The notes under the pieces are model-generated. The model did not search any database. It was not told the origin of the DNA and saw nothing but the letters and a program-made list of their open reading frames with translations. Made by a program: the position numbers and the translations under genes. Shown piece by piece: positions 1 through 64,000 of a stretch of DNA of 64,000 bases (the first letter of the stretch is position 1; each line of letters opens with the position of its first letter). Source of the stretch: Parapedobacter lycopersici (GTDB lineage Bacteria > Bacteroidota > Bacteroidia > Sphingobacteriales > Sphingobacteriaceae); contig NZ_JAMSLW010000001.1 of the NCBI RefSeq assembly GCF_024643285.1, positions 741,239 through 805,238 on the forward strand, written 5' to 3'.

Positions 1-2596
1 GCTTAATTTTCTGCTGGAGCTCCTTCCTGCGTTTCCGGTCCTTGAATTGATCAATAGGCCGGCCGTAAATATCCCGAAAATACCGTTTGCTACCCAGCAG
101 TCCCGGACAGGCGAAAGACAGCTGGCCATACAGATCAAACGAACTGTTTTCAAACGGTGTCCCACTGATGGCGATCCGGTTCCGTGCCTGCAGCAGGCGG
201 GCGGCTTTATAGCGCTGTGATTCCGGATTTTTGATATGCTGGGATTCATCCAGGTATACGTAATTGAACATGAAGTGTTTCAAAAAGCGGATATCGGCCA
301 GCAAGGTCGTATACGATGTGAGCACCACGTCATAGTCCCGGAAGCCATCCGCTGTTTTCAGGCGCCGGGCCCCGTAAAGCGTCAATACGCGCAGCGAAGG
401 TGCTAAAGTCACCAGCTCCCGTTGCCAGTTGAAGATCAGCGTGGCCGGGACCACAACCAGGTCGGTACCTTTTGTACCCGATTCCCGTTGCGACAGCATA
501 AAAGCAATGACCTGGACCGTTTTTCCCAATCCCATCTCGTCGGCCAGTATTCCACCGAAATTGCACTCATCAAGAAAATGGAACCATCCAAGTCCCTGCC
601 GCTGGTATGGGCGGAGAGTAGCCTGCAACGCGCTGGGTTCTCCGACCTGCGGCATGGAGTCGAAATCCTGGACGCGGCTGCGGAATGCCGCAATCTCGCT
701 GGCCGCCTGCTCGTCCAGCATGGATGCATCATAGAGTGCGGTCACCGTTTCAAAATTTGTTTTTGCAAACCGGATGACGGTATCATCAACTGCTTCCCCC
801 GCGTGAAAATACTGTGTGAATTTTTCGATCCACGCGGCTGGCAGAATGCCCCGGGTTCCATCGTCAAGCACTACATACCTGCTTTTGTTCCGCAACGCTG
901 CCTGGATTTTTTTCAGCGATGCCCGCTTCTTTCCAAACCGGACATCATAGGTTGCGTTGAACCAGTTCAGCCCACTGATGATTTTAATATCTATTTTTAC
1001 CTGATTGGTATTTAGTTTATTGTTATCTAATTCATTAAACCCAAATACTTCAATACCCGCTTCATGCCATGTAGCAAATGTTGGCAGGAACCACTCCTCA
1101 TCCAGGAAGTGACGTTTGTGCAGGTAAAAATAATACAGTTGATTATCCAGTTGCTCAAGCAGGTATGGATGCTGTTTGATCAGCAGCGAAATAAACTGCT
1201 GTTCAAGCACCCCATTCCGTGGCACCAGAAAATCACTTCCATCCTGGTCAACCGCTTTCACCTGTTTTTCTGTACGGATAGCCACTTCCGTACCGCCGTA
1301 CCGCATCACGGGTATCATCATCACATGGTCGCCAAAATCAGACAGATAAATCAACTGATCCGGTGTTTTGCCAAAGCCGCCACCGGCCAGCTGCCGCGCA
1401 GTACCCGGCTTAAGGTCGGGGTATTCAATGGGGACGCGATCGGCCAACTTATCAAGCAGCTGCTGCTGAAAAGCATGGAATTTGCTGCTGTGAATAAGCA
1501 ACGAACCACCATTTTCATTCAGCAGTGCTACAACTGACAGCAAAAGCGGATTGGCAATCAGGTAAAACACTTCATTAAGCAGGATAAAATACCCGAACTT
1601 AAACGGCAGCTCCTGCAGGTTGTACCTTTTGCCATCCAGCATAATGGTACCCGTAATGGTATAGAAGGAATCGTTGGACCTGACCGACAACCGCACGGTA
1701 TCCGGGGCGATGGCCGCCTGTATAGGTATCAATGTCCGGGATGCCAGTTGTTCGCCGAGCCGGTCATCATGGTAATACAACCGGTAATTGTTTTCCCTGA
1801 CAACAGTACACAGGGCATTTCCTATCGATTCGGCGCTGCCAGCGGTCAGCTGCTGCAAGGTTGCGATAGCGGCATAGAATTTCGCCCGGGCGGACTCAGT
1901 GGTAGCTGATATCAGGTCCAGCGGTGGTATCCGGGTAAACGGTGGCTTCAGCTTACCTGATTTCGTACACTCGGCATCAATAAGTTCCACGGTCAGGTTA
2001 CGATAGTATTTATGCCTGCTGATGACGAGTATGGTACGGTCGGGCGACGGCTGCATGATTGGTGCCTGGTCAAGCTGTTCGACCCGTTTACGCAGTTCGC
2101 TGTATTTCGGAGACGCCAGCGGCAATAACCCCGGGAGTCGGGGCTGCACGATGAGCTGCCCTCCTTCAATCACGGGCTGCAGGTACCGGTCAAGATCGGT
2201 ATCGGTCTCCTGTTCCAGTCCGTAACCGGGAGCCGCCTGCCTTAGCTTACGGAACCGCAAAGCGGGCCGATAAAACACACCGAACGCTTCTCGCCAGAGA
2301 ATAGCGGTCAGAACCGTGGATTCAGCCGCCGTAAGACAGTCCGGCCGGCCGGCACCGTCACTGACCACGGTAATGCGGCCATTTCCCTGGGTTACGCCTA
2401 CCGTGGCGATATTACCGTCCGGCAGGTGAAGGGAAAACACACCCGCGTCAACGGCTAATTCAACAGGCCGCACAGATACCATAGCCTTCCTATCCAAAGG
2501 CAGCATTGGTTCGCTGGCCTCCAGCAGCATCAATTCGGTAAGCCGGTCTACGTCCGTATCCCTGAAAACATAACGGTGCGCCTCGGATTCAAGCAT
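1..2596 (-). CDS. SNF2-family DEAD/DEAH helicase (C-terminus beyond window)
   Basis: The minus strand is open from an ATG at 2596 to the window edge, about 865 codons with no stop, so the 3' end is missing. The first ~650 residues match nothing I recognise; a SNF2 ATPase lobe follows, with Walker A DEMGLGKT near residues 686-693, a DExx-box written LDESQHIKNP near 781 (the family more often has DEAQ) and motif III ISGTPFENS near 810. The second helicase lobe would lie off the left edge. Such proteins are ATP-driven translocases that remodel nucleic acid-protein complexes, HepA/RapA-like in the broad sense; the substrate is unknown. The gene is divergent from hrpB over only 58 bp. Its ATG lies three bases after a TAAGTTTG box, so a later start cannot be excluded. 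Confidence 0.85.
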   Translation of the reverse strand, partial: MLESEAHRYVFRDTDVDRLTELMLLEASEPMLPLDRKAMVSVRPVELAVDAGVFSLHLPDGNIATVGVTQGNGRITVVSDGAGRPDCLTAAESTVLTAILWREAFGVFYRPALRFRKLRQAAPGYGLEQETDTDLDRYLQPVIEGGQLIVQPRLPGLLPLASPKYSELRKRVEQLDQAPIMQPSPDRTILVISRHKYYRNLTVELIDAECTKSGKLKPPFTRIPPLDLISATTESARAKFYAAIATLQQLTAGSAESIGNALCTVVRENNYRLYYHDDRLGEQLASRTLIPIQAAIAPDTVRLSVRSNDSFYTITGTIMLDGKRYNLQELPFKFGYFILLNEVFYLIANPLLLSVVALLNENGGSLLIHSSKFHAFQQQLLDKLADRVPIEYPDLKPGTARQLAGGGFGKTPDQLIYLSDFGDHVMMIPVMRYGGTEVAIRTEKQVKAVDQDGSDFLVPRNGVLEQQFISLLIKQHPYLLEQLDNQLYYFYLHKRHFLDEEWFLPTFATWHEAGIEVFGFNELDNNKLNTNQVKIDIKIISGLNWFNATYDVRFGKKRASLKKIQAALRNKSRYVVLDDGTRGILPAAWIEKFTQYFHAGEAVDDTVIRFAKTNFETVTALYDASMLDEQAASEIAAFRSRVQDFDSMPQVGEPSALQATLRPYQRQGLGWFHFLDECNFGGILADEMGLGKTVQVIAFMLSQRESGTKGTDLVVVPATLIFNWQRELVTLAPSLRVLTLYGARRLKTADGFRDYDVVLTSYTTLLADIRFLKHFMFNYVYLDESQHIKNPESQRYKAARLLQARNRIAISGTPFENSSFDLYGQLSFACPGLLGSKRYFRDIYGRPIDQFKDRKRRKELQQKIK

Positions 2597-2599
2597 CCG

Positions 2600-2607
2600 C
2601 AAACTTA
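2600..2607 (-). promoter_or_regulatory. -7 promoter element of the SNF2 helicase gene
   Basis: Reads TAAGTTTG on the minus strand, a full match to TAnnTTTG, with three bases before the ATG. Transcription would be expected to start at or just inside the start codon. Confidence 0.5.
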
Positions 2608-2639
2608 GCTAAATCACCTGTGCTTTCACGTGCTTTTTT

Positions 2640-2647
2640 TATCTTTG
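2640..2647 (+). promoter_or_regulatory. -7 promoter element of hrpB
   Basis: TATCTTTG matches TAnnTTTG and lies seven bases before the hrpB ATG. No clear -33 TTTG is seen at the usual spacing. Confidence 0.55.
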
Positions 2648-2654
2648 GTCCCGT

Positions 2655-5150
2655 ATGCCCACACCGTTCGATTTACGTGATACCGACCTTCCCATAGCGG
2701 AAGTAATACCTCAAGTAACAAAATATCTGAACAATAGTAATACACTTATCCTCAGCACACCACCCGGGGCAGGTAAAAGCACGATCGTTCCGTTGGCGCT
2801 GCTCGGGGAACCCTGGCTTCAGGGGAAAAAAATCATCATGCTTGAACCGCGAAGACTGGCCGCAAGCAGCATTGCGCACCGCATGGCGGCATTATGCGGC
2901 GAACAGGCCGGCGGAACGGTCGGCTACCGCGTACGGTTCGAAAACCAGACTTCCTCCCGCACCCGGATTGAGGTCGTCACCGAGGGCATCCTCACCCGCA
3001 TGCTTCATCAGGATAACGCGCTGGAAGATGTCGGCCTGATTATCTTCGACGAATTTCACGAACGGCGGCTGCATACCGACCTTTCCCTTGTCCTGTGCCG
3101 GGAAAGCCAGCAGGTACTGCGGCCGGACCTGCGCATACTGATCATGTCGGCAACATTGGACACCGATCCGCTATCCCGCATACTGGATGCACCCGTGGTA
3201 AAAAGCGAAGGGCGGTTGCATCCCGTAGAAATCATCCACACCGATGAACCGGATATCACCCGGCTGCCTGAAGCCTGTGCGCGGACCGTTATGCGCGCCC
3301 TCCGGGAACAGTCCGGCGATGTGCTGGCCTTCCTGCCCGGCGAGGTGGAAATAAGAAAATGCGAAGCGTTGCTTGGCACCGGTCCGGCCACTGCGGCAAT
3401 ACACCCGCTCTATGGACAGCTGTCCCTGGCGGAACAGCAGGCAGCCATACAGCCCGACCGTAACGGACGGCGCAAGGTGGTACTCGCCACATCCATCGCC
3501 GAAACAAGCCTGACCATCACCGGGATCTCTATCGTAGTCGACTGCGGCTTTACCCGCACCATGCTGTTCGACGCCGCCTCGGGCCTTTCCCGGCTTAAGA
3601 CGGTACGTATTTCCGTTGATGCCGCCGACCAGCGTGCAGGTCGGGCCGGGCGGCTCGGACCCGGCACCTGCTACCGGATGTGGACACCCGCAACGCAGCT
3701 ACGCATGGCCCCTTATCGGACGCCAGAAATACTGGAAGCCGATCTTGCCCCGCTGCTGCTCGACCTGGCCCAATGGGGCATATCGGACATGGAACAGCTG
3801 GATTGGGTCACCCCGCCACCTGCAACAGCCGTCACCCAGGCAGGCAATACGCTCCACGACCTTTCGGCATTAGCTGACGGGAAAATCACCCCGCACGGCA
3901 AGCAGCTGCATCGGTTGCCCTGCCATCCGCGGGTAGCTCATATGTTACTCACCGGAAAATCGGCGCAACTACTGCCGCTGGCTACGGATATCGCCGCCCT
4001 GCTGGAAGAGCGCGATCCGTTGGACAGCACCGTCGGGGCCGACATCAACCTGCGGATCGAAGCGCTGCGAAAGCACCGGGCCAACGGCGGAAAAGGCAGG
4101 CGTTGGGATAACATCGAGAAAATTGCACGTTCGTACCGCAAGCTGCTGGACACAGCCGTGGACAACGGCATGGTGGACCCGTACCATACCGGACTGTTGC
4201 TGGCTCATGCGTATCCGGAACGGATTGCCGTTGCGAAAGACACCGGATCCGGCACATTTCAGCTTACCAGCGGCAAAAAAGCATCATTGGCTTCCACCGA
4301 TGAACTGGCCCATGAATCCTGGCTGGCGGTAGCCCACCTCGACGCGCGCCCCGGCATGGGCAGGATATTCCTGGCATCGCCCGTCGACCCCGGCCAACTC
4401 AGCGCATTTACCCACGAGACCGACCGCATCAACTGGGATACCAAACAGGGCGGTATCATAGCCACCCGCGACGTCCGTATCGGAAACATCGTACTTGAAT
4501 CCGTTCCGCTGCCCACGCCTGATGAAGATTCGATTGTCCGCGCCATCTGCATGGCCCTCCAATCAGCGGGTGCCCGGCTGCTGTCGTTCACGTCCGATGT
4601 AACCAACTGGCAGCACCGGGTGCTGAGCCTGCGCCGGTGGCGGCCCGACGAAGCGTGGCCCGATGTAACAACCGACGCACTGCTCGGACAGCCGGACCGC
4701 TGGCTGACGCCCTACCTTGCCGGCATCCGGAAAGCCGAAGAGCTGAAAAAGCTTGACCTGCTGCAAATCCTTCGGTACAGCCTCCATACCGAACAGCAAC
4801 GTGCAGTCGACCAGCTGGCACCCGAGCATCTTCACGTACCCAGCGGTTCGGTGATTAAGCTGCACTACTCGCCAAACGGCGAACCGCCGGTTTTATCCGT
4901 CAGGCTGCAGGAAGTCTTCGGCCTACTCGAAACGCCCCGGATCAACGACGGGCGTACGCCGGTGATCATGCACCTGCTTTCTCCCGGATTTAAGCCTGTC
5001 CAGGTGACCGCCGACCTGCGGAGTTTCTGGCAAACCACCTATTTCGAGGTACGCAAAGAGCTGCGAAGACGTTATCCCAAACACGCCTGGCCCGATAACC
5101 CGCTTGATGCCAAAGCCGTTAGCGGGGTGCCCCGGAAAAAACAGCTGTAG
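2655..5150 (+). CDS. hrpB: ATP-dependent helicase HrpB
   Basis: This 831-residue DEAH-box helicase has the HrpB layout. Walker A is TPPGAGKST at residues 35-43, the DExH box is FDEFHER near 131-137, motif III is SAT, and the second RecA lobe ends in DQRAGRAGRLGPG. A long helicase-associated part follows, then the HrpB C-terminal signature around PGFKPVQVTADLRSFW and KHAWPDNP. HrpB is a widespread bacterial RNA/DNA helicase without an agreed cellular role, and the length is normal. The ATG at 2655 is chosen because it follows the -7 box by seven bases and gives the expected N-terminus. The gene appears monocistronic, since the next gene has its own promoter. Confidence 0.93.
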   Translation: MPTPFDLRDTDLPIAEVIPQVTKYLNNSNTLILSTPPGAGKSTIVPLALLGEPWLQGKKIIMLEPRRLAASSIAHRMAALCGEQAGGTVGYRVRFENQTSSRTRIEVVTEGILTRMLHQDNALEDVGLIIFDEFHERRLHTDLSLVLCRESQQVLRPDLRILIMSATLDTDPLSRILDAPVVKSEGRLHPVEIIHTDEPDITRLPEACARTVMRALREQSGDVLAFLPGEVEIRKCEALLGTGPATAAIHPLYGQLSLAEQQAAIQPDRNGRRKVVLATSIAETSLTITGISIVVDCGFTRTMLFDAASGLSRLKTVRISVDAADQRAGRAGRLGPGTCYRMWTPATQLRMAPYRTPEILEADLAPLLLDLAQWGISDMEQLDWVTPPPATAVTQAGNTLHDLSALADGKITPHGKQLHRLPCHPRVAHMLLTGKSAQLLPLATDIAALLEERDPLDSTVGADINLRIEALRKHRANGGKGRRWDNIEKIARSYRKLLDTAVDNGMVDPYHTGLLLAHAYPERIAVAKDTGSGTFQLTSGKKASLASTDELAHESWLAVAHLDARPGMGRIFLASPVDPGQLSAFTHETDRINWDTKQGGIIATRDVRIGNIVLESVPLPTPDEDSIVRAICMALQSAGARLLSFTSDVTNWQHRVLSLRRWRPDEAWPDVTTDALLGQPDRWLTPYLAGIRKAEELKKLDLLQILRYSLHTEQQRAVDQLAPEHLHVPSGSVIKLHYSPNGEPPVLSVRLQEVFGLLETPRINDGRTPVIMHLLSPGFKPVQVTADLRSFWQTTYFEVRKELRRRYPKHAWPDNPLDAKAVSGVPRKKQL

Positions 5151-5178
5151 GCCGTTCGGCGTGTGGGGTATTTTTTAT

Positions 5179-5186
5179 TATTTTTG
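5179..5186 (+). promoter_or_regulatory. -7 promoter element of the M3 peptidase gene
   Basis: TATTTTTG, a full match to TAnnTTTG, 35 bases before the ATG, giving a leader of about 30 nt. Confidence 0.5.
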
Positions 5187-5221
5187 GCCGATCAGTCGTT
5201 AAGCACAGTAATCAGATATCC

Positions 5222-7243
5222 ATGAGCAATCCACTATTACACCCCTTTGACACCGCATTCCAGAGTGTACCTTTTGAGCAGATTCAACAAGAACACTTTA
5301 AACCTGCCATGCTGGAATGGATCAGCCGGGCAAAAACCGAAATAGCGGACCTGGTGGATAACGAAGCGGCACCCGACTTTGCGAATACCATTGCGGCACT
5401 GGAACGTGTCGGCAAGCAGCTCGACGTCGTGTCATCCACGTTCTTCAACCTCGATTCGGCAGAAACCACGGATTACCTGCAGGAACTCGCCCAGGAGCTC
5501 TCCCCCCTGTTAGCGGAATACAATAACGACCTGATGCTGAACGAAGCGCTTTTCCGTCGCGTGAAACACGTTGTTGAGCATACGGACCGGTCGGCACTGA
5601 CAGCCGAGGAAAACCGGTTGCTGGACAAAACCTACAAAAGCTTTGTAAGAAACGGGGCATTGCTGTCCGAAGCCGAAAAAACACAGTTACGGGACATCGA
5701 CCAGCAGCTGGCGACACTTACCATGAAATTTTCACAGCACGTCCTGCAGGAAACCAACGCTTACCAGCTGCACATCGAGCAGGAAGCGGATCTGGCCGGT
5801 CTTCCGGACTCCATTGTGGGGGCCGCGCGGGCAGAAGCCGAAAAGCGGGGAATGTCCGGATGGGTGTTCACCCTTCATTTCCCCAGTTTTATGCCGTTCA
5901 TGAAATATGCGGCTAACCGGGATTTACGCAAAGAGATGCAGCTTGCCGCTGGCAAAAGAGCGTTTAAGGATAACGAACAAAATAACGAGGAAGTGATCCG
6001 CACCATCGTGGATCTGCGGGCAAAACGGGCAAAACTGCTTGGGTTTGATACGCACGCCGAGTTTGTACTGCAGGAGCGGATGGCTGCTACCCCGGATACG
6101 GTTTTTGATTTCCTCCACGATTTGCTGCAAAAGGCCCGGCCACACGCACAGCAGGAAATTACGGCGCTGCAAGCGTTGGCCGCAGCGGATGGCGTTAACC
6201 AAATCATGCCGTACGACCACGCCTACTATGCCGAAAAGCTGCGGGAAGCCCGTTTTGACCTGTCCGAAGAAGCGCTGAAACCTTATTTTCCACTGCATCG
6301 CGTGCTCGATGCGGCATTCGATGCCGCCAACCGCCTCTACGGACTCACCTTTTCTGAACGGAACGACATCCAGAAATATCACCCGGAAGTGACCGTATAT
6401 GAAGTCACCGAACAGGGCGGGCACAAGGCCCTGCTGTATACCGACTGGCATCCCCGCGAAGGCAAACGTGCCGGCGCCTGGATGACGGCCTATCGTGGCC
6501 AATACCGCGATAGCGAACAAAATATCCGGCCGCATATTTCCATCGTATGTAATTTTGCACGTCCGGTGAGCGACACCCCATCGCTGCTTACCTTCACTGA
6601 GGTCACCACGCTCTTCCATGAGTTTGGCCACGCGTTGCACGGTATACTGGCCGACACCACATTCGAAAGTCTGTCGGGCACGAATGTCTATTGGGATTTT
6701 GTGGAACTTCCTTCCCAGTTCATGGAAAACTACTGTTACGACAAGGCGTTTCTCCGTTCATTCGCAAAACACTTCCAGACCGGCGAACCGTTACCCGAGG
6801 CGGAAATTGACAAAATCGTGGCAGCCGCCAATTTCATGGAAGGGTACCAGACCCTGCGGCAGCTCGGCTTCGGACTGCTCGACATGGCATACCATACCGG
6901 CAAACTGGCGGATGGCACCTCAATCGAAACATTTGAGACGGAAACCATACGCGATGCCCAGCTGTACGCCCACCTTCCCGGAACGGCGCAGAGCCCTTCA
7001 TTCTCCCACATATTTGCAGGCGGTTATTCCGCGGGATATTATTCCTATAAATGGGCGGAAGTGCTCGATGCCGATGCATTTTCCTATTTTCAGGAAAACG
7101 GGATATTCGACCCCGAAACCGCGGCTAAATTCAAGGATCTGTTACGCCTTGGCGGCACGGTAGACCCTATGGAACTCTACATCCGGTTCCGGGGCCGCAA
7201 GCCCGACCCACAGGCATTGCTGAAGCGGGCCGGACTGGTTTAA
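5222..7243 (+). CDS. M3 family zinc oligopeptidase (Dcp/oligopeptidase A type)
   Basis: The product has 673 residues and the M3 zincin motif HEFGHALHG with the first histidine at residue 466; a glutamate-bearing helix follows (FVELPSQFMENY), as in thimet oligopeptidase, oligopeptidase A and Dcp. There is no signal peptide, so it should act in the cytoplasm, cutting short peptides produced by protein turnover. The length and the C-terminal AGGYSAGYYSYKWAEVLDADAF block are typical of Dcp/PrlC-type enzymes. I cannot decide between dipeptidyl carboxypeptidase and oligopeptidase A by eye. It has its own promoter. Confidence 0.92.
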   Translation: MSNPLLHPFDTAFQSVPFEQIQQEHFKPAMLEWISRAKTEIADLVDNEAAPDFANTIAALERVGKQLDVVSSTFFNLDSAETTDYLQELAQELSPLLAEYNNDLMLNEALFRRVKHVVEHTDRSALTAEENRLLDKTYKSFVRNGALLSEAEKTQLRDIDQQLATLTMKFSQHVLQETNAYQLHIEQEADLAGLPDSIVGAARAEAEKRGMSGWVFTLHFPSFMPFMKYAANRDLRKEMQLAAGKRAFKDNEQNNEEVIRTIVDLRAKRAKLLGFDTHAEFVLQERMAATPDTVFDFLHDLLQKARPHAQQEITALQALAAADGVNQIMPYDHAYYAEKLREARFDLSEEALKPYFPLHRVLDAAFDAANRLYGLTFSERNDIQKYHPEVTVYEVTEQGGHKALLYTDWHPREGKRAGAWMTAYRGQYRDSEQNIRPHISIVCNFARPVSDTPSLLTFTEVTTLFHEFGHALHGILADTTFESLSGTNVYWDFVELPSQFMENYCYDKAFLRSFAKHFQTGEPLPEAEIDKIVAAANFMEGYQTLRQLGFGLLDMAYHTGKLADGTSIETFETETIRDAQLYAHLPGTAQSPSFSHIFAGGYSAGYYSYKWAEVLDADAFSYFQENGIFDPETAAKFKDLLRLGGTVDPMELYIRFRGRKPDPQALLKRAGLV

Positions 7244-7290
7244 TTCCGGCCGGATCGGCGGTGGCATTTCCCCATGCCAAGGAAATTTCC

Positions 7291-7298
7291 TATATTTG
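7291..7298 (+). promoter_or_regulatory. -7 promoter element of the MscS-family gene
   Basis: TATATTTG, a full match to TAnnTTTG, 52 bases before the ATG. A short hairpin, TGGCAT/ATGCCA at 7262-7279, lies just upstream without a T-tract. Confidence 0.5.
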
Positions 7299-7350
7299 CC
7301 CACTTCCAGAGCCATTCAGGCTATTTTGAATTTCTATCAGGCAAAGATTT

Positions 7351-8670
7351 ATGGGATTACTAGCAGCTACCGATCCAACTCAGATTTACCAATTCACTTA
7401 TCAGCTTCTGCTTAACTGGGGACTGCCCGAAACCGCAGCCAGGTACATTAACCTCTTCATCCAGCTTGGGCTTTTTCTCGTTGTGTTATGGGCCGTGTAT
7501 GCCGTGTCCCGCGGCGTTTTGCGGAGTCTCCTCAGCCGAATGGCAAGAAACACCAAAACGAAATTCGACGACTACCTCATCAATAACCGGGCACCGGCAA
7601 AGCTGGCGCGGATTATACCCCTCTCCCTGGCCTCATCCCTGATCCCGGTGGTGCTGACCGGATTTCCGGGTTGGATAAGCGCCGCCGGCAAACTGATCGG
7701 CATCCTGCTCGTGTTCGCGTGGATCGCATTTTTTAGGTCGCTGTTCCGGTCGGTCCGGGATCACCTGCGTACAAAGGCAAGCTTCCAGGATAAGCCATTG
7801 GAAAGCTACTTGCAGGTGATTGACATCTTTTTATTTTTCATTGCGGGCATTATCCTGTTCACGGCACTGACGGGACAATCGCCATGGGCATTCCTGACTG
7901 CCATGGGCGCAGCTTCGGCCATCCTGATGCTCGTGTTTAAAGATACGATTTTGGGCTTTGTCGCCAGCATACAGGTATCCACCAACGACATGGTACGGGT
8001 GGGCGACTGGATTGAGATGCCCAAATACGGCGCCGACGGCGACGTCGTTGAGATCAACCTCAACACGGTGAAAGTCAGAAACTGGGATAAAACCATCAGC
8101 ACCATCCCCACCTATTACCTGATTACGGACTCGGTGAAAAACTGGCGGGGAATGCAGGAAACCGGAGGGCGCCGGATCAAGCGGGCCATCCACATCAAAA
8201 TCTCTTCCATCCGTTACGTGACGCCGGAAGAACTGGCCGAGCTGCGGAAGATCCAGCTGCTTACCGACTACATCGACGGGCGGCAGCAGGAAATCGACAA
8301 GTTCAATGCGGAAAGCGGAGCCGACCGCACCATGCCGGTCAATGGGCGCAACATGACCAATGTGGGATTGTTCAGGCAATACATCAACCGGTATGCCGAG
8401 GTGAACCCCCAGATCCGGAAAGACATGACCTTCCTGGTCAGGCAGTTGTCGCCCAGCGAGCACGGCCTGCCAATCGAACTCTATATGTTTACCGCCGATA
8501 CCCGATGGGCGATCTACGAAGGCGTAATGGCCGACCTCTTCGACCACCTGCTATCGGCAATCAAGTATTTCAATCTGGAAGTGTTTGAATCACCCGCCTC
8601 GGATGATATCCGGAATCTCGGATTACAGGCGCTGAAACAGGAAACGGAAGCGGGGTCGCAGCGGAATTAA
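7351..8670 (+). CDS. Mechanosensitive ion channel, YbdG-like MscS family
   Basis: This 439-residue membrane protein has hydrophobic segments near residues 33-55, 85-110, 125-150 and 165-190. They are followed by the MscS core, including FKDTILGFVASIQVS and NDMVRVGDWIEMP, and a large cytoplasmic C-terminal part. The conserved wording and length match the YbdG (miniconductance) branch rather than short MscS. Such channels open on membrane tension and release solutes during hypo-osmotic shock from the inner membrane. The stop overlaps that of the convergent small gene by four bases (TTAA). Confidence 0.88.
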   Translation: MGLLAATDPTQIYQFTYQLLLNWGLPETAARYINLFIQLGLFLVVLWAVYAVSRGVLRSLLSRMARNTKTKFDDYLINNRAPAKLARIIPLSLASSLIPVVLTGFPGWISAAGKLIGILLVFAWIAFFRSLFRSVRDHLRTKASFQDKPLESYLQVIDIFLFFIAGIILFTALTGQSPWAFLTAMGAASAILMLVFKDTILGFVASIQVSTNDMVRVGDWIEMPKYGADGDVVEINLNTVKVRNWDKTISTIPTYYLITDSVKNWRGMQETGGRRIKRAIHIKISSIRYVTPEELAELRKIQLLTDYIDGRQQEIDKFNAESGADRTMPVNGRNMTNVGLFRQYINRYAEVNPQIRKDMTFLVRQLSPSEHGLPIELYMFTADTRWAIYEGVMADLFDHLLSAIKYFNLEVFESPASDDIRNLGLQALKQETEAGSQRN

Positions 8671-9164
8671 CGGTCGTGTGCGTCGCTCAATACCCGGCGC
8701 ACCTCATCAATAACCGATTTGGCCGTTTCCCGCATTTTCGGATTGCCCGTATTGAAATCGGCATCCAGGATTACCTGCTTGCTTTTCTCTTTGTAGTTAA
8801 ACTGCAGGAAAAAGCGGGGTACGGGCGTTTCGTCTGTATCAGTGGGTGTGGTCATGTCGTCCGGCAGATTCCAGAACCCCAGCTCTGCGGCTTTCCGGTG
8901 CAGGTACAACAGGTCGTCTTTCCGTAAGCGGATCGTGTCCATAACCAGGGAGTCCCGGGCATTGAGGTATTGGTAATAGCCGGTACTGGAATCAAATTGA
9001 TTGACCAGGTTTGTTCCCTCGCCGTATTTCAAAACCACCGACTGAAAGTCCGCAAAACGATAGGGTGCGTTCTTTATCATGATGCTGTAATAGTAAAAGC
9101 AGTACAGCAAAAAAGGGACAACAATACAGATGGCAAGAAAAATTCGTTTGGCGCGTTCGCTCAT
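8667..9164 (-). CDS. Hypothetical membrane-anchored protein
   Basis: The product is 165 residues and I do not recognise it. Residues 8-27 form one hydrophobic segment (IFLAICIVVPFLLYCFYYYS) after a short basic N-terminus, so it is probably anchored in the inner membrane with a soluble domain outside. The rest is mixed alpha/beta with no cysteines and a charged C-terminal helix. A TACTTTTG box 25 bases upstream of the ATG supports it as a real gene. It overlaps the convergent channel gene by four bases at the stops. No function is assigned. Confidence 0.72.
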   Translation of the reverse strand: MSERAKRIFLAICIVVPFLLYCFYYYSIMIKNAPYRFADFQSVVLKYGEGTNLVNQFDSSTGYYQYLNARDSLVMDTIRLRKDDLLYLHRKAAELGFWNLPDDMTTPTDTDETPVPRFFLQFNYKEKSKQVILDADFNTGNPKMRETAKSVIDEVRRVLSDAHDR

Positions 9165-9189
9165 GGCAGGGATCTATTTTTTATGGCTA

Positions 9190-9197
9190 CAAAAGTA
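9190..9197 (-). promoter_or_regulatory. -7 promoter element of the 8667-9164 gene
   Basis: TACTTTTG on the minus strand, a full match to TAnnTTTG, 25 bases before the ATG. The rest of 9198-9399, up to gyrA, shows only a weak TAATTTCG box at 9337-9344 (seven of eight) that may serve gyrA. Confidence 0.5.
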
Positions 9198-9399
9198 CAC
9201 AATTCAGGCAACCTTACGAATCCGGCAGAGAAATAACGCTAAATAGCGGAAATCGCCGGAATCTGCCCGTATTTTCCCCTGTACCATCCCCCACCACACA
9301 CACCAAAAAACATTCGTTAATCAGCCGGAAATTTATTAATTTCGCATGCGCAATTGGCTTGCCTCTTGCCGCAAGTTTTATTCATGAACCAACGAGAAC

Positions 9400-11964
9400 A
9401 TGGCTGAAGAAACAGACAACGACAACAATCTTATTCCGGCTAATGACCGGGTCATCCCCATCAACATAGAAGACCAGATGAAATCGGCGTACATTGACTA
9501 CTCCATGTCAGTCATTGTATCCCGGGCGCTTCCTGACGTACGCGACGGCCTGAAACCGGTGCATCGCCGTGTATTATATGGCATGCTCGACTTAGGTGTC
9601 ACCAGCGGCAAACCCTATAAAAAATCGGCCCGTATTGTGGGCGACGTACTGGGTAAATACCATCCCCACGGGGATTCTTCGGTGTATGACACGATGGTCC
9701 GCATGGCGCAGGACTGGAGCCTACGCTATCCGCTGGTTGACGGGCAGGGAAACTACGGGTCGATCGACGGCGACCCCCCGGCGGCCATGCGTTATACCGA
9801 GGCCCGGTTAAAGAAGATTGCCGAAGAACTGTTGGCTGACATCAACAAAGACACCATTGACTACCAGCTCAATTTTGACGATTCCCTGGAAGAACCTACC
9901 GTACTGCCCACCCGGATACCGGCATTGCTGGTAAACGGCGCCTCGGGTATCGCTGTCGGGATGGCAACCAATATGGCCCCGCACAACCTGACGGAGGTGG
10001 TAGCAGGCATCATCGCCTATATTGACAACCGCGATATTGAGATCAGCGAATTGATGCAGCATATTAAGGGGCCCGACTTCCCCACCGGTGGCATTATCTA
10101 TGGCTATGCGGGTGTGCAGGAAGCATTCCATACCGGTCGTGGCCGTATCGTGATGCGTGCAAAAGCCGAAATCGAGACCACCAAAAGCGGACGGGAGCAG
10201 ATCATTGTAACGGAAATACCCTACCAGGTCAACAAATCCAACATGATCGAGCGCACTGCCGAGCTGGTCAACGAGAAAAAAATCGAGGGCATTTCCGCTA
10301 TCCGCGACGAATCAGACCGGCAGGGTATGCGGGTGGTTTACGACATCAAACGGGAAGCCAATGCCTCCATTGTACTGAACAACCTCTATAAACATACGGC
10401 ACTACAGACCTCGTTCAGCGTCAATAACATCGCGCTGGTACAGGGTCGCCCCATGCTGCTCAACTTAAAGGATATGATTCATCACTTCGTGGAACACCGC
10501 CATGAAGTGGTTATCCGCCGTACGCGGTTTGAACTTGCCGAGGCAGAAAAACGGGCCCATATCCTCGAAGGGTTATTGATCGCCCTTGATCACCTCGATG
10601 AAGTGATCCGGCTGATCCGGGCTTCCGAAACACCGGAAGATGCACGGGTGGGATTGATGGAGCAGTTCGGTCTTTCGGATATCCAGGCCCGTGCCATCCT
10701 CGACATGACGCTGCGGCGACTTACCGGACTGGAACGCGATAAGATCAAGGAAGAATATGCCGAATTGATGAAGACGATCGAGTATTTGAAATCCGTGCTT
10801 GAAAATGAAGAGCTGCGAATGAAAATCATCAAAGATGAGCTCGGTGAGGTCAAGGAAAAATATGGCGACGAACGCCGTTCAATCATCGTACACTCAGCTG
10901 AAGATATGCGGATGGAAGATTTCATCGAAGACGAGGAAATCGTAATCACCATATCACATGAAGGCTATGTGAAACGGACACCGCTGAGCGAATACCGCCG
11001 GCAGAGCCGCGGTGGCAAGGGTGCACTGGGCACCAATACCCGCGAGGAGGACTTTACGGAACGGATCATCACCGCTTCCGCGCACAATTACCTCCTGTTT
11101 TTCACGGAAGCCGGACGCTGCTTCTGGCTTCGCGCGTTTGAAATTCCCGAAGGCGGGCGGACATCGCGCGGCCGCGCCATCCAGAACATTATTAATATCC
11201 CGAAAGAAGAAAAAATCAGGGCATATATCAAGGTGAAAAACCTCAGGGACCAGGAATACCTTGAGCAGAATTTCATCATCATGTGTACAAAACGCGGCAC
11301 GATCAAAAAGACGTCGCTGGAAGCCTATTCAAGGCCACGCGCCAACGGCATCAACGCCATACACATTAACGAAGGCGACCAACTGCTTGAAGCATGCCTC
11401 ACAGACGGCAACAGCGAAGTGGTAATGGCCCTCCGTTCAGGCAGAGCCATCCGTTTCAACGAATCCACCGTACGGCCCATGGGCCGTACCGCAGCCGGTG
11501 TACGCGGCGTAACGCTTGGCGGGCCAACGGATGAAGTAGTTGGCATGATTAGTGTTAATAATCCGGAAACAACCGTATTGGTCGTATCCGAAAAGGGATA
11601 CGGAAAACGTACGGATATTGAAGACTACCGAATCACCAACCGCGGCGGAAAGGGTGTTAAAACCATTAACGTCACCGATAAGACCGGTGAACTGGTAGCC
11701 ATTAAGGATGTTACGGACCAGGATGATTTGATGATCATCAATAAATCGGGTATCGTCATCCGGATTGCGGTCTCCGAATTGCGGGTGATGGGAAGGGCTA
11801 CACAGGGCGTGCGCCTGATCAGCTTGAAGGGTGACGACGAGATCGCCTCCATTACCAAGGTAGTCCGGGAAGAGGAAACCGATGAATTGTTGGATGACGA
11901 GAACGGCGGACCGGATGCGGATCAAACGGATGAAACAGACGAAAGTCCGGAAACAAAGGAATAA
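9400..11964 (+). CDS. gyrA: DNA gyrase subunit A
   Basis: The 854-residue protein carries the GyrA breakage-reunion core, with catalytic Tyr132 in AMRYTEARL and the region [15 protein letters not shown], where the serine and aspartate linked to quinolone resistance in other species are wild-type. The C-terminal beta-pinwheel follows; its GyrA box reads QSRGGKG near residue 540, differing at one position from the E. coli QRRGGKG. The protein ends in a strongly acidic tail. With GyrB (not in the window) it introduces negative supercoils. The GyrA box argues against ParC. Two TPR genes follow at 5- and 4-bp gaps, so the three are probably cotranscribed. Confidence 0.97.
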
Positions 11965-11969
11965 AAGCA

Positions 11970-13076
11970 ATGAAACAACCATTTCTTATTGTTTGCTTAC
12001 TGGCAATAGGCGCTTTGAGCGCAACGGCACAGTCTAACCTGAAAGAAGGCAACAATAATTTCGCACTGTATTCCAAGAACAAGGATTTCAAATACCTTGA
12101 GGCAGCCCGGAAATTCGCTGACGAGGCGTACAAAACGAAACGGGATTCAAGCGATTATAAAAACAACCTGCTCCGCGGACTGGTATACAGTACATTAGCT
12201 GTTGTCGATTCAAACCGTACGCAGAAGTATACCAGCGACCCTATTGATGTAGCCCGTGCAGCGCTGAAAAAGCTGAACGATCCGCAGCTCAACTATGAAA
12301 GCGAGCCCGAAATTAATTACATCAGGCGTTCATTGGCTACGGCACACCTGCTCAAAGCCAGGCGGGCACTGAATAACGCAAATAACGAAGAAGCGCTGTA
12401 CCAATACTTAAAGGTTGATTCCATCAGCCGCTCGGCCGACAACATCAAGCATAACCTTGCTGTTTTAAGTGCCGAAACCGGAAATAAGGAAGGCGCCATC
12501 CAACGTTACCAGACGCTGATCAACGAGCGGGAAACCTCCTCCCCTGTTTATGTCCTGGAACTGGCGACACTGTACAAACAACAGGGCGACACCCGGCAGA
12601 TGCTGAACACCTTACTGACAGGGAGAGAACAGTTTCCGGATAGCAAGGAAATCCTATTCGCATTGATCAACACTTACGTGGCCAACGATGCCTATTCGGC
12701 TATTGTTCCACTGGCCGATGAGGCCCTCGGCCATGAACCGGATAACGTAAACCTCAACTACATTGCCGGTTATGCCAACGAAGTGGAAGGAAATGTAGAA
12801 GCCGCCAAAAAGTATTACGAAAAGGTGATCGGCCTCGACGGCAATAATTTCCAGGGTAATTTTGAATTGGGCCTGATTTACCTGAAAGAATATGTTGCCG
12901 ATCCCGATAACGCGGATAAGCAAAACAAAGCACAGGAATATTTGTTAAGAGCGAATCAAATACGCCCCTCGGAAACCAACGCATTAAAATCACTTGCCGT
13001 ACTCTATAACCAGTCGGGAAACGTCATTCAATTAGAACGAGTAAATAACATATTAAATCAACTCATAATAGATTAG
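11970..13076 (+). CDS. Secreted TPR protein in the gyrA operon
   Basis: The product is 368 residues with a signal peptide (MKQPFLIVCLLAIGALSATAQ, likely cut after TAQ), then mostly helix arranged as tetratricopeptide repeats. The clearest TPRs are in the C-terminal half, for example around residues 245-300 where NYIAGYANEVEGNVEAAKKY and FQGNFELGLIYLKEY occur. TPR arrays bind partner proteins; the location should be periplasmic. It begins five bases after the gyrA stop and ends four bases before a paralogue-like TPR gene. The partner is unknown, and a link to gyrase is only positional. Confidence 0.85.
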   Translation: MKQPFLIVCLLAIGALSATAQSNLKEGNNNFALYSKNKDFKYLEAARKFADEAYKTKRDSSDYKNNLLRGLVYSTLAVVDSNRTQKYTSDPIDVARAALKKLNDPQLNYESEPEINYIRRSLATAHLLKARRALNNANNEEALYQYLKVDSISRSADNIKHNLAVLSAETGNKEGAIQRYQTLINERETSSPVYVLELATLYKQQGDTRQMLNTLLTGREQFPDSKEILFALINTYVANDAYSAIVPLADEALGHEPDNVNLNYIAGYANEVEGNVEAAKKYYEKVIGLDGNNFQGNFELGLIYLKEYVADPDNADKQNKAQEYLLRANQIRPSETNALKSLAVLYNQSGNVIQLERVNNILNQLIID

Positions 13077-13080
13077 CATC

Positions 13081-14256
13081 ATGAATTTGAAACCCATTTT
13101 ATTAGGTACGCTGATAATCGCCTCCTCGGTTGCGTATTCGCAGACGAGCAACCTGAGAAAGGCAAAAGCAAGCTACGAGAAATTCAACGAGGTAAAAGCC
13201 ATTGGCAATGCGTCATTGGGGGCCAGCGACCTTGCTACTGCCAAGGATGCGCTGGAAAAAGCAATTGAAAACGAAAAAACAAGCGAACTGGCCGAAACGT
13301 GGACCTATTACGCCCTGGTTAATGCCGATCTGGCGCTGCTGGATTCAACCGATGGATCTGATTCCCTGATCCAGAAAGCGGTATCCGCCAGGGAAAAGGC
13401 AATCAGCCTGGATACGGAAAAAGAAAACGAACCAAACTTAACGATCCTGAATTCCATCCTTGCACAGCACGAGCTGAATAAAGGGGTTGCAGCCTGGGAT
13501 TCACAGGATTTTGCCAGCGCTTACACGGCCTTTGACAAAGGACTGAACTACCTTCCGGGTGACACTACCCTGCTGTATTACTCCGGCCTGGCCGCAGTAA
13601 ACTCACAGAACTTCGGAGATGCGTTAAAAAAGTATATCCAATTGGTGCCTATCGACAGTTTCTCCAATAACAAACAGGTGATTTTAGACGTTTCACGTAT
13701 TTACCTGATGGAAGGTGATACCACCAACGCCATCAAATATGCCGAACTGGGTGCGACGAAATATCCGGAAGATCCGGACCTGGCCACGCAGAACATTGAA
13801 TTGAACCTGATGGCTGGCAACGAGGAAAAGATCATCAACACCATCAATGAGCAGGTAACCCGCGAACCGGACAACAAAAACCTGCACTATTACCTCGGCA
13901 TTGCATACAGCGCGCTGGACGATACGGAAAAGGCAGAAGCCGCTTACCGGAAAGCCATTGAAATCGATCCGAGCTACCTGGAAGCCAACATTAACCTGGG
14001 CGGCCTTATCCTGAACAAGGGGATTGACTTTTTCAACAAAACGAACAATGCCAGCCTTCCGCAGGCAGAATACGATGCCGAAATCAAAAAGGCATACGAT
14101 ATTTTTGACTCGGCCCTGCCCTTCCTGCAAAAAGCGGTTGAAGTGGACGGCAACTCATTCCTGGCGCTGACCAATCTCAAAAAATATTACGAAATCAAGG
14201 AAGATCAGGCGAAAATAGATGAGCTTCAGGCCCGCCTGGATGCACTGGAACAATAA
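13081..14256 (+). CDS. Secreted TPR protein, second in tandem
   Basis: The 391-residue product has a signal peptide ending in VAYSQ and TPR repeats through most of its length. The best are near residues 265-300 (NLHYYLGIAYSALDDTEKAE followed by YRKAIEIDPSYLEANINLGG) and around 340-370. It resembles its upstream neighbour in size, export signal and repeat type, which suggests an old tandem duplication. It is probably the last gene of the gyrA operon, because a strong hairpin with a T-tract begins 27 bases after the stop. Confidence 0.85.
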   Translation: MNLKPILLGTLIIASSVAYSQTSNLRKAKASYEKFNEVKAIGNASLGASDLATAKDALEKAIENEKTSELAETWTYYALVNADLALLDSTDGSDSLIQKAVSAREKAISLDTEKENEPNLTILNSILAQHELNKGVAAWDSQDFASAYTAFDKGLNYLPGDTTLLYYSGLAAVNSQNFGDALKKYIQLVPIDSFSNNKQVILDVSRIYLMEGDTTNAIKYAELGATKYPEDPDLATQNIELNLMAGNEEKIINTINEQVTREPDNKNLHYYLGIAYSALDDTEKAEAAYRKAIEIDPSYLEANINLGGLILNKGIDFFNKTNNASLPQAEYDAEIKKAYDIFDSALPFLQKAVEVDGNSFLALTNLKKYYEIKEDQAKIDELQARLDALEQ

Positions 14257-14283
14257 ACCTGTTTAATCAGGCAAAGAGAGATG

Positions 14284-14313
14284 GCCCGCGATCAGTGATC
14301 GCGGGCTATTTTT
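14284..14313 (+). terminator. Rho-independent terminator of the gyrA-TPR operon
   Basis: GCCCGCGATCA (14284-14294) pairs with TGATCGCGGGC (14296-14306), followed by TATTTTTTT on the plus strand. The right arm is also the last codons and stop of pyrD on the other strand, so the structure is partly coding. On the minus strand no T-tract follows. Confidence 0.8.
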
Positions 14314-15323
14314 TTGCAGATCCGTTTGACCAGCGCCGGTCCCTCGTAAATGAAGCCCGTATATAACTGCACCAGGGAGGCGCCCGCGCGCAGTTTCTCC
14401 ACCGCGTCATCCGGCTGGTGAATACCCCCCACCCCGATAATCGGGAAAGCACGGTTCGATTTTTCCGCCAGGTAACGGATAACCTCGGTTGCCCGCCGGG
14501 TCAGTGGCCTACCACTCAATCCGCCCGCTTCCGAAGTTAACGCCGGACGGCTTTGCAGGCCCTCGCGGGAAATCGTGGTGTTGGTGGCAATTACTCCCGC
14601 GATGCCGGTTTCCCGTACAATATCAATAATATCATCCAGCTGACTGTCCGACAGATCCGGCGCGATTTTCAGTAAAATAGGCCGTGAAATATCGTTTTTG
14701 CGGTTCCGTTGCTGCAAGGTACTTAAAATATGCATCAGCGGCCCCTTTTCCTGCAGGTCACGCAAACCGGGTGTATTGGGCGAACTCACATTCACCACAA
14801 AATAATCCACCACATCGAAAAGCGCATCAAAACAGGTAATGTAGTCGTTCACGGCCTCCTCATTGGGCGTCAGCTTATTTTTGCCGATGTTGCCCCCGAT
14901 AATCAGCTGCCCGCGGTTCTTTAACCGGCGCAGCCGGTCGGCAGCCACATCTACCCCCTGATTGTTAAAGCCCATGCGATTAACCAGCGCTTCATCCGCC
15001 ACCAGCCGGAAAAGCCGGGGCCTGTCGTTGCCCGGCTGCGGGCGCGGCGTAACCGTCCCGATCTCAATAAATCCGAACCCCAGCGCGGCCATCTCTTCCA
15101 CGTAAGCGGCATTTTTATCGAACCCTGCGGCCAGCCCTACCGGGTTTTTGAACTTCAGGCCAAATACTTCGCGCGCCAGACCCGGATGGTCATAACCATA
15201 AACCGCACGCAGCAGCCGTTTACCTCCCCACACCTTACAAAAGGACTGCAAACCGCCGGAAACCGTATGGTGGGCAGTTTCCGGATCAAGAGAGAAAAAC
15301 AGGGGTTTTACCAGCTTATACAT
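14292..15323 (-). CDS. pyrD: Dihydroorotate dehydrogenase, class 2 (quinone)
   Basis: This 343-residue FMN enzyme oxidises dihydroorotate to orotate in pyrimidine synthesis. Class 2 membership is shown by the length, the N-terminal membrane-associating helices (residues 1-40) and the motif [11 protein letters not shown], which holds the catalytic serine of this class. Other core blocks are [22 protein letters not shown] and the phosphate-binding IGVGGI near the C-terminus. Electrons would pass to the membrane quinone pool. The ATG sits five bases after a TACCTTTG box, so the mRNA is probably leaderless. It is divergent from the ABC-F gene. Confidence 0.95.
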
Positions 15324-15328
15324 GGCGA

Positions 15329-15336
15329 CAAAGGTA
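15329..15336 (-). promoter_or_regulatory. -7 promoter element of pyrD
   Basis: TACCTTTG on the minus strand, a full match, five bases before the ATG. Confidence 0.6.
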
Positions 15337-15387
15337 ATTAAAGGGATCGATAATTTGGCTATGAGCGGTCGGCTGCCAATATTTTAC

Positions 15388-15395
15388 TACTTTTG
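15388..15395 (+). promoter_or_regulatory. -7 promoter element of the ABC-F gene
   Basis: TACTTTTG, a full match, eight bases before the ATG. No -33 TTTG is found at 19-20 bp spacing. Confidence 0.55.
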
Positions 15396-15403
15396 CACCT
15401 GAA

Positions 15404-17314
15404 ATGATCGCAATAAACAATCTTACTTTTGAGATCGGTGCACGGGCATTGTATGATGAAGCCAACTGGCACATCAAACCCGGTGATAAAGCCGGACTGA
15501 TCGGAGCCAACGGTACCGGAAAAACCACCCTGCTGAAGCTCATTGTCGGGGAATATTCACTGACGTCCGGCAGCATATCCATGGCGAAGGATATCAAGAT
15601 CGGGTACCTCAACCAGGACCTGCTGTCGCATCAGTCGGACAAGAGCATACTCCACGTTGCCATGGAAGCCTTTGCGCGCCAAAATCAGCTCCATGGCGAG
15701 ATTGAGCGGCTGCTGGAAAAACTGGAAACCGACTATTCCGATGACCTGATCCAGAAGCTGAGTGACAAGCAGACCGAATTTGAGGCCCTCGACGGCTATA
15801 GTATCGAATACCGCGCACACGAAATCCTGGCCGGATTGGGCTTCAGTGATGCCGACCAGAAACGGAAACTATCGGAGTTCTCCGGCGGGTGGCGCATGCG
15901 GGTCATGCTCGCCCGGATCCTGCTCCAGGCGCCGGACATCCTGTTGCTCGACGAACCGACAAACCACCTCGACCTTCCGTCCATTAAATGGCTGGAGAGT
16001 TACCTGCAGGCCTTTGAAGGGGCCATTGTCATTGTATCGCACGACCGTTACTTTCTGGACCGCGTGGTGACCACCATTGTGGAGTCGAAACGCGGAAAAC
16101 TGATTCCATACGCCGGCAATTACAGCTTTTACCTGGAGGAAAAAGCACTTCGTGAAGAAATTCAGAGTAACCAGTACAAAAACCAGCAGGCCAAGATCAA
16201 GCAGGAAGAACGGCTCATTGAGCGGTTCCGCGCCAAAGCCAGCAAGGCCAAGATGGTGCAGTCGCGCGTCAAGGCCCTGGAACGCATGGAAAAAGTGGAA
16301 GATGTGGATGATTACAATCCCACAGTCAACTTCCGGTTCAAATTCAGCAAACAGTCGGGCCGCCATGTGGTACGGCTGGAAGACATCAGCAAGTCTTATC
16401 CGGGCATTTCCATCCTCCAGCATGCCAATGCCATCATTGAAAAAGGAGATAAAATAGCCCTCATCGGTGCCAACGGCAAGGGGAAATCAACCCTCCTGCG
16501 CATCGTCGCGCAGGCCGACAGCCAGTTTGAGGGCAAGCGTGAAACCGGGCATAACGTTACGCAGACGTTCTTTGCGCAGCATCAGCTGGAAGCGCTCCAC
16601 CTCGACCATGAAATCTTACAGGAGCTGCAGGCCTTTGCACCAAAACATACCGAAACCGAGCTCCGGTCCATCCTGGGATGCTTCCTGTTTACGGGCGACG
16701 ATGCCTTCAAGAAAATCCGGGTGCTCTCCGGCGGTGAAAAATCGCGCGTGGCCCTGGCCAAGGCATTGACCGCAGATGCCAATTTCCTGGTACTGGATGA
16801 GCCAACCAATCACTTGGATATCCAGTCGGTCAACATCCTCATCCAGGCGCTGAAACAGTTTGAAGGCACATTCATCCTGGTTTCGCACGACCGGTACCTG
16901 TTGGATAACGTGGCCAATAAAATCTGGTTTATTGAAGACCAGCAGATCAAGGAATACCCCGGAACTTATCAGGAATATGAAGCATGGCAGGCCAAACGGC
17001 AGCAGCCCCGGGCGGAGGAACAGCCGAAAAAAAAGGCACCGAAACCCGAGCCTGAGCCAGCCAAAACGGTTAAGCCCGACAGGGACCAGCAGACAAAAAA
17101 ACTGAATAAAGCGTTGGCCGCAATTGAGACCCATATTGCCGAAAAAGAAAGTGCAATTTCGAGAGCAGAGTCACAGATCGCCGATGAACAGGTATACGCC
17201 GACCCCGCAAAGCTGGCGACGGCAACCCAGCAATATGACGCCTTAAAAAGTGAACTCCGCGCACTGCAGGCCGAGTGGGAAAAACTGGCCGAAGAAATCA
17301 TGAAAATGGACTGA
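15404..17314 (+). CDS. ABC-F family ATPase
   Basis: This soluble 636-residue protein has two ABC cassettes and no membrane segment, the ABC-F pattern. The first Walker A is GANGTGKT (residues 34-41) with signature FSGGWRMRV and LLLDEPTNHLD; the second is GANGKGKST with LSGGEKSRVALA and LVLDEPTNHLD. Between them is the charged linker typical of the family (near residues 240-300). The C-terminus is a lysine/glutamate-rich extension and coiled coil, as in Uup-like members. ABC-F proteins act on ribosomes or, for Uup, on DNA-related processes; the subtype is not certain. The stop overlaps the start of the T9SS plug gene (TGATG). Confidence 0.92.
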   Translation: MIAINNLTFEIGARALYDEANWHIKPGDKAGLIGANGTGKTTLLKLIVGEYSLTSGSISMAKDIKIGYLNQDLLSHQSDKSILHVAMEAFARQNQLHGEIERLLEKLETDYSDDLIQKLSDKQTEFEALDGYSIEYRAHEILAGLGFSDADQKRKLSEFSGGWRMRVMLARILLQAPDILLLDEPTNHLDLPSIKWLESYLQAFEGAIVIVSHDRYFLDRVVTTIVESKRGKLIPYAGNYSFYLEEKALREEIQSNQYKNQQAKIKQEERLIERFRAKASKAKMVQSRVKALERMEKVEDVDDYNPTVNFRFKFSKQSGRHVVRLEDISKSYPGISILQHANAIIEKGDKIALIGANGKGKSTLLRIVAQADSQFEGKRETGHNVTQTFFAQHQLEALHLDHEILQELQAFAPKHTETELRSILGCFLFTGDDAFKKIRVLSGGEKSRVALAKALTADANFLVLDEPTNHLDIQSVNILIQALKQFEGTFILVSHDRYLLDNVANKIWFIEDQQIKEYPGTYQEYEAWQAKRQQPRAEEQPKKKAPKPEPEPAKTVKPDRDQQTKKLNKALAAIETHIAEKESAISRAESQIADEQVYADPAKLATATQQYDALKSELRALQAEWEKLAEEIMKMD

Positions 17315-18624
17315 TGAGAAAAATCGCCTTAGTACTGCTGCTTGTCCACTGCTGCGGACTGCTGTCGGCCCAGAAACAAAAGAAAAGAAGGGCCTCCCGC
17401 GAACGCAGTCCGCAACAGGAGCTGGTATACGACAACATCAATTACCTGCCCGTAATCCGGACCGTACAGCTGTACCCGGCGGAACAGGAAAATGCGCTGC
17501 CCGTTATCGAATTGCATAGCAACGATCAGCTGGAACTGGCATTTGACGACCTGCGGGGCGATATACGCAACTATTACCTCAGCATGGAGCATTGCGATGC
17601 CAACTGGAAACCCAGCCGGCTATCCCCGCTGGAGTATGCTTCCGGGTTTAACGAAGAGCGGGTTATGACGTATGAATCGTCCGTAAATACACTCCAGCCC
17701 TATACCCATTACCGCGCCAGTTTTCCAACGGAGAACATGCGTCCCAAACTTGCGGGAAACTACCTGCTTAAGGTGTATGAAGATGCGGACAAAAGCCGGT
17801 TGGTGATCAGCCGGCGCTTTTACGTGGTGGCACCCCTGATGATCGTCGCACCCGAACTCATTCCCTCGTTCGACGTCGCGAAGCGCCGAAGCAACCAAAA
17901 GCTTAACCTGCGGATCAATACGGGCGGACTTACCGTAAGCAACCCCTACCAGGATGTGAAAGTGCTGGTTATGCAAAACCAGCGCCCCGATGTACAGGAA
18001 TGGCTCACCAGTCCACAGTTTGTCAATGGAAACGAACTGACCTATCAGGATAACCGTACCCTGGATTTCGGAGGCGGCAATGAATTCAGGTATATCGATC
18101 TGCGCAGCCTCCGGCTGGCTTCCGAACGCATGGCCGACATCGCCATCGACAGCACGGCGCGGGTCAACCTCGTGCCCGACATCAATTACCGTACAGCAGC
18201 GTACGCTTCCGTATTCGATGAGAATGGCGGTTTTTTTATCCGCAACCAGGATAAAGCCAGCGCATCGGCCGAGTCCGATTATATTGAAGTAACCTTTACG
18301 CTGGAAGACCGGGAACAGGTTCCCGGTACAATCTATGTGGTCGGCGGATTCAATAACTACCGCCGCGAACCGGCGAACCAGCTGACCCTCCGCCCCGGCA
18401 CAGGCAGCTGGCAGGCCACCCTGCTCCTGAAGCAGGGCGTTTACGATTACGAATACGTGCTGGCCACTCCCGCCGGCGGAGTCGACCCCGCATTCTTCAG
18501 CGGCAACCACTTTGAAACCGGAAACACCTATCAGATTTTAGTCTACAACCGGCGGCCGGGCACCACATGGGATGAGCTGGTGGGTTACACCGAAGTGGAC
18601 ACCGAATCCGCAACCCGCCGTTAA
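17314..18624 (+). CDS. Type IX secretion system plug protein (former DUF5103)
   Basis: The start is the ATG at 17314, inside the stop of the ABC-F gene; an in-frame GTG at 17275 would add 13 non-signal residues and is rejected. The 436-residue product begins with a signal peptide (MRKIALVLLLVHCCGLLSAQ). It then shows the sequence pattern I associate with the DUF5103/T9SS plug family: a strand-rich domain with YYLSMEHCDANWKPS, the SSVNTLQPYTHYRASFP block and GNYLLKVYED. A C-terminal carbohydrate-binding-like domain near residues 330-420 contains GTIYVVGGFNNYRREP. In Flavobacterium the plug closes the periplasmic side of the SprA translocon. The rest of the T9SS is not in this window. Confidence 0.8.
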   Translation: MRKIALVLLLVHCCGLLSAQKQKKRRASRERSPQQELVYDNINYLPVIRTVQLYPAEQENALPVIELHSNDQLELAFDDLRGDIRNYYLSMEHCDANWKPSRLSPLEYASGFNEERVMTYESSVNTLQPYTHYRASFPTENMRPKLAGNYLLKVYEDADKSRLVISRRFYVVAPLMIVAPELIPSFDVAKRRSNQKLNLRINTGGLTVSNPYQDVKVLVMQNQRPDVQEWLTSPQFVNGNELTYQDNRTLDFGGGNEFRYIDLRSLRLASERMADIAIDSTARVNLVPDINYRTAAYASVFDENGGFFIRNQDKASASAESDYIEVTFTLEDREQVPGTIYVVGGFNNYRREPANQLTLRPGTGSWQATLLLKQGVYDYEYVLATPAGGVDPAFFSGNHFETGNTYQILVYNRRPGTTWDELVGYTEVDTESATRR

Positions 18625-18650
18625 GCAGCCCCCGGTACCGGGCGCGCCAT

Positions 18651-19499
18651 TTACAGGGTTACCGCCAGCAGGGATTCCTGCAGTGTCCGTGAAATCCGGT
18701 TAAAATAACGCTTCTGCTTGTAACCCATCACCCACTGAACGCCGTGGATGGCATTGGTGTGGAATATCTCATCAGCCTCATTCAATATATCCGGACTGAT
18801 CTGGGCTTCAATCACTTCCATTCCCTGGCTCACCGCCAGGTCAATCACTACCCGCCGCATTACCCCTTCGATACACCCCTCGCTCAGCGCCGGGGTATAC
18901 AGTTTCCTATCGTACCACACAAACACGTTCGAATTCATCGATTCACATAAAAAGCCTTCCTGGTTCAGGAGCAGCACATCATCCAGTCCATTTTTTTTGC
19001 GGTACAGACCAGCCATTACATAAATCAACGCATTGCTCGATTTCAGCTTGGACAGCGCGCTCACCGGTTTGCGGTATTCGCTGTACACGTCGATAATCAG
19101 TCCCAGTTTCCGGTGTTTCACATCATCCGGATCGAGCCGCGACGCCGTCAGCACATACGCGGCATTATTCTGCTGCGGACTGTACAGCCCGCCACCGTCG
19201 CGGTAGACCTGCAGCCGGAGGCGGACATGCTGGCCTTCCAGGTTGTTTTTCCGGATCAATGCCTCCGCATGGCTGTTAATAAACTTTTCATCAAATGAAC
19301 CGGGGGCCGATAACTGGAGCATGCGCATGCCCTCGTGCAGCCGTTCCAGGTGGTAAGCCAGGAAACGCACCTTCCCCCCCATCCAGCGCATGGTCTCAAA
19401 AAGCCCGTCGCCATACCGGAACGCGCGGTTATCTGTCGTGAGTACGGTTTCCTTTTCGGGTAGTAATTTTCCGTTGAAATCGATGTAGTGTACGGCCAT
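18651..19499 (-). CDS. Class IV aminotransferase (BCAT/aminodeoxychorismate lyase type)
   Basis: The 282-residue protein is a fold-type IV PLP enzyme. It shows the N-terminal FRYGDGLFETMR block, the SKLKSSNALIYVMA segment with the Schiff-base lysine, and the MNSNVFVW and EGVMRRVV phosphate-binding blocks. The family covers branched-chain aminotransferases, D-amino acid aminotransferases and 4-amino-4-deoxychorismate lyase; I cannot separate these by eye, though the short length leans toward the lyase or a generic aminotransferase. It lies 32 bases after the pseudouridine synthase gene on the same strand and is probably cotranscribed with it. Confidence 0.87.
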   Translation of the reverse strand: MAVHYIDFNGKLLPEKETVLTTDNRAFRYGDGLFETMRWMGGKVRFLAYHLERLHEGMRMLQLSAPGSFDEKFINSHAEALIRKNNLEGQHVRLRLQVYRDGGGLYSPQQNNAAYVLTASRLDPDDVKHRKLGLIIDVYSEYRKPVSALSKLKSSNALIYVMAGLYRKKNGLDDVLLLNQEGFLCESMNSNVFVWYDRKLYTPALSEGCIEGVMRRVVIDLAVSQGMEVIEAQISPDILNEADEIFHTNAIHGVQWVMGYKQKRYFNRISRTLQESLLAVTL

Positions 19500-19531
19500 G
19501 TAATCTTATAATATCAAAAAGTCGTTCTGTG

Positions 19532-20569
19532 TTAGTTATTGTGTGGATGGGAAACATACCCCTGCCATTTCTCCAGGCATAGCCGGAAATCGTCGGGAAG
19601 CGGAATTTCAAAATCCATCTTTTTCTTCGATACCGGATGGATGAATCCCAGGCTCCGCGCATGGAGCGCCTGCCGCGGCAGCAGTTCGAAACAATTTTCC
19701 ACAAACTGTTTATACTTAGAAAAAACCGTGCCTTTTACAATACGGTCGCCCCCGTAGACCGCATCGTTGAACAACGGATGGCCAATCGACTGCATATGCG
19801 CACGTATCTGGTGCGTCCGGCCGGTTTCCAGCTGGCATTCAATCAGCGTCACATACCCCAGGCGTTCCAGCACCCGGTAGTGGGTCACCGACCATTTTCC
19901 CTTCTCCGGATCGTCGTACAGCGCCATTACCCTTCGGTCCTTCACACTGCGGCCAATGTACCCCTGCACATCGCCGTCCTCGGCAATGTCCCCCCAAACC
20001 AGGGCCGTGTATTTGCGTGATATCGTATGTTCAAAAAACTGCTTGGCCAGGAAGGTCATCGCCCATTCGTTTTTGCCGACCACCAGCAACCCGCTGGTAT
20101 CCTTGTCGATGCGGTGCACCAGTCCCGGCCGGCCGTCATTGCCGGGCAATTGTGGAAAATGGGCAAAATGGTACACCAGCGCATTCACCAGCGTACCCGT
20201 ATAATTGTTAAAGCCCGGATGTACCACCATACCGGCCGGCTTGTTCACAATCAGCAGGTCGTCATCCTCGTATAAAATATCCAGCGGGATATCTTCCGGA
20301 TAAACCTCCGTATCCCGCGGCGGGTGGGGCAGCACCACGGAAATGACATCCAACGGCTTTACCTTGTAGCTGGCCTTGATCGGCTGGTTATTAACCAGTA
20401 CAGATCCGGCGGTAATGGCATTTTGGATCCGGTTCCGGGAGGCATTCTCCACCCGGTTCATTAAAAACTTATCGATGCGCAACAGCGCCTGCCCCTTGTC
20501 TACAACAATGCGCAGGTGTTCAAATAAATCCTGTTCGTCCGAGTCCTGGAAATCCGCTTCAGCTACCAT
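19532..20569 (-). CDS. RluA-family pseudouridine synthase (RluD/RluC-like)
   Basis: The 345-residue protein has an N-terminal S4 RNA-binding domain (LRIDKFLMNRV through AGSVLVNNQ). The RluA-family catalytic domain follows; its active aspartate lies in HRIDKDTSGLLVV, with later blocks CQLETGRTHQIRAHM and QALHARSLGF. Such enzymes convert specific uridines of 23S rRNA (RluC/RluD) to pseudouridine; the exact sites cannot be told from sequence alone. The ATG is four bases after a TATTTTTG box, so the message is probably leaderless. It is divergent from the PLP enzyme at 20652. Confidence 0.92.
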   Translation of the reverse strand: MVAEADFQDSDEQDLFEHLRIVVDKGQALLRIDKFLMNRVENASRNRIQNAITAGSVLVNNQPIKASYKVKPLDVISVVLPHPPRDTEVYPEDIPLDILYEDDDLLIVNKPAGMVVHPGFNNYTGTLVNALVYHFAHFPQLPGNDGRPGLVHRIDKDTSGLLVVGKNEWAMTFLAKQFFEHTISRKYTALVWGDIAEDGDVQGYIGRSVKDRRVMALYDDPEKGKWSVTHYRVLERLGYVTLIECQLETGRTHQIRAHMQSIGHPLFNDAVYGGDRIVKGTVFSKYKQFVENCFELLPRQALHARSLGFIHPVSKKKMDFEIPLPDDFRLCLEKWQGYVSHPHNN

Positions 20570-20573
20570 GCCG

Positions 20574-20581
20574 CAAAAATA
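20574..20581 (-). promoter_or_regulatory. -7 promoter element of the pseudouridine synthase gene
   Basis: TATTTTTG on the minus strand, a full match, four bases before the ATG. Confidence 0.6.
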
Positions 20582-20634
20582 GCGGAAAGCTCCGGATTTT
20601 GGGATATTTCGTTGGAATCATTATTGCCATTGCC

Positions 20635-20642
20635 TAAGTTTG
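20635..20642 (+). promoter_or_regulatory. -7 promoter element of the ACC deaminase-like gene
   Basis: TAAGTTTG, a full match, nine bases before the ATG at 20652. It overlaps the TTG at 20640, which rules that codon out as a start. Confidence 0.6.
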
Positions 20643-20651
20643 CCGGTCAAG

Positions 20652-21575
20652 ATGCTTCCGTTTGATTTCCATAGCCCGGTAGAACCCCTGCACTTTCCGC
20701 TGTTCGACGAAAAGCAGGTCCGTGTTGACGTGAAGCGGGACGATCTTATCCACCCCTTCATTTCCGGCAATAAGTGGCGTAAGCTTAAGCATATCCTCCA
20801 CGACGCACAGGAAGCGGGCAAAAACCACCTGGTTACCTTTGGTGGTGCATGGTCCAACCACCTGCTCGCAACCGCCTGCGCCGGCGCTAAATTCGGGTTC
20901 AGCACCACGGCATTTGTGCGGGGCGAAGAGGTATCCAACCCCGTACTGTCGTTATGCCGCATCTTCGGCATGGAGCTTATTTTTGTGTCACGCAGCGCCT
21001 ACCGAGCTAAAGAAACGCTGTTTGAAACACATTTCGGAGGTAACCAACAGGCTTACTGCATCCCCGAGGGCGGCCATTCCACTGCCGGCGCGCAGGGCTG
21101 CAGCGAACTCCTCGACGAGCTCCATCACGAATATGACCACATCTGGTGCGCATGCGGCACCGGTACCACGCTGGCCGGACTCGCAATGGGCAAACTGCAA
21201 AAAGGACTGAAGGCCGCACTGCATGGCGTCCCGGTATTAGCCAGCGGCGATTTCCTGAACGATGCCATCCGCGGATTATATCCGTCGCTGCCCCCGAGTA
21301 CCGTCACCCTGCATACCAGTTACCATTTTGGCGGGTATGCCAAAAGCACGGCCGAACTGCTTCGCTTTGTCCAGGGCTTCTGCGCCCATACCGGTATCCT
21401 CATCGAGCCCGTATACACCGGCAAGCTATGTTACGCGTTATTTGACCGCATCGCCAACGACTATTTCCGGCCCGGCGACCGTATCCTTCTGCTTCATACC
21501 GGGGGAATTACCGGCATACTGGGCATGCACGAGCAGCTGGCGCAGCACCAAAATTCTACAGAAAAACTATTCTGA
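20652..21575 (+). CDS. PLP enzyme, ACC deaminase/D-cysteine desulfhydrase family
   Basis: The product has 307 residues from the ATG at 20652. It is a fold-type II PLP enzyme: the lysine that binds PLP is in SGNKWRKL, the asparagine block is GGAWSNHLLA, and the phosphate loop is CGTGTTLAG. This is the pattern of the 1-aminocyclopropane-1-carboxylate deaminase/D-cysteine desulfhydrase family. Short bacterial members like this one are more often D-cysteine desulfhydrase-like than true ACC deaminases, but the substrate cannot be fixed by eye. The next gene, also PLP-dependent, has its own promoter. Confidence 0.88.
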   Translation: MLPFDFHSPVEPLHFPLFDEKQVRVDVKRDDLIHPFISGNKWRKLKHILHDAQEAGKNHLVTFGGAWSNHLLATACAGAKFGFSTTAFVRGEEVSNPVLSLCRIFGMELIFVSRSAYRAKETLFETHFGGNQQAYCIPEGGHSTAGAQGCSELLDELHHEYDHIWCACGTGTTLAGLAMGKLQKGLKAALHGVPVLASGDFLNDAIRGLYPSLPPSTVTLHTSYHFGGYAKSTAELLRFVQGFCAHTGILIEPVYTGKLCYALFDRIANDYFRPGDRILLLHTGGITGILGMHEQLAQHQNSTEKLF

Positions 21576-21591
21576 GTAAAATTATTTTAGC

Positions 21592-21599
21592 TAAGTTTG
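21592..21599 (+). promoter_or_regulatory. -7 promoter element of lat
   Basis: TAAGTTTG, a full match, 24 bases before the ATG at 21624. It overlaps the TTG at 21597, so that upstream start is unlikely. Confidence 0.6.
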
Positions 21600-21623
21600 G
21601 GTCTAACCATCCCGTACGAGGCC

Positions 21624-22955
21624 ATGTATAAACTGTCTGTATCCCCCAAACACGTACATGAAACCCTGGGCCGGCACATACTGGCCGATGGCTACGACAT
21701 TGTCCTCGACATGGATAAAAGCCAGGGTGTATGGATTTACGATGCCAAGCACGACCGCCGGCTGCTTGATTTCTTCACCTGCTTTGCTTCCGTGCCGCTG
21801 GGCTACAACCATCCGAAGATGAAAGACGATCCGGCGTTCGCCGCCAGCCTGCTCAACGCCGCGCTGACCAACCCATCCAATTCGGACGTATACACCCAGG
21901 AATATGCCCAGTTCGTAACCACATTCGAACGCGTGGCTACCCCCGCCTACCTCCCCCATGCCTTCTTCATTTCCGGGGGTGCACTGGCGGTAGAAAACGC
22001 ACTGAAAGCGGCCATGGACTGGAAAGTGCAGCAGAACTTCCAAAAAGGGTATTCACGGGAAAAAGGCACCAGCGTATTGCATTTCCAGCGGGCCTTTCAC
22101 GGCCGCTCCGGCTACACCCTGAGCCTCACCAACACGCAACCCGGAAAAACCAAGTGGTTTGCCAAGTTCGACTGGCCCCGGGTAAGTTCGCCCCACCTGG
22201 AATTTCCGCTGACCGAAGAAAACCTCCGGAATACCGAGCGGCGCGAGCGCGACACGATCGGCCAGATCAAGCGGGCATTTATGGACCATCCCGACGACAT
22301 CTGCGCCATCATCATTGAACCCATACAGGCCGAAGGCGGTGATCTTCACTTCCGCCGCGAGTTTATGGAACAACTGCGGATCCTTGCGGATGAAAATGAA
22401 GCGTTGCTGATCTACGATGAAATACAGACCGGTGTAGGGCTCACGGGCACATTCTGGTGCCACGAGCAGTTTGGCGACAGGGCGCGGCCCGACATCATTG
22501 CTTTCGGGAAAAAAATGCAGGTATGCGGCATACTGGCCGGTCCGCGCATTGATGAAATCGAAACCAATGTCTTTACCGTCGCCTCCCGCATCAATTCCAC
22601 CTGGGGCGGCAACCTGGCCGATATGGTACGCGCCACGAAGATGCTGGAAATCATCGAAGAAGACGGGCTGCTGGCCAATGTAGCACAGACCGGACAATAC
22701 CTCCAGCAGCAATTGCAGCAGCTTGCCGGCCGCCATCCGATGGTATCCGGCGTACGCGGGCGGGGCTTGCTGTGCGCCTTTGACCTTCCGGACAAAACGC
22801 TGCGCGATACGTTTCTAAAGAAAGGGATTGAATACGGCGCCCTGTTCCTTGGCTGCGGAGAACACGCCATCCGGTTCCGGCCCGCACTGATTGCCACAGA
22901 AGCGGATATTGACGCCGGCATGGCAATTGCCGATCGGGTTTTGTCCGCTATTTAG
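21624..22955 (+). CDS. lat: L-lysine 6-transaminase
   Basis: The start is the ATG at 21624, giving 443 residues (MYKLSVSPKHVHETLGRHIL). It is a class III, fold-type I aminotransferase. The block LLDFFTCFASVPLGYNHP is characteristic of lysine 6-aminotransferases; others are FISGGALAVENALKAA, AFHGRSGYTLSLTNT, IYDEIQTGVGLTG and FGKKMQVCG, where one of the adjacent lysines 296/297 binds PLP. The reaction moves the epsilon-amino group of lysine to 2-oxoglutarate, giving allysine/piperideine-6-carboxylate. No dehydrogenase partner is next to it, so the pathway end is not visible here. Confidence 0.9.
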   Translation: MYKLSVSPKHVHETLGRHILADGYDIVLDMDKSQGVWIYDAKHDRRLLDFFTCFASVPLGYNHPKMKDDPAFAASLLNAALTNPSNSDVYTQEYAQFVTTFERVATPAYLPHAFFISGGALAVENALKAAMDWKVQQNFQKGYSREKGTSVLHFQRAFHGRSGYTLSLTNTQPGKTKWFAKFDWPRVSSPHLEFPLTEENLRNTERRERDTIGQIKRAFMDHPDDICAIIIEPIQAEGGDLHFRREFMEQLRILADENEALLIYDEIQTGVGLTGTFWCHEQFGDRARPDIIAFGKKMQVCGILAGPRIDEIETNVFTVASRINSTWGGNLADMVRATKMLEIIEEDGLLANVAQTGQYLQQQLQQLAGRHPMVSGVRGRGLLCAFDLPDKTLRDTFLKKGIEYGALFLGCGEHAIRFRPALIATEADIDAGMAIADRVLSAI

Positions 22956-22963
22956 TACCTTTG
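22956..22963 (+). promoter_or_regulatory. -7 promoter element of the 22977 gene
   Basis: TACCTTTG, a full match, 13 bases before the ATG. It overlaps the lat stop codon region. Confidence 0.5.
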
Positions 22964-22976
22964 GCACATTTAGCTA

Positions 22977-23375
22977 ATGAATTCAACATACCGAAAGCTC
23001 CTAATTACTGCCGCCATTGTGCTGATCGCAGCGTTTATCCTAAAAGATATGCTTTTCCAGCCCGGTATCGGTGAATTACCGGGTAACTTTAACGAAGTTG
23101 CCTTTGTGCGCAATGAGCAGAATAAAGGCGGAATTATCCGGATTTATGCCATTTCCGTATCGGACACGACAAATGCCGCTTACCTGGCATGCGGCGACCT
23201 GATGCCCCATAACGAATACGGTAGCAAAACAACGGTTTATTTCTTTGAAAAAGGCAAACCCACGCCCGATGTGCTGCAACTGGATTCCCCGCATTTCGAT
23301 CAGCTCAAATACCACCCCGTTGCGGTATACATTAAAAACGAACAGGGCGTTGCCTCGCTTACGACAACGCCTTAG
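22977..23375 (+). CDS. Hypothetical membrane-anchored protein
   Basis: The 132-residue product has one N-terminal transmembrane or uncleaved signal segment (LLITAAIVLIAAFILKDMLF, residues 8-27) followed by a small beta-rich domain. I do not recognise the family. Distinctive pieces are FNEVAFVRNEQNKGGIIRIYA and VYFFEKGKPTPDVLQLD. The wording suggests an extracytoplasmic domain with several strands. It is supported by its own -7 box and ends just before the 11-bp repeat array. No function is assigned. Confidence 0.7.
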   Translation: MNSTYRKLLITAAIVLIAAFILKDMLFQPGIGELPGNFNEVAFVRNEQNKGGIIRIYAISVSDTTNAAYLACGDLMPHNEYGSKTTVYFFEKGKPTPDVLQLDSPHFDQLKYHPVAVYIKNEQGVASLTTTP

Positions 23376-23506
23376 TTATTTTTGGATATGTTGCTGTGGC
23401 TGGCTGCGGCTACCCAATGTCATTAGCCATAAGAACATTGGCTAATTCGTTCATAAGCCAGGCTTTAACGTTTCCATCAGCTTAGCTTATTGACCAGACG
23501 GAATTC

Positions 23507-23719
23507 TTCGACTCCCCTTCGAGTGTTGTTCGAGTCCGCTTCGACTCTTCTTCGAGACTTGTTCGACCCTTGTTCGAGTCGGCTTCGACCGCGCTTCGGG
23601 GCTGCTCGATATGCAATCCGTTGCGTTCCGAAGAAATCCGAAGGATTCCCGGGACAGTCCCGAATGAATCCCGAACAATTGTCGAAGCAGCCTGCAATAT
23701 CGGACGAAGCGGAGTCGAA
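23507..23719. repeat. 11-bp periodic TTCGA array with central orientation flip
   Basis: Nine tandem 11-bp units starting TTCG lie at 23507, 23518, 23529, 23540, 23551, 23562, 23573, 23584 and 23595 (for example TTCGAGTCCGC, TTCGACTCTTC, TTCGAGACTTG). After a centre of about 25 bp, the complementary core CGAA recurs at 23629, 23639, 23661, 23672, 23683, 23705 and 23716; degenerate units fill the 23650 and 23694 slots. The array is therefore about nine units forward and nine inverted. Because 11 is not a multiple of three, all frames show 11-residue repeats without stops, which explains several spurious ORFs. It lies between two convergent genes. I found no coding signal or flanking transposon features. 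Confidence 0.85.
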
Positions 23720-23801
23720 ACCGGCATTGTGGTTTTTTTACATTTAATTGGCTTTCGATATGCAGCAACCAATACCTAATTGAAAACCGTACCCATATTC
23801 A

Positions 23802-24251
23802 TTACCGCAGGCTAATTGTAGCGATTCCTGCTTGCTTTCCCCCTGTCGGCATTAATAGGGAGGTCGTATGATTAAACTGAGAAGTGAACTCAAGTGGCAC
23901 ATCATGCGTATAAAACTGGAGCTGTATCGGTTTAAGTTGAGAAAGGTCAAATCCTGGTATTTCAATTTCGCTTGCAATATTCGGGAAATTAAAAGCTTGC
24001 TGTTCCTGCGAAGCAAAAACAGCAACTTCGATATAGCCTTCTCCAGTGCCGGTATATGGCTTGTTTTCAAACAACACCCGGTAATAGTCGAATTCACCAC
24101 TGGCGTTCAGGTCAAAATCAGTAATATCCGGCTTAGTCACATTGGCCTGAAGATCCCAGGGTGTAATATCATCCGGGATACCCTGACGATAATAATTATT
24201 GAATTGTGTACGATCCTGGACGTAGGTAATAATGCCATTTAGGTCTTCCAC
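23802..24251 (-). CDS. C-terminal part of a frameshifted lipoprotein gene
   Basis: This frame can be opened only by a GTG at 24251, but it reads sensibly upstream of it (SGNSVDIFYPENLVED) back to the A6 run at 24293-24298, where it joins the lipoprotein gene. It holds 149 residues from the GTG, ending in LMPTGGKQAGIATISLR, with beta-strand-rich sequence and no domain I recognise. I interpret it as the distal end of one gene of about 502 codons, not an independent gene. Whether the shift is a mutation, a slippage switch or a sequencing error is open. Confidence 0.6.
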   Translation of the reverse strand: MEDLNGIITYVQDRTQFNNYYRQGIPDDITPWDLQANVTKPDITDFDLNASGEFDYYRVLFENKPYTGTGEGYIEVAVFASQEQQAFNFPNIASEIEIPGFDLSQLKPIQLQFYTHDVPLEFTSQFNHTTSLLMPTGGKQAGIATISLR

Positions 24252-25309
24252 CAGATTTTCTGGATAGAAAATATCAACGGAATTACCGGAAATTTTTTGT
24301 TTGCAAACGTATAGAACTCGTCGTAACCCCTGCTAACCTGACCATAAACGGTTATACTGGCATCAGTAGCACCTGCCGGTACCTGGATGGTTTGCTTCGA
24401 AGGAATGAGATTGGCCTGCGCAGCATCCAATTCTACCTTGGCACTACCTGCCGGAATATCGAATAAGCCGTACCGACCAGTGCCGTTTTGCTCGATGAGG
24501 AGCAGGCTTTTGCTGCCCGAGGTATATGGCAACGAATAATCATAATCCGGACTCACCGGAAATTGATAATAGAGGGTATTCGTACTCACCAGCATATGAT
24601 CGTATTCCGGCATATTTTTAACCGTGATTGGAATCGCCTCTTGATATTCATTCAAACGGCCTTTACCTGCCTCAAGGTTTTTGGCACTCAAGTGGGCTCC
24701 GCGCTTGATTTCCACAAAATATTCAATCTTAGGCAGCAGATCCGCTGAGGTAGACACGCGCGTCAGGTTGATTTTGTTGCCATTGAACGCTTCGGAAGGG
24801 TAGATGGATACGATGTTGTTATGTGTTCCGTCGTTAACAAAATTCGCACGGCCGACGATCTGCCCTATCGAATCCGTGATAAAATAAGCCGACGCATCAC
24901 CCCCGACTAACAAATCCCGGTCGATTTTGACCAACGCATTGCTGACAATCACACTCGCTGCCTGTTCCTTTTTATTACCGGCTTCATCGCTGACAACTAC
25001 CTTCAAATTATAGGTGCCATCCGGCAAATCCAGCGTATTCAAGCTTAGGGAAAGTGAATCCGCCGCTGCTGAAGCTACTAATTCGTCATTGGCAAACACT
25101 TCGATGCTTTTGATGCCCGAGCTATGCTCCGCTTTAATTTCTGCTGTCAGGGTATTGCGCAGGGTATCGTTTGATTTGATCCCGGTGACAGTCAATCCAA
25201 TGGGTGTTAAATCCGGGGGATCTACCTGATTGATTTCTTTGCTTTTGCTGCAGGAAAGCGCGAAGGCCAGCGCCGACAGGCACAGCGTACTTGTTGTAAC
25301 TCGTTTCAT
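24239..25309 (-). CDS. Surface lipoprotein with Ig-like domain (frameshifted near its C-terminus)
   Basis: The 356-residue product starts MKRVTTSTLCLSALAFALSC, a signal peptidase II signal with the lipid-modified cysteine in LSCSK. Residues 40-130 look like an Ig-like repeat (IKSIEVFANDELV and VVSDEAGNKKEQA), then a longer beta-rich region without a recognised domain. After YTFANKK the frame runs through a short unlikely tail to a stop at 24239, while the -1 frame continues the protein. The gene is probably on the cell surface or in the periplasm; its substrate is unknown. The sequence appears richer in A+T than its neighbours. I see no clear -7 box upstream. Confidence 0.7.
   Translation of the reverse strand: MKRVTTSTLCLSALAFALSCSKSKEINQVDPPDLTPIGLTVTGIKSNDTLRNTLTAEIKAEHSSGIKSIEVFANDELVASAAADSLSLSLNTLDLPDGTYNLKVVVSDEAGNKKEQAASVIVSNALVKIDRDLLVGGDASAYFITDSIGQIVGRANFVNDGTHNNIVSIYPSEAFNGNKINLTRVSTSADLLPKIEYFVEIKRGAHLSAKNLEAGKGRLNEYQEAIPITVKNMPEYDHMLVSTNTLYYQFPVSPDYDYSLPYTSGSKSLLLIEQNGTGRYGLFDIPAGSAKVELDAAQANLIPSKQTIQVPAGATDASITVYGQVSRGYDEFYTFANKKFPVIPLIFSIQKIWWKT
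24293..24298 (-). other. A6 homopolymer at the lipoprotein frameshift
   Basis: On the minus strand the codons are AAC AAA AAA TTT. One extra A would give AAC AAA AAA ATT TCC GGT and fuse the two reading frames into one protein of about 502 residues. Confidence 0.65.
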
Positions 25310-25390
25310 AACTGATTAGTTGGTTCTTATAATTGGTTGTGCTGATTTAAGCTGAAGCGGACCTAACTAAAATCCACTATATTTCAAAAC

Positions 25391-25422
25391 AAAAAAGGTG
25401 CTGCCCTTTTCGGGCAGCACCT
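25391..25422 (-). terminator. Rho-independent terminator of guaB
   Basis: AGGTGCTGCCC (25396-25406) and GGGCAGCACCT (25412-25422) form an 11-bp stem with a five-base loop. On the minus strand it is followed by six T (25396-25391), 27 bases past the guaB stop. Confidence 0.85.
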
Positions 25423-25448
25423 GACAATAACTTACTGTATATAAGCCG

Positions 25449-26965
<1,517 letters not shown>

Positions 26966-27109
26966 CTCATTTTTTATATTTCCTGCAATACATGACAATA
27001 TAATACTGCATGAAAAAGCACATTCTTCTTTTTTGGTATTTTTTTTGCGGCTATGCCGTAATGCCTGCTTGGCATTAACTGTTTAAACAATCATACAAAA
27101 TTAACAACT

Positions 27110-27571
27110 ATGAAAAAACTTACACTTGCTGCTTTCTGTGGATTACTGATGCTGGCCTTTCAATTTGAGGCCAAAGCCCAGTCGTACCGTACCGGTGCGG
27201 GCCTGTTTATTGATGCGGGTGACGGACGGACGTTTGTAGGGCCGCATCTCAAGCATTTCTTCTCTGCGAACAATGCGGGTCAGTTCATGATTCTATTTGC
27301 CGACCGGACCACGCTTATCGGAGCGGAATATTCTTATAATCAAGGGATATCCGGAGCAAATGGCCTTTCCTGGTATATTGGTATTGGACCGCAGGTAGCT
27401 ATCCGCAAAGAGAACTCCGAGTTTGCAATCCGCCCGCTTGGTGGTCTGGAGTTCAAAATTCCTTCGGCCCCGATAGCGGCCAGTTTCGATTGGCGTCCGT
27501 TGTGGGCACTGGGAGAGTACTCTGATTTTATACCCGGACGTTTCGGCATTGGGTTTAAATTCACGTTTTAA
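27110..27571 (+). CDS. Small exported beta-barrel-like protein
   Basis: The 153-residue product has a clear signal peptide (MKKLTLAAFCGLLMLAFQFEAKAQ). The mature part alternates polar and hydrophobic residues and has many glycines and aromatics (LSWYIGIGPQVAIRKE, RFGIGFKFTF), ending in a phenylalanine as outer-membrane barrels do. It resembles small Bacteroidota outer-membrane proteins but I cannot name a family. It is followed by a strong terminator and appears to be a single-gene unit. The region 26966-27109 upstream holds a T-rich stretch near 27030 but no exact TAnnTTTG box. Confidence 0.72.
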   Translation: MKKLTLAAFCGLLMLAFQFEAKAQSYRTGAGLFIDAGDGRTFVGPHLKHFFSANNAGQFMILFADRTTLIGAEYSYNQGISGANGLSWYIGIGPQVAIRKENSEFAIRPLGGLEFKIPSAPIAASFDWRPLWALGEYSDFIPGRFGIGFKFTF

Positions 27572-27595
27572 CCAACCCCATTGATCAGATAACAT

Positions 27596-27620
27596 AACCC
27601 CGCAATTGCGGGGTTTTTTG
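27596..27620 (+). terminator. Rho-independent terminator after the 27110 gene
   Basis: A dyad AACCCCGCAA/TTGCGGGGTT at 27596-27615 ends in TTTTTTG on the plus strand, 25 bases past the stop. Confidence 0.85.
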
Positions 27621-27650
27621 TTGTACTTTTACCGGGAATTAGCACATCTT

Positions 27651-28796
27651 ATGCACCGGAACATAACTACCCAACGCATTGCCATTGGCATCGCATTTTT
27701 CGTTTACGGATTATGCTTCGCTTCGTGGGCATCGAGGATCCCGGACATCCGAAATATGCTGGGTTTGTCGGAAGCGCAACTGGGCTTTGTGTTGTTTGCG
27801 TTACCGGTGGGCACACTGGTTTCACTGCCCGCGTCGGGCTGGCTGGTCGGCCGGATCGGCAGCAAGCGGATTGCGATTGGCGCTGCTGCCTGTTATGCCC
27901 TGCTGTTAATCGGCATTGGCTACTGGAACAACATGTATGGCCTGATGGTGAATTTAATGTTTTTCGGGGCTGCCGGCAATCTGCTCAACATTTCGGTCAA
28001 CACCCAGGCCGTTGCACTGAGCAAGCATTACGAAAAACCAATTATGGGTGCTTTTCACGGCATGTGGAGTATCGCAGGGTTTGTCGGCGCGGGCATTGGG
28101 GCCCTGATGATTGACGGACAGGTCTCTCCTTTCCATCATTTCATATCAATTGCCACGCTAACGCTGGTATGCGCCGCAGGGATATCGGCATACCTCATTG
28201 CCCACGACGAAGCACCTACAGACCAACGCGAACCCTTGTTTTCCATACCGGACAAGCCACTGGCCATATTGGGCGTGATCGCGTTTTGTGCTATGATCGG
28301 GGAAGGAGCGCTCTACGACTGGAGTGGTATTTATATGGAAAAGGTGGTCGGGGCAAAACAGGAACTGGTTGGTTACGGTTTAAGTGCTTTCTTGTTCAGT
28401 ATGGCAGCCGGGCGGTTTTTATCAGACTGGACAGTGCGCCGTTTAGGGTATAAAAACACATTGCTGTTCAGCGGGGGGATGACATCTGCAGGTCTGCTGA
28501 TTGCCGTTGCCTTCCCTGGTTTCGGCTCGGTCATCTTCGCCTTTTTACTCGTAGGGATCGGCTCCTCGGCCATCATTCCACTGGTATACAGTCTGGCCGG
28601 GAAGTCAGGGAAGCTCTCGCCGGGCGCTGCACTGGCGGCGGTAACGACCATCGGTTTCTGTGGTTTTCTGATCGGTCCGCCACTCATCGGTTTCATGGCC
28701 GAATTCATTGGCCTGCGCATTGCCTACGCAACCATCGCCTTCATGGGAATTATCATTATGCTGCTGACCACCAAGATAAAAGGCACAGCTAATTAG
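27651..28796 (+). CDS. MFS transporter, YbjJ-like
   Basis: The start is the ATG at 27651 (MHRNITTQRIAIGIAFFVYG). The TTG at 27606 lies inside the terminator of the gene before and is rejected. The 381-residue protein has about 12 transmembrane segments and MFS hallmarks: ASRIPDIRNMLGLSEAQLG near the N-terminus and the loop 2-3 motif GWLVGRIGSKRIAIG. The layout and the NISVNTQAVALSKHY block look like the YbjJ/FucP-related branch. The substrate is unknown. A TACTTTTA box (seven of eight) is close upstream. Confidence 0.85.
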   Translation: MHRNITTQRIAIGIAFFVYGLCFASWASRIPDIRNMLGLSEAQLGFVLFALPVGTLVSLPASGWLVGRIGSKRIAIGAAACYALLLIGIGYWNNMYGLMVNLMFFGAAGNLLNISVNTQAVALSKHYEKPIMGAFHGMWSIAGFVGAGIGALMIDGQVSPFHHFISIATLTLVCAAGISAYLIAHDEAPTDQREPLFSIPDKPLAILGVIAFCAMIGEGALYDWSGIYMEKVVGAKQELVGYGLSAFLFSMAAGRFLSDWTVRRLGYKNTLLFSGGMTSAGLLIAVAFPGFGSVIFAFLLVGIGSSAIIPLVYSLAGKSGKLSPGAALAAVTTIGFCGFLIGPPLIGFMAEFIGLRIAYATIAFMGIIIMLLTTKIKGTAN

Positions 28797-28854
28797 GCCG
28801 TTCCGGCGGTTTGAAGAAACTGTAAAACTCCGCTTTATATATACATTTTTTTTA

Positions 28855-28862
28855 TACCTTTG
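28855..28862 (+). promoter_or_regulatory. -7 promoter element of secDF
   Basis: TACCTTTG, a full match, 54 bases before the secDF ATG, giving a leader of about 48 nt that is AT-rich. Confidence 0.55.
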
Positions 28863-28916
28863 CCATCTTGACAAAAACGCATACAATTAAAAACAAACGA
28901 ATACAAGCTAACGAAA

Positions 28917-31900
28917 ATGCAAGGTAAAGGGTTGATTAATTTTTTGGTAATAGTAGTCACCATAGCGTGCCTCTATTCCCTGTCATTCACGTTCGTGACC
29001 CGCAAAGTAGAACGTGATGCAGCTGCCTATGCCCAGGGGGATATTGCAAAAGAAAAAGCATACCTGGATTCCATGGCCGGTGAAGTAGTGTACAATTTAG
29101 GTGTTGCGCAATACACGTACCGCGAAGCGAAGGGAAATGAAATTGCGCTCGGGCTGGATCTGAAAGGCGGCATGAACGTAACGATGGAAGTGTCGTTGCA
29201 GGAGCTGATCAGGAACCTGGCGAATGATCCCAAGGACGAAAACTTCAACAAGGCGCTCGAGGAAGCTACCGTGCGTAGCCGATCCAGCCAGGACAGTTAT
29301 GTCAGCTTGTTTGTCGATGCATATAGCACCCTGAACCCGAGTGGTTCACTGGCCACTTTCTTTGCTACCAAAGATAATGCGGCATATGTAAAAGCTAATA
29401 GTACCAATGCACAGGTACGGACCTTTCTCGAAAGTCAGGCCAGCAGTGCCATTGATAATACGTTCCAGGTATTGCGGACCCGTATCGATAAGTTCGGGGT
29501 AACTTCACCCAACATCCAGATGCAGCAGGGCACCAACCGTATCCTGATTGAGCTTCCGGGTGTAACCGACGAAAGCCGTGTACGGAAGTTATTACAGGGT
29601 TCGGCACGCCTGGAGTTCTGGGAAACCTACGATAACATGGAGGTATACTCCATGTTAGACAACGTCAACCGCGCGTTGGCAGCAACGTTAAAGGACGCAG
29701 ACGCAACAAAAGCAGTGGTTGGGTCTGATACAACGAAGGCATCATCCGGCCTGCTGGCAACGCTGGGTGGCGGAGCAGATTCCCTGAATACCGACTCATC
29801 AGCCAATGCGCTTGCGCAGCAAAATCCGTTGTTCAGCCTGCTGAACCCGTCAACGGCCATGGCACCCAACAACCAGGTAGTACTGGCACCCGGTCCAATT
29901 GTAGGGTTTTCGCAGCTACGTGATACGGCCAAGGTAAACCGCCTGCTGGAAAACCCGGTAGTAAAACAGATTATCCCGGCAAATGTGCAGTTGCTGTGGG
30001 GTGTCAAACCCAGTCCACGTACACCAAATCAGCTGGAACTATACGCTGTTAAGCCTACCGGCCTTGAAGCCGGACCGGTACTGAGCGGCAATGTCATTAC
30101 CGATGCGAAGGACGATTTTGACCCGCAGTCAAACAGCCCGATGGTAACCATGTACATGAACAGTGAGGGAGCAAGGGAATGGCGCCGGATTACGGCATCG
30201 GCATCTGCTGATCCGAACAATAAACGGGCGATTGCGATTGTATTGGACGGTGTGGTTTATTCCGCACCTACGGTACAGGGTGAGATCCCTAATGGCGTAT
30301 CGCAGATTACCGGCAATTTCAGCATTGAAGACACAAAAGACCTGGCGAATGTGCTTAAAGCCGGCCGGTTGCCGACAACGGCGAAAATTGTGGAAGAAGC
30401 CATCGTAGGACCATCACTGGGACAGGCAGCGATTGATGCCGGGGTCAATTCATCTATCATCGGTTTGGTTGTCGTGCTGATCTTCATGATTCTGTATTAT
30501 AACCGTGGTGGATGGGTAGCCAACATTGCAGTATTGTTCAACGTGTTCTTTATCATGGGGGTGCTGGCATCACTGAATGCCGTGTTAACTCTGCCGGGTA
30601 TCGCGGGGATCGTACTGACGATGGGAACAGCTGTGGATGCCAACGTGTTGATTTATGAACGGATACGGGAAGAGCTGAATCTGGGCAAATCTGTCCGGCA
30701 GGCCATTGCCGATGGTTATAAGCATGCCATGTCCTCTATCCTGGATTCACAGATTACGACCTTCCTTACCGGTCTTATTCTCTTTTTCTTTGGCAGCGGC
30801 CCCATCCTGGGCTTCGCTACTACGTTGATGGTGGGTATCATTACCTCGCTGTTTACCTCGATTTTCATTACACGCGTCATCTTCGAATGGATGCTGGCAA
30901 AAGACTGGAAAATTACCGTATCGCGGCCATGGAGTGAAAAGACCCTGCAGAACGCCAATTACGGTTTCGTGCAGAACCGCAAGAAATTTTACCTGTTCTC
31001 TGCCCTGTTTCTGGTGATTGGCATCATATCCATCTTCACGAAAGGTTTCAGTCTTGGTGTGGATTTCCAGGGTGGGCGTACGTATACGGTACAGTTTGAA
31101 CAGCCGGTAGACCTGGAAGAGGTACGTGATAACCTGAACGATATTTTCCAGATGAACACGGAAGTCAAAACGTTCGGAAGCGCTAACCAGGTGCGGGTAA
31201 CCACGGCATACCATATTGAGGAAACCAGTGATGAGGCCGACTTGGAAGTGTTGAGTAAGCTGAATGAAGGACTGTCCAAGATATCCGGCAACGCACATGA
31301 GATTGTAAGTTCGCAGAAAGTAGGGCCTACCATTGCTAACGACATGAAGATGCGTGCAATATATGCCGCCATCGCTTCCATTATCGTGATTGCACTGTAT
31401 ATTTTGATCCGGTTCCGGAAATGGCAGTTCAGCGTGGCGGCCGCCATCACGACGGCTAATGACGCGCTGATCATCCTTGCATTATTCTCCCTACTCGATG
31501 GTATTGTTCCGTTTTCACTGGATATCGACCAGCATTTTGTCGCGGCCATCCTTACGGTAGTGGGTTATTCCATTAACGATACCGTGGTTGTATTCGACCG
31601 CCTCCGGGAATACCTTGGGATGCCATCCCGTAAAAAGGATCATATCGGCGATACGGTCAATCTAGCCATTAACCGGACACTTAGTCGTACCGTGGTAACG
31701 TCACTGACGGTTATTTTCGTACTGGCCGTACTTTTTGTATTCGGGGGTGAAGTGATCCGGGGCTTTTCATTTGCCATCCTGGTCGGTATCATCGTGGGAA
31801 CGTACTCTTCTATCTTCCTCGCAGCACCATTGATTGTTGACCTGCAGGGCAAGACACCGGAAGGGGATACTGCTGCAGCAAAAGCAGCGAATGAAACCTC

Positions 31901-31922
31901 GCTTAAGCCGGCCAAGGCTTAA
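28917..31922 (+). CDS. secDF: Fused protein translocase subunit SecDF
   Basis: This 1001-residue protein joins SecD and SecF, as is usual in Bacteroidota. The SecD half has a first transmembrane segment, the LGLDLKGGMNVTMEV motif, a large periplasmic domain and a membrane block with TMGTAVDANVLIYERIREEL. The SecF half starts near residue 660, with SLGVDFQGGRTYTVQF and the counterpart block SINDTVVVFDRLRE. The proton-driven protein pulls exported chains through SecYEG. A low-complexity insert around residues 260-310 (alanine, threonine and serine-rich) is longer than in the enterobacterial SecD. A terminator follows. Confidence 0.96.
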   Translation: MQGKGLINFLVIVVTIACLYSLSFTFVTRKVERDAAAYAQGDIAKEKAYLDSMAGEVVYNLGVAQYTYREAKGNEIALGLDLKGGMNVTMEVSLQELIRNLANDPKDENFNKALEEATVRSRSSQDSYVSLFVDAYSTLNPSGSLATFFATKDNAAYVKANSTNAQVRTFLESQASSAIDNTFQVLRTRIDKFGVTSPNIQMQQGTNRILIELPGVTDESRVRKLLQGSARLEFWETYDNMEVYSMLDNVNRALAATLKDADATKAVVGSDTTKASSGLLATLGGGADSLNTDSSANALAQQNPLFSLLNPSTAMAPNNQVVLAPGPIVGFSQLRDTAKVNRLLENPVVKQIIPANVQLLWGVKPSPRTPNQLELYAVKPTGLEAGPVLSGNVITDAKDDFDPQSNSPMVTMYMNSEGAREWRRITASASADPNNKRAIAIVLDGVVYSAPTVQGEIPNGVSQITGNFSIEDTKDLANVLKAGRLPTTAKIVEEAIVGPSLGQAAIDAGVNSSIIGLVVVLIFMILYYNRGGWVANIAVLFNVFFIMGVLASLNAVLTLPGIAGIVLTMGTAVDANVLIYERIREELNLGKSVRQAIADGYKHAMSSILDSQITTFLTGLILFFFGSGPILGFATTLMVGIITSLFTSIFITRVIFEWMLAKDWKITVSRPWSEKTLQNANYGFVQNRKKFYLFSALFLVIGIISIFTKGFSLGVDFQGGRTYTVQFEQPVDLEEVRDNLNDIFQMNTEVKTFGSANQVRVTTAYHIEETSDEADLEVLSKLNEGLSKISGNAHEIVSSQKVGPTIANDMKMRAIYAAIASIIVIALYILIRFRKWQFSVAAAITTANDALIILALFSLLDGIVPFSLDIDQHFVAAILTVVGYSINDTVVVFDRLREYLGMPSRKKDHIGDTVNLAINRTLSRTVVTSLTVIFVLAVLFVFGGEVIRGFSFAILVGIIVGTYSSIFLAAPLIVDLQGKTPEGDTAAAKAANETSLKPAKA

Positions 31923-31939
31923 TGACTAAGTTATACTAA

Positions 31940-31986
31940 AAATAAAGAAGGCTATTGGGATCCCAATAGCCTTCTTTATTTTCAGC
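31940..31986. terminator. Terminator after secDF
   Basis: A long, nearly perfect dyad: AAGAAGGCTATTGGGA (31945-31960) pairs with TCCCAATAGCCTTCTT (31961-31976), and the flanks extend it with AAATA/TATTT. A T-rich tail follows on the plus strand and A-rich sequence precedes it, so it could work in both directions. Confidence 0.8.
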
Positions 31987-32031
31987 GTGATAATTATGGC
32001 CGGAATCAACCCCGTTTTTCAATTATAATCC

Positions 32032-32039
32032 TATTTTTG
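32032..32039 (+). promoter_or_regulatory. -7 promoter element of the symporter gene
   Basis: TATTTTTG, a full match. It lies 161 bases before the symporter ATG, so the leader is unusually long for this window. Confidence 0.5.
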
Positions 32040-32086
32040 TGGCATTGTAACCAAATAGCGCCTATCGGCCGACTGTACGCTATACG

Positions 32087-32182
32087 ATGCAGCGGCTAAC
32101 TGACGGCGGTAACCGTTTTCTCCTACGTTCCTTAGTGTCCTTGGCCCTGGAACTGTTCAGGGAAGGACAATTATGCAAATAA
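32087..32182 (+). CDS. Possible 31-residue leader ORF
   Basis: An ATG about 42 bases after the expected transcription start opens a 31-codon ORF (MQRLTDGGNRF then LLRSLVSLALELF and REGQLCK), ending 18 bases before the symporter start. The middle is a leucine-rich amphipathic stretch. It may be a leader peptide, a small protein or chance; the only support is its position inside an otherwise unexplained 155-base leader. Confidence 0.25.
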   Translation: MQRLTDGGNRFLLRSLVSLALELFREGQLCK

Positions 32183-32200
32183 CCAACTAAATAGCCATTC

Positions 32201-33529
32201 ATGAAGTTACACACAAAGATTTTTATTGGTATGGTATTCGGCATTGCGGCCGGACTGATCATTAAAAGCCTTGGATTGTCCCCTGCTACGCTGGATACCA
32301 TCATCCATTGGGTAGAGCCGATCGGCCGTATATTCATGAACCTCATCTTCATGATGGTTATTCCGCTGATCCTGTCCGCGCTCATTCTCGGCATTGCGGA
32401 AATCGGCGACGTAAAAAAGCTCGGCCGGATGGGTATGAAATTACTGATCTATACCATCGTGGTGAGTTTTGTCGCAGTGATGATCGGCATCACCATGGTC
32501 AATGTTTTCAATCCCGGCAGCACGATATCGGAAGATACCCGGGAATACCTCATTGGCCAGTTCGGCAGTGAGGCCGCAGCAGCAAATGCACAGGCCGTTG
32601 AAATAGAACAGGACGAACGGACGATCGGTGATATTATTGCCCAGATCATACCCCGCAATCCTTTCCAGGAAATGGTCAACGCCTTCGATGCGGGACACAC
32701 GGGCGGGGGGCTGCTTTCTGTTATGTTCTTCGCGCTGATCTTCGGCATCGCCATGGCTGCCGTAGGTGAGGAAAAGACAGCCACGCTGAAAAGCTTTTTG
32801 GAGGGACTCTATGAGGTCGTGATAAAAGTCATTGGCTACGCCATGGCGCTGGCGCCTTACGGTGTTGCCGCACTGCTGTTCAATATGGTACTCAACGTAG
32901 GTGCCGATTTCCTGCTCTCCCTGCTTTGGTATGTGCTGATTGTACTGGGCGCATTAGCCATTCACCAGTTTGTTGTGTATTCCATTGTGCTTAAATATTT
33001 CGCTAAACGCAATCCCGTCACGTTCATGCGGGATATTGGCGAGGTCACGCTTACGGCGTTTTCCACCAGCTCAAGCAACGCTACCCTACCCACGGCCATA
33101 CGGGTCAGCATCGAAAAACTCAAGATCCCCAAACCGATTGCACACTTCGTGCTGACGATCGGAAGCACAGGCAACCAGAACGGAACCGCCCTGTTTGAAG
33201 GGATCACCGTACTGTTCCTTGCACAGGTATTCAATGTCGACCTGAGTATCGGCTCCCAGATCACCGTGGTATTCTTATGTATACTGGCCGGTGTGGGGAC
33301 AGCTGGGGTACCCGGAGGATCGTTGCCGGTAATTGTGACCATTCTCATCTCCATCGGCGTGCCGGGGGAAGCCATTGCCCTCATTTATGGGGTCGACCGG
33401 ATACTGGATATGTCGCGCACGGTATTAAATGTTAACGGTGACATTACGGCCGCTGCCTATATCCAGCATGTCGAGGAAAAAGCCGGACGGCTCCATGAGG
33501 CACCGGCCGGCGGCACACAGCAGGAATAG
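32201..33529 (+). CDS. Dicarboxylate/amino acid:cation symporter (DAACS)
   Basis: The 442-residue inner-membrane protein belongs to the GltP/DctA/glutamate transporter family. Diagnostic parts are the serine-rich re-entrant loop TAFSTSSSNATLPTAIR near residue 290, the following IGSTGNQNGTALFEG, and the last helix GVDRILDMSRTVLNVNGD, which holds substrate and cation-binding residues. An acidic loop with several glutamates around residue 130 is longer than in E. coli GltP. Transport of glutamate, aspartate or C4-dicarboxylates with protons or sodium is expected; the exact substrate is not clear. Confidence 0.92.
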   Translation: MKLHTKIFIGMVFGIAAGLIIKSLGLSPATLDTIIHWVEPIGRIFMNLIFMMVIPLILSALILGIAEIGDVKKLGRMGMKLLIYTIVVSFVAVMIGITMVNVFNPGSTISEDTREYLIGQFGSEAAAANAQAVEIEQDERTIGDIIAQIIPRNPFQEMVNAFDAGHTGGGLLSVMFFALIFGIAMAAVGEEKTATLKSFLEGLYEVVIKVIGYAMALAPYGVAALLFNMVLNVGADFLLSLLWYVLIVLGALAIHQFVVYSIVLKYFAKRNPVTFMRDIGEVTLTAFSTSSSNATLPTAIRVSIEKLKIPKPIAHFVLTIGSTGNQNGTALFEGITVLFLAQVFNVDLSIGSQITVVFLCILAGVGTAGVPGGSLPVIVTILISIGVPGEAIALIYGVDRILDMSRTVLNVNGDITAAAYIQHVEEKAGRLHEAPAGGTQQE

Positions 33530-33565
33530 AAGCCTCCATCCACCCCCTATTTCACCTTGGTTTTG

Positions 33566-33597
33566 TTTGTAATTCCAATGGATTATCCATATATTTG
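33566..33597 (+). promoter_or_regulatory. marR promoter with operator-like dyad in the spacer
   Basis: A -33 TTTG at 33566-33569 and -7 TATATTTG at 33590-33597 are separated by 20 bp. A perfect dyad, ATGGAT-T-ATCCAT, at 33578-33590 fills the spacer and touches the -7 box, the classic place for a MarR repressor to bind its own promoter. Confidence 0.6.
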
Positions 33598-33620
33598 TCA
33601 TACTAATTATTATTGTACGA

Positions 33621-34106
33621 ATGGAACAATATAACGCTTATTCCCAGCTACTGGAACGGACGGCCCGCCGGGTAAAACAGTACGCGCAGTATCAGTTCAA
33701 TTGCCAGCAGTTCGGAATTACGGTCGATCAGTGGACGATTCTGAAAAACCTGAACCAATATGCCGATCTCGCACAAAAGGAACTGGCCGAATACTGCGAA
33801 AAAGACCAGCCGACACTGACACGTATCGTCGATCTGCTGGTCGGGAAGCAGCTGGTGGAACGCCGGCCCCATCCAAACGACCGGCGAAGCTTCGTCGTTC
33901 ACCTGACCCCAACCGGAAAGGCCAAGGTGGAAACGCTTTCCGGCCAGGTGGGCACAATACGCATGCAGGCCTGGAAAAACTTAAACGAAGCCGATTTTGA
34001 GCACTTAAAACGAATCCTTGACACCATCTATGATAACCTGGATGTACGAAAAGAGGAAACCGGTCGGGTTCCGGCGACGGAATGGCTGGCGGATAAAATA
34101 GAATAG
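33621..34106 (+). CDS. MarR-family transcriptional regulator
   Basis: The 161-residue protein has the MarR winged-helix layout: a dimerisation helix at the N-terminus, then QFGITVDQWTILKNLNQY, the recognition region QKELAEYCEKDQPTLTRIVDLLV (residues 53-75) and the wing QLVERRPHPNDRRSFVVHLT. The DxRxxxV/LT-type wing motif is intact. It begins 24 bases after its promoter and ends five bases before the ferredoxin reductase gene, so it probably controls the redox operon that follows and itself. The ligand is unknown; MarR proteins often sense phenolic compounds or oxidants. Confidence 0.9.
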   Translation: MEQYNAYSQLLERTARRVKQYAQYQFNCQQFGITVDQWTILKNLNQYADLAQKELAEYCEKDQPTLTRIVDLLVGKQLVERRPHPNDRRSFVVHLTPTGKAKVETLSGQVGTIRMQAWKNLNEADFEHLKRILDTIYDNLDVRKEETGRVPATEWLADKIE

Positions 34107-34111
34107 CACAT

Positions 34112-35128
34112 ATGAACAAGACCATGATAACAACGGATATCTGCATCATCGGGGCTGGCCCAGTGGGACTGTTTGCTATTTTTGAGGCCGGACTACTGAA
34201 AATGCGCTGCCATTTAATTGATGTGCTGCCGCAGGTAGGCGGTCAGCTGTCGGAGATTTATCCGCACAAACCCATTTACGATATCCCCGGATATCCCGCT
34301 GTTCAGGCGCAACAGCTGGTAGACAACCTCATGAAACAGATCGAACCATTCAACCCTTCCTTTACGCTCGGTGAGCGGGTTGAATCACTGGAAAGGCAGC
34401 CCGATGGTTCTTACCATATCGGCAGCAATGAGGGAACGGTTATTCATGCACAGGTGATTGTTATTGCGGCCGGGCTGGGTTCATTTGAACCGCGTAAGCC
34501 GGAAATTCCGGGGCTGGCAGCCTTCGAGGGTAAGGGAATCAGCTACATGGTCCGGAACCCCGAAACATTCCGCGATAAGCGCATCGTGATTGCCGGCGGC
34601 GGTGATTCCGCATTGGACTGGACCATATTTCTCAGTGACATTGCCGCAGAGGTAACGCTGGTACACCGCAGTGACAGCTTCCGCGGAGCGCCTGACTCAG
34701 CGGAGAAGGTTTTCAGTCTCGGCAACACCGGCAAGATCAGGCTACTGCTCCAGAGCCAGCTCAGCAGTGTCCATGGCAACGGAAAGCTGAGCCACGTGGG
34801 GATAACCGGAAAAGACCGGACTGAATACCGCCTGGAAACGGATGCACTGATCCCGTTATTCGGACTGAGTCCGAAACTCGGCCCTATCGCCGACTGGGGA
34901 TTAACCATCGACAGGTCTGCCATTGCCGTCGATACTGTCGATTATTCCACGGCCGTAGAACGGATCTATGCCATCGGCGACATCAATACGTATCCCGGTA
35001 AACTGAAGTTGATTCTGTGTGGCTTCCATGAAGCCGCGCTGATGGCCCAGAGTGCGTTCCGGTATGTACATCCCGATGAACGGTTGAGTTTCAAATACAC
35101 AACCGTGAACGGGATTAATGCGTTTTAA
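34112..35128 (+). CDS. Ferredoxin-NADP reductase, thioredoxin reductase-like
   Basis: The 338-residue flavoprotein has an FAD-binding GAGPVGLFAIFEAG at residues 13-26, an NADP-binding GGGDSALDWTIFL near 165, and a C-terminal AIGDINTYPGKLKLILCGFHEA. The pattern is that of the thioredoxin reductase-like FNR family, which lacks the CxxC redox pair; no such pair is seen. It should pass electrons between NADPH and the small ferredoxin encoded 26 bases downstream. An alternative ATG four codons in is possible. Confidence 0.9.
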   Translation: MNKTMITTDICIIGAGPVGLFAIFEAGLLKMRCHLIDVLPQVGGQLSEIYPHKPIYDIPGYPAVQAQQLVDNLMKQIEPFNPSFTLGERVESLERQPDGSYHIGSNEGTVIHAQVIVIAAGLGSFEPRKPEIPGLAAFEGKGISYMVRNPETFRDKRIVIAGGGDSALDWTIFLSDIAAEVTLVHRSDSFRGAPDSAEKVFSLGNTGKIRLLLQSQLSSVHGNGKLSHVGITGKDRTEYRLETDALIPLFGLSPKLGPIADWGLTIDRSAIAVDTVDYSTAVERIYAIGDINTYPGKLKLILCGFHEAALMAQSAFRYVHPDERLSFKYTTVNGINAF

Positions 35129-35154
35129 TGATGAACTTTTAATAATCAATTGAC

Positions 35155-35481
35155 ATGAATGAGCTAATTCATATTTCCGTGGAGAATCAAGTGGGTGAAA
35201 GCCATCAGCTGGCCATCCCTACCGACATCAATCTCAGCCTGATGGAGGTGTTGAAGGCGTCAGAATACGATATTCTTGCTACCTGCGGCGGCATGGCGCT
35301 GTGTGCGACCTGCCATATCCAGGTGATCGACGGGGCAGAACAACTGGCTCCGTTGACCGAAGCTGAACTGGATATGCTTGATACGCTTCCGGATGCCGCT
35401 GGCAACAGCAGGTTATCCTGTCAAATCCGGATGTCGCCTGCACTGGACGGCTTAAAAATCCGCATATTTGGAAACAATTGA
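35155..35481 (+). CDS. [2Fe-2S] ferredoxin, adrenodoxin-like
   Basis: The 108-residue protein has the cluster-binding pattern CGGMALCATC with a fourth cysteine in RLSCQI, spaced as in vertebrate/bacterial-type [2Fe-2S] ferredoxins (adrenodoxin, putidaredoxin). LAPLTEAELDMLDTLPDA matches the acidic recognition helix of that group. It lies between its presumed reductase and a type II NADH dehydrogenase. Final acceptors, such as a P450 or an Fe-S assembly protein, are not in the window. Confidence 0.92.
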   Translation: MNELIHISVENQVGESHQLAIPTDINLSLMEVLKASEYDILATCGGMALCATCHIQVIDGAEQLAPLTEAELDMLDTLPDAAGNSRLSCQIRMSPALDGLKIRIFGNN

Positions 35482-35531
35482 CAGGACCCACGGGTTCCTG
35501 TTAAAGGGAGTTGCACAAAAAACACAGACAC

Positions 35532-36845
35532 ATGGAAACAGCAGACACCAAAAGATTTCCCCGGGTAGTGATCATCGGTGGTGGATTCGGCGGCATCGAA
35601 GTAGCAAAAGGCCTTAAAAACAAAGAGGTGGAAGTCCTGCTTCTCGACCGGAATAACCACCACACCTTCCAGCCACTCCTCTACCAGGTTGCTACCGGCA
35701 CCCTGGACGCACCCTCCATTGCCTTTCCACTCCGGAAGATGTTCAGGAAACAACCGAACTTCAAATTCCGGATGACCGAAGTGAAGGCAATAGACGACAA
35801 GCGGAAAGTGCTGGATACCGATATCGGGCCGATTTCCTACGATTACCTGGTCATCGCCACCGGCGCAACAACCAATTTCTTCGGCAACCAGAGTGTTGAA
35901 CAATATGCTATGCCCATGAAAAGCGTACGGGAAGCGGTCAATATCCGCAGCTTCCTGTTGCAAAATATTGAGGAATCGCTGTTAAAAACATCCAGGGAGG
36001 ATCGGGAGGCATTCCTGAACATTGTAGTGGTGGGTGGCGGTCCGACCGGCGTCGAACTATCAGGTGCTATTGCGGAAATCCGCAATCATATTCTCGTAAA
36101 GGACTACCCTGAACTCAAAAAAGAAGACATGACGGTTTACCTGGTCGAGGGCTTACCGCGTGTATTAAATGCACTGTCGCCACAGGCTTCTGAAAAGGCG
36201 GAATTGTACCTCCGGGAACTGGGCGTGCGCGTGCTGTTAAACGAACAGGTAACGGCATACGACGGGGAAGCCATCCACTTTGCGAATGGCCGGCACATTA
36301 AAACCCGGACGGTACTATGGTCGGCCGGCGTCAAAGGAGAAATTCCGGAGGGAATCGATGCACAGACAATTGTGCGCGGAAACCGCATACAGACCGATGA
36401 AACATGCCGGGTACTGGGCATGCGCGATGTATTTGCAATCGGTGACGTATCCGCTATCATCACCGAGGATACGCCAAGAGGACATCCCGGTGTGGCGCCG
36501 GTAGCCCAGCAGCAGGGAAGATTACTCGCCAAAAATATCGTACACCTGCTCCAGCATCAACCAACGGAGAAATTTAAGTATTTCGACAAAGGTTCCATGG
36601 CCACCATTGGCCGCAACAAGGCCGTGGTGGACATCGGGAAAATCCGGTTTCAGGGCTTTTTTGCCTGGTGGGTATGGATGTTTGTCCATTTAATGTCGCT
36701 TGTGGGTTTCCGGAACCGGGTTGTCACATTTATCAACTGGGTAATCAGTTACGTGACCTTCAATGCCGGCATCCGGCTGATCATTCACAAATACGTCCGG
36801 AAGACACCCCGGGAAGCGGCGGTTGCGGAAGAGCAAATCACATAA
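35532..36845 (+). CDS. Type II NADH:quinone oxidoreductase (NDH-2)
   Basis: The ATG at 35532 is used; the TTG at 35511 would add seven residues with no support. The 437-residue flavoprotein has GGGFGGIEVAKGL near its start, the NNHHTFQPLLYQVATG block, a second dinucleotide fold VVGGGPTGVELSGAIAEIRN and the FAD block VFAIGDVSAI. A hydrophobic C-terminal helix with FFAWWVWMFVHLMSLVGFRNR should tie it to the inner membrane, as in non-proton-pumping NDH-2 enzymes. It transfers electrons from NADH to quinone without pumping. It follows the ferredoxin gene by 50 bases. Confidence 0.92.
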   Translation: METADTKRFPRVVIIGGGFGGIEVAKGLKNKEVEVLLLDRNNHHTFQPLLYQVATGTLDAPSIAFPLRKMFRKQPNFKFRMTEVKAIDDKRKVLDTDIGPISYDYLVIATGATTNFFGNQSVEQYAMPMKSVREAVNIRSFLLQNIEESLLKTSREDREAFLNIVVVGGGPTGVELSGAIAEIRNHILVKDYPELKKEDMTVYLVEGLPRVLNALSPQASEKAELYLRELGVRVLLNEQVTAYDGEAIHFANGRHIKTRTVLWSAGVKGEIPEGIDAQTIVRGNRIQTDETCRVLGMRDVFAIGDVSAIITEDTPRGHPGVAPVAQQQGRLLAKNIVHLLQHQPTEKFKYFDKGSMATIGRNKAVVDIGKIRFQGFFAWWVWMFVHLMSLVGFRNRVVTFINWVISYVTFNAGIRLIIHKYVRKTPREAAVAEEQIT

Positions 36846-36865
36846 AAATATTGTAATTTGCAGCC

Positions 36866-38590
36866 ATGGACAACAAGACAATTGCACGGACCTTCAGGCT
36901 GTATGGGCAATTAATGGAGCTGCATGGTGAAAATCCGTTCCGCACGAAGGCCATTACTTCTTTGGCTTTCAAACTGGACAAATTTCCCTTCGCCCTGAAT
37001 AAGCTTTCGACGGAAGCGTTAAGCGAATTGCCGGGAATTGGCAAAAGTACGGCACAGAAAATCACCACACTGCTGCAACGGGGCTCTTTTGACGAGCTGG
37101 ACTCCCTGCAGGCAGCCACTCCGGACGGCATTCTGGAAATGCTGCGCATAAAGGGCCTGGGAGCAAAAAAGACACAGGTCATCTGGCGGTCATTGGGGAT
37201 TGAGTCTATGGGCGAGCTTTATTATGCATGCAATGAAAACCGGCTGGTAACGGTAAAGGGATTCGGGTTAAAGACACAGGAAGAAATCAAAAAAATCATC
37301 GAATTTTCGATGGCAAACCGGGGATGGTTCCTCTACGCGAGTATTGAAACCGCGGCTGCCGGGATTCTGGAACAGCTGCAGCATGTGCTGCCCCCGGAGA
37401 CACTGATAGCATACACAGGCGAATTCCGCCGGAAAAATGAAATACTGCAATCGGTAGATATCATTGCGGCCGTTGAACACCGGCAGCTGGAGCAGGCAAT
37501 CGCCCGCATAGCCACATTGACCGCAGTGTCGGGCAATACCGACACCTACCTGGAGGCGACCGACAACAACGGGCTTCTATTCCGGTTTCTCGCCGTCGAT
37601 GCCAATGACTTTCACCAGCAATGGCTCATCAGCACCGGAGCACCGGAGCACGTTGCTTTGCTGGAACAGGCCGGCGGCGGACAGCTCCCCAATCTCGAAT
37701 CGGAGACCGCCATTTACCGCGGCCTGGGGTTTGATTACATTGAACCCGAACTGCGTGAAGGCGGCAATGAACTTGATCTGGCAAAATCGGGCGCCTTACC
37801 TACCCTGATTACGTACCGTGATCTCCGGGGAGCGCTGCACAACCACAGCACCTATAGCGACGGGGTAAACACACTGGAAGAAATGGCGTTGTATTGCCGG
37901 GATGTGCTGAAGCTGGATTACCTGGGGATATGCGACCACTCGAAGACAGCGGTTTACGCCAATGGACTGCCCGTTGCGCGTGTCCAGCAACAGTGGGCCG
38001 AAATTGAAGCCCTCAACAACAAGCTTGCCCCGTTCCGTATATTTAAAGGCATCGAATCGGACATTCTGAGTGACGGCTCACTGGATTACCCGGATGAGAT
38101 ACTGGCCGGGTTTGATTTTGTGGTGGCTTCCATCCATGGGAATCTGAAAATGGAAGAGGAAAAAGCTACGCACCGATTGCTGAAAGCGATTGAAAACCCG
38201 TATACCACCATACTCGGACACCCTACCGGCCGGCTGCTGCTGAGCCGGCCGGGATACCCCATTGACTACCGCCGTGTCATTGACGCCTGTGCGGACCACG
38301 GCGTGGTAATGGAGATCAACGCAAACCCGCTACGGCTCGATCTCGACTGGCGATGGCATCGTTACGCATTGGAAAAGAATGTGTTATTGTCCATCAATCC
38401 GGATGCGCACCGGGTTTCGGGCTTCCACGACATGCAATATGGCATATATGCCGCCCGCAAAGGAGGGGTAGCAAGTAAAAACTGCCTTAACGCTTTTTCG
38501 CTGGCGGAGATTTCGGCATTTTTCCAGCAGCGCAGCCAGCGCGCTTCGTCCCTGTCCGGCAACCGGCAATCCATCACTGATTTACCTTAG
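36866..38590 (+). CDS. PolX-type protein with PHP domain and degenerate polymerase site
   Basis: The 574-residue protein has the bacterial PolX layout. An 8-kDa-like helical domain comes first, then helix-hairpin-helix motifs (LSELPGIGKSTAQKI near 53-67, KGLGAKKTQ and KGFGLKTQEEI), a palm domain, and a C-terminal PHP domain from about residue 325. The PHP metal ligands look intact: HNHSTYSDG, GICDHS, GIESDI, SIHG, GHPTGRL and NPDAH. In the palm, the place where active enzymes have a GDIDxx aspartate pair reads EILQSVDII, with a serine at 196 and only Asp198 kept. It may thus be a nuclease rather than a polymerase. Confidence 0.88.
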   Translation: MDNKTIARTFRLYGQLMELHGENPFRTKAITSLAFKLDKFPFALNKLSTEALSELPGIGKSTAQKITTLLQRGSFDELDSLQAATPDGILEMLRIKGLGAKKTQVIWRSLGIESMGELYYACNENRLVTVKGFGLKTQEEIKKIIEFSMANRGWFLYASIETAAAGILEQLQHVLPPETLIAYTGEFRRKNEILQSVDIIAAVEHRQLEQAIARIATLTAVSGNTDTYLEATDNNGLLFRFLAVDANDFHQQWLISTGAPEHVALLEQAGGGQLPNLESETAIYRGLGFDYIEPELREGGNELDLAKSGALPTLITYRDLRGALHNHSTYSDGVNTLEEMALYCRDVLKLDYLGICDHSKTAVYANGLPVARVQQQWAEIEALNNKLAPFRIFKGIESDILSDGSLDYPDEILAGFDFVVASIHGNLKMEEEKATHRLLKAIENPYTTILGHPTGRLLLSRPGYPIDYRRVIDACADHGVVMEINANPLRLDLDWRWHRYALEKNVLLSINPDAHRVSGFHDMQYGIYAARKGGVASKNCLNAFSLAEISAFFQQRSQRASSLSGNRQSITDLP

Positions 38591-38606
38591 AAAACGCTTT
38601 TCGACG

Positions 38607-40265
38607 ATGAAAAGACTGTTGACCATATGCCTGCTCTGTTGCGTGTTTGCCAGCGCACAGGCCCAGCTGTTGGATGGGCGGGAAGCATTCGGGCGGGCCG
38701 ATTCGCTGCGGGGGCAGCTCACCGACCTGCGCACATGCTATGACATCAATTATTATCACCTTGACGTGCGTGTTGATCCGGATCAACAGACGATCAGCGG
38801 GTCAAATCTATTCCGGTTTACGGCAACTGCTGATTTTACCGCGCTGCAATTCGACCTGTTCGACAACCTGGACATCGAGAAGATAGACTACCACGGCGAG
38901 GCACTGCCCATTGAAAGGGAATTCAATGCCGTGTTCATTCGTTTTCCGGCAAAAATAGCGGAAGGTCGCGTCGATTCCTTTACGGTATATTATTCCGGGC
39001 GCCCCATCCAGGCCAAAAAAGCACCCTGGGATGGCGGTTTCGACTTTAAAAAAGACAGCAATGGAAATCACTGGATCGCGACTGCCTGCCAGGGCATCGG
39101 GGCCAGTGCCTGGTGGCCCAATAAAGATCACCTATCGGATGAAGTGGACAGCATGCTGATCAGTGTCCGGGTACCAAACGGGCTCGTCAACGTGTCTAAC
39201 GGACGGCTGCGCGACCGTACCGATACCGGCGACGGATATACCCGGTTCGACTGGTTTGTGAGCAACCCCATTAATAACTACAACGTTGCACTGAATATCG
39301 GCGATTATGTGCACCTGGCCGATACGTTCAGGGGTGAACTGGGTATCCTCGACCTGGACTATTGGGTCCTCCGCGGAAACGAGGCAAAAGCCCGTGCACA
39401 TTTCGGGGCAAACGTAAAACCGATGCTCCGGGCATTTGAATATTGGTTTGGCCCCTACCCGTTTTATTCGGACGGCTACAAACTGGTGGAAACACCATAC
39501 CTGGGCATGGAACACCAGAGCGCAATTGCCTATGGCAATAAATACCAGAACGGCTACCTCGGCGTGGATGGCTCCGGTACCGGCTGGGGCAATAAATGGG
39601 ATTTCATCATTATCCATGAAAGCGGCCACGAATGGTTCGGTAATAACATTACCGCAAGCGACCTTGCTGATCTGTGGATTCATGAAAGTTTTACTAACTA
39701 CTCGGAAGCATTGTATATCGACTATTATTTCGGCAAACGTGCCGGGCAGGAATACCTCCATGGCAACCGGCGCAGCATCGAGAACCGGACGCCACTGATC
39801 GGCCATTACCAAGTGAACAATGAAGGCTCGGCCGATATGTACAACAAAGGCGGTGTATTGCTCAACATGGTGCGGACCATTATTAATGACGATGAAAAAT
39901 GGCGACAAATCCTGCGCGGACTAAACCAAAAGTTCCGACATCAGACAGTAAATTACACAGATATAACCGCTTATATAAGCAAAAAATCCGGAAAAGATTT
40001 TTCCAAAATATTCGCCCAATACGTACTTCACCCCCATCTTCCGAAACTGGAGTTCCGTTTTGACGGGAGCGGCCGGGCCTCATGCCGGTGGATCGCCGAC
40101 GTGGACGGCTTTGACATGCCGGTGCGTATACGGAAAAAAGGTGATAAATACCAATTTATACAGCCCTCCGAAGAGTGGACCCCCATTCCCCTGGAAAACC
40201 TGACCCAGGAAAACATCGAAGTCGATACATTCAACTACTATATCGACGTATTGGCAGGCCCGTAA
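38607..40265 (+). CDS. Secreted M1 family metallopeptidase
   Basis: The 552-residue protein has a signal peptide (MKRLLTICLLCCVFASAQAQ) and the M1 zinc site HESGHEWFGNN from His337, with the downstream glutamate in LWIHESFTNYSEAL. The exopeptidase GAMEN-like segment reads YLGMEHQSA, where an N-terminal-binding glutamate is kept. It resembles the shorter Bacteroidota M1 proteins that lack the C-terminal ERAP-like domain. It should trim peptides in the periplasm or outside. It follows the PolX gene by 16 bases and may share its transcript. Confidence 0.9.
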   Translation: MKRLLTICLLCCVFASAQAQLLDGREAFGRADSLRGQLTDLRTCYDINYYHLDVRVDPDQQTISGSNLFRFTATADFTALQFDLFDNLDIEKIDYHGEALPIEREFNAVFIRFPAKIAEGRVDSFTVYYSGRPIQAKKAPWDGGFDFKKDSNGNHWIATACQGIGASAWWPNKDHLSDEVDSMLISVRVPNGLVNVSNGRLRDRTDTGDGYTRFDWFVSNPINNYNVALNIGDYVHLADTFRGELGILDLDYWVLRGNEAKARAHFGANVKPMLRAFEYWFGPYPFYSDGYKLVETPYLGMEHQSAIAYGNKYQNGYLGVDGSGTGWGNKWDFIIIHESGHEWFGNNITASDLADLWIHESFTNYSEALYIDYYFGKRAGQEYLHGNRRSIENRTPLIGHYQVNNEGSADMYNKGGVLLNMVRTIINDDEKWRQILRGLNQKFRHQTVNYTDITAYISKKSGKDFSKIFAQYVLHPHLPKLEFRFDGSGRASCRWIADVDGFDMPVRIRKKGDKYQFIQPSEEWTPIPLENLTQENIEVDTFNYYIDVLAGP

Positions 40266-40342
40266 TCCGGATTTGGCTATCTCCGCCAATACTTTCCCTA
40301 TCCATTAAAAAATCACATAATTCTACTGAAAAATATAAGTTT

Positions 40343-40373
40343 TTTGGTTAGGTTTGCACATTCTTTAAATTTG
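40343..40373 (+). promoter_or_regulatory. Promoter of the mre-mrd cluster
   Basis: TTTG at 40343-40346 and TAAATTTG at 40366-40373 are 19 bp apart, a full match to the Bacteroidota consensus, 17 bases before the mreB ATG. A second weaker box, TATACTTG, sits at 40379-40386. Confidence 0.7.
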
Positions 40374-40390
40374 CTTTATATACTTGCTAC

Positions 40391-41413
40391 ATGGGTTTGT
40401 TTAACTGGTTCACTCAGGAAGTTGCCATCGATTTAGGTACAGCCAATACACTCATCATACATAACGACAAGGTAGTGGTGGATGAACCGTCCATCGTTGC
40501 GTTTGACCGCACAACGAATAAGGTAATCGCCATCGGTAGGCAGGCCATGCAAATGGAAGGCAAAACCCACGACAACATCCGCACGGTAAGGCCATTGAAA
40601 GACGGTGTCATTGCTGATTTTAATGCGGCCGAACACATGATCCGTGGGATGATTAAAATGGTCAACAATGGAAAAGGATGGTTCTTCCCGTCCCTGCGCA
40701 TGGTGATCTGTATCCCCTCCGGCATTACGGAAGTAGAAAAGCGCGCCGTGCGCGATTCCGCTGAAATAGCCGGTGCAAAGGAAGTATACCTCGTACACGA
40801 ACCGATGGCCGCAGCCGTGGGCATTGGCATTGACGTTGAAGAACCCATGGGCAACATGGTCATTGATATCGGTGGCGGGACTACGGAAATTGCGGTTATC
40901 GCATTATCGGGTATCGTATGTGACCAATCTATCCGCGTAGCGGGAGATAACTTTGATTCTGACATCGTACAGTATATCCGCCGGCAGCATAACATCATGA
41001 TTGGCGACCGTACGGCGGAGAAAATAAAAATCGAGGTCGGGTCCGCCCTGCCCGAGCTTCAGGATCCACCGGCAGATTTTGCGGTCCAGGGCCGTGACCT
41101 GATGACTGGTGTACCTAAACAGATTACGGTGTCGTATACCGAAATTTCCCATTGCCTGGACAAATCGATTTCCAAAATAGAAGAGGCGATATTAAAAGCG
41201 CTGGAAATTACGCCACCGGAACTCTCCGCTGACATCTATCAAACAGGCATTTACCTTACCGGTGGGGGCGCGCTGCTGCGCGGACTGGACAAGCGGATTC
41301 AGGCGAAAACCAAGCTGCCCGTACACGTGGCAGAAGATCCGTTGCGTGCAGTTGTGCGCGGCACAGGGATTGCGCTGAAGAACATTGGTGTGTTTAAGTT
41401 TTTAATGCAGTAA
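40391..41413 (+). CDS. mreB: Rod shape-determining protein MreB
   Basis: The 340-residue actin-like ATPase has phosphate motif 1 DLGTANT (residues 16-22), phosphate motif 2 DIGGGTTEIAVI and the adenosine motif LTGGGALLRGLD, with the MreB-specific block VHEPMAAAVGIGIDV. It polymerises on the inner membrane and guides lateral wall synthesis. It is first in an mreB-mreC-mreD-mrdA-rodA cluster with a good promoter. The length is normal for MreB. Confidence 0.97.
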   Translation: MGLFNWFTQEVAIDLGTANTLIIHNDKVVVDEPSIVAFDRTTNKVIAIGRQAMQMEGKTHDNIRTVRPLKDGVIADFNAAEHMIRGMIKMVNNGKGWFFPSLRMVICIPSGITEVEKRAVRDSAEIAGAKEVYLVHEPMAAAVGIGIDVEEPMGNMVIDIGGGTTEIAVIALSGIVCDQSIRVAGDNFDSDIVQYIRRQHNIMIGDRTAEKIKIEVGSALPELQDPPADFAVQGRDLMTGVPKQITVSYTEISHCLDKSISKIEEAILKALEITPPELSADIYQTGIYLTGGGALLRGLDKRIQAKTKLPVHVAEDPLRAVVRGTGIALKNIGVFKFLMQ

Positions 41414-41475
41414 ACCAGCAATTTGGCTTTCAGCTGGCAAAGCTTTTGGCATGTTGCATATGTATATAGGTTATC

Positions 41476-42309
41476 ATGAAAAACCTTTGGATACTTATCC
41501 ATAAATACAATGCTTTTTTTCTGTTTATCCTATTTTTTGGGTTATCCTGCTATCTTGTCGTAAAAAATAACACTTTTCAGCGCGCATCTGCGGTAAATTC
41601 ATCCAATTACTTTGTGGGAACGGTCTACGCCTGGGTTAACGGCTGGAAGAGCTATCTTCACCTCAGCGAATCCAACACCCGGCTGGCCGAAGAAAATGCA
41701 TCGCTGCGCGAACAGCTGCAACGGTTCACGCATGCCGACAGTGTGGAGCGCGTAACGGTGGTGGACAGTGCACGACAGGTGCAGTACAATTACATTGTGG
41801 CCAGGGTAACCAACAACAGCATCCACCAGAAGAACAATTACATCACCATTGATAAGGGAAGAAAGCACGGTATCCGCAAGGGAATGGGAGTCATTGGAGC
41901 GAAGGGCATTGTAGGGATTGTGCTCAATGTTTCCGAGCATTTCTCCACGATCCAATCGTTGCTGCACAGCGAAAGCCGGATAAGCGCGTCACTGGAAGAC
42001 AGCCAGGCCTTCGGTTCGCTGGTCTGGGGGGATAGTTACGATGCCCGGTATGCGGCACTTCGGGACATTCCCAACCACGTAAAAGTCCGCGATGGCGAAC
42101 GCGTATACACCTCGGGGTATTCATTATTCCCACCCGGTATAGAAATCGGGAAGGTTGCGGGCTCGGGGTCATCGGGTGGAGACAGCTTCCTGGATATCCG
42201 GGTGGAGCTGAGCACCCCCTTCCATAACCTGTTGCAGGTGTATGTGGTAGAAGATGTATTTGCCGAAGAAAAAGCGGCATTGGAGGCCTTAACTGATAAA
42301 GATGGCTAA
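41476..42309 (+). CDS. mreC: Rod shape-determining protein MreC
   Basis: The 277-residue protein has a short cytoplasmic N-terminus, one transmembrane helix (FLFILFFGLSCYLVV), a coiled coil around residues 65-90 (NTRLAEENASLREQLQRF) and the beta-rich periplasmic MreC domain with GVIGAKGIVGIVLNVSEHFS and LVWGDSYDARYAALRDIP. MreC links MreB to the PBP2/RodA synthase. Its stop lies inside the start of mreD (8-bp overlap), which implies translational coupling. Confidence 0.95.
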   Translation: MKNLWILIHKYNAFFLFILFFGLSCYLVVKNNTFQRASAVNSSNYFVGTVYAWVNGWKSYLHLSESNTRLAEENASLREQLQRFTHADSVERVTVVDSARQVQYNYIVARVTNNSIHQKNNYITIDKGRKHGIRKGMGVIGAKGIVGIVLNVSEHFSTIQSLLHSESRISASLEDSQAFGSLVWGDSYDARYAALRDIPNHVKVRDGERVYTSGYSLFPPGIEIGKVAGSGSSGGDSFLDIRVELSTPFHNLLQVYVVEDVFAEEKAALEALTDKDG

Positions 42310-42817
42310 ACTACTGCTATACAATATCATCCGGTTTGTCGCATTGGTTGTGCTACAGGTATTTTTGTTCAAAAATGTCGGGTACTACAACCTGGCCACG
42401 CCTTTCCCTTACATCCTCTTTATCCTGCTGCTGCCGGTTGGTATCGGCAATTTTACCTTATATGCAATCGCCTTTGCCACAGGCCTTGTAGTGGATGCGT
42501 TTTACGACACGCCCGGCATCAATGCCGCGGCAGCTGTTGCGCTGGCCTGGGGGCGTATTATATTCATGCGGATCACCCTGCAGACCGACAACTATGAAAG
42601 TTACATGACACCCGCCTGGGGAACCGTGCCGTTTCGCTGGTTTTTTCTGTACGTGCTTGTCCTCAGCCTATTCCACCACGGCGTGCTGTTCCTGCTGGAA
42701 ACCTTTACATTCCATCAATTCCATTACACACTTATCCGTATTCTTTTAAGTTGTATCTTTACGGTTATTATCATTTTATTGTTCAGTTTGTTGTTTTATA
42801 GGAAAAAACAACGTTAA
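42302..42817 (+). CDS. mreD: Rod shape-determining protein MreD
   Basis: A 171-residue, very hydrophobic protein with five or six predicted membrane segments. Sequence identity in MreD is weak across phyla, so the call rests on size, topology, the ATG overlapping the mreC stop and the position between mreC and the PBP2 gene. It is an inner-membrane member of the elongasome. Confidence 0.9.
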   Translation: MAKLLLYNIIRFVALVVLQVFLFKNVGYYNLATPFPYILFILLLPVGIGNFTLYAIAFATGLVVDAFYDTPGINAAAAVALAWGRIIFMRITLQTDNYESYMTPAWGTVPFRWFFLYVLVLSLFHHGVLFLLETFTFHQFHYTLIRILLSCIFTVIIILLFSLLFYRKKQR

Positions 42818-42874
42818 TCGGGCGCGGCGGAATTCCGGAAGCGGGTGATTTTTCAGGCGGCATAGTTTTATTTG

Positions 42875-44821
42875 ATGAATAGTTTTTTTGCACGTAAATA
42901 TATTATTCAGGGCATTTTCATTGCCGTCGCCATCATTATCGCCGCCCGGTTGTTTTACCTGCAATTGGTTGATAACTCCTACCTCCTCTCCGCCAATAAC
43001 AATGTCCTCCGCAAAGTGGTTATTTACCCGGCACGTGGCGTGATCCTCGACAGAAAAGGCCAGGTGCTGGTGCAGAATGAGCCGGTATACGACCTGCTGG
43101 TTACACCGCGGGAAGTCCAGGAACTGGATACTGCGCTGTTATGTGAATTGATCGGGATAGACCGGGCCGGGTTTGAAAAAAGGATGACCACCGCCCGTAA
43201 TTATTCGCCATATAAAGCTTCCCAGTTCGAAAAGCAGATTCCGGCTTCCGCATACGCCCGGCTGCAGGAGCACCTCTATAAATTCCGGGGATTTTATGTA
43301 CAGAACCGGACGGTTCGCAACTATCCCGACAGTGCTGCGGCGCAATTTCTTGGCTATATCCAGGAGGTCAATGATCGCGATATCGAGCGCTCCAATGGGT
43401 TTTACCGGCCGGGTGATTATATTGGGGCGAGTGGTGTGGAGAGTGCATATGAAGAGCTGCTACGTGGCCAGCGCGGCGTTAAAAATGTCATGGTGGATGC
43501 CTTCAACAGGCCCCAGGGTGTTTTTGCCGAGGGCAAATACGATACTGTTGCCGTTGCGGGTGATGAGCTGATCTCCTCCCTGGATAAGGAAATCCAGGTA
43601 TTGGCGGAGAAACTGATGAAAAATAAGATCGGCAGCGTAGTGGCCATTGAACCCTCAACAGGGGAAATCCTGGCATTCGTCAGCAGCCCCGGTTATGACC
43701 CCAACATGATGGTGGGCCGCGAACGGGGAAACAACTATATGGAGCTGCTGTACAATCCCTATAAACCCATGTTTATCCGCCCGATCCAGGCCCAGTACCC
43801 TCCGGGATCGATATTTAAGGTGGTTAGTGCACTGACTGCCCAACAGGCCGGGATGATCGACGAGCACACAGTTTTCAACTGTCCGGGCGGATACCGCTAC
43901 GGAGGCGGACGGGCCATTATGCGGTGTACCCACGTGGATGGCCCCACTTCCTTGGTCAAGTCCATTCAACGGTCGTGCAACACGTATTACGGTTATACCT
44001 ATGCACGGATGATAGACCAGCGCAACATGCCGTCAACCAAGGCATATGGGGCCTGGCGCGAGGCGATCATGAAATTCGGCATCGGACAGTCATTGGGCAT
44101 TGACCTGCCCGGTGAAAAGGACGGCCTGCTGCCGACAGCCGATTTTTATACGAAACGATACGGTAATGACCGCTGGGGATCCGGATTTAACATATCCCTG
44201 TCCATCGGTCAGGGCGAGATGGGGGTTACCCCGCTGCAGATGGCCAATATCATGGCCATTGTCGCCAATCGCGGCTTTTATTACCGGCCGCACCTGATCA
44301 AGGGAATTGGCGAACGGAAGATCGTCAAACCGGAGTTTGCGGAAAAAGTATTCGCCGGGGTGGATGAGAAATACTACGAACCCGTCATTGAAGGCCTTAG
44401 CCGGGCGGTCAACGTTGCCGGCGGTACCGGCTACTCCGTTCGGATTGCCGACATTGAAATGTGCGGAAAAACCGGGACAGCACAAAATCCGCATGGTGCC
44501 GATCACGCGGTGTTCTTTGCATTTGCCCCACGTGAAAATCCTAAAATTGCCCTCGCGGTAGTCGTGGAAAATGCCGGCTACGGAGGTACCTGGGCAGGCC
44601 CGATCGCCAGTATGCTCGTAGAAAAGTATTTAAAAGATACCATCACGCTGCCGCAGTATATTCAGGACCGGATCTACAAAGCCGACCTGCTTCCGAAGGT
44701 AGAAACCGAACGACGGGAAACGGTACAGGCAGGCAAGCCGAAGCACAGCACACCCGCGCGACACCACGCGGATGAAATCGCATTTGTTGACCATCAATCC
44801 CGGGCAAGGAGAAATGAATAA
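42875..44821 (+). CDS. mrdA: Penicillin-binding protein 2, transpeptidase of the elongasome
   Basis: The ATG at 42875 is preferred over the TTG just before it. The 648-residue protein has one N-terminal membrane anchor (IFIAVAIIIAARLFYLQLV), a pedestal/dimerisation domain and a class B transpeptidase domain. Its active site reads SIFK with Ser312, SCN (in QRSCNTYYG) and KTGTAQ. It crosslinks glycan strands made by RodA. The basic C-terminal tail (about 30 residues) is outside the conserved domain. The stop overlaps the rodA start by eight bases. Confidence 0.95.
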   Translation: MNSFFARKYIIQGIFIAVAIIIAARLFYLQLVDNSYLLSANNNVLRKVVIYPARGVILDRKGQVLVQNEPVYDLLVTPREVQELDTALLCELIGIDRAGFEKRMTTARNYSPYKASQFEKQIPASAYARLQEHLYKFRGFYVQNRTVRNYPDSAAAQFLGYIQEVNDRDIERSNGFYRPGDYIGASGVESAYEELLRGQRGVKNVMVDAFNRPQGVFAEGKYDTVAVAGDELISSLDKEIQVLAEKLMKNKIGSVVAIEPSTGEILAFVSSPGYDPNMMVGRERGNNYMELLYNPYKPMFIRPIQAQYPPGSIFKVVSALTAQQAGMIDEHTVFNCPGGYRYGGGRAIMRCTHVDGPTSLVKSIQRSCNTYYGYTYARMIDQRNMPSTKAYGAWREAIMKFGIGQSLGIDLPGEKDGLLPTADFYTKRYGNDRWGSGFNISLSIGQGEMGVTPLQMANIMAIVANRGFYYRPHLIKGIGERKIVKPEFAEKVFAGVDEKYYEPVIEGLSRAVNVAGGTGYSVRIADIEMCGKTGTAQNPHGADHAVFFAFAPRENPKIALAVVVENAGYGGTWAGPIASMLVEKYLKDTITLPQYIQDRIYKADLLPKVETERRETVQAGKPKHSTPARHHADEIAFVDHQSRARRNE

Positions 44822-46085
44822 TCCACAGCGCAATAAGTTTTTCAGCGGCAATGTCGATTGGTTTACGGTACTGCTCTGGCTCCTCCTGTGCCTTATCGGG
44901 TGGTTCAACATCCATGCGGCCGTATTTGACCCGGACAATCCCGGTATTTTCAATGTCAATACCAATTACGGCAAACAGTCCATCTATATTTTTTCGGCCC
45001 TTATCCTGGCATTGGCCATACTCGTCGTCGATGCCAAGTTTTACAGTTCGATATCGCCTGTATTCTACGGCATTACTTTATTGCTATTGGTGGCCGTGCT
45101 GATTGTCGGCCGGAATGTCGGCGGAAACCAGGCCTGGATCCCCATTGGCAGTTTTCGGCTGCAGCCTTCGGAATTTGCCAAACTGGCGACCTGCCTGCTG
45201 CTGGCCAGGTACCTGAGCAATCACAGCAATAAAACACCCAACCTGAAAACGTTAATTACCGGTGCGGCTATTATATTGCTTCCCGTGGCCCTGGTCATGC
45301 TACAGCCCGATACCGGCTCGGCACTGGCGTTTTTTGCACTGGTCTTTGTATTTTACCGGGAGGGATATATTTCCGGGCCATGGATGTTGCTGGGCGGACT
45401 GGCGATCCTGCTTTTTGTGCTGACGCTGGCGTTCAGTCAATGGACGGTGATTTTAGTGATAGGCATATTATGCGGCCTGGGCTGCTATTATTTCCGGAAA
45501 AAACGGAAGATCATCGCCAACCTGGCCGTGCTGTTTGTACTTTGCTCCGCCTATGTTTTTTCCGTGGAATTTGTCTATGAAAACGTATTGCAATCGCACC
45601 AGCGTAACCGGATCGATGTTATTTTGGGCAAAATAGACGATCCGCGCGGACAGGGATACAACCTGAACCAATCAATGATTGCCATCGGCTCCGGACAATT
45701 CTGGGGTAAGGGTTATCTCCAGGGCACCCAGACAAAGTATAATTTTGTTCCCGAGCAAAGCACGGACTTTATTTTCTGTACGGTCGGTGAAGAATGGGGG
45801 TTTGTGGGCAGTATGGTGGTAATCGGGATTTACCTGACCCTGCTGCTGCGCATTATCAATATCGCCGAACGGCAGCGGACGGCCTTTGCGCGGATTTATG
45901 CGTACGGCGTAGCCAGCTTCCTCTTTTTCCATTTTGCCATCAATATCGGGATGACAATCGGTATTGTTCCCATTATCGGCATTCCGCTGCCATTTATCAG
46001 CTATGGAGGTTCTTCGTTATGGAGTTTTACCATTCTGCTGTTCATTATGCTCAAATTCGATTCAAACCGAAAGGGAATCGCCTAA
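44814..46085 (+). CDS. rodA: Rod shape-determining protein RodA (SEDS glycosyltransferase)
   Basis: The ATG at 44814 (MNNPQRNKFFSGNVDWFTVLL) has AAGGAG just before it and overlaps mrdA by eight bases; an in-frame ATG at 44772 would add 14 unlikely residues. The 423-residue SEDS protein has about ten transmembrane segments and the hallmarks GSFRLQPSEFAKL, LQPDTGSAL, KGYLQGTQTKYNFVPEQSTDFIF and GIPLPFISYGGSSL. It polymerises lipid II in partnership with PBP2. Its stop overlaps that of the convergent MFS gene; no terminator hairpin is visible there. Confidence 0.96.
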   Translation: MNNPQRNKFFSGNVDWFTVLLWLLLCLIGWFNIHAAVFDPDNPGIFNVNTNYGKQSIYIFSALILALAILVVDAKFYSSISPVFYGITLLLLVAVLIVGRNVGGNQAWIPIGSFRLQPSEFAKLATCLLLARYLSNHSNKTPNLKTLITGAAIILLPVALVMLQPDTGSALAFFALVFVFYREGYISGPWMLLGGLAILLFVLTLAFSQWTVILVIGILCGLGCYYFRKKRKIIANLAVLFVLCSAYVFSVEFVYENVLQSHQRNRIDVILGKIDDPRGQGYNLNQSMIAIGSGQFWGKGYLQGTQTKYNFVPEQSTDFIFCTVGEEWGFVGSMVVIGIYLTLLLRIINIAERQRTAFARIYAYGVASFLFFHFAINIGMTIGIVPIIGIPLPFISYGGSSLWSFTILLFIMLKFDSNRKGIA

Positions 46086-47308
46086 TCCGCAACGGGAACA
46101 TACCGACGCGTGATGTGTTGCCGGATGTAAATAACAAATGCCAGTGCAATCAGCGCACCGGCTATCCCCTGGAATACGAGCGTATAATGAATGCCCCATA
46201 ACTGGGCTAATGCGCCGATCAGCAGACTCCCGATCGGGAATATCCCCTGAAATGCCATGATATAGTAACTGATGGCCCGTGCACGCAGCGCGGGCATCGC
46301 ATGGGTCTGGATATAGGTATTGATACTGGAGTTCTGTACCATCATACCCATCGCGGCAAGCATGGTACTGATCAATGCAATGGGCAGCCAGGCAGCAAAG
46401 GAGAGCAGCAGGATTCCGAATGCAAATAAACCGGCAGCTTTCATCACGCGGAACCGCAGGTTCGCGCCTGCCTGGAGCCGGGCCATGTAAATGGCGCCGA
46501 ACATGGCCCCTAAGCCGGCGGCGCTCTCAAACCAGCTGAAGATCGTGGCATCGCCATTGTACATTTCGCGGGCAACAACAGGCAATAGTGTCGTATAAGG
46601 AATAACCAGCAGGCTGGATGCGCCAAGCAGCAGAATCAGTGAAGAAAGATGCGGAGAATGGCGTAGGTAATTAAATCCTTCCTTCAGCCCCTGCCACGCA
46701 CTTTCCTGTTTTCGTGGAACCGGCTGCTCGACCAGCTTCATGGCAAAAAGCGAACCCAGTACGGCAATGAAACTGACGAAGTTGACGCCGAAGCATACCG
46801 CCTCGCCAAAATTACTCAGCAGTATACCGCCCACCGCGGGACCCAGCATCCGGGCGGCGTTAAATGCCGACGAGTTCAGCGCGATGGCATTCGGAAGATC
46901 AGCTTTTTCCGGCACCAACTCGACCATAAGCGACTGCCGTGCCGTCACATCAAAGGTGTTGATCACCCCCTGGATGAAACTCAGTGCACCGATCCACCAA
47001 ACATTGTAGTGGCCAATGAGAATCAGCAGTGTCAGCGCACCCGCCTGCAGCATCAACCCAAACTGGGTGGTCAGTACGATCCGGTAGCGGTTATGGCGGT
47101 CGACAAAATTGCCGATAAACGGTGCCAGTACCAGCGAAGGAGCCAAAGAAACAAACGAAACAAGCCCAAGGATAAAAGCGGATTCAGTAAGCCGGTAAAC
47201 GAGCCAGCTGACTGCGATGCGCTGCATCCAGGTACCCATCAGTGAGATGGCCTGCCCAGTGAAATGAAGCCGGTAATTGCGATGCTTAAGGGCTCTGAAA
47301 ATATACAT
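46082..47308 (-). CDS. MFS transporter (EntS/DHA3-like)
   Basis: The 408-residue protein has about 12 transmembrane helices. The N-terminus FRALKHRNYRLHFTGQAISLMGTWMQ is typical of the MFS_3/EntS-like drug and siderophore exporters, and GNFVDRHNRYR is the loop 2-3 motif. The substrate is unknown. It converges on rodA with a four-base stop overlap. No exact -7 box was found upstream; the interval 47309-47504 is shared with the promoter region of the divergent aldolase gene. Confidence 0.85.
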   Translation of the reverse strand: MYIFRALKHRNYRLHFTGQAISLMGTWMQRIAVSWLVYRLTESAFILGLVSFVSLAPSLVLAPFIGNFVDRHNRYRIVLTTQFGLMLQAGALTLLILIGHYNVWWIGALSFIQGVINTFDVTARQSLMVELVPEKADLPNAIALNSSAFNAARMLGPAVGGILLSNFGEAVCFGVNFVSFIAVLGSLFAMKLVEQPVPRKQESAWQGLKEGFNYLRHSPHLSSLILLLGASSLLVIPYTTLLPVVAREMYNGDATIFSWFESAAGLGAMFGAIYMARLQAGANLRFRVMKAAGLFAFGILLLSFAAWLPIALISTMLAAMGMMVQNSSINTYIQTHAMPALRARAISYYIMAFQGIFPIGSLLIGALAQLWGIHYTLVFQGIAGALIALAFVIYIRQHITRRYVPVAD

Positions 47309-47504
47309 GCTTGTTGATTAGCGGCTGTATTCCGAATGCCGTATCCGGTACAAAATCCATACCATAGCACCCGTGTGGGAAGAACAAAATACCCCATCGG
47401 CCGAAGTACCGCAACCGGCTTTTACAGTCCGACAATATTCCGTACCTTTACCATCGGTTTATATTTTCCTCATTTATCCACTGGATAACCTTATTACAAC
47501 GCAT

Positions 47505-48164
47505 ATGAAATTTTTTATTGACACCGCCAACCTGGATCAGATCCGTGAAGCCCAGGATTTAGGCGTACTGGATGGCGTAACGACCAATCCCAGCCTGATG
47601 GCCAAAGAAGGCATCACCGGCAAAGCAAATATCATCAACCACTATAAAGCGATATGTGACATTGTGGATGGCGATGTAAGCGCCGAAGTGATTGCCACCG
47701 ATTATGAAAACATCATTAAAGAGGGAATGGAACTTGCCGCGCTCCATAAAAAAATCGTGGTTAAGGTACCCATGATCAAGGACGGCGTAAAGGCGATCAA
47801 ACATTTCAGCAGCAACGGGATCAGGACAAACTGTACACTCGTGTTCTCCACTGGACAGGCATTGCTGGCCGCCAAAGCGGGAGCTACCTATGTTTCTCCG
47901 TTTATCGGCCGGCTGGATGACATCTCCACTGACGGCATCGGGCTGATCGAAGACATCCGGCTGGTGTATGACAATTACAATTTCGAAACTCAGATCCTAG
48001 CCGCCTCTATCCGGCATTCGACACACATTCTGGAATGCGCACGGGTCGGCGCCGACGTGATGACCGGTCCCCTATCCGCCATTCTCGCACTGCTTAAACA
48101 TCCGCTTACCGACAGCGGACTTGCACAGTTCCTGGCTGACCATGCCAAGGCTGCGGGGAAATAA
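47505..48164 (+). CDS. fsa: Transaldolase-like fructose-6-phosphate aldolase (TalC/FSA family)
   Basis: The start is the ATG at 47505 ([20 protein letters not shown]). The longer frame from 47373 adds 44 residues unlike the family and overlaps a TACCTTTA promoter-like box at 47443-47450. The 219-residue protein is a short class I aldolase: [12 protein letters not shown] near residue 25, the Schiff-base lysine in VVKVPM near residue 86, [19 protein letters not shown] and [10 protein letters not shown]. Members either catalyse transaldolase chemistry or cleave fructose 6-phosphate; I cannot tell which. A terminator follows. Confidence 0.93.
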
Positions 48165-48182
48165 GCAACGACACCGTTTTGT

Positions 48183-48224
48183 AAACCGGAAGTAAAGTAA
48201 CCGCTTTTGCTTCCGGTTTTTTTT
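48183..48224 (+). terminator. Rho-independent terminator of fsa
   Basis: AAACCGGAAG (48183-48192) pairs with CTTCCGGTTT (48210-48219) and is followed by further T residues to 48224. The end of this T-tract is also the -33 TTTG of the Fur-family gene. Confidence 0.8.
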
Positions 48225-48252
48225 GCTTATCTTGTCAGCTTACGTATTTTTG
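48222..48252 (+). promoter_or_regulatory. Promoter of the Fur-family gene
   Basis: TTTG at 48222-48225 and TATTTTTG at 48245-48252 are 19 bp apart. The ATG is seven bases after the -7 box, so the message is probably leaderless. Confidence 0.65.
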
Positions 48253-48259
48253 TAAAACC

Positions 48260-48730
48260 ATGTTGAGAGCTATCGACGACACAGCCCCGGTTTTGGCGAA
48301 TGATAAATTCGTACGCCTGCTCCGCCAGCACAAGCTGAAGGTAACGCAGCCGCGGCTCTGTGTATTGGGTGTTGTCGCGGCAAAAGATACGGCCATTTCC
48401 CAACCCGAACTGGAGAAGCTGCTCGGCAACGAGATCGACCGGGTAACGCTTTACCGTGTGCTGGCGACCTTCGAGGAGAAAGGTATTTTTCATAAGATTT
48501 TTGACTTACACGGAACGGCTACATATGCCCTCTGTTCTACGGAATGTGACGAGCACCATCATCACGATGAGCACGTGCATTTCATCTGCTCGGCGTGCAA
48601 CAGCATCTATTGCCTTGATGACATCAAACTACCCAAGATCAACCTTCCCAAAGGGTATCAACTCAATTCGGTTGGCATTAATGCCGTTGGTCTCTGCGCG
48701 CAGTGCCGTTCGACGACAATCTCCAAGTAA
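48260..48730 (+). CDS. Fur-family metalloregulator
   Basis: The 156-residue protein has the Fur winged helix (KLKVTQPRLCVLGVV and DRVTLYRVLATFEEKGI), then a histidine-rich metal-binding hinge CDEHHHHDEHVHF and two CxxC structural zinc pairs, CSAC near residue 113 and CAQC near 147. It senses iron, zinc or peroxide; the member type (Fur, Zur or PerR) is not clear by eye. It is a single gene with its own promoter. No obvious Fur target lies beside it except the AT-rich island and pbpC. Confidence 0.92.
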   Translation: MLRAIDDTAPVLANDKFVRLLRQHKLKVTQPRLCVLGVVAAKDTAISQPELEKLLGNEIDRVTLYRVLATFEEKGIFHKIFDLHGTATYALCSTECDEHHHHDEHVHFICSACNSIYCLDDIKLPKINLPKGYQLNSVGINAVGLCAQCRSTTISK

Positions 48731-49204
48731 CCGGCAACAAAACCCACATCATTTAACGGATTAGCTCAAGCACCAAGTCGCTTACCCAGCGGTGGTTGAC
48801 CTATAACCCTGTATCTCCTTCGTCTCTGATTTTATGGCAATTTCAGCCTGTAGGGCAATGCTAAATACGATAATATTTTATGCTAAAATTTTAATAAACC
48901 AATATTTAAAATATTTAAAATAAATTGATTGTATAATTATACATATAGTAAAAATACACATCAATTATTTTAGCAATCAGCAAACTGATTCGGTCTTTTT
49001 ACGAAAAAACCCTTTCACGGCTTTACAACAGCGATTAAAGCTAAAACAACCAATAAATAAATTGATAAAATTTTAGCAAAACATATATAATATGTTTATA
49101 AACAACTAAATATTATCATTTATATATAGTAATACATTTAATATTGTTTTAGCTTAAATACGAATGGTTCAGGTGATCGATATTTTTGTACTTTTAGCGA
49201 ACAC
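48731..49204. other. AT-rich intergenic island with repeated TTTTAGC motifs
   Basis: This 474-bp interval has no convincing gene. From about 48860 to 49170 it is strongly A+T-rich compared with both sides. TTTTAGC or its complement GCTAAAA occurs at 48882, 48968, 49040, 49071, 49147 and 49192. Perfect palindromes TGTATAATTATACA (48930-48943) and GTTTATAAAC (49094-49103) and direct repeats of AATATTTAAA at 48901 are also present. The last part holds the pbpC promoter. Confidence 0.7.
49181..49188 (+). promoter_or_regulatory. -7 promoter element of pbpC
   Basis: TATTTTTG, a full match, 16 bases before the pbpC ATG; one of the TTTTAGC motifs lies between the two. Confidence 0.55.
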
Positions 49205-51601
49205 ATGGCATGGATAAAAAAACAGGTTACGCGGTTCGGCGCGTTTTGCCGCACCGGGAAGGGTCGTATCTTCCTTGCATGCATCGTGGCTTTCCTACTT
49301 GTGTTTTACTTTTCACTGCCCCGTCCCCTCTTCACCGCTCCTACCTCATTCGTTGTTGAAGACCAGCATGGCGAGCTATTGGGTGCAGCCATTGCAGCCG
49401 ACGGACAATGGCGGTTCCCGATAGCGGACAGCATTCCCGATAAGTTCATAAAATGTATTGTCGCATTTGAGGATAAACGCTTCTGGTACCATCCGGGTGT
49501 TGACCCCGCCGCAATGGCCCGTGCCGTGATGCAGAACCTGGCGGGCGACCGGATCGTGAGCGGGGGAAGCACGCTGAGCATGCAGGTGATCCGGATGAGT
49601 CGCAATAAACCCCGTACCATCGGACAGAAACTGATTGAAGCATTCCTGGCCATCCGGCTGGAGGCAGGATACAGCAAGATGGCAATCCTTAAGCTATACA
49701 GTGCCAATGCACCTTTCGGCAGCAATGTCGTCGGACTCGATGCAGCGGCCTGGCGTTATTTCGGTCGCCCGCCCGCACAATTGTCGTGGGCAGAAACCGC
49801 AACACTTGCCGTTTTACCCAATGCACCGTCACTGGTGCATCCGGGGCGCAACCGTACGCTGCTCCTCGCCAAACGCAACAGCCTGCTCGACCGGCTCGCG
49901 GCGAACCAGACCATCAGCACGGCCACGGCCGACCTTGCCAAACTGGAGCCGCTACCCGAAAAACCGCATCCGCTTCCCCGGCTGGCTCCCCACCTGCTTG
50001 AGCGATTCAAAGCCGAATACCGGGACGCCGTACCGAATACCCGCATCCGTACCTCGCTCAATGCCGGATTGCAGCAACAGGTGACACGCATCATTGACCG
50101 CCACCACCGCCACCTTAGCGCCAACGGCATCCACAACGCCGCGGCACTGGTATTGGAAGTGGAGACCGGCAGGGCAATGGCCTACGTGGGGAATGTACAC
50201 CATCCCCAGCATCCCGAAGCCGAAAGCCAGGTCGATATGATCACGGCACTGCGGAGCCCGGGAAGCACGCTGAAGCCGCTGCTGTATGCCGCTATGCTGA
50301 CGGACGGGTTAATCCTCCCCCACACGCTGATTCCCGATGTTCCCACGCAGATCGGAGGTTACACGCCGCAGAATTACGACCTGGGGTATGATGGCGCCAT
50401 CCCGGCTTCGCGCGCGCTGAGCCGCTCCCTGAATATACCAGCGGTAAAGATGCTGCAGCAATACAAATACCAGCGTTTTTATCCGTTCCTGAAAAAAGTG
50501 GGCATCAGGAGCCTCGACCGGCCTGCCGATTTCTACGGACTGTCCATGATTCTGGGCGGATGTGAAACAACCATGTGGCAACTGGCGGGCACTTATGCCA
50601 GCATGGCCCGTACGTTGAACCATTATGCGCGTTACAATGCCAATTACGACGCGGGTGACTATCATGCTCCCACCTATATGGACCATGTCCCTGACAGAAA
50701 AGCCACGATAGAACGGTCGGCCGTCATCGACCATGCTTCCCTGTATTTTACATTCCAGGCCATGAATGAGGTTATGCGGCCGGGTGAAGAGGGATTGTGG
50801 GAGCAGTTTGCTTCTTCAAAAAAAATCGCATGGAAGACCGGGACCAGTTTTGGCTTCCGCGATGGATGGGCAGTTGGACTGACTCCGGGGTACGTTGTGT
50901 GCGTATGGGTAGGCAATGCCGATGGCGAGGGACGACCGGGTCTTACAGGAATTGAAACTGCTGCCCCCATCCTCTTCGATATTTTTGACCTGCTTCCATC
51001 GACGGGCTGGTTTAACCCACCGGTCGACCGCATGGTACAGACGCCTGTATGCCGCCAGAGCGGGCATCTCGCCGGCGTCGACTGTCCGGACCCGGATACG
51101 GTATACCTGCCGGTAATGGGACTTAAATCGACCGTATGCCCATATCATCAATCGATCCATACCAATGCCGGCGGAAATCTGCGGGTAACCGCCGACTGCA
51201 CACCGGCTACAGGCATGGTGCGACGGCAATGGTTCGTACTGCCCCCTGCCATGGCCTACTATTATAAAATGCGGCACAGCAACTACCGGGAGTTGCCGCC
51301 TTTTGCCCCCGGCTGTATTCCGGAAGAGCAAAATCAGGTCATGGAAATGATTTATCCGAAGAACAATGCGAAAATTTACATACCTTTAGAGATCGATGGG
51401 CAGCGTGGCCAGGTGATTTTCAACGTCGCGCACCGCAGGCAGGACAGCCGGATATACTGGCATCTTGATGAAACCTTCGTCGGCGAAACGGAAAATTTTC
51501 ACCAGCTGGCGCTGACGATTCCCGCCGGCGTCCATACCATCACGCTGGTGGATGCCAACGGCGCACGGATCAGCCAGCGATTTGAAATTTTAGCCAAATA
51601 A
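49205..51601 (+). CDS. pbpC: Penicillin-binding protein 1C
   Basis: The 798-residue bifunctional class A PBP has one N-terminal membrane helix and a glycosyltransferase domain with the catalytic glutamate in AFEDKRFWYHPGVDP and the block GGSTLSMQVIRM. The transpeptidase domain shows SPGSTLKP, SRSLN and WKTGTSFGFRD. The C-terminal 90 residues, beginning near MEMIYPKNNAKI, match the PBP1C-specific extra domain. It polymerises and crosslinks peptidoglycan. In many bacteria pbpC sits beside an alpha-2-macroglobulin gene; here it does not. The next gene starts two bases after the stop. Confidence 0.94.
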   Translation: MAWIKKQVTRFGAFCRTGKGRIFLACIVAFLLVFYFSLPRPLFTAPTSFVVEDQHGELLGAAIAADGQWRFPIADSIPDKFIKCIVAFEDKRFWYHPGVDPAAMARAVMQNLAGDRIVSGGSTLSMQVIRMSRNKPRTIGQKLIEAFLAIRLEAGYSKMAILKLYSANAPFGSNVVGLDAAAWRYFGRPPAQLSWAETATLAVLPNAPSLVHPGRNRTLLLAKRNSLLDRLAANQTISTATADLAKLEPLPEKPHPLPRLAPHLLERFKAEYRDAVPNTRIRTSLNAGLQQQVTRIIDRHHRHLSANGIHNAAALVLEVETGRAMAYVGNVHHPQHPEAESQVDMITALRSPGSTLKPLLYAAMLTDGLILPHTLIPDVPTQIGGYTPQNYDLGYDGAIPASRALSRSLNIPAVKMLQQYKYQRFYPFLKKVGIRSLDRPADFYGLSMILGGCETTMWQLAGTYASMARTLNHYARYNANYDAGDYHAPTYMDHVPDRKATIERSAVIDHASLYFTFQAMNEVMRPGEEGLWEQFASSKKIAWKTGTSFGFRDGWAVGLTPGYVVCVWVGNADGEGRPGLTGIETAAPILFDIFDLLPSTGWFNPPVDRMVQTPVCRQSGHLAGVDCPDPDTVYLPVMGLKSTVCPYHQSIHTNAGGNLRVTADCTPATGMVRRQWFVLPPAMAYYYKMRHSNYRELPPFAPGCIPEEQNQVMEMIYPKNNAKIYIPLEIDGQRGQVIFNVAHRRQDSRIYWHLDETFVGETENFHQLALTIPAGVHTITLVDANGARISQRFEILAK

Positions 51602-51603
51602 AC

Positions 51604-52314
51604 ATGCTCGAAGCAATTGACCTTCAACAGGTGCTGGTACTTGATATCGAAACGGTATCGCAAAAAGCGGTTTACGCGGAGCTGCCCGATCATTTCCGGG
51701 AATTGTGGGCACACAAAGTAAAGCAGGCCCTCGAAGCGGACGAAACACCGGCCGATGTATACCCCCGCGCAGGCCTGTATGCCGAATTCGGAAAAATCGT
51801 CTGCATCAGCGTAGGGATATTCCACCAAAGTCAGGGGCGGCTATGTTTCCGCCTGAAATCATTCACCCATACCGACGAGTCGGAATTATTGTCTGGTTTT
51901 GCGCAGCTGTTGCAGCAACAGCCACCAAATCTCACCCTTTGTGCACACAATGGCAAGGGGTTCGATTTCCCTTACCTCTGCAAACGGTTGCTGATCAACG
52001 GTCAGCCGATACCGGCTCAGCTCAACGTCATCGGCAAGAAACCGTGGGAAATCAACCACCTGGATACCATGGATCTCTGGCGGTTCGGCGACTTCCGCAG
52101 CAGTGCTTCACTCAGCCTGATCGCAGCGGCATTCGGCATCCCCACACCTAAAGACGACATCAGCGGAGCAGATGTGTACCGGGTATACTATGAAGAAAAC
52201 AACCTGGAGCGTATCCGTGTCTATTGTGAAAAAGATGTCATTACAACGGCACAGATCTTGCGAAGGATGCGCAATGAGCCGTTAATTGCACAAACGGATA
52301 TTAGTTTTGCATAA
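51604..52314 (+). CDS. DnaQ-like/PolB-type 3'-5' exonuclease
   Basis: The 236-residue protein has an RNase H-like exonuclease fold: ExoI motif VLDIETVSQ with the DxE pair (residues 13-15), ExoII LCAHNGKGFDFPYL and ExoIII YCEKDVITT with a final aspartate. This matches the predicted PolB-like 3'-5' exonuclease family. It has no polymerase domain. It lies two bases after pbpC and 29 bases before the RNase R gene, so the three may share a transcript. The substrate, DNA or RNA, is not known. Confidence 0.88.
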   Translation: MLEAIDLQQVLVLDIETVSQKAVYAELPDHFRELWAHKVKQALEADETPADVYPRAGLYAEFGKIVCISVGIFHQSQGRLCFRLKSFTHTDESELLSGFAQLLQQQPPNLTLCAHNGKGFDFPYLCKRLLINGQPIPAQLNVIGKKPWEINHLDTMDLWRFGDFRSSASLSLIAAAFGIPTPKDDISGADVYRVYYEENNLERIRVYCEKDVITTAQILRRMRNEPLIAQTDISFA

Positions 52315-52343
52315 CCTTATTTGCATTAAAAAAAACAACACAC

Positions 52344-54482
52344 ATGTCAACAAAAAAAACCAACGCTTTCCGACATATCCTGACACAGCTCATCTCGGAC
52401 ATATTCGAAAAATCAGGCAACAAACCATTGAATTACAAACAGGTGGCTGCCAAACTCAATCTTTCGGACCCCGAATCGCGCAGTGCCATCCACAGCATTC
52501 TTGAAGAGGAATCGCGGACGGGACAGGGCGGGCGGTTCAAGGAAACCGAAAAAGGCAGGTATATCCTAAAGGAATTACAGGCATTTGTCATCGGTAAGGT
52601 AGACATGACGGCGGATGGTTCGGCGTTTGTCATCCCCGAGGACGAGTTTGAAGACGATATTTACATCGCACCGCGCAAGCTCCGTCAGGCGCTGCACAGC
52701 GACCGGGTAAAGGTACACACCTATGAAAAACGCCGGGGTAAGCGCAAAGAGGGTGAAGTGGTGGAGATACTGGAGCGTGCGCGTACCGAGTTTACAGGCA
52801 CCATTACCATATCACCACAGTTCGCTTTCCTCATTGCGGATGACCGCAAGATGCTGAATGACATTTTCGTGCCACTGGCCGGCCTCAATGGCGCCAAAGA
52901 CGGGGAAAAAGTGATTGTATCCATCACCGAATGGCCGCAGGACAGTAAAAACCCAGTGGGCAGGGTCAAACACGTGCTGGGTAAAAAAGGGGAGAATGAT
53001 ACGGAGATGAATGCCATACTGGCCGACTTCGGATTCCCGCTGGAATTTCCGGCCGAAGTGGAAAAGGAAACCACTACCTTTCCATCGGCCATACCCCCTG
53101 ATGAAATAGGCAGGCGCCGTGATTTCCGGGATATCACCACATTTACCATCGACCCCGCGGACGCAAAAGATTTTGACGATGCCATTTCGTTCCAGCAGCT
53201 TCCCAATGGCCATTATGAGATCGGTGTCCATATTGCCGACGTAACTTACTACGTCAGGCCGGAAACACCGCTGGACAAGGAAGCATTCGAACGCGGGACA
53301 TCCGTTTACCTGGTAGACCGGGTAATTCCCATGCTGCCCGAACGGTTATCAAACGACCTCTGCTCACTCCGGCCCAACGAAGACCGGCTGAGTTTCTCGG
53401 CCGTATTTGAAATGGATGCCAATGCCAACATCGTCCAGGAATGGTTCGGGCGCACGGTCATCCACTCCGACCGGCGCTTCAGCTATGAGGAAGCCCAGGA
53501 GATACTCGACCAGAAAAGCGGCGAGTACAGCATTGAACTGCTTGAATTAAACCGGCTTGCCTATATTCTCCGCGAGCGGAAGTTTAAGCACGGGGCCATC
53601 AGCTTTGAAACTACCGAAGTTAAATTCAGACTGGACAAAAACGGGAAACCGCTGGGCGTGTATGTCAAAGAAAGGAGAGATGCGCATAAGCTCATTGAAG
53701 ACTTTATGCTGCTGGCTAACCGACGCGTAGCCGAATTCATCGGCAAGCAGGGAAAAGGAAAAAGCAAAAAAACCTTCGTTTACCGGGTGCACGATGCGCC
53801 CAACGAGCAGAGCATCGCCAGCTTCGCACAGTTTGCCGCCCGCTTCGGCTATAAAATCAATACCAAGTCGGACCGTGAGACCGCCCGCTCGCTCAACACA
53901 CTTATGGAGCGGATCGAGGGCACCAAAGAACAGAATGTACTGACCTCACTGGCCATCCGTTCCATGGCCAAAGCGATTTACACAACCAAAAAAACCAGCC
54001 ATTACGGGTTGGCGTTCGACTACTACACCCACTTCACCTCTCCTATCCGGCGTTACCCCGATGTCATGGTGCACCGGCTCCTGGAGCACTACCTGTCGGA
54101 TGGCAAGCCTGTCAACGCCGAAGCCTATGAGAAAATGTGCGAGCATTCCTCCCAGATGGAGAAGAAAGCCGCCGACGCCGAGCGGGCATCCGTGAAATAC
54201 AAACAAGCGGAGTTCCTGCAGGATCAGGTTGGCGAGACCTTCCTTGGCATCATATCAGGCGTTACGGAATGGGGGATGTACGTGGAAATCGAAGAGAACA
54301 AATGCGAGGGCATGGTACGGTTGCGGGATATTACCGATGACTTCTATGCACTTGACGAAAAGAACTACGCCATCATCGGACAGCGGAAAAAGAAAAAATA
54401 CCAGCTGGGTGATGAAGTGCGCATCAAGGTAAAAAAAGTGGATCTGGCAAAACGGCAGATTGATTTTACCCTGGTATCGTAA
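52344..54482 (+). CDS. rnr: Ribonuclease R
   Basis: The 712-residue 3'-5' exoribonuclease has an N-terminal winged-helix/RNase R domain, cold-shock domains (residues 70-230), the RNB catalytic domain with TIDPADAKDFDDAISF holding the metal-binding aspartates, FTSPIRRYPDVMVHRLL, and a C-terminal S1 domain from about residue 630. It degrades structured RNA and helps in quality control of rRNA and mRNA. The ATG is set by the domain start. Sequence before it has no clear promoter, in keeping with read-through from pbpC. Confidence 0.95.
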   Translation: MSTKKTNAFRHILTQLISDIFEKSGNKPLNYKQVAAKLNLSDPESRSAIHSILEEESRTGQGGRFKETEKGRYILKELQAFVIGKVDMTADGSAFVIPEDEFEDDIYIAPRKLRQALHSDRVKVHTYEKRRGKRKEGEVVEILERARTEFTGTITISPQFAFLIADDRKMLNDIFVPLAGLNGAKDGEKVIVSITEWPQDSKNPVGRVKHVLGKKGENDTEMNAILADFGFPLEFPAEVEKETTTFPSAIPPDEIGRRRDFRDITTFTIDPADAKDFDDAISFQQLPNGHYEIGVHIADVTYYVRPETPLDKEAFERGTSVYLVDRVIPMLPERLSNDLCSLRPNEDRLSFSAVFEMDANANIVQEWFGRTVIHSDRRFSYEEAQEILDQKSGEYSIELLELNRLAYILRERKFKHGAISFETTEVKFRLDKNGKPLGVYVKERRDAHKLIEDFMLLANRRVAEFIGKQGKGKSKKTFVYRVHDAPNEQSIASFAQFAARFGYKINTKSDRETARSLNTLMERIEGTKEQNVLTSLAIRSMAKAIYTTKKTSHYGLAFDYYTHFTSPIRRYPDVMVHRLLEHYLSDGKPVNAEAYEKMCEHSSQMEKKAADAERASVKYKQAEFLQDQVGETFLGIISGVTEWGMYVEIEENKCEGMVRLRDITDDFYALDEKNYAIIGQRKKKKYQLGDEVRIKVKKVDLAKRQIDFTLVS

Positions 54483-54505
54483 CCCTTTGGAGATGTAAAA
54501 ATTAT

Positions 54506-54540
54506 TATTTTTGTATATGACCGGCAGCTGGCTGCCGGTC
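54506..54540 (+). promoter_or_regulatory. Promoter and 5' hairpin of the AI-2E family gene
   Basis: TATTTTTG at 54506-54513 is a full match to the -7 element. Directly after it, GACCGGCAGC and GCTGCCGGTC (54519-54540) form a ten-bp stem around TG. The transcript would begin at or next to the hairpin, about 28 bases before the ATG. Confidence 0.55.
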
Positions 54541-54568
54541 ATGCTGCCAGCGATAAACATAAACTGAT

Positions 54569-55744
54569 ATGGAAGAAAACCCAACCAAACGGCCTTACGC
54601 GATAGAACTCGCAGCCACACTCATTTCCCTATCGCTGATTATTGCGTTGCTGTATGTCCTGCAGGGTGTACTGCTTCCGCTGATGTTTTCCATTTTAATC
54701 GCGATCTCCCTTTACCCCGTCGCCCTGTTCCTGGAGCGGCTCAGCCTGGGAAAAGCCTTTTCCGCATTGCTGGCTGTTATCCTCGCCATCTGCGTACTGG
54801 GTGGCCTCATCTGGTTTATTGTGCATCAGGTCATCGTCATCGGCAAAGACGGCATGGATATCGTCCAGAAGTTCATATCCATTTTCGACACCATACAGCT
54901 GTGGCTGCAGGAGCAGTTCGGGATTGAGCCTACCCAGGTGGCCGAGCGGCTGAGGAGCCAGGCCAACGAGATCCTGTCCCATGCCGGCACCTACCTCACC
55001 GCCGCATTCGGTTCCGTAGGCAATATCCTTGCAGGTGCGGTGCTGGTCCCGCTGTTTTCCTTTTTTCTGCTTTATTACCGTGTCTTTTTCCGCGAGTTTT
55101 TCTTCCGCGTGTTCCGATCCACTCCACAGGCAACCGTGCACAATACCCTGAACAAGATCTACCAGGTCGTCCAAAGCTACCTGCTCGGACTGGTTACCGT
55201 CATGGCCATTGTGGCCATCTTGAACACCGTAGGCCTATTAATCCTCGGGATACAGTACGCCTGGTTCTTCGGCACACTGGCTTCCCTGCTGATGCTGCTG
55301 CCCTATATCGGCATTGCCATCGGTTCCATCTTACCGGCCCTCTTCGCCTTGGCTACTAAAGATACGGCCTGGTATGCGGTAGGCGTAATCGCCTGGTTCC
55401 AGGTCGTCCAGTTTTTAGAGGGGAACCTGATTACACCGAACATCGTTGGCGGCAAGGTCAGCATCAACCCCCTGATGTCCATCATCTCCATTCTGCTCGG
55501 GGGCATGCTCTTCGGCCTAGCCGGCTTAATCCTGGCATTGCCGCTCACGGCTACGGTCAAGGTCATCTTTGATGCCGTCCCGTCCATGAACGCCTTTGGA
55601 TTCCTCATCGGCGAACCGGAGAAGTATCACCTCAAGCGATACTCTACCAAGATATTGCTGAAGCGCTGGAACCTAAGGGAAATACTGGAAGCAAGGGAAC
55701 AAAAAAAGAAAGAGAACGAGAAAGGGAAAAAGCCAAAATCCTAG
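54569..55744 (+). CDS. AI-2E family transporter (PerM/YdiK-like)
   Basis: The 391-residue membrane protein has about eight transmembrane segments in the PF01594-type arrangement, with the conserved late block LLPYIGIAIGSILPALFAL, the NLITPNIVGGKVSINPL segment and a glycine-rich pair of last helices. Members are linked to AI-2 export, Na+/H+ exchange or simply called permeases, so no substrate is assigned. The basic, lysine-rich C-terminal tail is cytoplasmic. It converges on the RND permease gene; a small GCCGG/CCGGC hairpin lies between them at 55755-55768. Confidence 0.88.
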   Translation: MEENPTKRPYAIELAATLISLSLIIALLYVLQGVLLPLMFSILIAISLYPVALFLERLSLGKAFSALLAVILAICVLGGLIWFIVHQVIVIGKDGMDIVQKFISIFDTIQLWLQEQFGIEPTQVAERLRSQANEILSHAGTYLTAAFGSVGNILAGAVLVPLFSFFLLYYRVFFREFFFRVFRSTPQATVHNTLNKIYQVVQSYLLGLVTVMAIVAILNTVGLLILGIQYAWFFGTLASLLMLLPYIGIAIGSILPALFALATKDTAWYAVGVIAWFQVVQFLEGNLITPNIVGGKVSINPLMSIISILLGGMLFGLAGLILALPLTATVKVIFDAVPSMNAFGFLIGEPEKYHLKRYSTKILLKRWNLREILEAREQKKKENEKGKKPKS

Positions 55745-55788
55745 TTTCCCCGGAGCCGGGCATCCGGCAGGGCCTTTCCCCTTTCCAA

Positions 55789-58700
55789 TCAGACTTTCGG
55801 CGGCATCAGCTTATATACTACCGGCGTTACCACCCTGGATAACAAGGTCGAGCTGATCAGCCCCCCGATCATCACGATAGCAAGCGGCGAAATCAGCGGG
55901 TTGCTCGACCAGGCAATCGGCAGCAAGCCGCCAATGGCGGTCAGTGATGTCAGGATAATGGGTAAAAAACGCATCTCCCCTGCCTGTTCAATGGCAGCAT
56001 CCAGTTCCATTCCCTCCCGGCGCAGCTGGTTGGTAAAATCAACCAGCAGGATGGTATTCTTCACCTCGATTCCCGCCAGCGCAACCAATCCGATAGTCGC
56101 CACGAACGACAGCGTATTACCCGTTGCCAGCAGTGCGAGTACGGCACCTACAATGCCCAGCGGAATCACGGAGAGCACGATCAGCGTACTTTTCAGGGTT
56201 TTGAATTCCAGCACCAGCACAGCAATAAACAAGAACACCGTGATCAGGATGACCGTACCGAACCCGCCGAACGACTGTTCGCGGCTTTCTACCTCTCCCC
56301 CCATTTCGTAATGATATCCGGCCGGCAGCGGCAGCGCATCCATCTGATTAATCACATCCTGTATCACCACATCGTTGGTATAACCCGCATCCACAAAGCA
56401 GTTCACCGATACCGTGCGGTCGCGGTTAATGTGGTAAATCGCCGGTGGCGAAGGCACCAGCTGCAACGTGGCCAGCTGGCCGAACGGAATTCCCGTTCCC
56501 TGTACGTTATCAACGAAAATGCGGTCGAATACGGTCAGGTCCGGGTAAGCGCCACGCGGCACACTCAGCCGCACGAGGTAATCGTCGTCGTCGGCTCCCG
56601 GATCGGTATAGGTGGTTACGTCAATCCCCGCCAATACCATCCGCACCGTGCGGTCGATACTGGCCGTGGGCACACCGAGTGCCAGCGCCTTATCACGATG
56701 GATGTTCACCAGGATGTCCGTCTTGTCATTGCGTACCGGATTATTGACATATAATGCGCCGGGCGTGCGCTCCATCAGTGTCTCCACCCGGCCGGCGAGC
56801 TGTTTCAACGTATCCAGGTTATCGCCGAAAAGACGGACCTCCACCGGCGATATCACCGGCACACCCTGTTCAAAATTCTTTACTTCCACCTTGGCTCCTG
56901 GGTAAGGCGACCAGGCTGTACGCAGCCGCTCGATCAGTGCTTCCTTCTTGCGTGGTGGCGTATCCGGCTGCAGCTGCACGAATATTTCGGCGAAATCCGC
57001 CCGTTCATTGGCCTGTTCCACATTGTAATAGATCCGGGGATTGCCTTTGCCCACATTGGCGGCAAAATACTGCACTTCGGGCAGCTGTGCCAGTTCCTGC
57101 TCAATCTGCCGTGTAATGCTGTCCGTTGTATAAATACTGGCCTGCAGTGGCGCATTTATCCGGATGAGGAACTGCGGCTTTTCCGAAGCGGGGAATAAGC
57201 TGAAACCGATGACCGGAATCAGGGCCAGCGCACCGGCGAATATCACCGCGGCCACTCCCATCGTTTGCCACGGGCGTTTCAGCGCCTTATCAAGCAGTAC
57301 GGCGTAAGTACGGTGTATGGTACGCTGCAACCAGCGGAGCACGGCATTTCCCTCCGGATTTTCGTGCGGCTTCAGCAGTCGGCTCGACAGAAAGGGCACC
57401 ACCAGCAGGGCCACCAGCATGGACGCAATGACCGATCCGATCACCGCCATGGGCAGACTGCGGATAAAATCACCCGCGGTTTCAGGCATAAACATCAGCG
57501 GCATGAATGCGATGGCCAGCGTGGCTGTACATCCCACAACCGCAAGGGCGATCTGGTGCGTACCCCGGATAGCTGCCTCGATCCGCGAATAACCGTCGCG
57601 CATCCATCGTTCAATATTTTCCACCACCACGATGCTGTCGTCCACCACCAGGCCCAGCGCCACCACAAAGCCCACAATACTCAGCTGATTCAGGGAGTAA
57701 CCGAACAGGTTGAGCGCAATCACGCCCATGGACAGCGAGAGCGGCACAGCAATCATGACCACCAGCGAAGCCCGCGTGCCCAGCGGCAGCAGCGTAAGCA
57801 GCACCAGCGTTACGGCAATCAGGAAATCAATCCCAAGTCCCCCCAGCCGCTTATTCACGTTCTCTCCCTGATCGAAATGCAGCACCATGTCGATGTTGGC
57901 CGGCACCTGCTGGCTGAACTCATCCAGCACCCGGCGGTAAGCCTCCTGTGTACGGCTGATGTTCTCCCCCGCCTTCTGTGCGGCGTTGACAAACACCGCA
58001 CGGTGGCCATTCAGCCGGGTAATATGTGTCTCTGGCGCGAAATCCGTATATACCTCCGCAATGTCACGCAGCAGGATATTACGTCCCTGTGCACTGGAAA
58101 CGATGGTATTTTTAATGGCTTCGATGCCCTGGTAGTTACCACTGGTTTTAATGCTGAACACTTTGCCGCCAGCCAGCATGCTGCCACCGGGGATATTGGT
58201 TCCCTCGCTCTGGATGGCCTGCATCACCTGAGTCAGCGGAATGCCCAATTGCGCCAGGCGGGCCGGTTCCACGTCTACCCGTACCAGCTGGTCGGTGAGT
58301 CCGCTTACCGTCACATCCTTCAGTTCCGGCACTTTCTCCAACGCCTCCTTCAGCTCATCGGACACATCCTTCATTGTCCGTTTTGATGCATTTTCAGAAA
58401 TCAGTGCCACCTGGAGCACGTTTACGCCGGTGGGGTCTATCTGCTGCACATCAATGCTGTATACCGCTTCCGGCAACTGCGGGCGCAGTGCGCTTACCTC
58501 GCGGACCAGCTCCTGGTATTTATTATCATAATCCACGCCGTGCTCATATTCCACAAAGAGTACGGCCAGCCCGTTTACGATGGTCGTCCGGATGCGTTTG
58601 ATGTTGTCCAGGTCATACAGCCGGCTTTCCATGGGCTTCACCACCAGCTGCTCCATATCTTTCGGATTGGTGCCGGGATAGACCACCACCACCGGAAAGT

Positions 58701-58830
58701 TCGGTGGCTGCATTTCGGGGTCTTCAGCCCGTGGCATGGTGAGGATGCTGCTCACGCCCACAGCAATGATCATCAGCACGACGATAAGCGTAAACTGATA
58801 ATTACGGATTGGGTATTTAATCAAGTCCAT
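55789..58830 (-). CDS. RND efflux permease
   Basis: The 1013-residue protein has the RND layout: TM1, a large periplasmic domain, six transmembrane segments, a second periplasmic domain and five more segments. The TM4 block GLVVDDSIVVVENIER holds the paired aspartates of the proton relay. The N-terminus DLIKYPIRNYQFTLIVV and the PRAEDPEMQPPNF region are typical of the multidrug (AcrB-like) rather than the heavy-metal branch. It exports substrate by proton antiport in a tripartite pump. It starts six bases after the adaptor stop and ends the operon. Confidence 0.93.
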   Translation of the reverse strand: MDLIKYPIRNYQFTLIVVLMIIAVGVSSILTMPRAEDPEMQPPNFPVVVVYPGTNPKDMEQLVVKPMESRLYDLDNIKRIRTTIVNGLAVLFVEYEHGVDYDNKYQELVREVSALRPQLPEAVYSIDVQQIDPTGVNVLQVALISENASKRTMKDVSDELKEALEKVPELKDVTVSGLTDQLVRVDVEPARLAQLGIPLTQVMQAIQSEGTNIPGGSMLAGGKVFSIKTSGNYQGIEAIKNTIVSSAQGRNILLRDIAEVYTDFAPETHITRLNGHRAVFVNAAQKAGENISRTQEAYRRVLDEFSQQVPANIDMVLHFDQGENVNKRLGGLGIDFLIAVTLVLLTLLPLGTRASLVVMIAVPLSLSMGVIALNLFGYSLNQLSIVGFVVALGLVVDDSIVVVENIERWMRDGYSRIEAAIRGTHQIALAVVGCTATLAIAFMPLMFMPETAGDFIRSLPMAVIGSVIASMLVALLVVPFLSSRLLKPHENPEGNAVLRWLQRTIHRTYAVLLDKALKRPWQTMGVAAVIFAGALALIPVIGFSLFPASEKPQFLIRINAPLQASIYTTDSITRQIEQELAQLPEVQYFAANVGKGNPRIYYNVEQANERADFAEIFVQLQPDTPPRKKEALIERLRTAWSPYPGAKVEVKNFEQGVPVISPVEVRLFGDNLDTLKQLAGRVETLMERTPGALYVNNPVRNDKTDILVNIHRDKALALGVPTASIDRTVRMVLAGIDVTTYTDPGADDDDYLVRLSVPRGAYPDLTVFDRIFVDNVQGTGIPFGQLATLQLVPSPPAIYHINRDRTVSVNCFVDAGYTNDVVIQDVINQMDALPLPAGYHYEMGGEVESREQSFGGFGTVILITVFLFIAVLVLEFKTLKSTLIVLSVIPLGIVGAVLALLATGNTLSFVATIGLVALAGIEVKNTILLVDFTNQLRREGMELDAAIEQAGEMRFLPIILTSLTAIGGLLPIAWSSNPLISPLAIVMIGGLISSTLLSRVVTPVVYKLMPPKV

Positions 58831-58836
58831 GGCTGC

Positions 58837-59889
58837 CTATTTTTTTACCTTGATTACTGAACCGTCCCGCAGGTAGGGACTACCGGATACAATCAGTGAC
58901 CGCGCATGTTCGAGTCCGCCGGTAATCCGCACATGGTCTTTGCCGATTTCCCCGATCTGCACCGGCACGCGTTGCGCCGTGAGACTGTCGCGGGTCACGA
59001 ACACGTAGCCCGTCCCCGCATCACCGTCCAGCAATGCCTCATATGGAATAAACCAGCCGTCCTTTTTCGCCGAAAGGCGAATCGTCGCCCGGCCGAACAT
59101 GCCCGATGCCAGTGACGGCAGGTCGGGACCGGCCAGCGTCAGGTAAATCGTGAACGTGCCCGATTCCGGGTCAATGCCTTCCGATTTACGCTGTACCACG
59201 GCTGGAACGGGTGCACCACCAGCCGCATCGCGGGACACGGCAGCGCTGTCACCGACCCCGATCGCAGCCCATTGTGTGTCGCTCACCCCGGCACGCAGCA
59301 GCCAGCCATTATGGCCGGCACCGCTCACCATCAGCACCGGCGTTCCCGGTCCAACCACCTGCCCTGCATTAGCCGCGCGCCTTAAAACATAGCCGTCAAA
59401 CGGGGCCCGGATGGCCGTATGCCGGAGGTTGTACCCCGCCCGCTCGGCGTCCTGTTTCGCAGCGTCGAGCGCCGTGCGTGCATTTTCCATCTGTTCCAGC
59501 GTCGCCACGCTGTCCAGGTAAAGCTGGCGCGCCCGGTTATAATCCCGCTCGGCCTTTTCCAGTGCGAGCTGCGACTGCCGTACGGCGGTGTTGATTTCGG
59601 TGGGCTCCAGACTGGCTAGCAGCTGGCCCTTTTTAAAGGCATCTCCCTCCCTGACGTGTACCTGCTGGATGATTCCGCCGTTTTTAAAAGCAAGCGCCGT
59701 TTCATCGTCGGTTGTAAAGGTACCCGTTGCGGTCACCGTTGCTGTGGTATCGGTCGATTCCAGCGGCATCAGCGTTACGGGTATGGTATCGGTTGCCTGC
59801 ATGACGGCATTTTCCCGTTTTTCCGGACCACAGGCGGACACGGCCAGCAGCAGGGAAAAACCAATCGTAGGATAGCTTAATTTGTTCAT
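58837..59889 (-). CDS. RND efflux periplasmic adaptor (lipoprotein)
   Basis: The ATG at 59889 gives MNKLSYPTIGFSLLLAVSAC, a lipoprotein signal with the cysteine in SACGP; an upstream GTG at 59907 adds six residues before it and is less likely. The ~350-residue adaptor has a lipoyl-like part (GGIIQQVHVREGDAFKKGQLLASL), an alpha hairpin (residues 95-150), and the block AIRAPFDGYVLRR. It bridges the inner-membrane RND pump to the TolC-like channel. It lies 20 bases after the tolC-like gene and six before the permease. Confidence 0.93.
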   Translation of the reverse strand: MNKLSYPTIGFSLLLAVSACGPEKRENAVMQATDTIPVTLMPLESTDTTATVTATGTFTTDDETALAFKNGGIIQQVHVREGDAFKKGQLLASLEPTEINTAVRQSQLALEKAERDYNRARQLYLDSVATLEQMENARTALDAAKQDAERAGYNLRHTAIRAPFDGYVLRRAANAGQVVGPGTPVLMVSGAGHNGWLLRAGVSDTQWAAIGVGDSAAVSRDAAGGAPVPAVVQRKSEGIDPESGTFTIYLTLAGPDLPSLASGMFGRATIRLSAKKDGWFIPYEALLDGDAGTGYVFVTRDSLTAQRVPVQIGEIGKDHVRITGGLEHARSLIVSGSPYLRDGSVIKVKK

Positions 59890-59909
59890 GGCTATTTTGT
59901 TTGACACGT

Positions 59910-61289
59910 TTATGGCGTAAGTGGGTAACTGGCTTGTTCGCGCTCCAGGGCTGCCGCTGCGGAAAGCACCTCATAGGTACCGATCATCAGGGCCACCTGG
60001 GCCGAAGTATACTGGCTGCGCGCATCCACCGTTTCGATATAACTGTTGGATCCGGCCTGGTAGCCCCGGGTAATGAGCCGCTGATAGGCGCTGGCCGCCT
60101 CCAGCTGGCTTTTGGCCGATTGGTAATTCTGCCAGGCCGACTGCAGGTTATGGTAGGCTACCGAACCGGATAATTCCAGTTGCCGCTGGGCCTGTTCCAG
60201 TTGCAGCCGGGCGTCCAGCAGGTCGAGCCGCGATTGCTGGATCTTATACTTATTCCGGTTGCCATTGAAAATCGGGAACTCCAGTTGCAGTCCGGCGAGG
60301 TAATAGCGGGTTTGTCCGTTGAACTGAAACCCTTCCGATTGGGAGCCGAGATCCAGAAAAGCATTCAGCTTCGGCACGGCATATTGCCTGTCCATATGCA
60401 GTGCGGTTTCCCGGATACCGATGGCCACGGCCAGTGATTTCAGTTCTTCGCGTTCGGCCGGGGTTCCCTGCGGGCCATGCAGCATGCCGGCAATCTGCAG
60501 CAATGCCGATTCCTGCTGATATGCCGTATCAATGGTAGCATCCTCCGATCGGTTCAGCAAGCTGTTGAAATACAACCGGGCATTTTGCGTGTTCAGTTCA
60601 GCCGCCGTAAGCTTTGCCCGCGCGGCGGCCACTTCGCTGTTGGAGCGCAACACATAAGCCGGCAATCCTTTCCCGTTGGCCACCAGTTTCTCGTTGGTCC
60701 GCAGCCCCTCTTCCGCCAACCCAAGTGACGACCGGTAAATTTCAACAGCCCGCAGTGCGCCAAGAAAATTAAAATAAGCCGTTTTGATTTCTTTTACCAA
60801 TTCCCGCTTATAGGTATCCACCTCCAGCGCGCTCAACTGCACCTGCTGCGTCTGGATACGCTTATTATGCCCGATATCGGTATTGATCAGCGGCAACGTG
60901 GTACGGATATGCGCATCGTAATAGTTTCTGGGGAGAAAATTGATGGTTTCATTCTCGATCTGCGGAAAGCGGCCCGACTGCGTCAGCTGGTTAAGCGTGC
61001 TGTACACCGGATTAAGCAGGTCGCCAATGGGCAGCGGGATATTCCGGCCGCCATCGGCGGTCTGGTAGCCCGCCTGGAGGTTGATTGCGGGTAAAAACAA
61101 ACTTTTAGCTGATTTCAGTGCAAAGGTTGCTTTTTCAAGTGACACATGGCGCTGCTTCAGGACCAGGTTTCCCTCCAGCCCCTCGGCAACATAACGCTCC
61201 AGCACATCCTGTGCAACGGCAGGCCGCTGCACGGCCAGCAGAGCAAAACCCAGTAGGGTTATTTTACATGTTATTAATACTGTTCTCAT
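59910..61289 (-). CDS. TolC family outer membrane efflux channel
   Basis: The 459-residue protein has a signal peptide (VLITCKITLLGFALLAVQRP, ending near VAQ). It is largely long helices with heptad character, in two repeats as in TolC/OprM, with AELNTQNARLYFNSLLN near residue 235 and SGSVAYHNLQSAWQNYQ near 375. It forms the outer-membrane duct of the pump encoded beside it. The start is 31 bases after the tetR stop, and a TetR operator-like dyad lies in that gap. Confidence 0.92.
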   Translation of the reverse strand: MRTVLITCKITLLGFALLAVQRPAVAQDVLERYVAEGLEGNLVLKQRHVSLEKATFALKSAKSLFLPAINLQAGYQTADGGRNIPLPIGDLLNPVYSTLNQLTQSGRFPQIENETINFLPRNYYDAHIRTTLPLINTDIGHNKRIQTQQVQLSALEVDTYKRELVKEIKTAYFNFLGALRAVEIYRSSLGLAEEGLRTNEKLVANGKGLPAYVLRSNSEVAAARAKLTAAELNTQNARLYFNSLLNRSEDATIDTAYQQESALLQIAGMLHGPQGTPAEREELKSLAVAIGIRETALHMDRQYAVPKLNAFLDLGSQSEGFQFNGQTRYYLAGLQLEFPIFNGNRNKYKIQQSRLDLLDARLQLEQAQRQLELSGSVAYHNLQSAWQNYQSAKSQLEAASAYQRLITRGYQAGSNSYIETVDARSQYTSAQVALMIGTYEVLSAAAALEREQASYPLTP

Positions 61290-61291
61290 AA

Positions 61292-61304
61292 TTAACAGTG
61301 TTTA
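61292..61304 (-). promoter_or_regulatory. Second TetR operator-like dyad, before tolC
   Basis: TTAACAGTGTTTA matches the complement of the tetR-promoter site at 12 of 13 positions. A weaker relative, TTAATACTGTTCT, lies at 61274-61286 inside the first tolC codons. Confidence 0.6.
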
Positions 61305-61320
61305 TTTTTTGATAAAAAAA

Positions 61321-61965
61321 TTACTTCATCCGTTCGATTACCTTCATGTAGGCCTGGAACACATCCTCCAGCAGCGAATCCTTCTTAAAGTCCTGATGCG
61401 GGGCACATTTTTCTGCAATCGACCTAAAGTGGCCCGTAATGTGCAGCGAACACAGGCCGTGTACGACGTTCCACGAAAGGATAGCCATTTCCTGTGTACC
61501 GATATCGTTAAAATAACCTGCCTGCTGGCAGGCGTGGATGGTTTGAAACAGCCCATCCAATACCCGCTCCCCTTCCGGCCAATCCTGCTCCGGGTGATGG
61601 GTTTCCAGGTAATCCATCGGCTCGCGCATAATGAACATAACTTCATAAAAATCAGGGTGATCAAGGGCAAACTGGATGTATGCCCTACCCATGGCCCGAA
61701 GCCGCTCAAAAGGGTGTTCAACCAGTTCCAGTACGGCCAGCCGCTCCCGGAATAATAGGAACCCCTCCTGATGCAGGGCGTAGGCAATGTCCGATTTGTC
61801 CTTGTAATACAGGTAAATGGTGGTCGGGCTGAACTCTATTTCCGCCGCGATCTTCCGGATAGATGTCGCCGCATACCCTTCTTTCACGAAAAGCCGTTTA
61901 GCCGCCTCCAGGATCTGTGCTTTCAGGTTTTCTTTATGCCGCTCTTTCCGTTCTCTGATTCCCAT
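61321..61965 (-). CDS. TetR/AcrR family repressor of the efflux operon
   Basis: The 214-residue protein has the TetR N-terminal helix-turn-helix (ILEAAKRLFVKEGYAATSIRKIA then FSPTTIYLYYKDKSDIAYA, residues 18-62) and a C-terminal helical ligand domain with the tryptophan-rich region near residue 165 (ILSWNVVHGLCSLHITG). It is the first gene of the tetR-tolC-adaptor-permease operon. A dyad in its promoter and a copy before tolC make it the likely repressor of the pump and of itself. The inducing compound is unknown. Confidence 0.92.
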   Translation of the reverse strand: MGIRERKERHKENLKAQILEAAKRLFVKEGYAATSIRKIAAEIEFSPTTIYLYYKDKSDIAYALHQEGFLLFRERLAVLELVEHPFERLRAMGRAYIQFALDHPDFYEVMFIMREPMDYLETHHPEQDWPEGERVLDGLFQTIHACQQAGYFNDIGTQEMAILSWNVVHGLCSLHITGHFRSIAEKCAPHQDFKKDSLLEDVFQAYMKVIERMK

Positions 61966-61983
61966 GATTTCGATTTAACGGAG

Positions 61984-62014
61984 CAAATTTAGTTAACACT
62001 GTTAATTATGCAAA
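61984..62014 (-). promoter_or_regulatory. tetR promoter with operator dyad in the spacer
   Basis: On the minus strand, TTTG (62014-62011) and TAAATTTG (61991-61984) are 19 bp apart, the ideal spacing. The perfect dyad TTAACA-C-TGTTAA (61993-62005) fills the spacer. Confidence 0.75.
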
Positions 62015-62138
62015 ATATTTTTTCAGTTTTTTATAAGCCTGTCCCGGGTAACCGATGGTCTCCCCGGTGCTGGCATGCTCTCCTTTTCACGGCACTCGTG
62101 TTATTATATTGTAAATTATTCGTAATAAATATATATAT

Positions 62139-62170
62139 TTTGAATATTATTCTTTAATAATGTATTTTTG
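62139..62170 (+). promoter_or_regulatory. Promoter of the Lrp/AsnC gene
   Basis: TTTG at 62139-62142 and TATTTTTG at 62163-62170 are 20 bp apart. The ATG is seven bases further. Short AT dyads lie here (AAATATATATATTT at 62127-62140 and GAATA-T-TATTC at 62142-62152) and could be autoregulatory sites. Confidence 0.65.
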
Positions 62171-62177
62171 CAGAATT

Positions 62178-62654
62178 ATGGACGAAATCACTTATAATCT
62201 GGATCAGGTGGACTATCATATCCTCCGCCTGATGCAGGAAAATGCACGGATTAACAACGCGGACATTGCCCGCGAGCTGGGCATGGCACCGTCGGCCATT
62301 TTGGAGCGGGTCAAAAAACTGGAGCAAAAATCGGTTATCCTCCAGTACACGGCAAAGATCAACCCGGCTGCGCTGGACCAGAAACTGCTCTCATTTATCA
62401 TTATCCGGGCGGCAGACGGGATCGGATGCGCTACCACAGGTGAGGCACTGGCAGCCATCCCGGAAGTACAGGAGGTACATGACATTGCGGGCGATGACGG
62501 GTACCTGGTCAAAGTCCGCACGGCCGATTCAGCGGCATTGGTGGAACTGATGCGTAATTCATTTGCCAAGATTCCAAGCATCATCTCCACCCGGACCACC
62601 ATTGTCCTGGAAACGGTAAAGGAACAGCAGCAGCTGGTTATTCCGGCACCCTGA
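62178..62654 (+). CDS. Lrp/AsnC family transcriptional regulator
   Basis: The start is the ATG at 62178; an ATG at 62160 would place the -7 box inside the coding part and is rejected. The 158-residue protein has the AsnC-type helix-turn-helix (LDQVDYHILRLMQENARINNADIA then ELGMAPSAILERVKKLE) and a C-terminal RAM ligand-sensing domain with VQEVHDIAGDDGYLVKVRT. Such regulators bind amino acids and often control exporters. The EamA exporter gene follows 79 bases later on the same strand. Confidence 0.93.
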   Translation: MDEITYNLDQVDYHILRLMQENARINNADIARELGMAPSAILERVKKLEQKSVILQYTAKINPAALDQKLLSFIIIRAADGIGCATTGEALAAIPEVQEVHDIAGDDGYLVKVRTADSAALVELMRNSFAKIPSIISTRTTIVLETVKEQQQLVIPAP

Positions 62655-62733
62655 AGAAATGCGATTCCGGACCGGATCAGCGACAGCACAGTTGGTTTCG
62701 CCCATCAGGATATTAATACATAGCACTTAATCA

Positions 62734-63798
62734 ATGGAGGCAACAATGACAGCAACCAAACACGCACAATGGAAAATTTTCCTCTCATTCGCGATGATTT
62801 ACGTCGTGTGGGGATCCACATACTTTTTTATCCATAAAGCCCTGAGCGGTTTTGAACCGTTCTTATTGGGGGCTGTGCGTTTTACGACGGCGGGATTGCT
62901 GCTGCTGGGCTGGTGCTACTACAAGGGCTATCGGGTGTTTGAACGGAGCCTGATCATTAAGGCAGGATTCACGGGGCTGCTGCTGCTGTTTGTAGACAAC
63001 GGCATTATAATATGGGTAGAGCAGTTCCTGCCAAGCGGACTGGTTGCCATTATGTCGGCCTCCGCCGCCATCTGGTTTATCGTCCTCGATAAACCCAACT
63101 GGAAAGCGAATTTCGGCAGCCTCCCGATCATCGCCGGATTGTTTATGGGCTTCTTCGGCGTGGTGATGCTTTTTGGCGACCAGGTGGCCAATGCCATGGA
63201 TACCGGCCAGCAACAGGTGAACCTGTGGGGTATGCTGCTGCTGATCATCGGCGCCATTGCGTGGACAGCCGGCTCACTCTATTCAAAATATTTCGGGAAA
63301 GCGGAAAAGGCGGCGGGCAATAGTCTGGTCAATACCGCATGGCAGATGACAGCAGCAGGCGCGGTATTTGCGCTGACGGCCTTCGCACGTGGCGAAATCG
63401 GCCGTTTCCGGTTCAGTGAGGTCCCTGCCCCGGCCTGGTGGTCTATCGGTTACCTCGTGCTCTTCGGCTCACTTATCGCCTACAGTTCCTACATCTGGCT
63501 GCTCCAGGTCCGGTCCGCAACGCAGGTAAGTACCCACACCTATATCAATCCCATCGTAGCGGTATTACTGGGTGTGTTTTTTGCCGGTGAAACCGTTACA
63601 TCCACCCAGCTCACCGGCCTGGTGGTCATTCTGCTCAGCGTGCTGCTGGTCAATTGGGAAGTCTATAACCTGTCTGCGCTGTTTTCCGGAAAGGGCATGC
63701 CTCGAAAGTTCCGGGGCAGTGCACGCATCCGGTCGAAAATCAGGACCGGCGCACCCGCCACTGCAGGTGAAACGATGGAAAACCAGCTTGGGGATTAA
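62734..63798 (+). CDS. EamA family (DMT superfamily) exporter
   Basis: The product has 354 residues from the ATG at 62734, or 350 from 62746, which has a GGAGG six bases before it. It carries ten transmembrane segments in two EamA repeats: MIYVVWGSTYFFIHKAL at the start of the first and an equivalent IGAIAWTAGSLYSKYF in the second, with the late block STHTYINPIVAVLLGVFFAGE. Members export amino acids and other metabolites. A basic tail of about 45 residues follows the last helix. Control by the adjacent Lrp-type protein is likely but unproven. Confidence 0.9.
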   Translation: MEATMTATKHAQWKIFLSFAMIYVVWGSTYFFIHKALSGFEPFLLGAVRFTTAGLLLLGWCYYKGYRVFERSLIIKAGFTGLLLLFVDNGIIIWVEQFLPSGLVAIMSASAAIWFIVLDKPNWKANFGSLPIIAGLFMGFFGVVMLFGDQVANAMDTGQQQVNLWGMLLLIIGAIAWTAGSLYSKYFGKAEKAAGNSLVNTAWQMTAAGAVFALTAFARGEIGRFRFSEVPAPAWWSIGYLVLFGSLIAYSSYIWLLQVRSATQVSTHTYINPIVAVLLGVFFAGETVTSTQLTGLVVILLSVLLVNWEVYNLSALFSGKGMPRKFRGSARIRSKIRTGAPATAGETMENQLGD

Positions 63799-63903
63799 AG
63801 AAGACGTAACCGGCATTTAACAATTAATTTTTCCTGATTTCACAGTCATTGGCTACCTTTACCATAGGCTGCAATTGCCGAATACGTAATGTAATGGCGC
63901 GCG

Positions 63904-64000
63904 ATGAAATGTACTTCTGCTAACCCCCTGTTCCTTTTCGGCGTAGCTTTGCTGAGCCTGTTAAGCACCGCCTGCAGCAGGTATTCCCTGCCGGCCGGAT
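63904..64000 (+). CDS. N-terminus of a lipoprotein (3' end beyond window)
   Basis: The ATG at 63904 opens a frame that stays open to the window edge. The first residues (MKCTSANPLFLFGVALLSLL then STACSRYSLPAG) form a lipoprotein signal, with the modified cysteine in STACS. A TACCTTTA box (seven of eight) is at 63854-63861. The nearby ATG at 63894 stops after nine codons and is rejected. Nothing can be said about function. Confidence 0.6.
   Translation, partial: MKCTSANPLFLFGVALLSLLSTACSRYSLPAG

Follow-up and report, generated by a model that had tools for sequence, protein, structure and literature searches.

The window analysed here is a 64-kb stretch of the Parapedobacter lycopersici genome, in which a repeat array with two opposed arms lies between two convergent genes. 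The features in and around this array, with their positions in the window, are as follows.

21597..22955, plus strand: class-III aminotransferase gene, left of the array (Pfam Aminotran_3)
22977..23375, plus strand: reading frame of 132 aa, the immediate left neighbour of the array, without a match in the Pfam search
23507..23598, plus orientation: strong arm, nine TTCG cores at 11-bp steps (from the core positions and from the core columns of 18 copies)
23599..23628, no strand: centre of 30 bp with the palindrome-like short core TGCAATCCGTTGCG; such a centre is present in 18 of 22 copies in this genome
23629..23719, minus orientation: weak arm with seven exact copies of the CGAA core, which follow the 11-bp grid once a first step of 10 bp is passed
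23733..23739, no strand: run of seven T just outside the array (read from the sequence)
23802..25309, minus strand: convergent gene right of the array, split between the overlapping frames 24239-25309, in which bacterial Ig-like domains were matched, and 23802-24251, in which nothing was

The nine TTCG cores of the strong arm start at 23507, 23518, 23529, 23540, 23551, 23562, 23573, 23584 and 23595, every step being 11 bp, exactly as the original prediction had read them. Across a gap of 30 bp, measured from the innermost TTCG to the innermost CGAA, the weak arm follows with CGAA cores that start at 23629, 23639, 23661, 23672, 23683, 23705 and 23716, in steps of 10, 22, 11, 11, 22 and 11 bp; the count of exact cores in this arm is seven, and the "about nine" inverted units first proposed must be lowered to that number. 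The two arms are 71% complementary across 59 nt. Elsewhere in the window, the longest 11-bp run of TTCG or CGAA is a single unit, and among 200 first-order Markov copies of the window the longest run was one unit in 9 copies, two in 189 and three in 2. Simulated windows reach three units at most, against nine in register in the array, and the periodicity first observed is confirmed. When 80 non-overlapping 800-bp stretches of the window were searched for any 4-mer that occurs at least four times in ten 11-bp steps, a single stretch was returned, which is the one that holds the array.

We take the aminotransferase to resemble lysine 6-aminotransferase. The gene on the other side of the array (23802-25309) looks frameshifted, given its two overlapping frames, and DNA relatives of the 132-aa frame were found elsewhere in two of the genomes searched, G005 (Parapedobacter indicus RK1 by the identity of its stretches) and G008. 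The aminotransferase locus is kept in 6 of the 8 congeners searched. In these, the next conserved gene, presumably encoding IMP dehydrogenase, stands close behind the aminotransferase orthologue, with one extra gene between them in two of the 6. No array follows the orthologue in any of the six, nor any 4-mer chain of at least four units, and the block between 22955 and 25449 is missing at the same place. The array is therefore not conserved in position, the window site being empty in all six congeners that have the gene block.

The array belongs to a dispersed family. DNA searches of the P. lycopersici genome gave 25 matches to it, which merged into 22 distinct places, and the search for further 11-bp arrays that had been suggested at the outset yielded more in relatives, as described below. 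The four-unit TTCG pattern occurs 97+78 times in the genome, compared with 0+2 occurrences of a reversed control pattern, and a search with a six-unit pattern revealed no further place among the matches listed. The window-type centre is lacking in four of the 22 copies. The other 18 were aligned on the centre without gaps, and over seven consecutive units 27 of the 28 core columns proved identical in all copies, as did 2 of the 42 spacer columns; the 7-nt spacers show G/C or A/G exchanges at fixed positions. Cores and spacing that stay constant while the spacers vary are the mark of selection on core and spacing rather than of decay, and the proposal that spacing and core are what is kept is borne out by core columns that are almost invariant over 18 diverged copies. 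The opposed arms recur, with array ends that differ by whole units between copies. A constant total length of the element, suggested by eye, was rejected (p 0.73).

The genes that flank the 22 copies are convergent in 5 cases, co-directional in 12 and divergent in 5, an arrangement that looks random (orientations come from a rough table of open reading frames classed by hand, and at five loci a frame runs through the array). This near-random order suggests that arrays standing alone are not simply promoters or terminators. It is also odd for an ordinary operator, and to that extent counts against the reading of the array as a binding platform that we develop below. By eye, some arrays (L002 and L004 in P. 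lycopersici; L059, L106 and L113-L115 in congeners) lie shortly upstream of genes that resemble those for TonB-dependent receptors (SusC-like) or redoxins, and near some of these receptor- or redoxin-like genes the frame stays open through the array.

The two arms are set in helical phase with one another. We collected 95 bipolar elements (at least three left and at least two right cores, six in all, with duplicate loci omitted), whose innermost cores are mostly separated by 8-9, 18, 29-30 or 40 bp. In 84 of the 95 elements this gap fits a whole number of 11-bp steps to within 2 bp, where 5/11 (45%) would be expected (binomial p 2e-18), as it does in 56 of the 67 that came from a scan of named genomes (p 2e-10), although the elements in this test are not all independent.

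Arrays of the same kind are widespread among relatives. The four-unit TTCG pattern was found in 11 of 60 genomes (P. lycopersici included) and in 20 of 120 genomes, with patchy presence among the congeners. The scan of named genomes gave at least 119 array stretches, at least 94 of them with titles naming Bacteroidota (counted by hand), from genera and groups that include Pedobacter, Sphingobacterium, Daejeonella, Chryseobacterium, Flavobacterium and Bacteroidales; the 25 of the 119 stretches listed whose titles do not name Bacteroidota may reflect chance or coding sequence. Among viral contigs, 77 of the 80 entries listed contain the four-unit pattern once.

In some relatives the array is located just upstream of a DUF6266 gene and has a small HTH_17 gene on its other side, and other DUF6266 genes have two-armed 11-bp arrays with a TACC core and a different adjacent HTH gene. 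We examined this neighbourhood at 90 distinct HTH_17 loci obtained by profile searches over 120 and 301 genomes (mostly the best-scoring places, with identical domains merged; in one search at most 21 candidates per genome were scored). A count blind to the core, which registered identical 4-mers in ten 11-bp steps within 800 bp downstream of the HTH, reached at least 6 of 10 at 34 of these 90 loci, with 6 to 10 units each, the profiles having been seeded partly with HTHs already found beside arrays; 21 of the 34 belong to g13 and g16, genera from which no array-adjacent seed protein came. The remaining 56 loci had no array of at least six units. In the upstream control, comprising the 800 bp that end 150 bp before the HTH domain, none of the 90 loci reached 4 of 10, and downstream the count never exceeded 4 at periods of 8, 9, 13 and 14 bp or 5 at periods of 10 and 12 bp. 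The 34 arrays start close behind the HTH stop codon (median 74 bp, largest distance 319 bp), and both orientations are present in 23 of them. A DUF6266 gene was included in the fetched locus at 31 of the 34 loci with an array, compared with 9 of the 56 without. The HTH proteins match Pfam HTH_17, some of them under the cut-off. Among the 119 listed stretches of the named-genome scan (up to 8 kb each), one had an HTH match and seven had a DUF6266 gene, with 117 to 352 bp between gene and array.

DUF6266 itself was considered as a DNA binder and rejected, as its predicted fold matches fibronectin III. DUF6266 is a multi-copy family present in 18 of 41 genomes, with up to 19 copies in congeners (G003) and one in P. 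lycopersici; in G002, 12 copies occur in a genome that lacks TTCG arrays. By eye, a palindrome, TACCGGTA, was noted upstream of DUF6266 in 11 of 20 regions (L130, L131, L133, L135, L136, L138-L142 and L144), mostly shortly after a promoter word similar to TATGTTTG.

At the array-adjacent loci, the type of the HTH goes with the core of the array. All 18 TTCG arrays accompany proteins whose second helix reads Y[Y/F]R and whose wing has PR (A-type), and all 17 TACC arrays accompany proteins with [Y/L][K/R]R and without the wing arginine (B-type). Alignment columns 24 (Y/F versus K/R) and 35 (R versus L/M/I/V) each split the two sets at 35 of 35 loci, and with six more columns they make eight that do so; this comparison takes in L400 (5 of 10 units, so that the TTCG set holds one 5-unit array) and leaves out L409 and L479 (other cores, 5 units). 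A tree of the HTH domains built without columns 24 and 35 needs two core changes, with one independent pair on the starred branches, which makes the helix-core pattern consistent but supported by few independent contrasts. Across 120 genomes, TTCG arrays (at least five matches) are associated with A-type HTH genes (Fisher p 6e-7); outside the genus of P. lycopersici the association is not significant (p 0.11).

P. lycopersici carries arrays of the TTCG type only (four-unit TACC pattern, 0+0) and, at the thresholds used, has one HTH match, G000:C16:379323-379505, with the motifs YFR and PRR. The gene lies in a cluster with a histidine kinase, a LytTR regulator, one DUF6266 and a DUF5675-like gene, the last named by its resemblance to proteins of relatives. 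No array of at least four units was found beside it, and the 22 array loci of this genome (2-3 kb each) gave no HTH or DUF6266 match, which makes these arrays solo sites. The AlphaFold2 model of the HTH (99 aa, mean pLDDT 81) has a long N-terminal helix. Foldseek matched the model to RacA-DNA, BldC-DNA, Xis, pSK1 Par and RdfS (best E 0.03, none below 0.001; probability up to 1.00), and numerous domains of the MerR type came up in a structure comparison, the highest Z being 7.8, a middling score by the tool's own note; a profile search found BldC at E 0.009. These predictions suggest that the protein encoded next to the arrays, whose partnership with them we infer from adjacency, is a small winged-helix protein of the MerR-like kind that carries no effector domain.

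Together, these observations lead us to favour, with a probability of roughly 60%, the reading that the array is a two-armed platform to which an HTH_17 protein would bind as a head-to-tail filament, with one subunit per turn. A multi-site protein-binding platform was among the roles proposed at the outset, and core constancy, helical phasing and the adjacency, in relatives, of HTH_17 genes with matching helix type all argue for it at the level of sequence. Given the HTH-adjacent arrays of relatives, in which protein type is linked to core word, the array probably serves as a docking track for a protein filament. In the mechanism that we propose, small HTH_17 subunits of the MerR-like winged-helix kind would assemble head to tail, one per helix turn, each of them reading one TTCG core and all on the same face of the DNA. 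The spacing of one turn is what a filament like those of BldC or RdfS would need, by analogy. At the centre, where polarity flips, two opposite filaments might meet or start in helical register. The window copy would be a solo site, one of 22 over the chromosome, with the genome's one strong member of the HTH family as the candidate binder; in many relatives, the HTH gene has an array immediately behind it, with TTCG or TACC as the core, and DUF6266 comes next. A filament bound at solo sites could silence or regulate genes, or could organise the chromosome. Several of the results given above weigh against this reading: the 56 of 90 HTH loci that lack an array of at least six units, the HTH gene of P. 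lycopersici that has none of at least four units beside it, the single HTH match among the 119 stretches of the named-genome scan, the few independent contrasts behind the helix-core pattern, and the association that loses significance outside the genus.

A more far-reaching version of this reading, which we think unlikely, is that the arrays form a chromosome-wide two-armed filament system of Bacteroidota, in which HTH_17 proteins with a helix code would polymerise from scattered bipolar arrays and organise or silence the chromosome. Y[Y/F]R would then read TTCG, KR or RR would read TACC, and others would perhaps read TCAC; paralogues would be encoded beside their own arrays, a few residues would suffice to change the code, and the arrays would be roughly evenly spaced. 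Along six large contigs, the 22 arrays are more evenly spaced than random (CV 0.56, p 0.013), with a smallest interval of 41.8 kb (p 0.0015), both statistics having been picked after the positions were seen. Such even spacing is a hint that would fit a chromosome-organising role.

Just as unlikely, in our estimate, is a MITE- or REP-like selfish repeat, whose 11-bp cores would be the leftover of a transposase-binding end or of tandem growth and would have no user in the host now. The 22 dispersed copies, 18 of which share a centre and have alignable units, speak for this possibility, as do the empty window site in the six congeners and the patchy occurrence among congeners. In this respect, the initial suggestion of a MITE-like element is borne out in part; the target-site duplication that would complete it was not found in the 18 copies, whose mean best flanking direct repeat is 1.61, compared with 1.68 in controls (the left ends of L007, L012 and L017 were misplaced in this test). 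Because the copies have diverged, old target duplications could have been lost. However, neutral copies should lose their cores as fast as their spacers, and here the cores are kept; in addition, arrays with another core have the same architecture and adjoin HTH genes.

Slightly less probable again is that the arrays are bound by a different protein, for instance some nucleoid protein, one of the ribbon-helix-helix kind, or the response regulator of LytTR type that the cluster encodes. LytTR and histidine kinase genes adjoin the HTH/DUF6266 cluster in relatives as well as in P. lycopersici, and three genomes carry TTCG arrays without an A-type HTH: G078 has 15 four-unit matches and no HTH match even at E 0.01, while G071 (39 matches) and G080 (7 matches) have weak HTH matches of other types only. 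Further mismatches are seen in G001, G006 and G022 (Olivibacter sp. XZL3, by the identity of its stretches), with TACC arrays and no B-type HTH, in G026, with an A-type HTH and no TTCG array, and in G007, with a B-type HTH that has no adjacent array. All these mismatches count against the HTH filament reading and mean that either several proteins read the arrays or the arrays outlive their protein. It is the HTH gene, however, that the array directly follows at 34 loci, whereas the neighbouring regulator varies, being of the LytTR type in L520 and L521 and of the LuxR type in L523, with none found at L522, where one upstream gene was tested, or at L524, where three were (one to three genes were tested per locus). 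The match between helix type and core likewise argues against another binder.

We consider it improbable that the array acts through RNA, as a transcribed long hairpin that serves as a bidirectional terminator or a structural RNA. The window copy, flanked by convergent genes and followed by a T-run, does fold better than its shuffles (z -2.8); the P. lycopersici copies show a weak preference for their own arm in a chimera test (p 0.02), and pooled over unit pairs the matched units of the two arms are somewhat more alike than unmatched ones (0.468 versus 0.412), a tendency shown by 8 of 13 P. lycopersici elements. Taken per element, however, no tendency to pair is seen, since among 66 elements the difference between matched and unmatched units is -0.003, with 29 up and 32 down (Wilcoxon p 0.66). 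Convergent genes flank just 5 of the 22 copies. An Rfam search of 22900-24300 gave no match above the gathering score, and of the two sites listed by a terminator scan of 23300-23900, one is weak and falls within the array; a promoter scan revealed nothing telling. The suggestion of a folded RNA that blocks convergent transcription is thus disfavoured, and helical register without clear arm pairing points to a protein on double-stranded DNA. A gene for a protein with 11-residue repeats, whether live or, as suggested early on, decayed, can be discounted almost entirely, because no frame is open in all 18 copies (the best of six is open in 17, the others in 12 to 16) and the core stays constant whichever of the three codon phases it falls in. 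Long open frames do pass through several copies, such as one of 626 aa in L002, and would be explained by a motif that forms few stop codons.

Returning to the filament platform, several known systems resemble it in part. The Par domain of pSK1 is a structural match of the HTH model, and parC centromeres consist of tandem repeats one helical turn apart that are bound by a multimer. ParR/parC and pSK1 Par systems are plasmid-borne and lie next to a ParM-type or par gene, whereas the arrays described here are dispersed along large contigs of the chromosome. Structures of RacA from Bacillus (5i44 and 5i41) are the top Foldseek match of the HTH model; RacA binds scattered chromosomal sites, which are not known to be 11-bp arrays. 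The statements on published work that follow rest on excerpts of the papers cited. RacA is described as binding as a symmetric dimer (PMC5859096). In the same source, BldC of Streptomyces forms head-to-tail multimers on direct repeats of varying number, the repeat being the 9-bp AATTNNNNC, with 2 to 4 subunits per site (PMC5859096). The HTH studied here is, like BldC, a small MerR-like winged helix (Foldseek probability 1.00 and a profile match to BldC chains), and the arrays resemble BldC sites in that a variable number of direct repeats follow one another at a spacing of about one turn. They differ in having TTCG or TACC cores at 11 bp in place of the 9-bp repeat of the excerpted description, at least six units and often two opposed arms, and the HTH model differs in its long N-terminal helix. 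With such cores, the array may work like a BldC site and is not one.

RdfS forms a head-to-tail winged-helix filament with about one molecule per 10 bp (PMC11963761), and the array-adjacent HTH is similar to RdfS/Xis excisionases in its HTH_17-type winged helix and its fold match. According to the excerpt, RdfS lacks a clear consensus site and acts together with an integrase (PMC11963761); among the few genes tested next to arrays, none encoded an integrase. BrickBuilt, with 19 intergenic copies in the Bacteroidota genome of Porphyromonas gingivalis, is likewise a scattered tandem repeat and has been called MITE-like (PMC4596501). Its 23-nt direct repeats lie between unlike leader and tail segments, in contrast to the present arrays, and the excerpted account describes neither opposed arms nor an HTH partner for it (PMC4596501). 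In literature searches on DUF6266, 11-bp or intergenic repeats of Bacteroidetes, repeats of Pedobacter or Sphingobacteriaceae and BldC-like direct repeats, the matches listed do not describe these arrays, for which other wording may exist. BldC-type sites are the nearest in kind, and the two-armed, scattered and core-switching form appears to be new.

Arrays of one-turn spacing with an adjacent small HTH gene offer a system for reading the specificity of protein-DNA recognition, with two core types, two helix types and dozens of natural pairs. If the proposed binding is true, head-to-tail winged-helix filaments would extend from BldC, RdfS and Xis to a large family of Bacteroidota, opposed two-armed sites would be added to their repertoire, and a class of intergenic repeats would be explained.

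Other repeats were noted in the course of this work. Downstream of another HTH_17 gene (L427, in G007) lies a large tandem repeat of about 187 bp per unit, rich in CCCC and off the 11-bp grid; a longer-repeat version of the array beside the HTH genes L426 and L427 was rejected on account of this spacing and was not counted. Arrays of a second kind, in which cores such as GTCAAA, GGACA, GGCCA or TGGCA recur every 10 bp, were observed, partly by eye, in several relatives, either upstream of DUF6266 or beside an 11-bp array (L129, L130, L135, L142, L139, L098-L102 and L409). In L098 and L099 (G025) and in L060 (G005), CCAC and CTTGG recur by eye at steps of about 11 bp near TTCG arrays. A third core, TCAC, occurs at 11-bp steps in L535 and L540 (G071), with 6 and 4 of 10 units, respectively; an HTH_17-like frame with a weak match stands upstream of these two arrays, at a distance of 384-385 bp, and a GGTCAAA array of 10-bp steps follows them.
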